IMG/VR virus record: IMGVR_UViG_3300009497_000011
Span: 1-42,895 of that record
Source: a virus
DNA length: 42,895 nucleotides
Strand: one strand, 5' to 3'
Both the position numbers and the translations under genes were made by a program. This document shows positions 1-42,895 of the stretch, in pieces; position 1 is the stretch's first letter, and each line of letters opens with the position of its first letter. Under the pieces are notes generated by a model. That model was not told where the DNA came from, searched no databases, and saw only the letters and a list, made by a program, of their open reading frames with translations.

Positions 1-501
1 AACGTGCATGGTGCCATCAGAAAACGGCAGGTCGCTGGTGAGATCCATAAACGAATCTGCGCCATCAAAGAACAATCCATCAGCATTTCGCACCCCATTA
101 GTCACGATCTTTGGCTGACTAAGAACTGCACTTTGCACTAGGTGATTGGCGTTTGTCGATTGGTCGTACCATCGAGTAATGAAACCATCATTCGCACCGA
201 CCCATGTCTCCATGTCTCCGCCTGCCATTTGAGCCGCTGTAAAGCTCTTCTGGTTGTCGTCAGAGGAACGTCGAATCTGTGCGACCCATGTATCGCTTGA
301 TTGTGTGCCTGTGTCGCCGATGGATGTGAATGCGCTACGGGCCTTGCCTAAGTCTCGACAACTGAAGGCAACATAGGGATCGGTGAAAAGATCAAGGATA
401 CCATCCACGGCACTGCTGTAGACTTCGACAGCACCTAAGAAGAGTTTACTGACCTCAGCACTCCCGAGGAAAAAACCACTAGCTTGAGTATTAAGAGGCA
501 T
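1..501 (-). CDS. Lectin-like tail adhesin, partial (runs off left edge)
   Basis: The frame is open from an ATG at 501 down to base 1 (167 codons) with no stop, so the gene is cut by the window edge. The translation contains IRRSSDD, ITRWYDQSTN and LFFDGADSF. These resemble the concanavalin A-like (AbfB-type) domains often found in phage surface proteins, where the pattern RRSSDN...WYDQSGNG...FDG recurs. I infer a virion adhesin that binds host surface glycans. It starts one base after the stop of the 126-aa gene, so the two are probably co-translated. The fold call rests on motif memory only. If the map is circular, this frame continues in phase into the tailspike stalk at 42895, but the lectin domain would then be unusually short. 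Confidence 0.75.
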   Translation of the reverse strand, partial: MPLNTQASGFFLGSAEVSKLFLGAVEVYSSAVDGILDLFTDPYVAFSCRDLGKARSAFTSIGDTGTQSSDTWVAQIRRSSDDNQKSFTAAQMAGGDMETWVGANDGFITRWYDQSTNANHLVQSAVLSQPKIVTNGVRNADGLFFDGADSFMDLTSDLPFSDGTMHV

Positions 502-502
502 A

Positions 503-883
503 TCAGTCAGTAATAATGTAGAACGTGGAAGCGTCAGGTGTTAGCGCATCGTAGGTCGCTTGTGTTAAGCTCACGATGTCGGTGACCGTGGTACTTTGCA
601 CTGCTGCATCAAGCCTAGTCTTATCGCCATTAACGAAAGCACCCTCGGAGGGTTGCACTTGGTAACTCGACAGGTCTTGGTCACCTGTGTTCGTACCTGA
701 CTGGTTGTCTAACTTTGTCTTATCACCATCAATAAAAGCACCTTCAGAGGGCTTCAGTTGATATGTAGTTAAATCCTGATCCGCTGTGGCTCCCGACTGA
801 ATGCCGTCCACTTTTGCGATGATCGCGTTAAGTTTGATGCGTACCGATGAGCCAGCTTCGCCGTTTGAAATTGGTGTTGTCAT
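503..883 (-). CDS. Small tail-fibre-associated protein with duplicated segment (126 aa)
   Basis: The protein holds two copies of a roughly 35-residue unit: QLKPSEGAFIDGDKTKLD and QVQPSEGAFVNGDKTRLD, separated by GTNTGDQDLSSY, a sequence style common in phage fibre shafts. The C-terminus (SLTQATYDALTPD...) resembles ends of small tail proteins in many phages. The likely role is a fibre-base or adaptor subunit for the adhesin encoded next. It belongs to the late minus-strand operon between the 56-aa gene and the lectin-like gene. No catalytic motif is visible. The exact role is unknown. Confidence 0.75.
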   Translation of the reverse strand: MTTPISNGEAGSSVRIKLNAIIAKVDGIQSGATADQDLTTYQLKPSEGAFIDGDKTKLDNQSGTNTGDQDLSSYQVQPSEGAFVNGDKTRLDAAVQSTTVTDIVSLTQATYDALTPDASTFYIITD

Positions 884-894
884 AATTTAAAAAG

Positions 895-1065
895 TTAATC
901 AATCCAGACTGCGCTGTTTACCCAAATTTGAGTGTCGTCCCATAATCCCGTAACCAAGATCCAATCGTCTGGGTTATACACATCAAGATTCACCTCCGAA
1001 TCTGTGTTGTAGGCAGAACGAAACACAGGTGAGAGTGCGCTGGAAAATGCGGAGCTAAAGGCCAT
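895..1065 (-). CDS. Small late protein, 56 aa
   Basis: This short ORF begins MAFSSAFSSALSPVF and ends in an acidic, Trp-rich stretch (DDWILVTGLWDDTQIWV). Its ATG overlaps the stop codon of the 93-aa gene as TAATG, and it ends 11 bases before the next start, so it fills the gap between two real genes. Its position suggests a minor tail or fibre-assembly component. I do not recognise the family. Confidence 0.65.
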   Translation of the reverse strand: MAFSSAFSSALSPVFRSAYNTDSEVNLDVYNPDDWILVTGLWDDTQIWVNSAVWID

Positions 1066-1346
1066 TATACAGGAATTAGAGAAAGGTTCAATGAATGACC
1101 AGAACCACTGGATACAATCCCAGAAAGGAATCCGTTCTTACCAGTAGTGACAATACCATTACTGTTCGTTATACGGTTAAGGTCAGTGTCCGAAGCATCC
1201 TTAATTGGGTACCAAGTCTCACCGTCTTCCGACCACTCAAGAGAAAACGTGTTACCGTTGAACGTCCCTCCGATGTTGAAAAAGTAATGACTGGTGACAG
1301 TCTTCACCGCCGCCGTCCGAGTATTATCTGTAATTGTCGAAGCCAT
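1065..1346 (-). CDS. Small virion-associated protein (93 aa)
   Basis: The core FNGNTFSLEWSEDGETWYPI reads like the beta-sandwich module seen in small structural proteins of many phages (FdG..vtLewSpDgGttWypi). The rest is Ser/Gly/Asn-rich and without charged catalytic clusters. It lies 37 bases downstream of the 1554-aa internal virion protein gene and overlaps the 56-aa ORF start. Probably a minor tail protein; function inferred from position and sequence style only. Confidence 0.7.
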   Translation of the reverse strand: MASTITDNTRTAAVKTVTSHYFFNIGGTFNGNTFSLEWSEDGETWYPIKDASDTDLNRITNSNGIVTTGKNGFLSGIVSSGSGHSLNLSLIPV

Positions 1347-1383
1347 AGTACTTTAATTATGTATGTTACTGCTAAGTGTCAAG

Positions 1384-4300
1384 TTATCGTGGTGCGTAGA
1401 ACAAAGGATCCTGATCCGTATTCATTTTATGAAATGTATTGAGTTGATCAAAGTGAAGTCCCACGGCGTCATCAAAAACAGCAGCCACTGCTTTCTGGAT
1501 CACAGGAGCCACAATAGGCATACTTCCGACCGACCAAATGTTACGGCTCTGGTAGATGGCTTCACCGATTGAATCGGAACCAGCGACCTTGAGTGCGGTA
1601 GATGGAATTGGTGCGAGAAGTGCCTTCGGGTTCCCTGTTCCGATCTCCATAAGAGACTGAAGCATACCACCCATGCCTGATTGGTTGACCAAACGAACCC
1701 AGCTCTCACCTGTCATGTTACCCATGTGCATAGGCTCCCGACCATTAGCCAGATCCTTGAGAACTGTAGCCACATAAGACATAGCCAACATCCCACCAAT
1801 GAATCCAATGGTATTCGAGAAAGTCACCTGATCCGTGGTCCAAGGTCTCCCGCCTTCTGGGTTCACAAGGAACTTACGAGCAGCGACACGATTCATTGCC
1901 AGAGGGAAGGACTGGTACTGGAACATAGTACGCATTATTTCACCCTTAACAGTTCCAGACTGAGTCCCTGCACGGATCATTCCAGCAGTGGACGCATCGG
2001 GCATCATAATAGCCTCGTCACGGTACTTGGCGAGGAATGCCATGAGCTTACGCTTGGTCTCCACGCTAACCTTCTCGTTGTTAATGTTCAGGCGATCTAC
2101 CCCTGCGACATTTTCTACAAAATCACCAAGAGCAAGAAACTCAGCTTCCGTAACCCCTGCTGCCTCCAGAGACCGCAGTAAGCTTGGTTCAATCTTCCCA
2201 GCCTTAATACTGGAAGCCATGTCCCGAGTCATCACATCGATGAACGCTTCCTGCATAATACCAGTCCATGCGTTCAGTCCATTCAAAGCGAAGGTAGCTT
2301 CCGACATGCGGGAGATAACCGAACCCGCTGTCTTACTGTCAGGGAGTCCCATGTGACGAGCACCTGCGCTCATCATAGCATCAAAGTTAGCTCCGTGCTG
2401 TGTGAGGTAGGAACTCATGTTAGGCTCATCCCCTTGGAACCTGCGACGCAGGGCTCGACCGAAAGCACTGACCATTGTTGCTGTAGGAGCAGTACCACCC
2501 AGCTGACTTACCGTATGGATAGCCATAGGCATATCGGTAACAGCTGAAATACTACTCTGCCACAGGAACAAGATGTGGGAAATCTGTCGGGTAGTCTTAC
2601 CGAACTGAGCGACATCCAGATCCGCTGGATTATCCAGTTTCCCTGTCAGGTACTGGAGAGACCAGTCCATTGTCTTCATATCAAGCTCGTGAAGCTTCTG
2701 ACCAACTACACCTTTCTTACGGCTGGTGTTCTTGGCTTCACTCAGCCCAGCGTCTTCTACAAGGCGGCGGAACGTAGGGATTGGATTGTTACCAAGCTCC
2801 CGAGTAATAGCCGTCATCTCTGCCTTGTAACGAACTTGGTCGAGCCATAGCTGACCCATAGAATCGTGACCACTGTACAGGGACAAAATCTCAACCTCAG
2901 CTTCAGGCTTGAGTGCGATGTTACGATGGCGACCAAAGGACTTGGCGATATCCATCGAAGGGTGGTCTTCGTCTGTACGGGGAGCTGTAAGCTCATCATA
3001 CATACTCTGCAAATACTTCTCCTGTTCCGCAGGCTTCCAGTCCTGTGCAAAGCCAAACTCGTTACGCTCCTTAGCCATCACACCACCGAGGTTACGGCGG
3101 GTAGCTTCCCAGTCCATGGCATCCATCATATGGGAGGACCATTTGTCGTAGCCTGCAGCTAGAAGCGTTTGACTATCCCAACGCTGGGACACTCCTGAGT
3201 GACCTTCCAGAAAACGAATGTTAGCACCGTACTGATTAAGTTCACCGTTCAGTGCTTCCGTGGTCTGCTTATAGGATTCAAGGATCTCCTTGAACATAGC
3301 TTCATTCTCACCCTTCCACCGCTCAGGGATCTCACCTGTGCGGTTTGACTGCATGATATCGGACATCAACTCATTGTCCCCATCAATGAACGCATCGTAC
3401 AACTTATGCTTGGTCAGGATCTCATGCATGGGAGCCTGAGAGATCGTGATCTCTGCGTTGATGGCGTTCTGGATAGCTGGGTTCTTCAGGTTAATCCCTG
3501 AACGGTTCAGTCCGTCGATAGAAGACTTCAGGTACTTGATGATCTTCTTAGGCGAGAACCCTTCAAGCTCCGCACGTTTCTTTTTGAAGATCGACTCAGA
3601 GTGCAGGCGGCGAACGGTAGCTGCCGTCTCCATCTCAATAGCGTACTCATTAAAAGTTCTCGCAGCGTCCGCTGAATCCATCCGACCCTCGGAAACATCG
3701 AGATCCAGCTGATTGAGTCTACGAGACAATCCCTCATCGAGATTATCAGGACCAATGTACTGCTCGTTCTTCTTGGGGTCCTTGAAATATTTACTGGCAA
3801 CACCCCGAGCCTTGGCGTGAGTAGTCTTGATCCCGTGGATGTCCAACATCACTTCAGGAGTGTACTCCAGCTTATCGGAATCAACTAATTTGATAAGCTT
3901 ATCCACAGTTACATCCAAAGATAACTCACCAGCTTCTGCGTCAATCAGGGAAGCAAGGTACTGACGGAACCCATCAATAGATTTACCAAGGTTAGGATAT
4001 GAAGTAGTAGCCCAGCCAGCGGATTGCTCCAAGTGCTTACTGATATTCTCAGTATTGCGGCTACCCTGTTCCTTGGATGATTTAGCATATACCTTCTGAC
4101 GCTTCTCAACCTCCCGACGCTTCTCAGCCCGACGTTCCGCAGCAGCCTTAGCACGGTCTACTTTGTTGGCTTCTAGTTCCATCTCCAACTGAGTAGATTG
4201 GGCTTCCAAGTCTGGAGTAGGCTCAGGGGTAGGTTCGGCTTTAGGTCTTAAATCACGAGGTCTCGGTGCGTCTGGTGGTGTACCACCACCCTTCGGCCCC

Positions 4301-6048
4301 TTATCCTTCGGCTCTTTAGTTTCTCCTCTTTTTTTAGTGGACGATGCTTTAATAGCTGGGCTTTTAATGGTATCCTTTTTTATACGACCAAGCTCTGCTT
4401 GAACTTCTTTGGATCGAATGTTTAACGCAGCGACTTCAAAGGTATTGGTAGTAGGAGCCGCGAGCTTCTCCATAATATCCTCCATCTCATTAAGTAGCGC
4501 ATCCGAGCGTTTCAGCAAAGGTAACACAGGTGCTTCTTTCCCCCGAAGAGCCAATGCGGAAACTGAGTCCTTTAAGGTACGGACAAGAGCCATGCCCTCA
4601 TCCATAGATTCCACCATAGGTTCGATGACCTTCTGACGAGATCGCTCTTCTTTTAGAAATGCTTTACGCTTTTTCAGCTCCTCAATCCTGCGTCGCTCTG
4701 CCTTCTTTGGCTTCTTCCGCCCTTGAGCAGAGGATAACTCTTTATCTGTAGCAGCAACATCCGCTTCTAAATTTCTATAGCGATCAGAGACTTCCTGTAC
4801 GATACGCCTAGGTGTCTCCACTCCCTGAGTTGAGCGGTTACGGCTGATCTCAGACTCCAGTATCTCTTCCTTCTCTGAAATACGTTGATCCTCTTCAAAG
4901 ATGCGGCGCTGCTGTTCTGTCCGTACATCAGCTTCCAATACAAACTCCAGCTGCTCCCCTGTCAGGTTCTCATAGTTCCCTGTAACTGTAGCCTCGACAA
5001 TAGCGTCCCTGTCAGCCACTTGTTTAGCCACAGACTCAGCAGGGGTAAGGTTCATGTCCCGAGGGATGATGCCCTTCAGGTTTTGGTACCAGAGCGCATC
5101 TTCATTATCCGACAAAAAGGATTTCAACCTACCCAGATCCGCAGCATTCTTGGGGTCCTGTAATTCAGTCCAAGGAAGCTTCATTGCCCGAGAAAGATCA
5201 GGATCCTTTTCTACCTCCGATTTGAACGTAGAACTGTTACGTTCAAGGATTCGTGCAATACCCCCCACATCACCTAACTCCACAGCCTGCTCTAGTGACT
5301 TCTTGTCAACAATGAGGTTCCTGTTAATCCGTGCAATTCGCTTAGTTTTAAATATAGTAGGGGCTCCAAGACCAGTAGCAATGCCAGGACCAAGAGCCAT
5401 GTCCAAGAGAAAGTCTGACTCCTGATAATCACCATCAAAATATCGATTACCCCAATATATAGCACTGTTCTCAACAAACTGCTCCTTTGTTGCTTTCTTG
5501 GCCAAGTCCGCCGCAGCCATTCTGCGAATACCTTTCACCTGACCAACAGCCAATGCCTGTTCAAGCTTACTTGCCTGAGTTACTGTAGAACCCATCCGTA
5601 AGCCCTTGGTCGTAGCTTGAGCCCCCTTAGCAACAGCTGACGCAGGCATGAGCATAAAGGGTAGGTCGGCAGCTGTGGACCCTACCATAGACCAAAAGAG
5701 ATTACCGTACCATGTATTATCCTTGGTCAACTCCTCGTTAACCATCGCACCCACACGGTAGTCTTTTCGTGCCTCGATGACATCTGGGTACAGGTCATCG
5801 GAATACGTCATCCACTCGTTGTGTCCAGCAGCATTAAACTGCTCCTCGGACATAGGCGTCTCACCATTAGCGGTAGCCTTACTCCTCGCGATCAACTCAC
5901 GAGACATCTGGTACCCTGTTCCGATAACAGACTCACGAGCCCCCGCCTTAATAGCTCCGCCGATTTCAGCCGTTGCTCCGATGTCCCATCTGTAGGAGCC
6001 CATTGGGTCCCTACGTTGCGCCCTTTGTTCAATAGTTGTTGTCAGCAT
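1384..6048 (-). CDS. Large internal virion protein (T7 gp16-like position), 1554 aa
   Basis: This is the longest gene of the window and lies last of the three internal virion protein genes, the place of gp16 in T7-like phages. Such proteins leave the capsid during infection and form a channel across the cell envelope for DNA entry. The middle (roughly residues 380-660) is highly charged and predicted coiled coil, with a Pro-rich linker (PPDAPRPRDLRP). A hydrophobic segment, TIGFIGGMLAMSYVATVL, sits near residue 1440. I see no lytic transglycosylase active-site pattern at the N-terminus, although T7 gp16 has one. The start ATG at 6048 is six bases after the upstream stop. Sequence divergence from T7 is large, so the call depends on order and size. 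Confidence 0.8.
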   Translation of the reverse strand: MLTTTIEQRAQRRDPMGSYRWDIGATAEIGGAIKAGARESVIGTGYQMSRELIARSKATANGETPMSEEQFNAAGHNEWMTYSDDLYPDVIEARKDYRVGAMVNEELTKDNTWYGNLFWSMVGSTAADLPFMLMPASAVAKGAQATTKGLRMGSTVTQASKLEQALAVGQVKGIRRMAAADLAKKATKEQFVENSAIYWGNRYFDGDYQESDFLLDMALGPGIATGLGAPTIFKTKRIARINRNLIVDKKSLEQAVELGDVGGIARILERNSSTFKSEVEKDPDLSRAMKLPWTELQDPKNAADLGRLKSFLSDNEDALWYQNLKGIIPRDMNLTPAESVAKQVADRDAIVEATVTGNYENLTGEQLEFVLEADVRTEQQRRIFEEDQRISEKEEILESEISRNRSTQGVETPRRIVQEVSDRYRNLEADVAATDKELSSAQGRKKPKKAERRRIEELKKRKAFLKEERSRQKVIEPMVESMDEGMALVRTLKDSVSALALRGKEAPVLPLLKRSDALLNEMEDIMEKLAAPTTNTFEVAALNIRSKEVQAELGRIKKDTIKSPAIKASSTKKRGETKEPKDKGPKGGGTPPDAPRPRDLRPKAEPTPEPTPDLEAQSTQLEMELEANKVDRAKAAAERRAEKRREVEKRQKVYAKSSKEQGSRNTENISKHLEQSAGWATTSYPNLGKSIDGFRQYLASLIDAEAGELSLDVTVDKLIKLVDSDKLEYTPEVMLDIHGIKTTHAKARGVASKYFKDPKKNEQYIGPDNLDEGLSRRLNQLDLDVSEGRMDSADAARTFNEYAIEMETAATVRRLHSESIFKKKRAELEGFSPKKIIKYLKSSIDGLNRSGINLKNPAIQNAINAEITISQAPMHEILTKHKLYDAFIDGDNELMSDIMQSNRTGEIPERWKGENEAMFKEILESYKQTTEALNGELNQYGANIRFLEGHSGVSQRWDSQTLLAAGYDKWSSHMMDAMDWEATRRNLGGVMAKERNEFGFAQDWKPAEQEKYLQSMYDELTAPRTDEDHPSMDIAKSFGRHRNIALKPEAEVEILSLYSGHDSMGQLWLDQVRYKAEMTAITRELGNNPIPTFRRLVEDAGLSEAKNTSRKKGVVGQKLHELDMKTMDWSLQYLTGKLDNPADLDVAQFGKTTRQISHILFLWQSSISAVTDMPMAIHTVSQLGGTAPTATMVSAFGRALRRRFQGDEPNMSSYLTQHGANFDAMMSAGARHMGLPDSKTAGSVISRMSEATFALNGLNAWTGIMQEAFIDVMTRDMASSIKAGKIEPSLLRSLEAAGVTEAEFLALGDFVENVAGVDRLNINNEKVSVETKRKLMAFLAKYRDEAIMMPDASTAGMIRAGTQSGTVKGEIMRTMFQYQSFPLAMNRVAARKFLVNPEGGRPWTTDQVTFSNTIGFIGGMLAMSYVATVLKDLANGREPMHMGNMTGESWVRLVNQSGMGGMLQSLMEIGTGNPKALLAPIPSTALKVAGSDSIGEAIYQSRNIWSVGSMPIVAPVIQKAVAAVFDDAVGLHFDQLNTFHKMNTDQDPLFYAPR

Positions 6049-6054
6049 AGTTAC

Positions 6055-8880
6055 TTATTTAGAATAGCCCTGAAGTGATCGAGTAGTGCTACGGAGGGCT
6101 CCAGCGCCCCGCTTTAATCCCGACGTTATATCGGGTAGTGGCACATCACCGTACTCCTCTTCGGATTCCTCACGTACTCCCCGACCTAGTGTATCAAAAA
6201 CCTTTTTACCAAACTGTTCAATATCAGATTCAACATTAGGAAGTTTACGTCCCCCTGCAATCGGCGCATAGAACTTATTAAACAATGCCTTACGTTGCTC
6301 GTTTTTGATCTTCTTAGCTTGGACACTGTCCACACCCTGCTGTAATCCACGCTCGGAAATCATAATAGGTGCTCCGTCCTTTTTCATTACGTTCTGAACG
6401 GCACCTGTATTCGGGTTATAATACAACAGGGAACGTACGCTATTACCGTTCGCATCCATCCCCGCCATACCCAAACGAAGTGCAGACACATAGGTTTCTC
6501 GTCCATTGACTACAGCTAAAACCTGTTGGCTCATAACTTTGTGGAGGAACTCATCATCAGATTCGTACTCCCCCATGTCCTGTTTCATCGCTGCCTCAGC
6601 TTCATTGTCCGTAGACTTAATAGCGTACATCCCACGAAGCTCCTTTGCGATGTCTACACCCAAACGCTTAGCAGTACCAACCGCAGAGTGCATCATAACC
6701 AAGCCTGCGTCATCAGGAGAGACACCCTCTTTTACCCAATTATGGGTCATGGACTTCATGGGTACGATTATTGTAGATCCGTTCGGAGCATGCGCCACAG
6801 TCACCTCAGATGAAAGCTTGCCCATCACCGTATTGTATATGTTCCTCGGATCAATAGGCCCATCTGTATGGTTCCTAATTTCTTGGGCAAACATGGCGTT
6901 GATACGTCGGGACCACATAGTAGCACCTACAGTGTCGCCCTCTACGGTGAATGCCTGAACGATCTGAGCCCCGATGTCGTATACACCTTCACTCAGCTGG
7001 TCCAGTTCACTTCCGAACATAGATTTAATCTTGTTGCCGTACTTATCAACACTCCCTGAGGAGAGTCCACTGCGGTATTTTAAAACAGCACTGTATGAAT
7101 CTTTCTGGTGTTGAGCAGGGAGCTCCTTGAGAATTTGATCTTCATTCACCATCTGCACCTGCTCAGCGACCTGAGCCACAGTATCAGTGGGAGACATACC
7201 CGCCATACTGTGGATCAACGCTAATTCCCTATTCATCGTGGGAGCATCCTCGGCAGAGTTCTTACTAATAAATGTGTTAACCCCAGAGTCGCCCCAGACA
7301 GCAGCTATCGTTTGCGCTGCGATACCGAAATGCCCTCTGGTTTCTGGGTTTGTGTAGAGATCGTGGAGAACAGATAAGCCTACATACTCTCCCTTACCAG
7401 CCTCGTATTTGGTGCGAATATCCGCCAACGTCTGTGGGTTTAGGCTTATAGGCTCTCCTGTGTTTTTCGCTTCGATAGCTGAATCAATCACCTTCGAAAG
7501 CATATCATCGCCTTCAGCACCGACCTGCGCTGCTTGCTGACCTCCTAGCCATCGCCGTGTCTCATAGGAGCCCTTACCATAGAGTTCCTCGACAGCCGCC
7601 ACTTTCTTATGGAACCCTTTGAGGTAGTTGCCATATTGGATTTGGTCTGCCTTGCTGGACTTTTCGATATCAACACCCAAGACTCCAGACAGTTCTCCCA
7701 CAAGAGCCTGAGAACTCATCTCAGGGTTGTCGGAAATAAAGTCATAAGCAACAGAGCGAACATTATTTAGTCCGACTGAAAACTCAGATCTGGAACCAAG
7801 GACCTCTGAGTAGCTTGTCAGTTGTCTCCGCTGAGCATCCGTCATACTATGCCCCTGAGTGGCTAAGGTTTCGTTGATATTTGCTACCGTAACGCTGAAT
7901 GCAAGTCCTTCCTTTACGTTGGGTAAATTCTGGGCAGAGAAAGCCGTTGATGCCAAGGAATCAATCTCATTAAACATACCTGTGAGGTCAGGTTTTTTAT
8001 TTAGTCCCGAATGAAGTTTATCCAACGTATCTATAAGATCCCCAGCTTTGGGTCCAAGAGTTTGCTGCACTTCATCCGTTCCCAGTATCCTCTGAAGGCT
8101 TCTAATATCCCCTTTGTCCCCGAGCAGGGTGGCAGGTGCTGGGTTATATTTAATTGAACGAGCAAATGCATCCACAATAGAGTCTGCCTGTTCAGCGAAA
8201 TCTCCTTGGATCTTATCTTGATACCCAGCGACGGATTCGTGGTTGTACCCTTCAACCATTCTAGCAAGCGCACCCGACGCCGCAGAGACAGGGATATAGG
8301 CTTCATTAGACTGAGAAACTATACCTCTAGTCATTTTCGCAGACTCCGTTACCTGAGCCATCTGTACGGCTTTAGTCTGTAGATTGAGCGACTTTGTATA
8401 AAGCTGCTTATGGTACCCTGATGCTGCTGTCTTATATTGCTCGCTGATCAGTTTTACCCGATCTTCCCGAAGCGGAACTTCTCCGTCATCGGTGTTTATG
8501 TGGGTATTAACATCGATGTTCTCGTACTTCTTATTAAATTCTTCAAGCGCAGTTTGAGACGCAGCATAATCCTTCGATGCCAATACACCCTGCACCTTCT
8601 CAAAATCATCATCCATACCCTGCTGGATGCGCTCCCCTGCCAATTTTGCTGAGTTATTCTGGACGATCTCATCCTTACGTTTCAACGTAGCTGCGAGCTG
8701 GCTGGCAGCATCTTCCTTGCGCTTCACCGCAGCCCCGATCTGGCTGGCAGCACCTGCCACTTGACCCAGTGCTTTGGAGATCGCTCCAGCACCACCATCA
8801 GAAACGGGAAGCCCCACTCCATGGGAGAGGGCTGAAGGGGACACAGATTGCTGTGTTTGATGTCTTAATTGAATGGGCAT
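6055..8880 (-). CDS. Internal virion protein (T7 gp15-like position), 941 aa
   Basis: This large, soluble, Ala/Gln/Ser-rich, mainly helical protein lies between the small Ala/Gln-rich internal protein and the 1554-aa protein. That matches the gp14-gp15-gp16 order of T7-like virions. Its N-terminus (residues 30-130) is rich in charged helices, and no enzyme motif is visible. The ATG at 8880 overlaps the stop of the upstream gene, so the two are translationally coupled. Likely part of the ejected channel or motor assembly. The assignment is by gene order, size and composition. Confidence 0.78.
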   Translation of the reverse strand: MPIQLRHQTQQSVSPSALSHGVGLPVSDGGAGAISKALGQVAGAASQIGAAVKRKEDAASQLAATLKRKDEIVQNNSAKLAGERIQQGMDDDFEKVQGVLASKDYAASQTALEEFNKKYENIDVNTHINTDDGEVPLREDRVKLISEQYKTAASGYHKQLYTKSLNLQTKAVQMAQVTESAKMTRGIVSQSNEAYIPVSAASGALARMVEGYNHESVAGYQDKIQGDFAEQADSIVDAFARSIKYNPAPATLLGDKGDIRSLQRILGTDEVQQTLGPKAGDLIDTLDKLHSGLNKKPDLTGMFNEIDSLASTAFSAQNLPNVKEGLAFSVTVANINETLATQGHSMTDAQRRQLTSYSEVLGSRSEFSVGLNNVRSVAYDFISDNPEMSSQALVGELSGVLGVDIEKSSKADQIQYGNYLKGFHKKVAAVEELYGKGSYETRRWLGGQQAAQVGAEGDDMLSKVIDSAIEAKNTGEPISLNPQTLADIRTKYEAGKGEYVGLSVLHDLYTNPETRGHFGIAAQTIAAVWGDSGVNTFISKNSAEDAPTMNRELALIHSMAGMSPTDTVAQVAEQVQMVNEDQILKELPAQHQKDSYSAVLKYRSGLSSGSVDKYGNKIKSMFGSELDQLSEGVYDIGAQIVQAFTVEGDTVGATMWSRRINAMFAQEIRNHTDGPIDPRNIYNTVMGKLSSEVTVAHAPNGSTIIVPMKSMTHNWVKEGVSPDDAGLVMMHSAVGTAKRLGVDIAKELRGMYAIKSTDNEAEAAMKQDMGEYESDDEFLHKVMSQQVLAVVNGRETYVSALRLGMAGMDANGNSVRSLLYYNPNTGAVQNVMKKDGAPIMISERGLQQGVDSVQAKKIKNEQRKALFNKFYAPIAGGRKLPNVESDIEQFGKKVFDTLGRGVREESEEEYGDVPLPDITSGLKRGAGALRSTTRSLQGYSK

Positions 8881-9500
8881 TACTGTTCTATTTGTGATCC
8901 GTAGGCTCCAGCCTGTGCGAAGCCACCGACCAATGATCCAATACCTCCGATACGGGTAGCCTTAGCTTGGCTCTTCAGATTTGATGACTGGTACTGACCT
9001 TCGGTAATTGCCAAGGCAGACTCATAACGACCCATCTCGATAGCTCTCTTGCCTCGAAGGGTTCCTAACTCGGCAGACTTACTAAACTGATACCCTTGCT
9101 GACCACCTTGAGATAGTAACTGTGCTTGCTGCTGCTCCAACTGGAGAGATTCAGCATTTAGTAAATCTTCAAAAGATGTACCCACCAAACCTCTACGCCC
9201 AGCCTTGGATTGAGAGGACGCCAACTGAGCAGTGATCTGCTTATCGGCAAGGTCCGCCTGCCTGCTGGTTTCAAGAAGTGATTCCTGCTTATTAAATTGA
9301 GAAACACCTGCTTGGAACTGCTCATCTTGAGCACGACCTATAGCGGTATTACGAGCTACTTGGGCTCGGTTGGCTGCAAGCAGTTGTGCTTGCCTAGCCT
9401 GCTGCTCCATGCCCTTAGCTTGCTGCTGGGCTCCCATGTAACTTACCGCACCTGATGCTGCGGAGGCTACTGCTGCTATTACTAATGCTGTTGCTCCCAT
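8880..9500 (-). CDS. Small internal virion protein (T7 gp14-like), 206 aa
   Basis: The N-terminus has a hydrophobic Ala-rich segment (ALVIAAVASAASGAVSYMGA), followed by a long Gln/Ala-rich helical region with many QQAQ and LLSQGGQQ patches and a Gly-rich C-terminal hydrophobic stretch (GGIGSLVGGFAQAGAYG). This composition is typical of gp14-like proteins that insert into the outer membrane during DNA ejection. It lies directly after the gp12-like tail tube gene and before the two larger internal proteins, as in T7-like phages. Confidence 0.85.
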   Translation of the reverse strand: MGATALVIAAVASAASGAVSYMGAQQQAKGMEQQARQAQLLAANRAQVARNTAIGRAQDEQFQAGVSQFNKQESLLETSRQADLADKQITAQLASSQSKAGRRGLVGTSFEDLLNAESLQLEQQQAQLLSQGGQQGYQFSKSAELGTLRGKRAIEMGRYESALAITEGQYQSSNLKSQAKATRIGGIGSLVGGFAQAGAYGSQIEQ

Positions 9501-9504
9501 ATTA

Positions 9505-12500
9505 TTACATTTCCGTCTTAATTACGGCGGATATTAAGGTTAATGGGTAGGGTTGGTTTTGCACAATGGTCGGAGTATCGTCTACATTAAACTGAGAGCC
9601 AAGGATATTATGCTCGTCCATAAAACCTGTGTACAGTGTCGTACCGTCCATAGGCTCAATGGTCTCTAAAGTCTCTTCATCATAGCCGACTTTATACCCC
9701 ATACTCTTATATACGTATGGACGCATGGAGACCATTCGATTGATCTGACCGTATGCGTTCTTTCCGTCCGCAGGAAATGCCTGAGGATTGAGTTGTAGTC
9801 TACCTATGTAGGGAAGACCTACCAAGATGTACTTAGAGGCTTCTACGCCGTCTGGGAGCGTGTTAAAGTCATCTGCTGTAACCGACACATCACCCAAGTT
9901 CACACCATCAACTACAATACACGCCTTTCCATCCTTTACCAATCGGGCTGGAATATATACTTGAGTCGTTGGAGCAGAAAGAGTACCTGTAGCTGGGGTT
10001 CGTACATGAGAATCCAAATAGGCTGCGTTAAGCTTATAGTCATCCGATAGATCATCGGTAAACTGCAAGGATAACAACTCAAGTTGGTTAGTTCCATCAC
10101 GCTCAACTACCACCCACAATTGGTCTTCAAAATGTACGGAGTCGCCTTTAGGGAGTACTGCCACATCTTTGAAAAATCCATCTCCTGAACTATGTATCGC
10201 CCAAGCATAGAAATCATCTTCTTTCCTATAGGTTAGTGAGTACAACTTACCACCTTCCGTAACTATCCAAAAAGAAGAGTTCGGATGGTATTGGAAAGTT
10301 ATGGACTTGATCTTATCCGTCTCAAAAAGATCAGGAACCAACTTAGTCACTGTCGATACAACGAACTGCTGGGTCTGAAAGTCGAACTTAAACTCGTGGA
10401 ACTGCTTACCACTGATGTGTGGGAAAAATACCGCAGCACCTGTCCGAATACCTTGAACCAAAGAACCCACAGAAGTCTCTTGTGTAATACGGATATTTGA
10501 AGGTGTTATCGCTGCCGAAAATTCATTAGGTCGGAGCTGCCACTCGTTGGCTTCCGTACCACAGATCAGTGTAGGTCCTGCTGCCAACCACCGAATGATC
10601 GTAGAAGATGTACCCAACTGATACGTAATACCTGATGTGTCCAGAACCTGACCATCCTCTTCCACTGTACGGAAGTCTGCTGGATCATTCAGATTAGATA
10701 GCCACACCATATTCGGGTGTTTAGCCGACCCTGCAAACACACGGCGTTGCTCGTAGTATGAACAACAGAGAGGCCAATTCCCCTCGTACCAAGCGCCCAT
10801 ACGGAATCTAGTAAACACGCCGTTATTAGTGATGTTTCCACTAAGGTTACTAATCGGAACAGATGACAAGACATCAACAGATGCCTGCTTATCCGTAGTC
10901 CCCGATTCCCTGATTCGCATCAAAACCCAATCATCGAGAATAGCGCCAAGTAAGTAACGACCCTTGTCCCGATTAGCATCAAAGAAAGGTTTACTGGAAG
11001 ACACTACACCTGTGTGGAATGCAATCCCTTCAGGGTCGGTAACTACATCATAGGTTGACAAAGTAGCGGTAACTGGTGGTGAGATGAGTTTAGGGTACGA
11101 TGAAGAGCCTTCAACCAATACGTCTTCAACTTCAACAACATCAAACTGACGTTGAGTAGACATGTTAGCCGTGATTGCCAATATCGTAGGCTCACAGTAA
11201 TCTGTGACACAACGCTTCTGCTCCCCATCTCTATCTGTACGGTAGATAAGATCCACCGTCATGCCAAAACGCCATGTAGACGTGTCTTTGTAGACAACCG
11301 CTGCCCGATCATAGCCATCGTCAAAACCTGTACCATCGTACAAATCTAGCTGAACAGCGAGATCCCCCCAACGGTATACCTCATATACCTCACCTGCATC
11401 GAACCTATTGGATGCGTACGTATCGTAAATAAAATCAACAGGGTGATCTTCAACACCCTTGTAATCCTTGATTCGACCCCATCGAACATTGCCGTCCTGA
11501 GAGTTGTATTCATCAGTGAATCCATACCCTGCGGGGTAACCTATATAGTGCTGTGTTGGGTTACACACAGAAGTAAGCAACTGCTCACCTCCGATACGTA
11601 CCCACGCCCCAATATGTGATGTTCTGAAAATAACCGCATCAGCACGAACATGGTACTCTCCATCAGGGACGCCATCTTGAACAGTCCATGATGCATGACC
11701 TGAGTCCTCTCCGTGAATCATTGCTAAACGGACAGATGGATCTTCGATGTTAACAACCTTAGAAACAGCGTCTACGTACACTACTGTACCTGTGGGATTC
11801 GCTGGAGCCGCTGGTGTTGTTGTAGAATCTAAGATACGCCCCAAAGACCATTGGTCACCTACCTTATACTCGGTATACACTGGGTTGCTGTTTAAACCAC
11901 CAGACAAAGCAGAAGCAGTGACCGCAGAAGTAAATGTACCAGCAGTGTCCGACTCCACACGAAGGGCTTCAAGCTCGTCGCCTAACCGCAGTACCGTATT
12001 GGATGTATCAATCTGCTCAAAGGGGTGTGCTATAAACTCCACCTGCTTCCACTCCCAAGTAGTGTTTCCAGCAGCTCCATTTGGTTGTGCGTATAACTGC
12101 CGTGAATCCGTATCATGCAACTCCTCGTCCGCAGAAGTTAAGAGATACAACTCATCCCAGTCTGTATTCGCAGTCATCTGGTACGGCGGATACTTCGGAT
12201 GTGTGAAAATCAGAGTATCCACTTCAGTGGACCAACGAACGTCGTATATCTCCGAATCAAGATATGGGATATCTACGGTATTACCAAAGCCATCATCCTG
12301 ACCATCCTGACGAGTAAAAAGTAAGGTGCCTTCACGTGAGTATACCCTAAGTAACCCCACTGAAAGAGAGATCAAGAACCGAGTTTCATTATTGATTGAG
12401 AAATCAATAAGCCTAACATTACCCGAATCCACAGCATCTAGCCACTTAAACCCCTCACGATATCGAGTGGGACCTTGGATCGATGGAAGAAAGTTCTCCA

Positions 12501-12606
12501 TCTGTTTAAGACCCTTATTAAATTTATCGATGTCTACACGACCACGCAAATGAGGGCTCATTAAGCCCCCTGTGAAGTCAGTAGTTGTCTGGTGATACAG
12601 CGGCAT
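9505..12606 (-). CDS. Tail tubular protein B (gp12-like nozzle), 1033 aa
   Basis: The N-terminus MPLYHQTTTDFTGGLMSPHLRGRVDIDKFNKGLKQMENFLP contains the pattern shared by gp12-like tail tube proteins: an FtGG.SP...GR.D...Y..g...l.Nf.p signature. The protein then shows a long beta-rich body with repeated aromatic and Asp residues, consistent with the beta-propeller nozzle of podovirus tails. At 1033 aa it is longer than T7 gp12 (about 790 aa). It follows two gp11-like genes with an 11-base gap. The role is to form the lower tail tube and hold the fibres. Confidence 0.9.
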   Translation of the reverse strand: MPLYHQTTTDFTGGLMSPHLRGRVDIDKFNKGLKQMENFLPSIQGPTRYREGFKWLDAVDSGNVRLIDFSINNETRFLISLSVGLLRVYSREGTLLFTRQDGQDDGFGNTVDIPYLDSEIYDVRWSTEVDTLIFTHPKYPPYQMTANTDWDELYLLTSADEELHDTDSRQLYAQPNGAAGNTTWEWKQVEFIAHPFEQIDTSNTVLRLGDELEALRVESDTAGTFTSAVTASALSGGLNSNPVYTEYKVGDQWSLGRILDSTTTPAAPANPTGTVVYVDAVSKVVNIEDPSVRLAMIHGEDSGHASWTVQDGVPDGEYHVRADAVIFRTSHIGAWVRIGGEQLLTSVCNPTQHYIGYPAGYGFTDEYNSQDGNVRWGRIKDYKGVEDHPVDFIYDTYASNRFDAGEVYEVYRWGDLAVQLDLYDGTGFDDGYDRAAVVYKDTSTWRFGMTVDLIYRTDRDGEQKRCVTDYCEPTILAITANMSTQRQFDVVEVEDVLVEGSSSYPKLISPPVTATLSTYDVVTDPEGIAFHTGVVSSSKPFFDANRDKGRYLLGAILDDWVLMRIRESGTTDKQASVDVLSSVPISNLSGNITNNGVFTRFRMGAWYEGNWPLCCSYYEQRRVFAGSAKHPNMVWLSNLNDPADFRTVEEDGQVLDTSGITYQLGTSSTIIRWLAAGPTLICGTEANEWQLRPNEFSAAITPSNIRITQETSVGSLVQGIRTGAAVFFPHISGKQFHEFKFDFQTQQFVVSTVTKLVPDLFETDKIKSITFQYHPNSSFWIVTEGGKLYSLTYRKEDDFYAWAIHSSGDGFFKDVAVLPKGDSVHFEDQLWVVVERDGTNQLELLSLQFTDDLSDDYKLNAAYLDSHVRTPATGTLSAPTTQVYIPARLVKDGKACIVVDGVNLGDVSVTADDFNTLPDGVEASKYILVGLPYIGRLQLNPQAFPADGKNAYGQINRMVSMRPYVYKSMGYKVGYDEETLETIEPMDGTTLYTGFMDEHNILGSQFNVDDTPTIVQNQPYPLTLISAVIKTEM

Positions 12607-12617
12607 TGATTAGATTA

Positions 12618-13301
12618 TTAAAGGGTAAATCCTGAGTGCGCTTGAATGAAGGACGAAGCACTGTCTGGATTATACGTATAACCCTTAGGAGACATACGGA
12701 ACTCTTGAGATCGAGCACGGCGGAGCTCCTTGTCATAAATCTTACTCATTACGTAATACTTATTACCGTCTCCTGTAAGCGCCATGCACCCCTCCATTGC
12801 TACGTGAGCTGCCACCAAGGATGCCAGATACTCAGGCATCGTCGCCACACTCTCCAACGGTTGAGTAAAAGTAATTAGGATAGTCTGGGATGCCGTGTAT
12901 AGGGAACTTCCCATACGCTGGTATTTTGTATCATACAGTCCGTTAGATGTCTTAACAGATACGAGGTTCTCAAAATTCACGTGTTGTTTATAAAGCCCGT
13001 TTTCCGTATCATACTGGATATAGAAATCCCCTTCAGGTGTGATATACAGAGCCCCTATCTGGGTCAGGTCGTGTACATACCTGTGCTCAGGGTACTCCGA
13101 CAGTGTACTCTCAACCCCAACCGATTCATTCACATAACGGTTCACGGACCAATCATATGATCCGAGAACCGATGCGATACTGGAACGCAAGGTATCCAGT
13201 AGAACCCTAGACATAGAGCTCGTGTTAGCAGAGAGAGACTCTACAGGAGGGTGCCCCAAATGTCGGAGCGCCTTATTAGCTACGTCTAGGTCTGTGGACA
13301 T
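12618..13301 (-). CDS. Tail tubular protein A, second copy (gp11-like adaptor), 227 aa
   Basis: The opening LDVANKALRHLGHPPVESLS, followed by a helix ending VLGSYDWSVN, follows the gp11-like pattern (N.AL..lG...I.sl.....a.......r..vL....W). These adaptors make the dodecameric ring joining portal and nozzle. The neighbouring 215-aa gene has the same pattern, so this looks like a tandem paralogue pair. It starts two bases after the stop of that gene. Both may be in the ring, or one may have a new role. Confidence 0.85.
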   Translation of the reverse strand: MSTDLDVANKALRHLGHPPVESLSANTSSMSRVLLDTLRSSIASVLGSYDWSVNRYVNESVGVESTLSEYPEHRYVHDLTQIGALYITPEGDFYIQYDTENGLYKQHVNFENLVSVKTSNGLYDTKYQRMGSSLYTASQTILITFTQPLESVATMPEYLASLVAAHVAMEGCMALTGDGNKYYVMSKIYDKELRRARSQEFRMSPKGYTYNPDSASSFIQAHSGFTL

Positions 13302-13303
13302 TA

Positions 13304-13951
13304 TTAACGGCGTTGGTTATTACCTTGTAACCCCTCCACAGCGAGAGAGGAAACTGCCGCAGCTTTCTGGACATGACGTAAAGTACTGTCGTCAATGTAC
13401 GATTGCTGTGGGTTTTGGAGTAGAGATGTAATCTTAGCTTTCTCCAGTTGCTGGCTGTACTGCTGTTCCAGAAACGATTTCTTTTCCTGATCCCCAGAAA
13501 GAGGTAGACAGATTTCCTTTGCCAAGTGTGCTGCAATCACAGCAGTAATGAACGCAGGAATCGTAGACACCTCGGTCATTTGGAATCCGTATCTAATAAT
13601 TAACTGATCCTCGCTAGAGTATAGAGCCTGCCCTTCAATGTGGTACTCATAAATTTGAGCCCCGTCTGACTTGAACACAGACACCACTCGGTCAAGGGTG
13701 TTCGCAAGAGAAGAAAAACTATGGGTGTGGTTAAAAGCACTACCCGCAAGACCCCCATCGCTAACTCCCGTAGATTGCTCTGTAGCTAAATTTATTGTCC
13801 AATCAAATGAAGATAGAACCTCTTCAATGCTGAAAGGAATTGCGTCACTTACAATACGAGATGTAGATGACCTGTTGTCGTCGAGAGCATCAATAGGTTG
13901 ACCCCCTACTTCTCGAATAGCCCTGTTAGCTAATTGTAAATTTGTTGCCAT
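13304..13951 (-). CDS. Tail tubular protein A, first copy (gp11-like adaptor), 215 aa
   Basis: The start LQLANRAIREVGGQPIDAL, with VLSSFDWTIN at about residues 45-55, matches the gp11-like adaptor pattern. The middle segment (ITAVIAAHLAKEICLPLSGDQ) corresponds to the helices after the Trp motif, and the C-terminus is a Gln-rich helical tail. The gene follows the post-capsid terminator, so it probably needs read-through or its own promoter. The nearest relative in this window is the next gene (12618-13301). Confidence 0.87.
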   Translation of the reverse strand: MATNLQLANRAIREVGGQPIDALDDNRSSTSRIVSDAIPFSIEEVLSSFDWTINLATEQSTGVSDGGLAGSAFNHTHSFSSLANTLDRVVSVFKSDGAQIYEYHIEGQALYSSEDQLIIRYGFQMTEVSTIPAFITAVIAAHLAKEICLPLSGDQEKKSFLEQQYSQQLEKAKITSLLQNPQQSYIDDSTLRHVQKAAAVSSLAVEGLQGNNQRR

Positions 13952-13980
13952 ATATATGCTGAGTTTAAGCGTTAAATGAA

Positions 13981-14016
13981 AGGGTCCCCCACCAACCCAA
14001 TAAGATGGGGGACCAC
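13981..14016 (-). terminator. Hairpin terminator after capsid unit
   Basis: A perfect 9-bp stem pairs GGTCCCCCA (13983-13991) with TGGGGGACC (14006-14014) around a 14-base loop. On the minus strand it follows the stop of the 145-aa gene and is followed by CTTTCATTT, a weak U tract. A partial terminator just after the capsid unit would raise capsid output relative to tail genes, as known for T7. Confidence 0.65.
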
Positions 14017-14033
14017 AGGTTCATTGTCGAGGA

Positions 14034-14471
14034 CTAAGAGTTCTCGACGTAGAGGATGTAACCCTCAACAACGTCAGCTGCAACAAGAGCGCCCACACCA
14101 GTCGTACCGAAGACTGTAGTAGCCTCAGTGGTAGTAACCTGATAAGGAGCAAGAGCAGCAGCGGCAGTGATGCCGTCAGCAAAGACATTTACGTTGGTGT
14201 CAACAGGAGTACCTGTAGCAGTCCAACCAATATCTAGTGTTGCAGAGTTAGAGAGGGAGATGCCTGTCACAGCACCACCAAGAATTGTCACACGAGTACC
14301 AAACACAGCGAGCTCGACTTGGTCACCAGAGGTGACTGCGCCAGCAGCTGTGAAAGAGAACTTTTTGACACGAACTCGCGCACCCGACTCAATAGGAGCC
14401 AGTGGCGAAGGGTTTTCAGCACGAACTTGAGTAAGCTCGGTGCCGACGTAATCGAATGTAATTGCAGCCAT
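14034..14471 (-). CDS. Capsid-associated protein, probable head decoration (145 aa)
   Basis: This Ala/Thr/Val/Gly-rich beta-type protein (KKFSFTAAGAVTSGDQVELAVFGT) has few charged residues and no Cys or Trp cluster. It lies 24 bases after the major capsid gene and before a terminator, a place often used for decoration or head-fibre proteins. It is one of few genes here with a good ribosome binding site: GAAAGGA 8 bases before the ATG, consistent with strong expression. The role is inferred from position and composition. Confidence 0.7.
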   Translation of the reverse strand: MAAITFDYVGTELTQVRAENPSPLAPIESGARVRVKKFSFTAAGAVTSGDQVELAVFGTRVTILGGAVTGISLSNSATLDIGWTATGTPVDTNVNVFADGITAAAALAPYQVTTTEATTVFGTTGVGALVAADVVEGYILYVENS

Positions 14472-14495
14472 ATATTTATGTCCTTTCTGTTGTGA

Positions 14496-15539
14496 TTATA
14501 CTTCTTTACAGCGGATTTCACCAGCGACCTCACCCCACATACGGGATGCACCAATGGACTGTTTGAAGTGCATGTACGGAATGTTCTTCTTGCTAGGATC
14601 ACGCCACATGTCGCCCTTCAAGTCCGAACCAATGGTCAGCTTGAGTGCTTTAGGTGTGAATACCATGCAACGACGCTCATCACCATCAACACCAGAGGTC
14701 AGAGGTAGACGCTCACAAAGGATGAAGCGGTAACCCATGAATGTGGTGATGTTACCTTCTGCAAGGTTCTTACGAACACTGTAGTCGGAGTTGATGATCT
14801 CGTCTTGAGCAAGGAGCTCTTCCAACTGATATGCTGTAACAAGCATAGGGAGAGTGTCTTCCTGCTGGATCGACTCAATGCGAAGCATCGCAGTACGAAG
14901 TGCTTTGAGCTTCTCAATGGTCAGACCCGAGCCGCTACCTGCGCCACCATCAAAGTCAGCACCTACGGAGATACCTTCTTTGTTGCCAGCAGCGAGAGCG
15001 TAACGACCAGCAGAAGTAATGATCTTGTTCGAAGAGCCATTGCTGTACTCCCCGACAGTGATCTTGTCGCTGTTCTCATCGGTAGCACCGACAGCATAGC
15101 TCATTACTGTACTACCTTCCTTGCCTGTGTAGGCATCGGCAAAGTACTTCTCGATCAGGAAGTCATCGCGCTTGCGCTTACCCGACTTCAGGAGCTCGGC
15201 GTTGTAGCCATTGGATGGATCCGAAACGACCTTCATCAGATCCTTAGGCTCAATGTACTTGCCCAACTCGAAGTGGCGGAGCGAAATACGACGATTGTCG
15301 TGTGGGATCTCGGAAACTGGGTTGTCACCATATCGAGTGGTGTCTTCAACCATTTCCTCAGCTTCACCCATACGCTGGTAGCTTTTGAACTCGCTGGACT
15401 GAGTATCACGATCAACTAGTGGATCGAGAATAGATGTCTCTTGTTGATAGGCTTTTTCGAAGCCCTCTTGGAATTGACGGACATAGGCTTCTTCGATTGC
15501 CGAAGCGCCTTGTCCTGAATATACTGAATTATCAGGCAT
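14496..15539 (-). CDS. Major capsid protein, 347 aa
   Basis: The N-terminal region reads AYVRQFQEGFEKAYQQE...LDPLVDRDTQ...QRMGEAEEMVEDTTRYGDNP. This matches a capsid family common in small podoviruses and siphoviruses (YV.QF...f..l.QQ..S.L...V......G....fd.lG..e...rt.rh.dtp), followed by RRISLRHFELGKYIEPKD. An HK97-like fold is inferred. The gene is flanked by a strong terminator upstream, which suggests its own promoter in the 185-bp leader, and by the decoration gene downstream. Length is typical for the family. Confidence 0.88.
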   Translation of the reverse strand: MPDNSVYSGQGASAIEEAYVRQFQEGFEKAYQQETSILDPLVDRDTQSSEFKSYQRMGEAEEMVEDTTRYGDNPVSEIPHDNRRISLRHFELGKYIEPKDLMKVVSDPSNGYNAELLKSGKRKRDDFLIEKYFADAYTGKEGSTVMSYAVGATDENSDKITVGEYSNGSSNKIITSAGRYALAAGNKEGISVGADFDGGAGSGSGLTIEKLKALRTAMLRIESIQQEDTLPMLVTAYQLEELLAQDEIINSDYSVRKNLAEGNITTFMGYRFILCERLPLTSGVDGDERRCMVFTPKALKLTIGSDLKGDMWRDPSKKNIPYMHFKQSIGASRMWGEVAGEIRCKEV

Positions 15540-15664
15540 TGTATTAAAGAATAAGATTTACGATTGTGTGGTTACCCACGTTTTCTTCGTGCAGCTACCC
15601 TTGCGGACTACTCTTCTGTTTACGCCAGCATGCGGCTTCTAAAGCTGTATATGGACCAAAAAAA
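15540..15664 (-). promoter_or_regulatory. Capsid gene leader (probable promoter region)
   Basis: About 125 bases lie between the strong terminator after the scaffold gene and the capsid ATG. Because transcription should stop at that terminator, a promoter for the capsid is expected here. I find no convincing -35/-10 pair and no SD sequence before the ATG. The stretch contains the GCATGC palindrome and a purine-rich run but no ORF. Confidence 0.35.
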
Positions 15665-15706
15665 AGGCTACCCATGCGCTCTTTGTTATGAGATCATAGG
15701 TAGCCT
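15656..15706 (-). terminator. Rho-independent terminator between scaffold and capsid
   Basis: On the minus strand the stem AGGCTACC (15706-15699) pairs with GGTAGCCT (15672-15665), with a 26-base loop, followed by a run of T residues (the complement of A residues at about 15658-15665). It sits 19 bases after the stop codon of the scaffold gene. This is the clearest canonical terminator in the late arm. Confidence 0.8.
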
Positions 15707-15724
15707 GTCAAGGTTTAGTGACAA

Positions 15725-16663
15725 TCAGCCCGTATAAAGCTTCTGGTACAGTGATGTACGTTGTTTCAGGTAGCTTTCACGTCGTGCCTTGTCTGATGGA
15801 GTCAACGTCGCCAGCTTGCTCTCAGGCATGAACAACAGTTCGCTGTTGTCACGGTCGAAGTCCTCAATCTGAGACTTAATACCTGCTACGGTATCCTGAC
15901 CAAAGGCCGAAGTACTTCCCGTAGTAGGGAGACCTGCATCACCCACCATAGGGGCAAGCGTGTGGAACAACTTCAACACAGCTGGGTGGTTCCCTACAAT
16001 CGGACTCCAGTCCATCAACTCCTGCAACTCGGGGATCTGCTGAGCAAAGGCTTGGAACGCCTCATTCGCACTTTTGTGGTTGAGTGCATAATCCGACCCC
16101 CACTCTTTACGTAGATCGTTAGTCTGAGCCTGTACCGACTCCTCAATCTGACCATCTAGTGTACCCTCGGAGATGACCTGACGCTTAGCCCACTCAGCCT
16201 CCAGAGCATTGTATTGCTTAGGAGTTAACCCGATGTTATGAGCAACCTCCTTAATCTGATTTTGGATCTCCTCAGGTAATGCGATTTCCTTAATATCCTC
16301 ACCTTCCAATTGGATGCTGTGCTTCTCAGCTGCCTGATAGCCATCCATGGTCTCAGGACGCAGCTTTGAGTAGAAGTCTTGCCAGTCTGTATCATTCCAA
16401 TCATCTTGTGGAACTGGAAGCCTCTTCTTACCCAAAGCTGACTGAGCATTGAGAGCTTGTTCAGCTAAAGACTGGAAACTCTTGGTCTCCTTAAATAAAT
16501 TCTTATCCCGAAGGTCTTCTGGCAAACCAGAGACAAACTGCTGGTAGCTGTCCTCGGAACCGAAGTCCGTTGGAGCTAGGGCGCTCTCTGTTTCCAGACC
16601 GCCGCCGATACCACCTACGGATTCTTCTACTTCTTCTACGGGTTCTTCTGTTTCTTCACTCAT
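15725..16663 (-). CDS. Scaffold protein (312 aa)
   Basis: This acidic, Glu/Gln-rich helical protein lies between portal and capsid genes, the standard place for the scaffold. The N-terminus is a strongly acidic disordered tail (EETEEPVEEVEESVGG). The C-terminal part has basic helical residues (PSDKARRESYLKQRTSLYQKLY), the kind of segment that contacts the capsid. A short motif, SGLPEDLRDKNLFKETKSFQ, is typical of podovirus scaffolds. Its ATG overlaps the stop of the 86-aa gene (ATGA). Confidence 0.87.
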   Translation of the reverse strand: MSEETEEPVEEVEESVGGIGGGLETESALAPTDFGSEDSYQQFVSGLPEDLRDKNLFKETKSFQSLAEQALNAQSALGKKRLPVPQDDWNDTDWQDFYSKLRPETMDGYQAAEKHSIQLEGEDIKEIALPEEIQNQIKEVAHNIGLTPKQYNALEAEWAKRQVISEGTLDGQIEESVQAQTNDLRKEWGSDYALNHKSANEAFQAFAQQIPELQELMDWSPIVGNHPAVLKLFHTLAPMVGDAGLPTTGSTSAFGQDTVAGIKSQIEDFDRDNSELLFMPESKLATLTPSDKARRESYLKQRTSLYQKLYTG

Positions 16664-16920
16664 GGGTTTTGTTCTTTTTCGATTATATCTATTAGGCTTT
16701 GTGGATCATCACGACCCATCAAATTCATATAACTCATAGCCAGATGCCGCTTACCTTCATTGAAGGAAGTGACCTGTGGGTCTGAGGAAAATTTGGGATG
16801 AGTAACACCGCAGTCCTTTAGAAGTCGCTCGAAAAAGCGGGATCCTGCGGGTGTTTCAATAATAGACAAGAGATCGTCCCGAAACTGCTGTCGGGCTCTA
16901 AGTTTCTTGAGAGGATTCAT
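16660..16920 (-). CDS. Small late protein between portal and scaffold (86 aa)
   Basis: A helical, charged protein (LKKLRARQQFRDDLLSIIETPAGSRFFERLLKDCGVTHP) that resembles short genes often seen in this place in phages with gp10-type capsids. It has no enzyme motif. It starts three bases after the portal stop and its stop overlaps the scaffold ATG, so it is firmly in the operon. It may assist head assembly. The function is unknown. Confidence 0.7.
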   Translation of the reverse strand: MNPLKKLRARQQFRDDLLSIIETPAGSRFFERLLKDCGVTHPKFSSDPQVTSFNEGKRHLAMSYMNLMGRDDPQSLIDIIEKEQNP

Positions 16921-16923
16921 AAA

Positions 16924-18567
16924 TTACATATTCAACAACTGACCAATACCCTCTGGATCCGTGGATCGAGCAGAAGCGATATCCTTCATCGCACCTGCCA
17001 TCTCAGGCATAGCCGCCATCCCCTGCTGTTGGGATTCCGCCTGCTCACGTTGGTCACGGGCTGCGGTTACGTCGTCCTTACTCTTGATCACGTTGCGAGG
17101 GATATTACGCATACGAGCGTAGTTATCGAAAAGATTGTGAGTATCCAGATTCTCAGCCATCGTCGGATCCTGCTGGAGCAACGGTGTAATGTCCTGAAGG
17201 AATCCTGACATATTGGAGATAGCCCCCGCATACTGTGCGTGGGCTGCTGGACTCGTGTAGACAACCTCCAACTCACGACCAGCAAGAGACGCAGGTGCCT
17301 CCTGAAGTAGTGGGTGGTTCTTGTCCTGTAAGAAATCAATCATGTGCTCAATCGAGGGTCCGAGATACTCGCTCTCTTGGCGAGCAAGTAGAGGTCCCAG
17401 CTGCTGTAGCATCTGACCACGCTCATCGTGGATCTCTGTTACCGACTGACGCTCTTTCTTCTGCTCACGGATGATCTGATCCACGAAGAAGGACTTCGTA
17501 ATCTGACCCTGATAATTTGAGATCATCTCCAACGTGAGGTTCGGCTGGCTGCCGCTCATCAAAGGCTGGGGCATCGGAGACCCTGCTTCATGGAACAAGA
17601 CCTGACCAGCACCGTAAGTAATCGGCAACATGATCGAATCGTCCTCAGCAACAAGCGGCGGGTTATTGGCGAGCTCCGCACTGCGGAGCAACTCCTTCAC
17701 CATCTTGTTCAACACACGGATCTGACTCATGCAGGTAGCCGCTGGTCCACGACCAAGCACCTCACCTGCGATCACCATCCAACGAGGGACGATAAAGGGG
17801 AAATAACTCTTCCCAGTCTGTAATAAAATAGTTTGTAGCTCAGGTACCCAATAGGAAACCTTGAACGGACGCTGGTTACCAATCCGACCACCCTTACGTG
17901 CGGCGGGATCATTGGACGGTTCTACCGAGAAAACCAGCTCGTACTTCTTGTTTACTGCATATGGGTCAAAGCCCTTGGTGTTAACCACCTCAGGGAACTG
18001 CTGTGCGAGCGCCTTCGTGCTGAGGAATTTACGGTGGAACATTGTATCCACTGTACCCTCATCATTCACATCGAAGAAACTGTCAGCCAACGCACACGAT
18101 TTGTAGTTAATAACAGGCTTGTCACGATTCACATAAACAACCGCATTACCAAACGAACCAATGTCGTGGAACGCTTCGTGGCTGGCTGCATAGAACTGAC
18201 AAGCAGGTGTTGCATATGTGTGACTAACCACATCACTGAGTCGCTCCAAGAAGATCAACTCGTCATCCTTCAGTTCCGCCGAAGGTGTCCCCTCAGGCTT
18301 CAAATAAGCCCAACGGTCAGCCTTCGGCATCAAGTAGGAACTAAGCCCATTAGCGAACATCTGGTTCGCCCAGACAGGGGTACTGTCGTAAATAGGTTTG
18401 GATTGGTCATCCTCCCGATTACTGGTCAGAGCCATTGCACCAGTGAAGCTAGCCTTATTAGGGGCAACGTATTTCTGTGCATCGGAGAGCATATCCTCGT
18501 GACCTGCACGGAGGAGTTTCAAATGCTCATAGCGTTCCTGTAGTCTAACCAGTTCGGGAGTCTTCAT
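16924..18567 (-). CDS. Portal / head-tail connector protein (T7 gp8-like), 547 aa
   Basis: The N-terminus (RLQERYEHLKLLRAGHEDML...QKYVAPNK), the segment PIYDSTPVWANQMFANGLSSYL and the long central helix region (VTEIHDERGQMLQQLGPLLARQESEYL) match the T7-type connector family. It would form the dodecameric portal through which DNA is packaged and ejected. It is followed by scaffold and capsid genes as expected. A Gln/Met/Ala-rich disordered tail ends the protein. Length fits the family (about 530-550 aa). Its ATG overlaps the stop of the polyproline gene as TAATG. Confidence 0.93.
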   Translation of the reverse strand: MKTPELVRLQERYEHLKLLRAGHEDMLSDAQKYVAPNKASFTGAMALTSNREDDQSKPIYDSTPVWANQMFANGLSSYLMPKADRWAYLKPEGTPSAELKDDELIFLERLSDVVSHTYATPACQFYAASHEAFHDIGSFGNAVVYVNRDKPVINYKSCALADSFFDVNDEGTVDTMFHRKFLSTKALAQQFPEVVNTKGFDPYAVNKKYELVFSVEPSNDPAARKGGRIGNQRPFKVSYWVPELQTILLQTGKSYFPFIVPRWMVIAGEVLGRGPAATCMSQIRVLNKMVKELLRSAELANNPPLVAEDDSIMLPITYGAGQVLFHEAGSPMPQPLMSGSQPNLTLEMISNYQGQITKSFFVDQIIREQKKERQSVTEIHDERGQMLQQLGPLLARQESEYLGPSIEHMIDFLQDKNHPLLQEAPASLAGRELEVVYTSPAAHAQYAGAISNMSGFLQDITPLLQQDPTMAENLDTHNLFDNYARMRNIPRNVIKSKDDVTAARDQREQAESQQQGMAAMPEMAGAMKDIASARSTDPEGIGQLLNM

Positions 18568-18782
18568 TATAGTCCGCTACCCAGCGATCTTTCTCGATCC
18601 GCAGGACCTGAGGGTCGTGTGGATTTACGCTTAGTTGTTGCGCTACGCTGCACCGCTGTCGGATTTACAGCACGTGCCGATTTTCGAGCTGCCGCAATCG
18701 GGCGACGAGCCACAGGAGTCGGAGGCGGCGGTGGCGGCGGTGGAGGTGGAGGTGGCGGCGGAGCTTTCGGAGATGATCCCAT
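18567..18782 (-). CDS. Polyproline small protein upstream of portal (71 aa)
   Basis: The protein starts MGSSPKAP, then has a run of 14 prolines, then a basic tail (AARKSARAVNP...SATTKRKSTRPSGPADRERSLG). Short proteins with a Pro tract just upstream of the portal are a recurrent feature in podoviruses of this kind. The stop overlaps the portal ATG. The first 140 bases lie inside the 161-aa ORF in another frame, so one stretch of DNA encodes both polyproline and a Thr/Ser/Ala tail. The low-complexity GGN-rich DNA could also be a slippage site. Confidence 0.65.
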   Translation of the reverse strand: MGSSPKAPPPPPPPPPPPPPPTPVARRPIAAARKSARAVNPTAVQRSATTKRKSTRPSGPADRERSLGSGL

Positions 18783-19128
18783 AATGTTTTAAGAGTTTTG
18801 CTGTATCTAGGAATCTGAGACTCCTGTCAGAATACTTGAAGTACCTATGGAATCCTATCCTGTCAAGTCGGTAAGGCATAAGCCGAAGGAATACTTTCAA
18901 ACCATCCCCTGCCGCATAGTCCACGTGCCAGTAATCCCCCTGCTCGTCGGTCTCCTTACGTCCCAACATAATGTAGTCGGGACCAAAGAATGTGTAGTAC
19001 TCAGTTTCTGGGAAGTTAGATAAATAAGGATCCAACAAATCTAGGAAATTCTGACCCTTACTGTGGTACAACATCACAGCCTGATCCATCAGTGTAATAC
19101 GTGTAGGTTCTGCGCTTGTAATCGACAT
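18643..19128 (-). CDS. Unknown late protein upstream of portal (161 aa)
   Basis: Residues 1-118 form a normal folded domain rich in aromatic residues (YYTFFGPDYIMLGRKE, WHVDYAAGDGLKVFLRLMPY, KYSDRSLRFLDTAKLLKHYG). The layout is loosely like the N-acetyltransferase-type gp13 proteins of T7-like phages, but I do not recognise a clear family. From about residue 120 the frame reads a Thr/Ser/Ala/Cys-rich tail that is the out-of-frame reading of the polyproline gene. The tail may be accidental or a genuine overprint. It starts right after the terminase stop, with ATG overlap. Confidence 0.65.
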   Translation of the reverse strand: MSITSAEPTRITLMDQAVMLYHSKGQNFLDLLDPYLSNFPETEYYTFFGPDYIMLGRKETDEQGDYWHVDYAAGDGLKVFLRLMPYRLDRIGFHRYFKYSDRSLRFLDTAKLLKHYGIISESSAATSTSTAATAASDSCGSSPDCGSSKIGTCCKSDSGAA

Positions 19129-20453
19129 TAGAAATCCACCTCCGTGATCTTGTAGCTGTTCCGACCCTTGCTCGTACGAGCCAGTTGGTTATACTCTCTA
19201 TTCGCCTTGAGCCCCACAGCCAATGTAGAAAAGGAATCCGCCCCGTGCGATGCCTTATTGTGAATCGGATTCTTCTTGAACACCTGCTTAGCATCGTCCC
19301 ACTCTTTTGCGTAATTTTTCAAATGCTCGATACCCAAGGAACAATTGGTAGCATCAAACCAACACTTCGGTAGCGTCTGACGTACCGCCTCGATCTGGTC
19401 ACTCTTCCCCATCCGCTTAACCACCGTAGGGCGGATTCCAAGGGACCTGAGGGTCTCTATACGGGACTTACCCGTACCAAGCTCACGAACAGCCACATCG
19501 TGCGGCAAATAGTGCTTACCGTACGTCACATCGTTCAAGGCAGCCCACCGTTGCAGCTCCTTCGCATAAAACGGCAGACCCTCACCCGAATTCTCGTAAT
19601 AGTAGATCGGTCTCAACTCATTCTTGTACTGCTGGGCAAACCAAATACTGGTACTGTCGTCCATACCCAAATCCCAGCCCGTAATCACAGGCAACGCAGG
19701 GTCGGGACTGATCTTGTCCATCATCTGACCCTTGTGGTACAACTTAGTTAAAATCTCGCCGTAATACGAGCCTTCTACGGGGGTCTCAAAGCTCGACATG
19801 AACTCCTGCTGGAACAACGCCTCACTCATCTCCGCTCGAGCGTTCCTGAGGTCCTTAGGGCTGATTGCCTTCGTCTTGGTCACAGGCAAATGACTGACAA
19901 ACCACTCAGGATCCGCCTCAGCCTTCTTCAACAACTTATACATGTGGTTCTTACCACGAGGCGTACTATTAAAGATCGCCCAACCCCCATTTTCCGCCAG
20001 CACAGGATTCAAAAAGTACCAAATTGCTGGGTCACACAGAGCATATTCGGAAAATATAATCCCAACGGGATTTGTCCCCACCACTCGGTCAGGATTGTCT
20101 GCCCCTACCAACTGAATCACGGAACCATTGGTCAATGTCAAAGACATCTCCTGCTCCGACTTCCTCACAACCAACTCCCGAGGGACGAAATCAATGAATT
20201 TACGACCCTCCCCATCCTGACCCTGCCACAGAATCTTACGTAACTGATTCTGAAAGGGTCCCACATACAAATACAACCCCTTCCTCTGGAGACTCTTGAT
20301 CGCCATCGTGTTAATACACGTCAAATCCTTACCAGCCCGTCGATGCCAAACAACAACGGCTCGCTGGTTTCTCCTGTTGTCCGCCATATACTTCAACAAA
20401 GGCAACTGATACGGTCTCGGGATATATCCCTGCGCTGGTAGCTGTACACTCAT
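19128..20453 (-). CDS. terL: Terminase large subunit, 441 aa
   Basis: The ATPase has a Walker A variant at residues 37-43 (HRRAGKD), Walker B with catalytic Glu at about 131-137 (GIIFSEY), and the coupling motif FNSTPRGKNH at 161-170. The RNase H-like nuclease has Asp261 in ITGWDLGMDDS, Asp319 in YLPHDVAV and a late Asp in SHGADSFSTL. It drives DNA into the prohead through the portal encoded downstream and cuts the concatemer. It starts three bases after the upstream terS-like gene stop. Length is normal for this compact class. No inteins or frameshifts seen. Confidence 0.95.
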   Translation of the reverse strand: MSVQLPAQGYIPRPYQLPLLKYMADNRRNQRAVVVWHRRAGKDLTCINTMAIKSLQRKGLYLYVGPFQNQLRKILWQGQDGEGRKFIDFVPRELVVRKSEQEMSLTLTNGSVIQLVGADNPDRVVGTNPVGIIFSEYALCDPAIWYFLNPVLAENGGWAIFNSTPRGKNHMYKLLKKAEADPEWFVSHLPVTKTKAISPKDLRNARAEMSEALFQQEFMSSFETPVEGSYYGEILTKLYHKGQMMDKISPDPALPVITGWDLGMDDSTSIWFAQQYKNELRPIYYYENSGEGLPFYAKELQRWAALNDVTYGKHYLPHDVAVRELGTGKSRIETLRSLGIRPTVVKRMGKSDQIEAVRQTLPKCWFDATNCSLGIEHLKNYAKEWDDAKQVFKKNPIHNKASHGADSFSTLAVGLKANREYNQLARTSKGRNSYKITEVDF

Positions 20454-20456
20454 AGG

Positions 20457-21071
20457 TTACAAGGTTCCGTCGTTTTCAGTAACATTCGCTGTAGCCTCTG
20501 GTGGTGTAAACTCAGAGTAATCAGGTTCATCAGAAACATCGATCACAGACTCCGCCTCAGGGATCTCACCCTCAGCCAACGCAGCCGCTATTAAATCCTT
20601 CTGGGTAGTCTTACTGAAATCCACAACATTCACAGTCATATTACTCTGAACGTCCGCCTGCAAATCAATCGTCTTAGGCTTGGCTGCAAAGAAACCACTC
20701 AACTCCTTAGTTACCGCAATCCGCTCCTTAACAGGCAAAGCATACTCACCCTCCTCATCCTTCTCCGTAACAAACTCAATCAAAGCCTGAAGTGGATTGA
20801 ACCCAGCATCCTCGAACATAGCCAAGACCATCTTCCGCTGCTGTGATGGAGTGGGAGCCTGACTCATCATCTCAAGCAACTGCTGCTTAACCGCTAACTT
20901 CTTCTCAGTGGAGCTCATCTCCTTCTTCAAAGCATCCAGCTCACGAGTAGCCTTTGGGATCTTCCTAGTATCCGTAACACGCTTAACCTCACGCTTTCGC
21001 TTCGCTTGCTTGGGGGGAATTCCGTTCGATGTTTTCCGTTTATCGGCAAATGGATCTCTTTTAATGGGCAT
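20457..21071 (-). CDS. Probable terminase small subunit, 204 aa
   Basis: The gene immediately precedes terL. The N-terminus is basic (KRDPFADKRKT...KQAKRKREVKR), the middle helical (ATRELDALKKEMSSTEKK), and the segment FNPLQALIEFVTEKDEEGEYALPVKERIAVTKELSGFF recalls small proteins paired with terminases in many phages. The C-terminus is acidic. I chose ATG at 21071 because the longer frame needs a TTG at 21107. An AGGGG run lies almost on the ATG. DNA recognition for packaging is inferred from position. Confidence 0.65.
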   Translation of the reverse strand: MPIKRDPFADKRKTSNGIPPKQAKRKREVKRVTDTRKIPKATRELDALKKEMSSTEKKLAVKQQLLEMMSQAPTPSQQRKMVLAMFEDAGFNPLQALIEFVTEKDEEGEYALPVKERIAVTKELSGFFAAKPKTIDLQADVQSNMTVNVVDFSKTTQKDLIAAALAEGEIPEAESVIDVSDEPDYSEFTPPEATANVTENDGTL

Positions 21072-21108
21072 ACCCCTACCACTAAGTGTGAGAAAAGTGG
21101 AAGTCAAG

Positions 21109-21126
21109 GCACGGTTTTTACCGTGC
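21109..21126. other. Perfect short hairpin upstream of late arm
   Basis: Arms GCACGGT (21109-21115) and ACCGTGC (21120-21126) pair perfectly around TTTT. It lies 38 bases upstream of the terS-like ATG, just before a TTGACT hexamer on the minus strand. It could be an operator or a small terminator for leftward transcripts from the adjacent region. Confidence 0.5.
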
Positions 21127-21180
21127 GTTTTCGATCAGAGCCTACGTGCAAACACCTATTTTCTATATTAGACTGGTACT

Positions 21181-21420
21181 TTGGTAAGTTTACCAACCCA
21201 TTACCGTACCTTTTTTTGAAACTTATACTAATGAACTACCAACGACTTATGAAATATCTACCACATTACCACTGTTCTACAGTAAGTAGTAAGAGTGTTT
21301 CTAAGTCAGTTGGTATGGTAATTTGGTAAAAGTTACGTAAGTTGTTGATACTGTATTGGTATAGTTTATATCTTCGGGGTGGTGGAAACGGTATGGTAAA
21401 CTTGGTAAGGTTACATAGCC
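21181..21420. repeat. TTACCA-rich palindromic element, copy A
   Basis: This AT-rich non-coding stretch holds many TTACCA/TGGTAA hexamers on both strands, starting with the near-palindrome TTGGTAA-GT-TTACCAA (21181-21196). Blocks ACCAACGACTTATGAAA (21238-21254), TACCACATTACCA (about 21260-21272), TATTGGTATAGTTT (21354-21367) and TTGGTAAGGTTAC (21402-21414) recur in the same order and orientation in copy B at 38161-38388. It lies between the late and early arms. It may be a replication origin, a bidirectional promoter hub or a protein-binding array; the sequence does not decide. Confidence 0.8.
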
Positions 21421-21904
21421 CTTTTCCTGCTCATTACCCAAATAACTCACTTTGTTCCCGTTAGGATCACTGAAAAACGGAAATGTGGTAACGTGGGATG
21501 GGTCCCCCCTCTTGCTTTGGAGACGAACTTCCCCCATGCCCCCCCCCCTTCGCTCTCACTCACTCACTGCCCCCCTGCTCGGCTCCAAGCACATGCACCC
21601 CCGCTCATCCCCGACCCACGTTCCCGTGCTACATACATATACCCTGCTCCATGGCTCTGTGTACCCTGTGTACCCATGGCTCTGTGTACCCATGTACCCC
21701 TGCATCCTTGGGGTTATTGAACCATGTGGATGGGTGTGACATATCCCACCAACCTAACCACGTACCCATGCACCCGTGCTCATCCCGCTCTACCAAAGGG
21801 CTCAAGGCTACTTTGACTACTCAAAGTCCCACCTTCGTCCCTTCAAACAACCTATCCCTCTCCCACCTTGGCGTTTAGCGGGGCTCTAAGCCCTTGTATC
21901 CGTG

Positions 21905-21915
21905 TAATACTATCA
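21905..21915 (+). promoter_or_regulatory. ATACTATCA motif, copy 1
   Basis: TAATACTATCA followed by TCACC. First of six exact ATACTATCA copies on the plus strand of the early region. It precedes the hairpin cluster at 21995. Function unknown; a -10-like or phage-specific regulatory box is possible. Confidence 0.4.
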
Positions 21916-21994
21916 TCACCCTCTAGCCCCATCCAAAGCCCTCCTAGACCCCTTCAGACGCTCTTAACAACCTCGCTCATCCGTATCATCAGGC

Positions 21995-22096
21995 GGGGGA
22001 GAGGTATCTCCCCCGAGCGAGCCGTCGTTCCTAGTCTCGCTCTCCCCTACTCTGCGGGGAAACCCCGCAACGCCCCGATAGCCGATAGCCGATAGC
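21995..22096. other. Three consecutive stem-loops plus heptamer repeat
   Basis: Hairpin 1 is GGGGGAGA/TCTCCCCC (21995-22014, loop GGTA). Hairpin 2 is GAGCGAG/CTCGCTC (22015-22042). Hairpin 3 is TGCGGGG/CCCCGCA (22053-22069, loop AAA). Directly after come three tandem CGATAGC units (22076-22096). All stems are perfect. The array could be a structured RNA at the start of the early transcript or a DNA structure used in packaging. Confidence 0.6.
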
Positions 22097-22197
22097 AAGT
22101 TACCCTATCTATTCTCGCTGCTCACGATCCCTGCTGTCCCAGCCCCATTGGTTCCAGCCTTCAACCCTTCCTTCCCTGTCCATTGAAGAAGGGTATT

Positions 22198-22401
22198 ATG
22201 AATACTATCACCAACTCCATCGTTGCCTCTTTCACCAACCTTACCAACGAGAACACATATAGCCGTGAGTTCAAGACCATGCGACATGTCGAAGACTATT
22301 GTGACTATAATGACAATGACGTGGCTCTCTACCAGTTGATCGTCAACGGCATCTTCTACTACTCCATTGACGCCTATTGGTATGCTCAAGCGCAGTACTA
22401 A
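22198..22401 (+). CDS. First early protein, unknown (67 aa)
   Basis: The ATG at 22198 is preceded by GAAGAAGG with a good 6-base spacing, one of the few clear ribosome binding sites in the early arm, so I prefer it to the TTG 15 bases upstream. The product is Asn/Tyr-rich and acidic (RHVEDYCDYNDNDVALYQLIVNGIFYYSIDAYWYAQ). Being the first gene after the arm divergence with a strong SD, it may act at the very start of infection. A copy of the ATACTATCA motif spans its third to fifth codons. Family not recognised. Confidence 0.65.
   Translation: MNTITNSIVASFTNLTNENTYSREFKTMRHVEDYCDYNDNDVALYQLIVNGIFYYSIDAYWYAQAQY
22201..22209 (+). promoter_or_regulatory. ATACTATCA motif, copy 2 (inside gene start)
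   Basis: The motif AATACTATCACC falls within the first codons of the 67-aa gene. Its match to the intergenic copies, including the following CACCAAC, suggests the coding start arose next to or from the same element. Confidence 0.3.
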
Positions 22402-22639
22402 CGCCAACGCCCCCAGAAGCCGCAGCAGCTATCGCTGGTCTTGCAGACGGCTAGTTCTTAACCACCGCCCTCACCCGCGCAAGCAGCCCATGGCTGTCCT
22501 TTGGATCTCCGCTCCGCTCCGACTTGCTCCGCGGGGTGTGTCTTCATAGATTGTTTCCAGTTATGTTTAATCCTCTCTATGCCCACCCGACATAGAGGGG
22601 GCTATAGACTGACTCTATCGAAGCTCAGCTTATACTATC
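22402..22639 (+). other. Non-coding gap with one terminator-like hairpin
   Basis: No convincing gene. A stem-loop CCTCTCTATG (22572-22581) with CATAGAGGGG (22591-22600), ten pairs including one G-U, may end the transcript of the 67-aa gene, though no U tract follows. The gap ends with an ATACTATCA motif. Confidence 0.5.
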
Positions 22640-22640
22640 A
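22632..22640 (+). promoter_or_regulatory. ATACTATCA motif, copy 3
   Basis: TTATACTATCATG, with the last A being the first base of a possible 28-codon ORF. It contains a TATACT hexamer that could serve as a -10 box, but no -35 is seen at the usual distance. Confidence 0.4.
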
Positions 22641-22726
22641 TGCCCAGCATTAGCAAAGCTATTTACCGCACATCTACCACTTTTACCGCTCGCACATCCA
22701 GCACGCGTGCACATACTTATAAATGA
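22640..22726 (+). CDS. Possible 28-aa leader peptide
   Basis: An ORF rich in Ser, Thr and Arg (MPSISKAIYRTSTTFTARTS...). Its TGA overlaps an ATG at 22723 in the ATGA style seen across this arm. No SD is present. It may be a leader peptide or chance; composition alone does not decide. Confidence 0.3.
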   Translation: MPSISKAIYRTSTTFTARTSSTRAHTYK

Positions 22727-22770
22727 AGTTAGGCACTCAGCCCGACACAACCAGTCAAACATCAGTAATT

Positions 22771-23073
22771 ATGAAACTAGCATTCAACAGGTACGGCAAT
22801 CTTTCCGCCAACGGCGGACAACTTAACACCGAAACACTCAAAGACATTTGCGACTGTCTCGAGATCACGCACGCACTGCAGACAGCCCCCGCAGAAATGA
22901 AGCAAGACGATTTCCGTCTCGCCATGGATTGGGAAAAAGCAGCCAACAAGCGCGAAGTTTTTCGACTCATGCTTAACCACAAAGCCGACTTTGAACCCAT
23001 CACAGTTGAACTTGTGGCGGAAATATCCGACAGCGGAGCATGTTACGAAAAAGTCACCACTTGGGGCGTTTAA
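22771..23073 (+). CDS. Early protein of unknown function (100 aa)
   Basis: I place the start at ATG 22771 (context AATTATG, used by several other genes here). An in-frame ATG at 22723 would add 16 residues of low-quality sequence. The product is mixed charged and helical (NTETLKDICDCLEITHALQ, DFRLAMDWEKAANKREVFRLMLNHKADF), followed by a strand-like C-terminus. No motif is recognised. It ends two bases before the next gene. Confidence 0.6.
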   Translation: MKLAFNRYGNLSANGGQLNTETLKDICDCLEITHALQTAPAEMKQDDFRLAMDWEKAANKREVFRLMLNHKADFEPITVELVAEISDSGACYEKVTTWGV

Positions 23074-23075
23074 TC

Positions 23076-23630
23076 ATGAACGAAGCAGACAAAATCATGC
23101 AACAGTGGCAAGCAAAGAGCCAAGCCACCAAGCGCAAAGAGCTCCTTGACGATTGCGACACCGAAGGACTTGCACTTGTTCTTTTACAGCTCATTGCCAA
23201 GGTTAACAACCTAGAGCTTGACGGTTCTTTATTCAAACCAGCGAAGCCCAGCCCGACACATCTTGCAAGCCTCACTTACGAGTTGTTTGGAAACCCAGCC
23301 CCCGAGGGTCAGTCAAAGGAGGTTCAAGAATGTTACTCCGAAGCTTACCGCCAAGGATTCCAGTTTTGCGTCGATAGCGAGCGCAACCGCGCACACCGAC
23401 CCGACGTTGAAGAAGTTGTCTTCGGTGTCGATCCTTGCGAACTAACAGAGTCGCAATGGCTAGCCCGTGAAGACAAAGCGGCAAAGCTACGAGCTAGCGG
23501 CGACGATTACAACGCATCCAAAATTCTAGCAATGCAAGGTGACCGTCTAACCTTCCGAACGCAACCGAGCACACCGACCCGACCCCGTCGACCTAGACCT
23601 AGACCCTTGAAATGCAAGGTAACCGCCTAA
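23076..23630 (+). CDS. Early protein of unknown function (184 aa)
   Basis: The start at 23076 follows the previous stop by two bases and gives a Glu/Lys/Ala-rich helical N-terminus (NEADKIMQQWQAKSQATKRKELLDD). The central part, ECYSEAYRQGFQFCVDSERNRA, looks folded. The last ~20 residues are Arg/Pro-rich low complexity (TPTRPRRPRPRP). They overlie DNA that repeats short pieces of the gene itself: ATGCAAGGT occurs at about 23532 and again at about 23611 in a shifted frame. The original end may have been altered by a small duplication. Family unknown. Confidence 0.6.
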   Translation: MNEADKIMQQWQAKSQATKRKELLDDCDTEGLALVLLQLIAKVNNLELDGSLFKPAKPSPTHLASLTYELFGNPAPEGQSKEVQECYSEAYRQGFQFCVDSERNRAHRPDVEEVVFGVDPCELTESQWLAREDKAAKLRASGDDYNASKILAMQGDRLTFRTQPSTPTRPRRPRPRPLKCKVTA

Positions 23631-23645
23631 CAGTTCAAGCGTAAA

Positions 23646-23654
23646 ATACTATCA
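23646..23654 (+). promoter_or_regulatory. ATACTATCA motif, copy 4
   Basis: AAATACTATCATCA lies 15 bases after the stop of the 184-aa gene and only three bases before the left arm of a strong terminator. A promoter here would be stopped at once, which argues for a different role for this copy. Confidence 0.4.
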
Positions 23655-23657
23655 TCA

Positions 23658-23691
23658 GCCTTAGTGAGACCGAGTCTCACTGAGGCTTTTT
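23658..23691 (+). terminator. Strong rho-independent terminator
   Basis: A 13-bp stem, GCCTTAGTGAGAC (23658-23670) with GTCTCACTGAGGC (23674-23686) and one G-U pair, has a three-base loop CGA and is followed by TTTTT. It ends the first early unit. Confidence 0.88.
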
Positions 23692-23726
23692 CATAAAAAT
23701 TTTTCTCGCCTTCGGCTCGCCACCAT

Positions 23727-23950
23727 GATGCCGAAGGTACCCTATCTTCTCATCAGATGCCGAAGGTACCCTATCTTCTCATCAGAGGCTTGGTCGCCTA
23801 GGCTCCCATCAGATGCTTGGTCGCCTAGGCTCCCATCAGATGCTTGGTCGCCTAGGCTCCCAAGAGGACGACGGCTCATCCGATGCCGAAGGTACCCTAT
23901 CTTCTCATCAGGCGCATGGTCGCCTAGGCTCCCAAGAGGACGACGGCTCA
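23727..23950. repeat. Two-unit minisatellite (29 bp and 27 bp units)
   Basis: Unit X begins GATGCCGAAGGTACC and ends CTCATCA (29 bases), at 23727, 23756 and 23882. Unit Y contains TTGGTCGCCTAGGCTCCCA or a close form (27 bases), at 23785, 23812, 23839 and 23911. A third piece, AGAGGACGACGGCTCA, occurs at 23863 and 23935. The order is X X Y Y Y Z X Y Z. X carries the GGTACC and Y the GCCTAGGC palindrome. An AT-rich stretch with a terminator lies just upstream. Iteron-like origin, recombination hot spot or protein-binding array are possible. Confidence 0.85.
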
Positions 23951-23989
23951 GGCTGATCCAGCAGGGGGGGTCGAAACTACACTACACTA

Positions 23990-23998
23990 ATACTATCA
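23990..23998 (+). promoter_or_regulatory. ATACTATCA motif, copy 5
   Basis: The wider context CTACACTAATACTATCAC, 10-20 bases before the ATG of the 83-aa gene, nearly repeats the context of copy 6 (CTACACTTAATACTATCAC). The two copies bracket a three-gene cassette. This is the best placed candidate for a transcription start signal among the six. Confidence 0.45.
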
Positions 23999-24009
23999 CC
24001 AACACACAC

Positions 24010-24261
24010 ATGAACATACAAAACACATCTCCTAAACTCAAAGCAGCAATGACACTAGTCAAGATCCGTGGCTACAAAGAGCTCCGTGAAGAGCAAGTTA
24101 CAATACTCCGTGAATTACTATCACTCGACGAGCTCACTGTCACCGAAGCCGTCAACGAAGTACTCGACGCTCCCAAGGAACGTATCGAACGCACTATACA
24201 CGCATCACGCAACATCGCTGCCAAAGGTCTCACTCGCCTCGCAACCATCCTAGCTAAGTAA
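24010..24261 (+). CDS. Small helical early protein (83 aa)
   Basis: I place the start at ATG 24010. The frame is open far upstream only because the minisatellite units contain no stop in that frame. The product is a charged helical protein (YKELREEQVTILRELLSLDELTVTEAVNEVLDAPKERIERTI), Glu/Leu-rich, with possible helix-turn-helix spacing, but I do not recognise a family. Its stop overlaps the ATG of the next, tiny membrane peptide (TAATG). Confidence 0.65.
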   Translation: MNIQNTSPKLKAAMTLVKIRGYKELREEQVTILRELLSLDELTVTEAVNEVLDAPKERIERTIHASRNIAAKGLTRLATILAK

Positions 24262-24332
24262 TGACCCTACTAATAGCCTTCGTATCACTCTTCGCATTAG
24301 TCACACTAATAGCTCTTCACCTAAATAAGTAA
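24261..24332 (+). CDS. Single-span membrane micropeptide (23 aa)
   Basis: The ORF encodes MTLLIAFVSLFALVTLIALH followed by LNK: one hydrophobic helix with a short polar end. Both ends overlap neighbouring genes as TAATG, giving tight translational coupling on each side, which supports it being real despite its size. It may work with the 82-aa membrane protein next to it. Confidence 0.55.
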   Translation: MTLLIAFVSLFALVTLIALHLNK

Positions 24333-24580
24333 TGGATCTCTTAATCGTAGCCTTCTTCGCTGCACTCGGATACCTAATCATCCTATGCAAACTTTTCAGC
24401 CCTGAGTTCGTATCCCGAACTCAGGTCCTCTGGGACATCGCCTTCACTGTCGGTGTCCCCGTTCTCTTCCTTGGCACATTCAGTGGTATGGCTACAGCCT
24501 TTTTAGCTGGCGTCATATTCAGCGGGATGACCTTCGTCCTCTCCTTGTGTCACTCACCCAAGAACACCATCAAACTCTAA
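24332..24580 (+). CDS. Small membrane protein, holin candidate (82 aa)
   Basis: Three hydrophobic stretches are visible: residues 2-20 (DLLIVAFFAALGYLIILCK), about 33-50 (WDIAFTVGVPVLFLGTF) and about 53-72 (GMATAFLAGVIFSGMTFVLS), ending in a polar tail (CHSPKNTIKL). Size and topology suit a class I holin, yet it sits in the early arm with no endolysin near it, so another membrane role such as host takeover is equally possible. It is the last gene before a strong hairpin terminator. Confidence 0.65.
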   Translation: MDLLIVAFFAALGYLIILCKLFSPEFVSRTQVLWDIAFTVGVPVLFLGTFSGMATAFLAGVIFSGMTFVLSLCHSPKNTIKL

Positions 24581-24585
24581 CCAAC

Positions 24586-24607
24586 CAAGGAGCCCACGGG
24601 CTCCTTG
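24586..24607 (+). terminator. Hairpin terminator after membrane gene cassette
   Basis: A perfect 9-bp stem, CAAGGAGCC (24586-24594) with GGCTCCTTG (24599-24607), loop CACG, five bases after the stop codon of the 82-aa gene. The tail TTCCCCTTG is only weakly U-rich. Confidence 0.7.
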
Positions 24608-24639
24608 TTCCCCTTGAATCAGGGGGACGACTACACTTA

Positions 24640-24648
24640 ATACTATCA
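24640..24648 (+). promoter_or_regulatory. ATACTATCA motif, copy 6
   Basis: The motif overlaps the stop codon of the minus-strand HNH-like gene. A TTGAAT hexamer 18 bases upstream of TAATAC would make a plausible sigma-70 promoter reading rightward; the first convincing plus-strand gene after it is at 24935. Confidence 0.4.
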
Positions 24649-24897
24649 CGAACCCTTGGGTCGACCGCCTCTACCTAAGTTCCGTGATCTGTTCTTCGCC
24701 TTCGACTGCACTCTCAAATTACCATTAGAGCTATCTTTAGGGTTGTGATTCTTATGATCCACGTCCTTACCTTTAATCGCCTTGGCACCAAGGTTCCTTT
24801 TAGCAACAGCACGACTCAGATTTCTAGCAGCCCTGCGCTTCTTTTGATCAGGTTTACTGTGATACAATTCATATTCTCTTTTATAATTTCGAGCCAT
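24646..24897 (-). CDS. Small basic HNH-like protein (83 aa)
   Basis: This very basic protein contains KGKDVDHKNHNPKDSSNGNLRVQS, the core of an HNH fold (the DVDHKN...N-L-R pattern seen in small phage HNH-type proteins). It then has RSRNLGRGGRPKG. The N-terminal half is Arg/Lys/Ala-rich helical and could bind DNA. It is the only gene found in the plus-strand arm that reads leftward, which suggests late expression or acquisition as a mobile unit. A full third metal ligand is not evident, so catalytic activity is uncertain. Confidence 0.75.
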   Translation of the reverse strand: MARNYKREYELYHSKPDQKKRRAARNLSRAVAKRNLGAKAIKGKDVDHKNHNPKDSSNGNLRVQSKAKNRSRNLGRGGRPKGS

Positions 24898-24934
24898 TAG
24901 CTCACCTAATCAGTCACTTAGACTATTTTCAAGC

Positions 24935-25099
24935 ATGAACCAAGTAGACAAGTTAATTGAAAAAGAACGATGGTATCTATCCGAAAACCTTGGATACGAT
25001 TGCACCACTACCGCCATGGGGCTCTGTGCCCTTAGCAACCGAATAACCACACTAATCCAATTCTCTTTTGGTAAGTACATACACAAATTAGATGAATGA
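24935..25099 (+). CDS. Small early protein (54 aa)
   Basis: The ORF MNQVDKLIEKERWYLSENLG... ends in KYIHKLDE and overlaps the next gene by eight bases. Two cysteines and a mid hydrophobic helix (TAMGLCALSNRITTLIQFSF) are visible. The ATG has no SD. Tight overlap with a likely real gene supports coding. No family recognised. Confidence 0.5.
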   Translation: MNQVDKLIEKERWYLSENLGYDCTTTAMGLCALSNRITTLIQFSFGKYIHKLDE

Positions 25100-25451
25100 A
25101 TCAATCCACGCAGCCCTCGATCTACTTGACAGTAAGATCACCGACGCTCAATTCGATAAAGAAATTAAAAACTCTAAGTTCCTCAGAGACTGTAAGTCCA
25201 AAGGATTCAACGAATGCATCAAAGACGGACTGATCAAGTTCCCTGAAAACGCACATAAGCGCAAAGGTACACGTAAATACAACTTCAACAGAGGACGCAC
25301 CCGAGAAGATGCCATACAAAAAGTAACCCAGATCAACATACTACGAAGCAAAGGTATGCTCGTATGCGATGCCTGTAAACAACTAGGTGTTGTCTACCAG
25401 ACATACTACGATTGGGCTGTTGTTCTTGACCTCCAATACGTACGAAAATAA
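25092..25451 (+). CDS. Putative helix-turn-helix DNA-binding protein (119 aa)
   Basis: The C-terminal part, TQINILRSKGMLVCDACKQLGVVYQTYYDW, has the spacing of a helix-turn-helix (IL..G....A.....V...T...W). The middle is basic (NAHKRKGTRKYNFNRGRTRED). It probably binds DNA and may regulate early genes or act with the nearby motif. The start at 25092 overlaps the previous stop; a second ATG at 25096 is out of frame. Its stop overlaps a 14-codon ORF (TAATG) leading to the MazG-like gene. Confidence 0.6.
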   Translation: MNESIHAALDLLDSKITDAQFDKEIKNSKFLRDCKSKGFNECIKDGLIKFPENAHKRKGTRKYNFNRGRTREDAIQKVTQINILRSKGMLVCDACKQLGVVYQTYYDWAVVLDLQYVRK

Positions 25452-25495
25452 TGAGATTTCTAACAACCCTAACCAAAATCAACTACAAAGCATGA
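25451..25495 (+). CDS. Possible 14-aa coupling ORF
   Basis: MRFLTTLTKINYKA starts in TAATG with the previous stop and ends in ATGA with the MazG-like start. It could keep ribosomes running across the 40-base gap. Too short to judge as a protein. Confidence 0.3.
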   Translation: MRFLTTLTKINYKA

Positions 25496-25803
25496 CATCA
25501 GACGAACAAATATACCTTATTCGAGAATGGGGCAGAGCCAAAGGAATCATTGGACCCAAGGGTTCAGGTACCGAGCGCACGCAACTTTATAAGCTAATGG
25601 AGGAAATCGGCGAATTACAGCACGCCATTCGCGACAATATCGAGCACGAGAAGATTGACGCGATAGGCGACTGTGGCGTAGTCCTAATCCTGCTTGCTGA
25701 CATTATCGGCATTCCCTTCGAAGACTGCTTAGAAGCTGCCTATCAGGTAATCAGCAAGCGTACTGGAAAGATGGTAAACGGCACTTTCGTCAAAGATGAC
25801 TAA
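25492..25803 (+). CDS. MazG-like nucleotide pyrophosphohydrolase (103 aa)
   Basis: The all-alpha NTP pyrophosphatase signature is present. EEIGE is at residues 37-41 (after QLYKLM), and the second acidic pair lies in EKIDAIGD at 53-60. The next helix is VVLILLADIIG, and the segment EDCLEAAYQVISKRTGKMVNGTFVKD closes the fold. Phage MazG homologues hydrolyse nucleoside triphosphates or alarmones and may prolong host metabolism. I chose ATG 25492 because the family begins just before the conserved helix; the longer frame starts inside the previous gene. Length fits the compact class. Confidence 0.87.
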   Translation: MTSDEQIYLIREWGRAKGIIGPKGSGTERTQLYKLMEEIGELQHAIRDNIEHEKIDAIGDCGVVLILLADIIGIPFEDCLEAAYQVISKRTGKMVNGTFVKDD

Positions 25804-25809
25804 TAATTT

Positions 25810-25970
25810 AGCAACAAGCTGTTGCTGAGCCCGACTCTAAGGACGTAAGGAATCCATGGAGCCCGTGATATAACAAAAGCAACAACTAAACTAATCAGTT
25901 CAGTTGACGGCACTCGTTATAAAGGAAGAAACAAAGCATAGCACCCGCGCCTCAGGGGTTTATCTGAGGC
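25810..25970 (+). other. Leader with two hairpins before the YD-repeat gene pair
   Basis: AGCAACA/TGTTGCT (25810-25826, loop AGC) follows the MazG-like stop, and GCCTCAG/CTGAGGC (25949-25955 with 25964-25970) lies 24 bases before the ATG at 25994. Neither has a clear U tract. A start further upstream for the next gene is in frame, but its N-terminal extension reads through the second hairpin and looks non-coding. Confidence 0.45.
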
Positions 25971-25993
25971 ACCACTTTAAAACACAAAGCACT

Positions 25994-26377
25994 ATGAAAA
26001 AACTAAGCGACACCTTAAAAGAACTAAACATCAAATTCAGCTTTCCCATTAAAATCAAAGATGCTAATGGTAACAGGACTTACTACGAGGACAGTGATGG
26101 CGACTGGTCTAAGTATGAGTATGATGTTGATGGCAACACGACTTACTACGAGGACAGTGATGGCTACTGGTCTAAGCGTGAGTATAATGCTGGTAACCAG
26201 ACTTACTTCGAGGACAGCAATGGCTCATGGTCTAAGCGTGAGTATGATGCTGATGGCAACGAGACTTACTTCGAGCACAGCGATGGCACCAAGGGGGGGA
26301 CTCCAAGATCAGCCAAGGCTTGCGAAGGTAAAATCGTCGAAATTGACGGTGTTAAATACGAACTCAAAGCACTATGA
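25994..26377 (+). CDS. YD-repeat-like protein, first paralogue (127 aa)
   Basis: After the start MKKLSDTLKELNIKFSFPIKI, the protein has about four copies of an ~20-residue unit of the form YYEDSDGYWSKREYDADGN, which alternates acidic turns with aromatic pairs. This is reminiscent of YD/RHS repeats (YDaDGN.T) but shorter. A final segment, GTPRSAKACEGKIVEIDGVKYELK, follows. The next gene has the same head, repeats and tail start, so the two are tandem duplicates; the stop and next ATG overlap as ATGA. Function unknown; a beta-sheet binding scaffold or inhibitor is conceivable. Confidence 0.7.
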   Translation: MKKLSDTLKELNIKFSFPIKIKDANGNRTYYEDSDGDWSKYEYDVDGNTTYYEDSDGYWSKREYNAGNQTYFEDSNGSWSKREYDADGNETYFEHSDGTKGGTPRSAKACEGKIVEIDGVKYELKAL

Positions 26378-26724
26378 AAACACTAAGTGAAACACTATCA
26401 GAACTAAACATCAACTTCAGCTTTCCCATTAAGATTGAAGATGCTAATGGCAACACGACTTACTACGAGCACCGCGATGGCTACTGGTTTAAGCGTGAGT
26501 ATGATGCTAATGGCAACATGACTTACTTCGAGGACAGTGATGGCAAATGGTCCAAGTATGAGCATGATGCTGAGGGGAAAATGACTTACTACGAGAAAAG
26601 TGATGGCAAATGGTCTAAGTATGAGTATGATGTTGATGGCAACGAGACTTACTTCGAGGACAGCGATGGCACCAAGAGGGGGACTCCAAGATCAGCCAAG
26701 ACTTGCGAAGGTAAAACACTTTAG
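26374..26724 (+). CDS. YD-repeat-like protein, second paralogue (116 aa)
   Basis: It begins MKTLSETLSELNINFSFPIKI, nearly the same as the preceding gene, then carries four units such as TYFEDSDGKWSKYEHDA. It ends GTPRSAKTCEGKTL, lacking the last ~12 residues (VEIDGVKYELK) of its neighbour. DNA repeats of about 60 bases underlie the protein repeats, so unit number could change by slippage or recombination. No known partner. Confidence 0.7.
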   Translation: MKTLSETLSELNINFSFPIKIEDANGNTTYYEHRDGYWFKREYDANGNMTYFEDSDGKWSKYEHDAEGKMTYYEKSDGKWSKYEYDVDGNETYFEDSDGTKRGTPRSAKTCEGKTL

Positions 26725-26780
26725 TCGGCACTCTGCTGATTAATACCAACGATGGGTGTAGCTATTACATCGTTAAACAT

Positions 26781-26824
26781 ACGCCTGTCACTCCTTGGTA
26801 ACTACAAGGATGTGGCAGGCACTT
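26781..26824 (+). other. Imperfect hairpin ahead of a small membrane gene
   Basis: GCCTGTCACTCCTTG (about 26781-26795) pairs with CAAGGATGTGGCAGGC (about 26807-26822) with one mismatch and one bulge. It may end the upstream transcript or protect the next one. Its presence inside the longer frame that begins at 26752 is why I prefer the start at 26830 for the next gene. Confidence 0.5.
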
Positions 26825-26829
26825 ACTTT

Positions 26830-26973
26830 ATGCTCACACGCCTGATCACAAAAATAGCCGTCTTTGTCGTCCCAATAATCCTTGATGCACTATGCATTGG
26901 GTTAAAACGATGGGCACGATCCCGTTCATACAGGAAAGACCACCACCTATACGACGACAATAACCGCTATTAA
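26830..26973 (+). CDS. Small membrane protein (47 aa)
   Basis: From ATG 26830 the product has one hydrophobic span (LITKIAVFVVPIILDALCIGL) followed by a strongly basic tail (KRWARSRSYRKDHHLYDD), giving an N-out/C-in orientation by the positive-inside rule. An ATG at 26752 would add 26 residues that overlie a hairpin. A terminator follows two bases after the stop. Function unknown. Confidence 0.5.
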   Translation: MLTRLITKIAVFVVPIILDALCIGLKRWARSRSYRKDHHLYDDNNRY

Positions 26974-26974
26974 C

Positions 26975-27014
26975 AGTGTTGTCCTCCACCCGAGGGCAAC
27001 ACTCAATCTTTATT
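26975..27014 (+). terminator. Rho-independent terminator
   Basis: A 12-bp stem, AGTGTTGTCCTC (26975-26986) with GAGGGCAACACT (26992-27003), including one G-U pair and loop CACCC, followed by CAATCTTTATTTT. Confidence 0.8.
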
Positions 27015-27016
27015 TT

Positions 27017-27190
27017 ATGAGTGATACAAAGAAACCGAAGAAAAAAGCAGCTAAAAAACGAGTCTTCAAAGCTCCACCAATGGATGCACCCAGCCAATCA
27101 GACCTTGAGAAAAGGGTGCTTGAGTTGGAACAGGACGCTCGCAGGAGTCGAAGACTACACTTCAAACTCGGGCAGATTGACCTAGAGTAA
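27017..27190 (+). CDS. Small basic protein with charged helix (57 aa)
   Basis: The N-terminus is a Lys-rich tail (MSDTKKPKKKAAKKRVFK) and the C-terminus a charged amphipathic helix (DLEKRVLELEQDARRSRRLH) that could form a coiled coil. It lies between a terminator and a stem-loop, so it seems to be a single-gene unit. A nucleic acid or histone-like binding role is possible; not recognised. Confidence 0.6.
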   Translation: MSDTKKPKKKAAKKRVFKAPPMDAPSQSDLEKRVLELEQDARRSRRLHFKLGQIDLE

Positions 27191-27191
27191 A

Positions 27192-27226
27192 TAAAAAGCC
27201 CTTGCACCAACCACAATGCAAGGGCT
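27192..27226 (-). terminator. Perfect 10-bp hairpin with U tract for leftward reading
   Basis: AGCCCTTGCA (27197-27206) pairs with TGCAAGGGCT (27217-27226). The T run occurs on the minus strand (TTTTTATTT after the stem). On the plus strand the stem follows AAAAA and has no U tract, so it may stop leftward transcripts or act as a 3' end protector. Confidence 0.6.
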
Positions 27227-27302
27227 CCAACCAGAATAACTATGAACTATGACACACACCATAGTGCCACCAAGAGAATGAACCCAACCAAGAAAGTCAA
27301 CC

Positions 27303-27608
27303 ATGAAACAACTAGAATCAAAGTTCAAAGAGATAGCTGAGACATACACTGATAAAGCAGACGCAGCCAAGGCACTCCACCGTGTCCTTTGTGACTACGC
27401 TACTAAGTGTGGGATGGATCCTGACATGGAAGTCACCATTCGGAGTCCTGAAGAAAACGAGTCCTTCGGACAACATCCCTGCTGGTACGTAAGCTTCGAA
27501 GCTGGTGACTACCAATGGGCCATTGGCTCCTCGTTCACTCTGTCCAACAAAGGACACTGGTACACTGAACCCTACTACTCCTTCGATCTCGAATTCACTG
27601 ACGCATGA
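27303..27608 (+). CDS. Hypothetical early protein (101 aa)
   Basis: A small acidic protein with an N-terminal helix (KFKEIAETYTDKADAAKALHRVLCDYATKCG) and an aromatic beta-rich C-terminal half (PCWYVSFEAGDYQWAIGSSF...GHWYTEPYYSFDLEF). Similar small proteins are common in phage early regions, but I cannot name the family. The stop overlaps the next ATG. It begins without an SD sequence. Confidence 0.7.
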   Translation: MKQLESKFKEIAETYTDKADAAKALHRVLCDYATKCGMDPDMEVTIRSPEENESFGQHPCWYVSFEAGDYQWAIGSSFTLSNKGHWYTEPYYSFDLEFTDA

Positions 27609-27835
27609 GACATATACTCATATGGCACAGCGAAGACGGCAGTGTCATCGCCTGCAAAGACAAGAAGTTCCGCAGATCCGTATTCTTTGGAACCGTAAGC
27701 ACATCCTGTAAACTCTGGAAATCAAAAGGTTGGGCTAAACGATTCGCCGACAAAAAAGGATTAGACGACTACACCATAAAAACCATACGAGACGGTCAAA
27801 GCGTTGACTGCTTCGGTAACGTAACCGCACTATGA
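27605..27835 (+). CDS. Hypothetical early protein (76 aa)
   Basis: A basic protein (MRHILIWHSEDGSVIACKDKKFRRSVFFG...KLWKSKGWAKRFADKKGL) with strand-like start and Lys-rich centre. Overlaps of four bases at both ends (ATGA) tie it to its neighbours. No family recognised. Confidence 0.65.
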   Translation: MRHILIWHSEDGSVIACKDKKFRRSVFFGTVSTSCKLWKSKGWAKRFADKKGLDDYTIKTIRDGQSVDCFGNVTAL

Positions 27836-28176
27836 AACAAATCAAAGCACACATCAACCAACTGGTGAGCCAAGAAAATCAGCTCACCACAGGTGATGGT
27901 CTCTATATTGATCTCAAGTACCACAAGGAACTAAACGACGAAGTCCTTGCTCACAAAGCTACATACTGTGAATGGGATGACGACGGCACACTGACCGAAG
28001 AAGAGTGGTCGGTACATGACGCCATGCTAGAATGGCATAGCTACATTAACGGAGGTTGCCACGGAATCGACGGAATCCTAGCTGTACTCTGCCCAGACAA
28101 CATCTGGCGCAAGGTACTCTGGTTCACAGACGACAGAGTAGGTCAAGCTTTTAGCCTCAAACCACCCACCACATAA
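27832..28176 (+). CDS. Hypothetical early protein (114 aa)
   Basis: Acidic with many Trp and His residues (YCEWDDDGTLTEEEWSVHDAMLEWHSYINGGCHGIDG). The Asp/Glu-rich stretch could bind a metal, but no known site is matched. Starts in ATGA overlap with the 76-aa gene and is followed by a 12-base gap. Function unknown. Confidence 0.65.
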   Translation: MKQIKAHINQLVSQENQLTTGDGLYIDLKYHKELNDEVLAHKATYCEWDDDGTLTEEEWSVHDAMLEWHSYINGGCHGIDGILAVLCPDNIWRKVLWFTDDRVGQAFSLKPPTT

Positions 28177-28188
28177 ACCTTTATCAAT

Positions 28189-28404
28189 ATGAAATACAAC
28201 GGACACAAAAACTACAATCATTGGAACGTATCACTTTGGATCAACAACCACGAAGGGTTATACAATTGGGCTCAACAGCTTCTGAAAACCCATACAAAGC
28301 AACAAACCGCTGAAATCATGACGGACACGTTAGAGGGGCAATCAACTCCTGATGAGGTTCGTTATAGTTTCTCAAGCATTCGCGCCGCGCTCGTCGGCAT
28401 GTAA
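28189..28404 (+). CDS. Phage-common small protein, DUF7249-like (71 aa)
   Basis: The opening KYNGHKNYNHWNVSLWINNHEGLYNWA matches a recurrent phage protein type (K-Y-N-G-..NYETWNV.LWI.ND..LY). The remainder is a short helical part. The family is of unknown function and widely present in phage accessory regions. Confidence in the family comes from remembered sequence style. Confidence 0.75.
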   Translation: MKYNGHKNYNHWNVSLWINNHEGLYNWAQQLLKTHTKQQTAEIMTDTLEGQSTPDEVRYSFSSIRAALVGM

Positions 28405-28437
28405 GCTACCACAACAACCACATAAACCCACATAATT

Positions 28438-28596
28438 ATGCCTAATCAACGCGCAGCACACCTTAAACAACTCACTCTAATAATAGACAAAACGCTTCTG
28501 AGCAAAGTCGAAAAGCTGGCCACCGAGCTAGACCTCTCACGCAATAAAACGCTTGGCTCGCTCATCAGTGACGCAGTCCAACAACTAAACCGCTAA
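28438..28596 (+). CDS. Ribbon-helix-helix-like DNA-binding protein (52 aa)
   Basis: The product has a short basic N-terminus, a beta strand (LKQLTLIID), then two helices (KTLLSKVEKLATELDLS and KTLGSLISDAVQQL) separated by the usual turn. This is the ribbon-helix-helix (CopG/Arc) plan. Such dimers bind operator pairs, so it is a candidate regulator of phage or host promoters. ATG context is AATTATG. It may bind one of the repeated motifs reported here, but nothing in the sequence proves it. Confidence 0.7.
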   Translation: MPNQRAAHLKQLTLIIDKTLLSKVEKLATELDLSRNKTLGSLISDAVQQLNR

Positions 28597-28603
28597 CAAT
28601 ACT

Positions 28604-28726
28604 ATGAAAATATACTGCAAAGACCTCGAAGACCTAGTAAACACCGTTGAATTCCTCTTACACAAAGGCATTCAATTCGACGCAACCACTGACTCAATGA
28701 TCATCCGACTAACTGGAGGTTACTAA
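28604..28726 (+). CDS. Small early protein (40 aa)
   Basis: MKIYCKDLEDLVNTVEFLLHKGIQFDATTD..IIRLTGGY: a strand-helix-strand mini-fold often seen in tiny phage proteins. It is joined to the next gene by TAATG and starts eight bases after the previous stop, with the recurrent ACTATG context. Confidence 0.6.
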   Translation: MKIYCKDLEDLVNTVEFLLHKGIQFDATTDSMIIRLTGGY

Positions 28727-28953
28727 TGACCAAAGTAGAGATCACATTTTACAACACCGAACCCAAATCCTTCAATGGATGGTACGGAGAGATGACCCTG
28801 CACCACAACACTACCGTGCGTGAAACCATCACCAAAGAGTACAACACAGACTCCGACAAACGAGCCTTCGGGTTCGCTAAAGCCTTAGTAAAGTTCCTAA
28901 AGCGCAAGGATCCTGACCGCTACAGCACAAGCCTTAAAATAGAAGTACTATGA
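28726..28953 (+). CDS. Hypothetical early protein (75 aa)
   Basis: A beta-then-alpha protein (KVEITFYNTEPKSFNGWYGEMTLHHNT...KRAFGFAKALVKFLKRKDPD). Overlaps both neighbours by one and four bases. No family recognised. Confidence 0.65.
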   Translation: MTKVEITFYNTEPKSFNGWYGEMTLHHNTTVRETITKEYNTDSDKRAFGFAKALVKFLKRKDPDRYSTSLKIEVL

Positions 28954-29087
28954 ATCCAAATAAACGAATGTTCCGCAACCTATCCGCTAAATCCTTTTGG
29001 CGTTCCCGTGACACAACAGACCGATGGTCCCTCGGCTACTGGTACGGACTCCACGTGACCTATAAATACGCATCAGAACACATGTAA
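28950..29087 (+). CDS. Small early protein (45 aa)
   Basis: A basic Arg/Trp/Tyr-rich peptide (MNPNKRMFRNLSAKSFWRSR...SLGYWYGLHVTYKYASEHM). It exactly fills the gap between two genes with ATGA and TAATG overlaps, which supports translation. Function unknown. Confidence 0.6.
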   Translation: MNPNKRMFRNLSAKSFWRSRDTTDRWSLGYWYGLHVTYKYASEHM

Positions 29088-29728
29088 TGAAACGACCAAC
29101 TCTCAAGTCACTCGAAGCCATCGTTGGCACACTGTCCGTACCCAGCAAGATGCCTTGCTTCGGATACTCGATCCCAGCTGCCTACTGTATCGTAGGTGGC
29201 AGGATCTCAAAGGATCCTAAGTCCACTTGCGCAAGCTGCTACGCTAAGAAAGGTCGATACATCTTCCCCAATGTACTAGCTGCCATGGAAAAGCGGTTCC
29301 AATCTCTCAAGAATATCGATCTCTGGGAAGAGACGATGACTGAGCTGATTGGTCGAAAAGAGAAGTCAGAATGGTTCCGCTGGCACGACTCAGGTGACCT
29401 ACAGTCCGTAGAACACCTCAATGCCATCGTTAACATTGCAAACAACCTACCCCATATCGAATTCTGGATTCCTTCACGGGAATATAAGTTCGTACGGGAC
29501 TGGAAACTAAAGAACGGGAAGTTCCCTAAGAACCTAATTATACGACTCTCTGCGTACTTCCGAGGCAAGGCCGCAAAAGCTCGCTACCTCGAAGACCTAC
29601 CAACATCCACTGTTGGTTGGAAAGAATCACCACACGAATGCCCAGCACAACACCAAGGTAACCAATGCGGTGACTGCCGAGCCTGCTGGGATCCAAAAAC
29701 ACCGAACGTAGACTATCCACTCCACTAA
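29087..29728 (+). CDS. GP88-family cysteine-rich protein (213 aa)
   Basis: The pattern matches the phage GP88 family, first named from mycobacteriophages. It has an N-terminal TLSVPSKMPCFGYSIPAAYC, then CASCYAKKGRY, then WFRWHDSGDLQS near residue 100, and a C-terminal CPAQHQGNQCGDCRACWD. The cysteine groups could hold an iron-sulfur cluster or zinc. The biochemical function is not established to my knowledge. It lies among early genes upstream of the replication unit, and the ATG overlaps the 45-aa gene stop. Confidence 0.8.
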   Translation: MKRPTLKSLEAIVGTLSVPSKMPCFGYSIPAAYCIVGGRISKDPKSTCASCYAKKGRYIFPNVLAAMEKRFQSLKNIDLWEETMTELIGRKEKSEWFRWHDSGDLQSVEHLNAIVNIANNLPHIEFWIPSREYKFVRDWKLKNGKFPKNLIIRLSAYFRGKAAKARYLEDLPTSTVGWKESPHECPAQHQGNQCGDCRACWDPKTPNVDYPLH

Positions 29729-29730
29729 TT

Positions 29731-29991
29731 ATGATCGCCATCAACACCAAATACTTACCCCCAACAAATACCCTTGGTTCCCGCATCAAGGCCAAAACAG
29801 ACACCTATTCAGTGACCATCCCCCGTGACTATTCAAAAAATGATCTCGAAATGCACTTCGCAGCAGTCAAGGCTCTGACTAAAAAACACTACCCGAGTTG
29901 GAACATCTCCACAATGGTCTATGGTTCCAGTAACAATGGATGCACCTACCACTTCTGCTTCCCTCACAGCATAGTTAACACTATGCTGTGA
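29731..29991 (+). CDS. Hypothetical early protein (86 aa)
   Basis: A small basic alpha/beta protein (GSRIKAKTDTYSVTIPRDYSKNDLEMHFAAVKALTKKHYPSW) with a C-terminal beta part, resembling common unnamed phage proteins. Its last codons are part of a perfect 13-bp hairpin, so the end of the gene and a regulatory structure share the DNA. Start context AATTATG. Confidence 0.7.
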   Translation: MIAINTKYLPPTNTLGSRIKAKTDTYSVTIPRDYSKNDLEMHFAAVKALTKKHYPSWNISTMVYGSSNNGCTYHFCFPHSIVNTML

Positions 29992-29992
29992 G
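29963..29992 (+). terminator. Perfect 13-bp palindrome over the gene stop
   Basis: CTCACAGCATAGT (29963-29975) and ACTATGCTGTGAG (29980-29992) are exact inverted repeats around TAAC. The structure includes the TGA stop of the 86-aa gene. There is no U tract after it (AAAACTTAG), so it may be an attenuator, a stability hairpin or an operator before the replication unit. Confidence 0.6.
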
Positions 29993-30086
29993 AAAACTTA
30001 GTTAACACCTAACCTTTACAGGGAACTTAGCTTTGACGCGCTAGGGTAACGGATGTCACAAAACCCACTCCCTCAAAATTACACAT

Positions 30087-30272
30087 ATGAAATCCATCAA
30101 AGAAATTTTAATCGAACGTGACGGAATGGATCCCGATGATGCCGACGCACTCATTGCTGATGCTCAAGAGGAATTTGACGAGTACATTGAAAATAACGAC
30201 TTGGACGCAGCAGAAAACATCTGTTCGGACTACTTTGGTCTTGAACCTGACTACATCATAGAGTTTTTCTGA
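30087..30272 (+). CDS. Acidic small protein (61 aa)
   Basis: Strongly acidic and helical: MKSIKEILIERDGMDPDDADALI..AQEEFDEYIENND..AENICSDYFGLEPDYI. Proteins of this form are common in phage accessory regions. The acidity suggests a DNA mimic or partner-binding role, but that is a guess. It opens the replication operon and is followed by the nuclease gene after one base. Confidence 0.75.
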   Translation: MKSIKEILIERDGMDPDDADALIADAQEEFDEYIENNDLDAAENICSDYFGLEPDYIIEFF

Positions 30273-30273
30273 G

Positions 30274-30642
30274 ATGAACGAAGCTAGTTTCAGTAGATAC
30301 TTAGCTGGTCATCTCAAAAAGCTGGACGGGTTTATCCAGCGGTTGGAAGTGACAACAGGTGCAGGAGTGCCAGATATGGTGCTCCTGCATTCTAACCAAA
30401 CTCATTGGATCGAACTCAAGTGGAAGACAAAGCATATCAGGCCAGAACAATACGTATGGGGCATCAAAGCAAAAGCCTCAGGCGTTACCGTAAACTACCT
30501 CGTTGGATACGAAGACCGTATCGAACTGTACAACGTGTCCGAAGCAACCCCTATGGCTCGTTCTTGGAAATTAACCGAACTAACTACAACCACAGATAGA
30601 ACCAAAAACGGAATAACAGAACTACTCAACCACCTACTATGA
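30274..30642 (+). CDS. PD-(D/E)XK nuclease, VRR-NUC/resolvase-like (122 aa)
   Basis: The active site is visible as GVPD at residues 31-34 and ELKW at 47-50, followed by the basic segment KTKHIRPEQYVWGIKAKASG. This is the order E...PD...(E)xK...Q of the VRR-NUC and Holliday junction resolvase group. In a phage replication operon it probably resolves branched DNA or takes a role like T7 gp3. Gene length is typical for stand-alone VRR-NUC proteins. The stop overlaps the next ATG. Confidence 0.85.
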   Translation: MNEASFSRYLAGHLKKLDGFIQRLEVTTGAGVPDMVLLHSNQTHWIELKWKTKHIRPEQYVWGIKAKASGVTVNYLVGYEDRIELYNVSEATPMARSWKLTELTTTTDRTKNGITELLNHLL

Positions 30643-30884
30643 CACTCGAAGAAATGCCCACAGACGAACTCTTGCAGCTGCTCGAACGCTACGAGAAACG
30701 AGCAAAGAGTTTATTCTACAACGTACCCGTATCCTCACCACAGTACAGCAAACACCAGAAGCAGTGGGCGGATAAGGACTACTACGACAACAGTGTTTGG
30801 ATACACAACATCGAACACATACTCAAATCCAGAGGATACACCTATGACAAAACTTCAAGAACCTTTATTCCTCCCAAAGATTAG
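30639..30884 (+). CDS. Small protein overlapping the DNA polymerase start (81 aa)
   Basis: A charged helical protein (LEEMPTDELLQLLERYEKRAKSLFY) with Tyr-rich C-terminus. It overlaps the nuclease gene by four bases and the DNA polymerase gene by 41 bases, a compact arrangement that suggests coupling. Function unknown. Confidence 0.65.
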   Translation: MTLEEMPTDELLQLLERYEKRAKSLFYNVPVSSPQYSKHQKQWADKDYYDNSVWIHNIEHILKSRGYTYDKTSRTFIPPKD

Positions 30885-32682
30885 TTGGTTCCCACCAACC
30901 TCTTTCCCCACTTTAGGTACCACCCTCGCTATCGACGTGGAAACACGCGACCCTCATCTCAAGAAAACTGGTCCCAGTTTTAAACGAGGTGAAGGTGAAG
31001 TAATCGGCATAGCTCTAGCCGACAATACACAATCTATATACTTGCCGATTGCTCATAGCGGGGGTGGGAACCTATCCAAGAATCTAGTCATCAGCTATGT
31101 AAAAAGCGTAGTGGCATTAGCCAATGAGGTAATCATGGCTAACGCTCTCTATGACCTTGGATGGCTCGATACATTAGGAATCGAAATCAAATGTCCTGTA
31201 CGGGATATCCAAGTTGCTGAAGCACTACTCGATGAAGAACGCTACTCATATTCTCTTGATGCACTATCCCACGACTATCTCGGAAGAGGAAAAGATGAAG
31301 CAGGCTTACGCGCTGTTTCTGCTGCTTACTCCGTGGCAAACCCTAATTTCTGTCCAAAAGGAGATATGTGGAGACTACATTCAGGCTACGTCGGTAAATA
31401 TGGTGAAGCTGATGCTCGAAATACCTTCGACATATACACACTTCAACTGCCTAAACTGCATGCTGAGGATCTCACACGAGTCTGGGAGCTAGAATGCGAT
31501 GTAACCAAGGCTCTCCGCTACATGACTAAGATGGGAGTACCAGTGGACCAAGAAGCTGCTGAGAAACTTCGGGATGAAATGTGGGTAGAAGAGAAGCGAT
31601 TGACACAGCAATTCAAAGGTGTAGACATCTGGTCCACTGACCAACTAGCTCATCATTTAATCAAAAATGGAATTTCAGTACCTAGAACCGAAAAAGGAAA
31701 CTATTCAGTCACCAAAGACTTTCTCGTCAACTCCACCAACCCGCTCTGCCAAGAACTCAATAACCTTCGAGGACTTAACCGTCTACGAAAAGTATTTGTT
31801 GAGGACACTGCCCTTAAAGGAACGTATCAAGGTCGTATTCACTCAGATTTTCGGCAGACGGCGTCGGACGAGGGTGGGACTAGGTCAGGACGACTTAGTT
31901 CATCCAACCCCAACATGCAGCAAGTGCCTAAACGAAGTAGCTGGGGTAAACGAATCCGATCCCTGTACATTGCTGAGCCTGACACCCTCTGGTGCAAAGC
32001 GGACTACTCATCACAGGAACCTCGACTACAAGTCCACTACGCCAAGCTCCTCAATCTTCCAAAAGCTGATGAAGCTGCTGCGGCGTTTAGCAATGGAGTT
32101 AAGTTGTACACGTTCTTCGAAGAACTTACAGGACTACCATACGACACTTGCAAGATGCTATGCTTGGGAATCGGATACGGAATGGGCAAAGCCAAGATGT
32201 CCGAAACCCTCGGAGTCTCAATCGAAGAATGTGAAAACATCCTAGACCGATTCAACACCCACGCACCATTCCTCCGTCTGCTCTTTGATCGGACGATGAA
32301 CATGGCGAGCGAACGAGGAACCATCCGAACCATCCTTGGTCGGGTAGCTCACTTTAACCAATGGACTACTGGCTTCGGTAGTCCCGTTTACAAAACAAAG
32401 AAGGAAGCGGTAGCGGCAGGCGACGGACGTCACCCAAGCCGAGCATTCACTTCTAAAGCCCTTAACAGATTGATTCAGGGGTCGGCAGCCGACCAGTCGA
32501 AACTCGCTCTTGTAGAGTGTTATAAGGCTGGATTTGACATTAGGTTGCCTGTCCATGATGAAATTTGCTGCATGGTTTCCAATGAAGCCGAAGGTAAACG
32601 TGTTGGTGAGATCATGGAAAACGTAATTAATCTCAGCGTACCTTCCGTTGTTGACCTTGACATTGGTCCTTCTTGGTGTTGA
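30844..32682 (+). CDS. DNA polymerase, family A with 3'-5' exonuclease (612 aa)
   Basis: The exonuclease motif I is AIDVETRD (Asp31, Glu33). The ANALYDLGWLD and YGEADARNT segments give motifs II and III. Polymerase motif A is ADYSSQEPRL (Asp387), motif B is RAFTSKALNRLIQGSAADQ, and motif C is VHDEICC (Asp572, Glu573). In the O-helix the residue equivalent to E. coli F762 is Leu441 (KMLCLGIGYG). I use ATG 30844; the longer frame needs GTG at 30793. It is the replicative enzyme. The last 111 bases have a diverged copy at 33229-33339 beyond the HNH gene. Confidence 0.95.
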   Translation: MTKLQEPLFLPKISWFPPTSFPTLGTTLAIDVETRDPHLKKTGPSFKRGEGEVIGIALADNTQSIYLPIAHSGGGNLSKNLVISYVKSVVALANEVIMANALYDLGWLDTLGIEIKCPVRDIQVAEALLDEERYSYSLDALSHDYLGRGKDEAGLRAVSAAYSVANPNFCPKGDMWRLHSGYVGKYGEADARNTFDIYTLQLPKLHAEDLTRVWELECDVTKALRYMTKMGVPVDQEAAEKLRDEMWVEEKRLTQQFKGVDIWSTDQLAHHLIKNGISVPRTEKGNYSVTKDFLVNSTNPLCQELNNLRGLNRLRKVFVEDTALKGTYQGRIHSDFRQTASDEGGTRSGRLSSSNPNMQQVPKRSSWGKRIRSLYIAEPDTLWCKADYSSQEPRLQVHYAKLLNLPKADEAAAAFSNGVKLYTFFEELTGLPYDTCKMLCLGIGYGMGKAKMSETLGVSIEECENILDRFNTHAPFLRLLFDRTMNMASERGTIRTILGRVAHFNQWTTGFGSPVYKTKKEAVAAGDGRHPSRAFTSKALNRLIQGSAADQSKLALVECYKAGFDIRLPVHDEICCMVSNEAEGKRVGEIMENVINLSVPSVVDLDIGPSWC

Positions 32683-32690
32683 CTTGAGTC

Positions 32691-33224
32691 ATGTACAATG
32701 AAACCATATACTTTCAAGGTAATCATGAACAACCTTTAATCATATATAGTGACGGTCGAGTATACCGACCTGACTATATATCTAAGTGTGGTCGGCTAGT
32801 TAAGGGACGATTTATTTCCTTTAATGGGAGACAACAACAAAGACCTGTGTGTGTCGGTACGGTGTACAACCGTACCACACTTCACCACAGGCTAATCGCC
32901 CAAGCTTTCTTACCTGAATACAAACCCAACCTACACGTTGATCATATTGACGGTAATCCAGAAAACAACTGCCCAAGTAACCTACGTATGGTCACACAGG
33001 CGTTCAATAACCGAGCACATAAAGAACCCTACAGAAAAGGAAAAACTACATCAAAATACAGAGGCGTTTCTTGGATGAAGAGCAGAGGTAAATGGCGAGC
33101 CGCCATAACCCACCAATATAAACAAATTCATATCGGACTATTCGATTCTGAAGAAGCCGCCAAATTAGCGTACAACGAAAAAGTAAAAGAACTCAAGCTT
33201 CCCAGAGAAGCACTAAACAATTAA
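32691..33224 (+). CDS. HNH homing endonuclease with AP2 DNA-binding domain (177 aa)
   Basis: Residues about 1-60 resemble the NUMOD4-like lead-in (IYSDGRVYRP...). The HNH core is LHHRLIAQAF..., HVDHIDGNP (83-90) and NNCPSNLRMVT (92-102). An AP2 domain follows at about 121-165 (SKYRGVSW, GKWRAAI, HIGLFDSEEAAKLAY). This is the usual build of free-standing phage homing endonucleases. It lies eight bases after the polymerase stop and is flanked by two copies of the polymerase 3' end, so it seems to have entered the polymerase gene end by homing. Confidence 0.92.
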   Translation: MYNETIYFQGNHEQPLIIYSDGRVYRPDYISKCGRLVKGRFISFNGRQQQRPVCVGTVYNRTTLHHRLIAQAFLPEYKPNLHVDHIDGNPENNCPSNLRMVTQAFNNRAHKEPYRKGKTTSKYRGVSWMKSRGKWRAAITHQYKQIHIGLFDSEEAAKLAYNEKVKELKLPREALNN

Positions 33225-33228
33225 CGCT

Positions 33229-33339
33229 ATGGTCTCTACAGAATCCGAAGCAAAAAAGCTTGCAGAGATCATGGAAAACGTAATTCATCTCAACGTACCT
33301 ACCATTGCTGACCTTGATGTTGGTAAAAGTTGGTGCTAA
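33229..33339 (+). pseudogene. Duplicated DNA polymerase 3' end (36 codons)
   Basis: This 111-base frame encodes MVSTESEAKKLAEIMENV then IHLNVPTIADLDVGKSWC. It aligns without gaps to the last 36 codons of the polymerase (MVSNEAEGKRVGEIMENV then INLSVPSVVDLDIGPSWC) at 32572-32682. By my count 84 of 111 bases match. It retains an ATG and a stop and sits four bases after the HNH stop. Either this is the original polymerase end, displaced by a co-inserted copy, or it came with the endonuclease. It might still be translated as a short peptide. Confidence 0.9.
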
Positions 33340-33354
33340 CCCAAACAACCACCT

Positions 33355-33858
33355 ATGACAGACACATTAGACACTATACTTGAACTGGGCGACCGCCTCC
33401 AAGCCCTGAAACAAAGGCTTCAGGAGGAAGAGGAGACAGTTTCAGAGACCAAAAACCAGATCCGACAACTTGAAGAAATCGACATCCCTCAGCTGATGGA
33501 TGAGCGTAATTTAGAAGAACTTCGGTTAAGCAGCGGTAAGAAAATCAAAGTTAAAGACTTTGTCCAAACCCGACTGAAAGACGCCAAAACCGCCATCCAA
33601 TGGCTCCGAGATACCCACAACGATGGTATCATTAAGAATGAGATCAAAGTTTTGCTAGATCGAGGACAGGACGATCGAGCTGAGATGATCAAAGAAGACC
33701 TCAAGACACGAGGTGTTACCTTTGACCACAGTCAGACAGTCCACCATTCAACACTCAAAGCCTTCGTAACAGAAGCATTGAGTGACCCAAAACTTAGAGA
33801 CCAGCTTCCACGAGAAGCCTTCGGTGTCTACGAGTCACGCAAAGTGACATTTAAATAA
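33355..33858 (+). CDS. Coiled-coil protein between polymerase and SSB-like genes (167 aa)
   Basis: Residues 5-60 form a strong coiled coil (LGDRLQALKQRLQEEEETVSETKNQIRQLEE). The C-terminal half is mixed (LKDAKTAIQWLRDTHNDG, LLDRGQDDRAEMIKEDLKTRGV) with a final YESRKVTFK. Similar proteins lie between polymerase and SSB genes in other short-tailed phages, so a replication accessory role is likely. No enzymatic motif. The start ATG is 15 bases after the duplicated polymerase end. Confidence 0.7.
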   Translation: MTDTLDTILELGDRLQALKQRLQEEEETVSETKNQIRQLEEIDIPQLMDERNLEELRLSSGKKIKVKDFVQTRLKDAKTAIQWLRDTHNDGIIKNEIKVLLDRGQDDRAEMIKEDLKTRGVTFDHSQTVHHSTLKAFVTEALSDPKLRDQLPREAFGVYESRKVTFK

Positions 33859-33932
33859 TCTCTCCTACAAGTAGCTGGAGTAAAAGAGCTACCCTAATCA
33901 TAGAAATATAGAACCAAACGAAATAAATAAAT

Positions 33933-34679
33933 ATGGCATACGACCCAACTAAACACGAAGGCACTGGTCTTGACGAACTAGAGCAATCATCCAAAATGCC
34001 TCTGCTGAATCTGATTCAGCAGATGTCACCACAAATCAACCCACAGAAGGATCAGTACATCGAGGGATCCAAGGCTGGAGATATCTTCTTCGCCCCGACT
34101 TCCGAAGTACTGGAGCAACCAATTGAGTTCCTTCCTGTCGCTCTCAAGACAGTTTACGTAGAATGGAAACCAATGGATCAAGGTGGCGGCATCGTCAATG
34201 TTCACGGTTTGGACATTCGCGGACGTGCGGATCTCGGCTACAAGCAGGGTGTCCGTACCAAGTACGACGAGTGGCTTGGTGATAACGAGCTCAAGAAGAC
34301 GACCTATGTCATGGGTCTCATCGAGCTCGAAGGTGAGCAGACAGATTGCATGCTGGCACTCACGTCCACTGGACAGCGTGTCGCTCGCAAGCTTCAGGAC
34401 GACATCAACAAGTTCCGTTACGCTGGTGACTTGAAGATGGTCAAGCCTGCTGTATTCGCACGAGCCTTCAAGCTCAAGTCCGAATACGCCGAGAACGCTA
34501 AGGGCGACGGCTTCTTCACTTGGAAACTCACAGAACCACGCGTTCTCGACTTCAAGAAAGATGAAGCTCTTCTCGACTTGGCTGTTTCCAAGAATACGGA
34601 TGCGCAGGCAGCTCTGCCCAGCCCGTCTCCTGTAAATGCCACTCCGTTGATTGAGTCATCGGACGGCGACATCTTCTAA
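33933..34679 (+). CDS. Single-stranded DNA-binding-like protein (248 aa)
   Basis: The body is beta-rich with a structured N-terminus (MSPQINPQKDQYIEGSKAGDIFF). The C-terminus is a Ser/Pro-rich linker ending in IESSDGDIF, which resembles the acidic C-terminal tip of SSB proteins (DDDIPF) used to recruit partners. It follows the polymerase group and precedes the primase unit. Codons here are rich in C- and G-ending triplets (CTCAAG, GACGAC), suggesting high expression. I infer ssDNA binding; the fold is not proven by motif. Confidence 0.6.
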   Translation: MAYDPTKHEGTGLDELEQSSKMPLLNLIQQMSPQINPQKDQYIEGSKAGDIFFAPTSEVLEQPIEFLPVALKTVYVEWKPMDQGGGIVNVHGLDIRGRADLGYKQGVRTKYDEWLGDNELKKTTYVMGLIELEGEQTDCMLALTSTGQRVARKLQDDINKFRYAGDLKMVKPAVFARAFKLKSEYAENAKGDGFFTWKLTEPRVLDFKKDEALLDLAVSKNTDAQAALPSPSPVNATPLIESSDGDIF

Positions 34680-34885
34680 CCCAATCCGTGCAATGTTGGT
34701 CCGTGTTGCACTTCAAACAGTCAACGGACCCCACTTTTTTACTTTAGTAGTCTCTATCCTACTAAAAATGAGTAAGTCGTGAGTGCTCACAGGGAAACAT
34801 CACTTCGATCGTTCATTGCCGTTGCCGTCAGCCAGCCACCCAACCACGTCGCTGACACTCTTTTTAATTTAATGCACATATACCT
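34680..34885 (+). other. Intergenic region before the primase unit
   Basis: About 206 bases with no gene. It holds a terminator and a second hairpin (TTTAGTAG 34743-34750 with CTACTAAA 34759-34766). The rest is unremarkable, and no firm promoter was found, although one is expected for the primase operon. Confidence 0.6.
34698..34740 (+). terminator. Terminator after the SSB-like gene
   Basis: GGTCCGT (34698-34704) pairs with ACGGACC (34724-34730) around a 19-base loop, followed by CCACTTTTTTAC. The T run makes a rho-independent terminator likely. Confidence 0.7.
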
Positions 34886-36433
34886 ATGACTGAATACACA
34901 ACAAAGGAACTGGCTAAAAAGTTCTTCGAAATCTTCTCATTCAACCCAAAGGGACACGGAACCACTCGACTCCTTGCCAACCAATTTACACCAGAAGGTA
35001 AGCAGAAGAGTGAATCGTGGTGGGTACACAAGCCTACTACAACACAGCTCTGGGAGCAGCACATTTCAGGTAACTACAGTATTGGACAGGTTCCAGTGAA
35101 CTACGAAGGTATGCTCCAATGGGCAGCTTTCGATGTAGACCTATATAAGAATAAGATCCCATTCGATGAGATCATCTCGATCATCAACACAATGGACTGG
35201 CCGTTCATTCTGCTGCGATCCAAATCAGGAGGAGCCCACGCATATGTGTTCTTCACCGAAGAGACCGCAGCTGCTCCAGTGATCCAAAAGATGCAGGACT
35301 TTACTGCGTTCTTCGGATTCGCAGGAGCCGAGGTATTCCCCAAACAAGGGTTCATTGGAACTGGTAATGACGCAGTGGACTTCGGTAACTGGCTCAATAT
35401 GCCCTACGATGGCCCTCAGAGCCTCAGATACGCTCTTAAAGGTGAAAGTGAAGGGTACACCCCTTCAGAGTTCTGCGACCTCGTAGAGAGCAAGAGAATC
35501 GATCCTAGCGAATTCCACAATCTTACACTACCTGCTTCAGAAGAAGAACCTTTCCCTGATGGTCCGCCGTGCTTGAATCGTATCTTCACAGAAAACCTAA
35601 ACGGAGAAGGTCACCGAGACACGTCTCTGTTTAATCTAGCTATCTACCACGCCCGTAAGGACAAGGAGAATATGAGCCCAGTGGAAGCATGGAACAAGAA
35701 GTTCTCCGAGCCACTACCTGACCGTGTAGTACGTACCAAGATTAAGAGTGCATCAGGCAAAGAGTACCGCTACCAGTGCGGAAACGACTGCTTGAAGCGG
35801 TACTGCAAAGCTTCGGTATGTAAGACCCGTGAGTTCGGTATCGACAGCGAGGACTTGGATCCAACAAACCAGTCTCTCATCCAGCTCCGCACAGATCCTG
35901 AACTATGGTACTTCACTCACAGCAATGTACAGGTGTGCGTGGAACGTAAGGAACTATGGAACTACGAGTTTCTTCGTCAGGCATTTATGGCTGCTGGTCG
36001 GATCATGCTCCCACCACGAAAGCAGGAAGATTGGTTGGGGTTACTGACCAGTTACTTAAATACCTGCACAGTTGTGGACGTACCACCTGAAGCTACAGGT
36101 GCTGGACAGTTGATTGAATACATTCAGGAGTGGAGCAAGCTTGCTACTGATGATCTCGATCTACTCAACAACGGACGTCCTGCGTTCGACCGACATGGGA
36201 ACCTTGTATTCCGAATGTCCGACCTGAAAGAGCACCTACGATTGAAGCAATTCCGAGCACTACCCGACAATAAAATTGTCGAAGTACTTCAGGGAGCTTT
36301 GCTTCGAGGTAAAGAACGACGTATCTCCAACGGCAAATCAACACCACGATGCTTCTGCATCCCTGCCGAACAGCTGGGAACACCAGCCGAAATGAACATT
36401 AAAACACCAGAAACCACACCAGAGCCATTCTAA
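34886..36433 (+). CDS. Archaeo-eukaryotic-type primase (TOTE-like AEP), 515 aa
   Basis: The catalytic pattern of the AEP superfamily is visible: AAFDVDLY with Asp83 and Asp85, then RSKSGGAHAYVFF with His118, then GNWLNMPYDGP near 166-176. A PPCLNRI segment at about 227-233 with GHRDTSLFNLAIY follows, like PriCT-type helical modules, then a cysteine group C298, C302, C307, C312 fit for zinc. It should make primers for the family A polymerase. It replaces the T7 gp4-type primase-helicase, which is absent, and leads an operon with two helicases. Confidence 0.85.
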   Translation: MTEYTTKELAKKFFEIFSFNPKGHGTTRLLANQFTPEGKQKSESWWVHKPTTTQLWEQHISGNYSIGQVPVNYEGMLQWAAFDVDLYKNKIPFDEIISIINTMDWPFILLRSKSGGAHAYVFFTEETAAAPVIQKMQDFTAFFGFAGAEVFPKQGFIGTGNDAVDFGNWLNMPYDGPQSLRYALKGESEGYTPSEFCDLVESKRIDPSEFHNLTLPASEEEPFPDGPPCLNRIFTENLNGEGHRDTSLFNLAIYHARKDKENMSPVEAWNKKFSEPLPDRVVRTKIKSASGKEYRYQCGNDCLKRYCKASVCKTREFGIDSEDLDPTNQSLIQLRTDPELWYFTHSNVQVCVERKELWNYEFLRQAFMAAGRIMLPPRKQEDWLGLLTSYLNTCTVVDVPPEATGAGQLIEYIQEWSKLATDDLDLLNNGRPAFDRHGNLVFRMSDLKEHLRLKQFRALPDNKIVEVLQGALLRGKERRISNGKSTPRCFCIPAEQLGTPAEMNIKTPETTPEPF

Positions 36434-36435
36434 TT

Positions 36436-36642
36436 ATGACCAAAGACAAATCATACATCATAGCATCAAGCCACTTCCTGACTAACGAACTTCCAAAAAA
36501 CTGGTCAGAGTTATCAGATGGTGACCTCGATATCTTTATCGACAAAAACCGCTGGGCTCCGTTCGAAGACAAATCTACCTCCTTTATCTGGGAGTGCATT
36601 GAGGTACTCGCACGAGACTTCCAATTCGCCGAATACATTTAA
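36436..36642 (+). CDS. Small protein between primase and helicase (68 aa)
   Basis: MTKDKSYIIASSHFLTNELPKNWSELSDGDLDIFIDKNRWAPFEDKSTSFI: an acidic protein with a C-terminal helix (WECIEVLARDFQFAEYI). Tightly packed, two bases from both neighbours. Likely an accessory factor; no family recognised. Confidence 0.7.
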   Translation: MTKDKSYIIASSHFLTNELPKNWSELSDGDLDIFIDKNRWAPFEDKSTSFIWECIEVLARDFQFAEYI

Positions 36643-36644
36643 AT

Positions 36645-38159
36645 ATGAATAAACCAACCATCTATGTAGCATCCGCAGGGACAGGTAAAACTACCGCCCT
36701 GATGGATGAGCTCAACCACGCGCTCAAAGAGACCACACCAGACACAATTATCTTCACTACCTTCACTACAGCAGGAGCCCATGAAGCCGCTTCCCGTGCC
36801 CGTGAGAAGTTTCCAAAGTACACAGACCATCAGTTCCGTTACTTTCGAACACTGCACTCTCTGGCGTACCGTAGCATCCCGCAGAAGAAGATGATGACCT
36901 ACGCCCTTTATTCTGAACTGGGTAAAGAGCTGGGTATGAACATCAACTCCATGAGGGCAATCTCATCCAAAGGTAGCGCAGCACCACCAAACAACAGTGA
37001 TCGTCTGCTTCAACTTAATGGACATATGAGATCCCGACGCTGGACGGCTGAAGAAGCAGCGAAGTATCAGGAAGAAAGTACGTTCTCCATTAAAGAGATT
37101 AAAGACTTTGATGAAGCCTACAGATCGTTTCGAAAGAAACATGGGGTGTATGACTTCACCGACCAGCTGGAAGTCTTCCTAGACGTTCTGGATGACTGGG
37201 AAGTACGGATCACTCACCTATTTGTAGATGAGTGTCAGGATCTCTCCACATTACAGTGGGACATTGTTCGGAAACTCCAAAGCAAAGCACAAAAGACTAT
37301 TATCGCTGGAGATGACAAGCAGTCCATTTACGGATTCAGTGGAGGTGACCCGAAGCAGTTGATCGACTTAGAAGGTGACCGTAAAGTCCTGAAGCAGTCC
37401 TACCGACTACCTGAGAATCTGCTCGCATATGCAGAGACTATCGCAGATCGGATCTCAGACAAACAGGAGTACTCAGTAACTCCCGCAGATAAAGGAGGTC
37501 TTATCGAATATGTCGGAGAGATTACCGAGCTTGCGGATCAACTAAAAGAGGGTACATGGTTCTTCCTAGCACGAAACAGGAAGTACCTACCTTACTTCGA
37601 GCACCAGTTAAACAAATTGGGGCTCGTCTATGAGTCAGATACAGGTAACGGAGCTTTCTCTCCCATCTTAATAGAATCCGTCATAGCATGGACAGATATG
37701 AGAGAAGGTTTCACTATCTCCTCTCGAGTGGTCAAACACATCTATAAGAACTACCTGAAAGGAAAAGCGGTTGCACACGGCTTCAAAAAGGTAGTAGCCA
37801 GCCTAGATGATGACACATACCTAGATGGAGACACCTTACAGTCCGAATACGGGCTTGTAAACTTCAATCCATGGTATGAGACCTTCAGCATCCCCAAATC
37901 CATTGTAGCTCCTCTCAGGAAGCTAGAAGAAACGGGAAGCCTTAACACGAGTACTAAAATCAGAGTAGCTACCATACACAGTGTGAAAGGGAAGGAAGCG
38001 GACAACGTAGTTTTACTACCTGACATGACTACCCTAACACACAGGACCTACCTAAAAGATCCAGATTCGGAACACAGAGTGTTCTATGTGGGTGCCACTA
38101 GAGCAAAACAACAGCTCTTCCTACACAAGCCAATGACAGACTACTACTACAACTTGTAA
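36645..38159 (+). CDS. UvrD/Rep-like superfamily 1 DNA helicase (504 aa)
   Basis: The canonical SF1A motifs are present in order: Walker A SAGTGKTT (residues 10-17), VDECQDLS with Asp195-Glu196, GDDKQSIYGFSGGDP, QSYRLPENL, TIHSVKGKEADNV and FYVGATRAK. At 504 aa it is shorter than cellular UvrD (about 720 aa) and has lost much of subdomain 2B. It probably unwinds DNA at the phage fork or in recombination, with the primase encoded upstream. The palindromic element B follows directly after its stop. Confidence 0.93.
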   Translation: MNKPTIYVASAGTGKTTALMDELNHALKETTPDTIIFTTFTTAGAHEAASRAREKFPKYTDHQFRYFRTLHSLAYRSIPQKKMMTYALYSELGKELGMNINSMRAISSKGSAAPPNNSDRLLQLNGHMRSRRWTAEEAAKYQEESTFSIKEIKDFDEAYRSFRKKHGVYDFTDQLEVFLDVLDDWEVRITHLFVDECQDLSTLQWDIVRKLQSKAQKTIIAGDDKQSIYGFSGGDPKQLIDLEGDRKVLKQSYRLPENLLAYAETIADRISDKQEYSVTPADKGGLIEYVGEITELADQLKEGTWFFLARNRKYLPYFEHQLNKLGLVYESDTGNGAFSPILIESVIAWTDMREGFTISSRVVKHIYKNYLKGKAVAHGFKKVVASLDDDTYLDGDTLQSEYGLVNFNPWYETFSIPKSIVAPLRKLEETGSLNTSTKIRVATIHSVKGKEADNVVLLPDMTTLTHRTYLKDPDSEHRVFYVGATRAKQQLFLHKPMTDYYYNL

Positions 38160-38160
38160 A

Positions 38161-38388
38161 CTTACCAAATTTACCAAGCCATTTCCAGCACTTCGATTAA
38201 ATAAATTATACATATATAATACCAACTACTTACGAAACTTTTACCACATTACCATACCACTGGCTTGAGATTTTATATCTCTTCTTTATTTTTAGAGTGG
38301 TAAGTGGTAAACTTTCGTAAGTAGTTGGTAACTTATTAGTATAGTTTTAAAAATTAGCTGTGGTAAGCACTGGTAAGGTTACCAAGCC
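38161..38388. repeat. TTACCA-rich palindromic element, copy B
   Basis: This non-coding block has a perfect 18-bp inverted repeat, TACCAACTACTTACGAAA at 38220-38237 and its complement at 38313-38330, inside a wider imperfect palindrome. At least ten TTACCA or TGGTAA hexamers occur, including TGGTAA-GG-TTACCA at 38371-38384. The centre is AT-rich. Blocks and their order match copy A at 21181-21420. It starts one base after the helicase stop and ends 11 bases before the next ATG, so it is the whole gap. It may be an origin, a promoter-operator region or a structured RNA. Confidence 0.85.
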
Positions 38389-38398
38389 ACCAACCAAT

Positions 38399-38569
38399 AT
38401 GACAAAACAAGACCATCGACTGATCGCACACCTGCTTGCAAAAGTGATAAGGGAAGTCAAAATCGACCAAATTGATGCTACCCTTTTGGTAGCATCTGAC
38501 TTTCTCCTGTCTAGAGACTCCACATTTGACCGAGATAAGTTCGCTAACCAAGTACTACGAAACCTATGA
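38399..38569 (+). CDS. Small protein before the SNF2-like helicase (56 aa)
   Basis: MTKQDHRLIAHLLAKVIREVKIDQIDATLLVASDFLLSRDSTFDRDKF..QVLRNL: helical, charged, ending in ATGA overlap with the helicase gene. The ATG follows element B directly, so its ribosome access could be controlled by that palindrome. Family unknown. Confidence 0.7.
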   Translation: MTKQDHRLIAHLLAKVIREVKIDQIDATLLVASDFLLSRDSTFDRDKFANQVLRNL

Positions 38570-39972
38570 TAACTAAACTCCCCCCCATGGACCACCAAGT
38601 CCAAGCCTTTGACCGATTCCAGACTAAAGACTACGGCGCTTTGTTCTGTGAGATGGGAACTGGTAAGACTAAGATCATCCTAGACATCATTCAAAATGGA
38701 CCCGAAGGAGCTGTCCTTGTGATTGCTCCGAATGGTCTCCATCTGAACTGGAACCACTCAGAGATCCCGAAGCACGTAGCAGTAGACCACTCCTGTTACT
38801 GCTGGAAGGGAACACCCACCAGTAAGAAGGCTAAAAACGAACTAGATGAGTTCTTTCAGGACGACTCCCCTTTCAAGTTCTTCTTGATCAACGTAGAGGC
38901 TCTCCGTACTGCTTCAGGTTTCCGACCCGTAGAGCTGTTTCTAAAGCGCCACAAGCCCTCACACATCGTCATTGATGAGTCTACCTGTATTAAGAATCCA
39001 AAAGCCGCACAGACCCGTGCATGCCTCAAACTGGCGAAACTGGCTAACAAGCGTTGGATCCTGAACGGCACCCCCATCACACAAGGACCCTTGGATCTAT
39101 TCTCTCAGTGTAAATTCCTGTCTCCTGACACCATCCCGTACTCTTCGTACACAGCATTTAAGTCCCAATATGCCATAGAAGCCACCATAACCATGCAAAA
39201 TAGGTCTTTTAAAAAGATCACAGGGTACAGGCAGCTTGACCGACTAACGAAGGAATTAGAGCCCTTCTCGTTAAAACTAGACAAAAAGGACTGTTTAGAC
39301 CTTCCCGACAAGACTTTCATCGAAGAGCACGTCGAAATGACCAAAGAGCAAAGTAAGGCATATATGGAGATGAAAGACCTCTGTATGGCTCAGCTTGCTT
39401 CTGGTGAGATTGTAACGACCACACAGGCACTGACCAAGCTCCTGAAGCTCCACCAGATCCTGACGGGCTTTGTAATCGACGACGAAGGTACCACCCACGA
39501 ATTGCCCAGCAACCGCATTAAGCGCCTGTTACAGATCGCAGAAGCCAAGAAACCACTGGTTATCTTCTGTGCTTACAGGCAAAATGTTGCACAGGTTCGT
39601 GACGCTCTCAGTGATGCATACGGAGCGGATAAGGTTGTGACCTACTTCGGTGACACTACCCAGAACGCACGTACCCAAGCGGTGACACGATTCCAGAACG
39701 GAGAAGCTGACTTCTTCATTGGAACCTCGGCAGCTGCCAAGGGACTGACCTTGCACCGAGCAGACACTACTGTCTACTTCAGCAACAACTACTCCTTGGA
39801 GACACGGTTACAGAGTCAGGATCGAATCCACAGAATTGGTCAGACAAACCGCTGTACTTACATCGACCTAATAACACCTAACACCATCGACCAGATGATT
39901 CTAGCGGCACTGGCTGCCAAGAAAGATTTGGCAACCTCCGTACTTAACGACCTAACAGAACTACTGAAATGA
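38566..39972 (+). CDS. SNF2-family superfamily 2 helicase/translocase (468 aa)
   Basis: Walker A is EMGTGKTK (Gly31-Thr35). The Walker B box reads VIDESTCIKNP (Asp137-Glu138), followed by the KRWILNGTPITQGPLDLFSQ segment typical of SNF2 motif III. The second lobe has LVIFCAYRQNVAQV, FFIGTSAAAKGLTLHRADTTVYFSN, and the arginine fingers in QDRIHRIGQTNRCTY. Phage proteins of this group act in replication or recombination. It has no extra domains. The stop overlaps the next gene. Confidence 0.93.
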   Translation: MITKLPPMDHQVQAFDRFQTKDYGALFCEMGTGKTKIILDIIQNGPEGAVLVIAPNGLHLNWNHSEIPKHVAVDHSCYCWKGTPTSKKAKNELDEFFQDDSPFKFFLINVEALRTASGFRPVELFLKRHKPSHIVIDESTCIKNPKAAQTRACLKLAKLANKRWILNGTPITQGPLDLFSQCKFLSPDTIPYSSYTAFKSQYAIEATITMQNRSFKKITGYRQLDRLTKELEPFSLKLDKKDCLDLPDKTFIEEHVEMTKEQSKAYMEMKDLCMAQLASGEIVTTTQALTKLLKLHQILTGFVIDDEGTTHELPSNRIKRLLQIAEAKKPLVIFCAYRQNVAQVRDALSDAYGADKVVTYFGDTTQNARTQAVTRFQNGEADFFIGTSAAAKGLTLHRADTTVYFSNNYSLETRLQSQDRIHRIGQTNRCTYIDLITPNTIDQMILAALAAKKDLATSVLNDLTELLK

Positions 39973-40223
39973 ATAACCTAAAACAACGAATCGTCGGAGC
40001 TGTAGCTACTTTGCTCGGTATCCGTAACAAGATAATCCTCGACCATGAGATCAACGTAGAAGTCACCAAACAGGAGAACAACTACCGTTTCTGGACAGAA
40101 GAAGACGATCAGTACCTCTTGAACCATTGGAAGGACAGTATCGAGAGTTTATCTCTGGTGCTTGACCGTACAGTGGGCTCCATTACATCCCGACGTCACC
40201 GACTAAAGAACAAGAAAGTATGA
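39969..40223 (+). CDS. Myb/SANT-like DNA-binding protein (84 aa)
   Basis: Residues 42-78, FWTEEDDQYLLNHWKDSIESLSLVLDRTVGSITSRRHRLK, have the tryptophan-bounded three-helix pattern of Myb-like domains (W...ED..L...........la..l.RT..sv..R...L). The N-terminal 40 residues are hydrophobic and basic. It could read the repeated elements of this genome or assist the helicase. It overlaps neighbours by four bases on each side. Confidence 0.72.
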   Translation: MNNLKQRIVGAVATLLGIRNKIILDHEINVEVTKQENNYRFWTEEDDQYLLNHWKDSIESLSLVLDRTVGSITSRRHRLKNKKV

Positions 40224-40444
40224 ACGACCCAGTCAATAACCCAACCCACTATACAGCACACCCCAGTGGGGTAGAGTGCATCCAAGTGACAGAGCACATG
40301 AGCTTCTGCTTAGGCAACGCTGTTAAGTACATCTGGAGAGCCGACTTGAAATTCAACAGTATTGAGGATCTCAAGAAGGCTGCTTGGTACATCCAGCGGG
40401 AAATCGAACTACGTGAGCGCCGTGAAGTCTCGCTTAATGAATAG
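40220..40444 (+). CDS. DUF3310 protein, last gene of the early arm (74 aa)
   Basis: The sequence NPTHYTAHPSGVECIQVTEHMSFCLGNAVKYIWRADLKFNSIEDLKKAAWYIQREIEL is a good match to the DUF3310 pattern (NP.HY...g.EcI.......GNA.KY.wR.g.K....EDLkKA.WYl...i). The function is undefined, though some are linked to nucleotide metabolism genes. The final 36 bases overlap the end of the convergent minus-strand gene. Confidence 0.9.
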   Translation: MNDPVNNPTHYTAHPSGVECIQVTEHMSFCLGNAVKYIWRADLKFNSIEDLKKAAWYIQREIELRERREVSLNE

Positions 40445-41101
40445 CGAGATATCATAGATACCAATAGAGTCGCTCGTATCAAACTGTAGCGAACACCCGT
40501 GGGTGAGAAACGCTGAATCGACGGCAAGGGGAAGACCAATACTAAACGAAGTATCTCCAGTCTTGGCAAAGGTCACAGTTCTGTGGGCTAGAGCCGCCCC
40601 ATTTACTTCAAAAATCACTTCAGCAATTTCATTACCAGAAGCTACTGAAGCAGTGAAGTCCAAACGAACATCATAAGCATCACCCACTGCGGCAGGGGTG
40701 ATCTTATTGGTGGACGTATTCCACAGAGATGTAACACCCGTAGGTAGGTACGTGGTTTCGTTGCCTGTACCACTACCGTCAATAGTAAGTTGAGTCTTAG
40801 ACCCTGTGCTTAATGGGCTCCCTGAAGTGTACTGGGAGTCCACATACCGAGCCCACCCTGTAACCGAGCGGATCTTAGCTATGATCTCAGCGGTAGTCGC
40901 TGTTCCTTGATTAGCTAGAGCAGTATGTATGGTTCCGCTTTGTACCAGATTAGTACCTCCGCTGGAGATACTGCCCGAAGTATTATGCGCAGCATTAATG
41001 GCGTCATTAACTTCAGAGGCGTTCTTGTTGATTTGATAAGTAGCCTGAAGCGCAGTAGAAATCTGCGCTCCAGTCAGTGGAATGTTATATGGATCTGGCA
41101 T
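40409..41101 (-). CDS. Fibre-like late protein (230 aa)
   Basis: The N-terminal part is helical and low in charge (TGAQISTALQATYQINKNASEVNDAINAAHN), like fibre trimerisation stems. Residues about 85-225 are beta-rich (YLPTGVTSLWNTSTNKITPAAVGDAYDVRLDFTASVASG...) in a style of jelly-roll or TNF-like receptor binding tips. It follows the tailspike gene and a hairpin terminator. Its C-terminus DFTALT overlaps the DUF3310 gene. Probably a second receptor-binding or tip protein. No chaperone domain seen. Confidence 0.75.
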   Translation of the reverse strand: MPDPYNIPLTGAQISTALQATYQINKNASEVNDAINAAHNTSGSISSGGTNLVQSGTIHTALANQGTATTAEIIAKIRSVTGWARYVDSQYTSGSPLSTGSKTQLTIDGSGTGNETTYLPTGVTSLWNTSTNKITPAAVGDAYDVRLDFTASVASGNEIAEVIFEVNGAALAHRTVTFAKTGDTSFSIGLPLAVDSAFLTHGCSLQFDTSDSIGIYDISLFIKRDFTALT

Positions 41102-41142
41102 ATGTATTATATAACAGAGCGCAGGATGATCTACGCTCTGTT
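41102..41142 (-). terminator. Hairpin between tailspike and fibre genes
   Basis: AACAGAGCG (41113-41121) pairs perfectly with CGCTCTGTT (41134-41142) around a 12-base loop. On the minus strand it is followed by ATATAATACATATG, which has a TATAAT box within seven bases of the ATG of the fibre gene. It may be a terminator for the tailspike with a possible leaderless start after it. Confidence 0.6.
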
Positions 41143-41173
41143 TTGAAGTGTTATACAGGTTGGGTATATGTTT

Positions 41174-42895
41174 TTAACTATTTTTCGCCTTCTGATAACC
41201 ATATAAAGCCCAATTAACGACATGGGCACTATAATTGGGTGTGCCGTCACTTATGTTGCTGTGGTAGACTTTTAGTTGAATTCCGCCTGAATTATTAAAA
41301 ATGTCTCTATTGTTTGTAATCACCTGAGGGTAATCACCAGATGTTCGGGCAGGAGTAAATTGCACAGTTGTTCCAATAAACTCATCACCTGAAATACCAG
41401 TATCAATAACACCGCCACTTGCAACGGAGTCAGTACCTGTTGCGAGTAGTATGGGTCGAGTTTTACTGTGATCTAAATCTATATGCCTAACTGTCCCCGC
41501 TTGGTGTGTAGTAGTGTCACCAGAAAAGGGTGAAAGTTTGTTATCCTGCCACCTAACTGCAGTCGTTACACCCGATGTATTCTGAATAAAGTTGGTCTTT
41601 AGATACGATGTTCCGTTAGCATCACAAGACGCTGTTTGAATCCGATTAAATGTATAAGAACCGTTACTAGCAGAAGCAAATAATCGGACAACATAAAGTG
41701 GTACTGTATTTGATAAGTCTGCTATTAGATTTTTAATAGTAAACCCATCTACAAGAACTTTAGTGGCAAGACTGCCATGACCAGAGAAATACATGAGTGC
41801 AGGGATACTACCAGTCCATACGGTATTACCATATGCTTCAAACTCAAAGTCGTATATACTAACCGTTCCACATATGCCTGTAAAAATAGGAAAACCCACT
41901 GGGACATCGTCATGTTCCGCGTAGTTTGTTGCTGTATCATAAGCGCAACCAATCAAAGAAACACTGGAACATTTTTCAATGTAATATCCATTTATACACG
42001 CTTTGGCCCAACACTTTGTAAAAGTCGTTGTAGTTGGACCACCCGCAGCTGAATCTAAGTGATAAGCAGTTGTCGCATTCCAGACAGTACAACGATTAAT
42101 AGACAGCAACCAATAAAGATCTTCGTAATATATACCCATACGGTAGTCCATAACCTGAATATCATGGAGTGTGTTACGCCCACCACCTTTCATATTAATA
42201 GCTTTAGCGGTAGAATCAAATCCTCTCCAACTACCGCCATCATATCTAAGGTATAGATTACCAATTGAAGAATCAGAAAGTACTGCGGTACGGACAAGGA
42301 AATCTACATCTGCACTGTTATAGAGTACAGTCAAAACGTGGCTAACACCTTGAAGCTTGCGCACCCCATCAATATTCCATGCACCATTAAAATAAAAAGA
42401 CCCTTCAGGTATATGAATGTCACTAAAGCCAGATGTGACTATACTATTTACTCTGGATGTATTATTAGTTCGAGTTGTGGTGTCTGACTCAGTGGCTTTA
42501 ACTCCGAACCACTTAACATTGACTGCACCAGAGTACACTCGTTTCCAACGTCCAGTAGTTACTCCAGTAGCTGCAATAACAGTACCACCATTATCCGTAG
42601 CAGTGCTTGAAGCATCCCAGAAGAAGGTACCTCCGCCGCCGTCTCCTTCGGTATAGAAACCTAGGACTTCTACTGAGCGATTATCTACAGCATCCGTAAA
42701 TGTTTTCAAAGATGCAATTGAAGCAACCGAGTCTGACTTTGTAGCAAGTTCCGTGTCTACATACGTAGTGTCTGACTTTGTAGCCAGCTCCGTGTCTACA
42801 TACGTAGTGTCTGACTTTGTAGCCAGCTCCGTGTCTACATACGTAGTGTCTGACTTTGTAGCAAGTTCCGTGTCTACATACGTAGTGTCTGACTT
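41174..42895 (-). CDS. Tailspike, beta-helix depolymerase-like (partial, runs off right edge)
   Basis: The frame is open from 42895 to 41174 (573 residues visible). Upstream residues form a repeated stalk (see the repeat at 42731). The next module, FYTEGDGGGGTFFWDASSTATDNGGTVI...GRWKRVYSGAVNVKWFGVKA, is the classic tailspike head adaptor found before pectate-lyase-like beta-helices. The remaining ~400 residues show a beta-helix style with regular small hydrophobic and Asn/Gly/Thr residues, ending in a beta cap (SDGTPNYSAHVVNWALYGY). A surface polysaccharide depolymerase is inferred; catalytic residues cannot be pinned. The codon chosen as start by simple ORF rules (TTG 42709) is internal. Confidence 0.85.
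   Translation of the reverse strand, partial: KSDTTYVDTELATKSDTTYVDTELATKSDTTYVDTELATKSDTTYVDTELATKSDSVASIASLKTFTDAVDNRSVEVLGFYTEGDGGGGTFFWDASSTATDNGGTVIAATGVTTGRWKRVYSGAVNVKWFGVKATESDTTTRTNNTSRVNSIVTSGFSDIHIPEGSFYFNGAWNIDGVRKLQGVSHVLTVLYNSADVDFLVRTAVLSDSSIGNLYLRYDGGSWRGFDSTAKAINMKGGGRNTLHDIQVMDYRMGIYYEDLYWLLSINRCTVWNATTAYHLDSAAGGPTTTTFTKCWAKACINGYYIEKCSSVSLIGCAYDTATNYAEHDDVPVGFPIFTGICGTVSIYDFEFEAYGNTVWTGSIPALMYFSGHGSLATKVLVDGFTIKNLIADLSNTVPLYVVRLFASASNGSYTFNRIQTASCDANGTSYLKTNFIQNTSGVTTAVRWQDNKLSPFSGDTTTHQAGTVRHIDLDHSKTRPILLATGTDSVASGGVIDTGISGDEFIGTTVQFTPARTSGDYPQVITNNRDIFNNSGGIQLKVYHSNISDGTPNYSAHVVNWALYGYQKAKNS
42731..42895 (-). repeat. 39-bp tandem repeat in the tailspike stalk
   Basis: Four full 39-bp units (starting at 42731, 42770, 42809 and 42848) and a partial one at the edge encode KSDTTYVDTELAT repeated in tandem. 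The units are almost identical at DNA level, differing in a few bases (for example AAGTT versus CAGCT). Thirteen-residue units of this kind make a fibrous or coiled stalk. The true copy number could be larger since the window ends inside the array. Confidence 0.93.

Follow-up and report, generated by a model that had tools for sequence, protein, structure and literature searches.

The closest worked-out system to the locus described here is that of the WHO elements, which lie at the FBA1 gene of Torulaspora and Lachancea yeasts (Coughlan et al. 2020, PMC7282813). In the parts of that account cited here the 3' end of FBA1 is replaced each time, the old FBA1 end persists as a fragment that is also the recombination site, or right-hand homology, and WHO cleavage was demonstrated experimentally. 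C-terminal replacement has also been described for mobile ORFs of fungal mitochondria, in Allomyces atp6 and in Glomus atp6, atp9, cox2 and nad3, where the copy of the native C-terminus clusters with close relatives (PMC3630166).

Free-standing homing endonucleases of phages, among them the T4 seg and mob genes (PMC2988022) and the IPA-HNH and T5orf172 genes (PMC10448857), spread by break repair with co-conversion of the flanks; the cited portions of these sources describe no duplicated target end that is left behind or fused to the endonuclease. Insertion in the absence of right-hand homology has been reported for T4 intron homing, where illegitimate break repair combines one-sided homology with a microhomology joint (Parker et al. 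1999, as cited in the relevant part of PMC2988022). No phage description of end-replacing homing was found in the open-access full texts searched; an earlier account in a subscription journal is possible.

Results

A polymerase gene end is present on both sides of an HNH gene

The window analysed was the whole 42,895-base sequence of a single IMG/VR virus record, IMGVR_UViG_3300009497_000011. Within it, a polymerase gene ending at 32682 is followed by an HNH/AP2 gene and then by a second polymerase tail, here called the orphan. The relevant features are as follows.

30844 to 32682, plus strand: family A DNA polymerase gene, the target of the proposed element (PF00476, E = 1.9e-50; IMG/VR relatives 39-62% identical)
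32563 to 32682, plus strand: polymerase-attached 3' end, I-C-C-MVSNEAEG...PSWC and stop, putatively incoming (84/111 to the orphan; residues at conserved columns found in no relative; polarity by analogy with loci L222, L167 and L423)
32691 to 33224, plus strand: HNH/AP2 endonuclease gene, 177 aa (PF13392, PF00847; phrog_99, E = 3.8e-34; D-H-N-N of the HNH core intact by alignment)
33217 to 33224, plus strand: junction, where the HNH C-terminus and its TAA overlap the first orphan codons (AATTAAC; from the sequence and comparison with relatives)
33220 to 33339, plus strand: orphan polymerase 3' end, INAMVSTESEAKKL...KSWC and stop, putatively the displaced resident end (repeat match and family comparison)
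33355 to 33858, plus strand: next gene, DUF7307, Pam3 gp33-like (PF23984, E = 1.5e-23; placed after the polymerase region as in relatives)

The polymerase gene has an alternative GTG start at 30793. The HNH protein contains an HNH_3 domain (PF13392, 1.7e-11) and an AP2 domain (PF00847, 5.4e-9), and alignment showed that the HNH core retains its invariant H and N.

A preliminary description of this DNA had proposed that a 111-base repeat of the polymerase end flanks the HNH gene, with frame and stop kept in both copies. This proposal was confirmed: positions 32572-32682 and 33229-33339 matched at 84/111 bases without gaps, including an exact block of 21 bases (GAGATCATGGAAAACGTAATT), and both copies are open and stop-terminated. 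The runner-up ungapped match of the 111-mer, in the whole window and on both strands, was 50/111, and comparison of the HNH flanks with each other gave E = 4e-20 by blastn and 1.6e-15 by tblastx. The orphan starts upstream of the previously noted 33229, at 33220, with the codons ATT AAC GCT (I-N-A) before its ATG. These first codons agree with the VHDE-INA-MV of relatives (VHDEINA in 48/78, VHDEINC in 25/78), while the attached tail reads VHDE-ICC. The stop codon of the HNH gene (TAA, 33222-33224) falls inside the I-N-A codons, and the junction corresponds to the point directly after polymerase motif C (VHDE).

Of 108 coding bases, 26 are different between the two copies, distributed 9/8/9 over the codon positions, and the 13 resulting amino acid changes are much more conservative than expected of random ones (p = 5e-5). 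The differences introduce no internal stop, whereas the same number of random changes did so in 52% of trials. The earlier suggestion that the second copy could be translated found no support; its ATG is not preceded by a clear ribosome-binding site. Elsewhere in the window, at 25979-26454, two short similar ORF starts (QSTMKKLSDTLKELNIKFSFPIKI...) lie in tandem; comparable tandem repeats are present in the relatives L026, L029 and L060.

Second polymerase tails are rare among relatives that lack the HNH gene

Related polymerases were represented by 80 IMG/VR loci (39-62% identical), the best full-length proteins being approximately 60% identical to that of the window. No HNH ORF was detected in these loci (L002-L081) by profile search. 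The HNH gene is optional: its place could be recognised in the relatives that lack it, with the conserved next genes there. Like free-standing phage homing endonucleases, which in the sources cited in part above lie between conserved genes, are missing in relatives and are often found beside DNA polymerase or terminase genes, the window gene has an HNH domain with an intact core and is absent from relatives. In many relatives an ORF of approximately 84-109 aa is present between the polymerase and the DUF7307-like gene; it is absent at 32683-33354 of the window, where the HNH gene is found instead.

The tail of each of the 79 testable loci was sought in the 700 bases downstream. A second tail was detected in only one of these HNH-free relatives, L073 (score 116; all others at most 36), and there with other cargo and other boundaries. 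At L073:6800-7360 the last 23 polymerase codons recur after an insert of approximately 400 bp, which comprises two small ORFs with no recognised domain and no recognisable nuclease; all 10 differences between the copies are silent and at the third codon position. In the window the codon-position counts gave no such separation and were rejected as a test of divergence before or after insertion. A relative of L073, L066, does not carry the insert. Since L073 has its own, separate duplication, insertions have given rise to duplicate polymerase tails on more than one occasion in this group. Two observations that would have spoken against the preliminary description were thus not made: a second copy is not a general property of HNH-free relatives, and the orphan is clearly a polymerase end, closer to such ends than expected by chance.

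Among phage isolates there was no close DNA match to the window, and the search with the polymerase tail yielded no record with two tails. A scan with the window HNH protein alone returned one distant locus, and a scan with the primase-like gene returned none.

The arrangement recurs around other HNH genes

HNH loci gathered with three alignments gave 237 non-redundant HNH ORFs, apart from the window, which was given its own score. Each locus was screened for a neighbouring gene whose end occurs both before and after the HNH gene, with mismatched locus pairings as the null. Scores of at least 52 were obtained for 6 of the 237 ORFs (range 52-82), compared to null maxima of 42 and 44 (1,412 and 1,253 mismatched pairings, respectively); by the same statistic the window scored 136. 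Two of the six loci are of the 3' type, like the window: L222, with the gene for the terminase large subunit, and L423, from the genome of the cultured strain Caballeronia glathei DSM 50014, with a gene that we take from its sequence to be VRR-NUC-like (no Pfam match). The others are of a mirror-image 5' type, in which the downstream gene's initial 15-20 codons are also found as the N-terminus of the HNH protein: L091, L150 (primase-like), L167 (tail gene) and L417 (DUF968). The repeats are short, at 13-40 codons.

Two further loci look real but were left out of the count, since their scores are at the edge of the null. At L345:3400-4080 the end of a chitinase-like gene, KKRFDRIYSIFKS and stop, is echoed behind the HNH gene as QRRFTRIYSVLKK and stop (score 42); at L421:3228-3910 the HNH N-terminus, MTRILTFESKTSN, resembles the start of a downstream RuvC-like gene, MTRILSFDQSTKN (score 43). 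Separately, an AP2-like segment is doubled around a gene in another HNH locus (L112:3774-4460), possibly by AP2 domain shuffling. An AP2-only alignment was too variable for scanning.

The architecture of the window is probably explained by an end-replacing homing element. The most serious alternative, which we consider unlikely, is illegitimate recombination with no homing, in which two related phages underwent an unequal crossover that fused the end of one phage's HNH gene to the interior of the other's polymerase gene and left two tails by chance. The tail duplication in L073 shows that such joints can form, and one-sided, microhomology-mediated break repair is known in T4 (PMC2988022, in the part cited). 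Because the L073 tail was duplicated with other cargo and no nuclease gene, recombination in the absence of an endonuclease can give a similar picture, and this is evidence against a homing element, as are the shortness of the repeats and the occasional presence of such two-sided gene ends around non-HNH genes. Against chance recombination, the same result was found around different HNH genes and targets and at both 5' and 3' ends, and the HNH stop codon is the exact junction site in both L222 and the window. Furthermore, the signature was rarer around the non-HNH genes of these loci (5/955, compared to 7/238 around HNH genes; p = 0.004). As judged by their positions and sequences, the five non-HNH matches appear to be tandem paralogues or low-complexity repeats.

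The orphan is the resident end where close relatives are available

The polarity of the two gene ends was tested at three loci with close relatives that lack the HNH gene: L222, L167 and L423. The L222 terminase shares 97-98% identity with its counterparts in L250, L253 and L267. The L222 orphan matched these HNH-free terminase ends at 66/66, 64/66 and 64/66 nt, respectively, whereas the attached end of L222 matched them at 46/66, 44/66 and 44/66 nt. The gene after the orphan is colinear with that of the empty relatives, and the divergence of the attached end starts only a few tens of bases ahead of the junction, at which the resident form reads HREF-VDRAPRR and the attached form HREY-VATAPKR.

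For L167 the comparison was with L330, whose upstream protein is 99% identical and in which the 200 nt upstream are identical; the L330 tail-gene start matched the HNH-fused piece of L167 at 41/45 nt and the gene-attached start at 30/45 nt. In L423 the orphan (KAKEWRHRIVDVS) is fused to the HNH C-terminus and the attached end reads KTKQWLHKIVDVS. A genome of the same genus ends this gene with KAKEWRHRVVDVS, which is like the orphan and unlike the attached end. These comparisons identify the orphan as resident and the gene-attached end as foreign at all three loci; the attached ends are concluded to have come from outside because they are far more distant from the orphans than the orphans are from the empty relatives. 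The search for L150 returned L150 itself only, and the L091 copies are too similar to each other for a polarity test.

In the window the evidence for polarity is indirect, because no close polymerase relative was present in the collections searched. At the most conserved columns, the residues of the orphan are those typical of the 38 distinct relatives (N in 38/38, L in 37/38 and A in 38/38), whereas the attached tail shows C, V and V there, which were found in 0/38. The family residues at these columns, and the analogy with the three loci above, favour the orphan as the resident end of the window and the attached end as incoming. Similarity of the whole 36-aa tail to outgroups was discarded as a test of donor and resident, since the mean identities of 18.4 and 20.0 of 36 gave no separation; only the conserved columns separated the copies. 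The family profile in the window and the three other HNH loci agree in supporting the earlier view that a donor polymerase end came with the endonuclease, so that the target was kept whole and the old end was left behind.

These results also bear on a history in which the polymerase 3' end was first duplicated locally in tandem, the HNH gene then entered between the copies, and one copy diverged. For the window taken alone, which has no close relative in the collections searched, such a history is more plausible, but overall it is very unlikely: a tandem tail with no insert was found in none of the relatives tested, the attached end is of foreign origin in L222, L167 and L423, and the orphan is the family-like copy in the window. 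A metagenome assembly chimera of two strains is more improbable still. The window is one IMG/VR contig, but the same architecture was found in other contigs and in the cultured C. glathei genome, and the shared k-mer that a chimera requires at the joint of HNH end and polymerase is absent from the sequences. Least credible is a spliced element, either a group I intron or an intein with the second copy as exon; HNH genes within phage polymerase genes are commonly encoded by introns (PMC3428280), but no Rfam intron matched 30500-34500 at E<1 (one chance match was to a snoRNA family), which led us to reject a group I intron, both tails are stop-terminated and are mutual alternatives rather than continuations, and the HNH gene forms an ORF of its own, with a separate start.

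Discussion

An end-replacing homing element could have produced the window as follows. The HNH enzyme of a donor phage would cut the polymerase gene of a co-infecting phage just past motif C; as deduced from the junction, the cut would lie next to this motif. Repair on the left side would use homology in the polymerase body, so that the recipient would gain the donor's divergent 3' end and the HNH gene. Right-side repair would take place at or beside the cut, probably by homology with an orphan end already present behind the donor's HNH gene. The outcome would be a whole chimeric polymerase gene with a new end that lacks the cut site, followed by the HNH gene and the stranded old 3' end of the recipient. 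From the arrangement of the sequences we infer such homing with two-sided repair, the orphan serving as right arm. The incoming end is probably uncuttable; at the junction the attached and the resident ends are different in sequence, consistent with resistance to cleavage. One-sided repair with a microhomology joint could have been the founding step. The T4 repair resembles this step, as far as the cited part describes it, and is unlike the window in being an intron model system with no end-replacing element.

The window has the gene order of the WHO system, in which the target gene is followed by the endonuclease gene and a second target end; that one end is foreign and the other resident was shown at L222, L167 and L423, and is indicated indirectly in the window. 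The window element appears to work like WHO but was not assigned to that family: the WHO proteins of nuclear genomes, in the sections cited, are endonucleases of intein-like type that carry a zinc finger, whereas here HNH_3 and AP2 domains are present in phages. The 3' type is the one described there (PMC7282813), and the phage loci also include the mirror-image 5' type. The order of foreign C-terminus on the target gene, endonuclease ORF and native C-terminus, the two ends being putative as such in the window, is likewise shared with the fungal mitochondrial mobile ORFs (PMC3630166), but these encode LAGLIDADG or GIY-YIG endonucleases, reside in organellar genomes and have other targets; an HNH/AP2 gene in a virus record does not belong to this group.

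If the proposed explanation is true, a free-standing nuclease invades an essential gene with neither intron nor intein, by supplying a spare end. The signature of a target end on either side of an HNH gene predicts where the enzyme cuts and which alleles are sensitive or resistant to it, and cleavage is therefore directly testable. In marker genes, polymerase and terminase among them, the 3' or 5' end can differ in history from the remainder of the gene. The chances are about even that a class of homing elements not described so far exists in phages, replacing an essential gene at its 3' or its 5' end and using the displaced end as part of the element, either as right homology arm or as the start or stop of the endonuclease frame. 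Such a class would represent an independent invention of the WHO and mitochondrial strategy, and through it polymerase, terminase, primase and tail genes would have their ends continually reshuffled.
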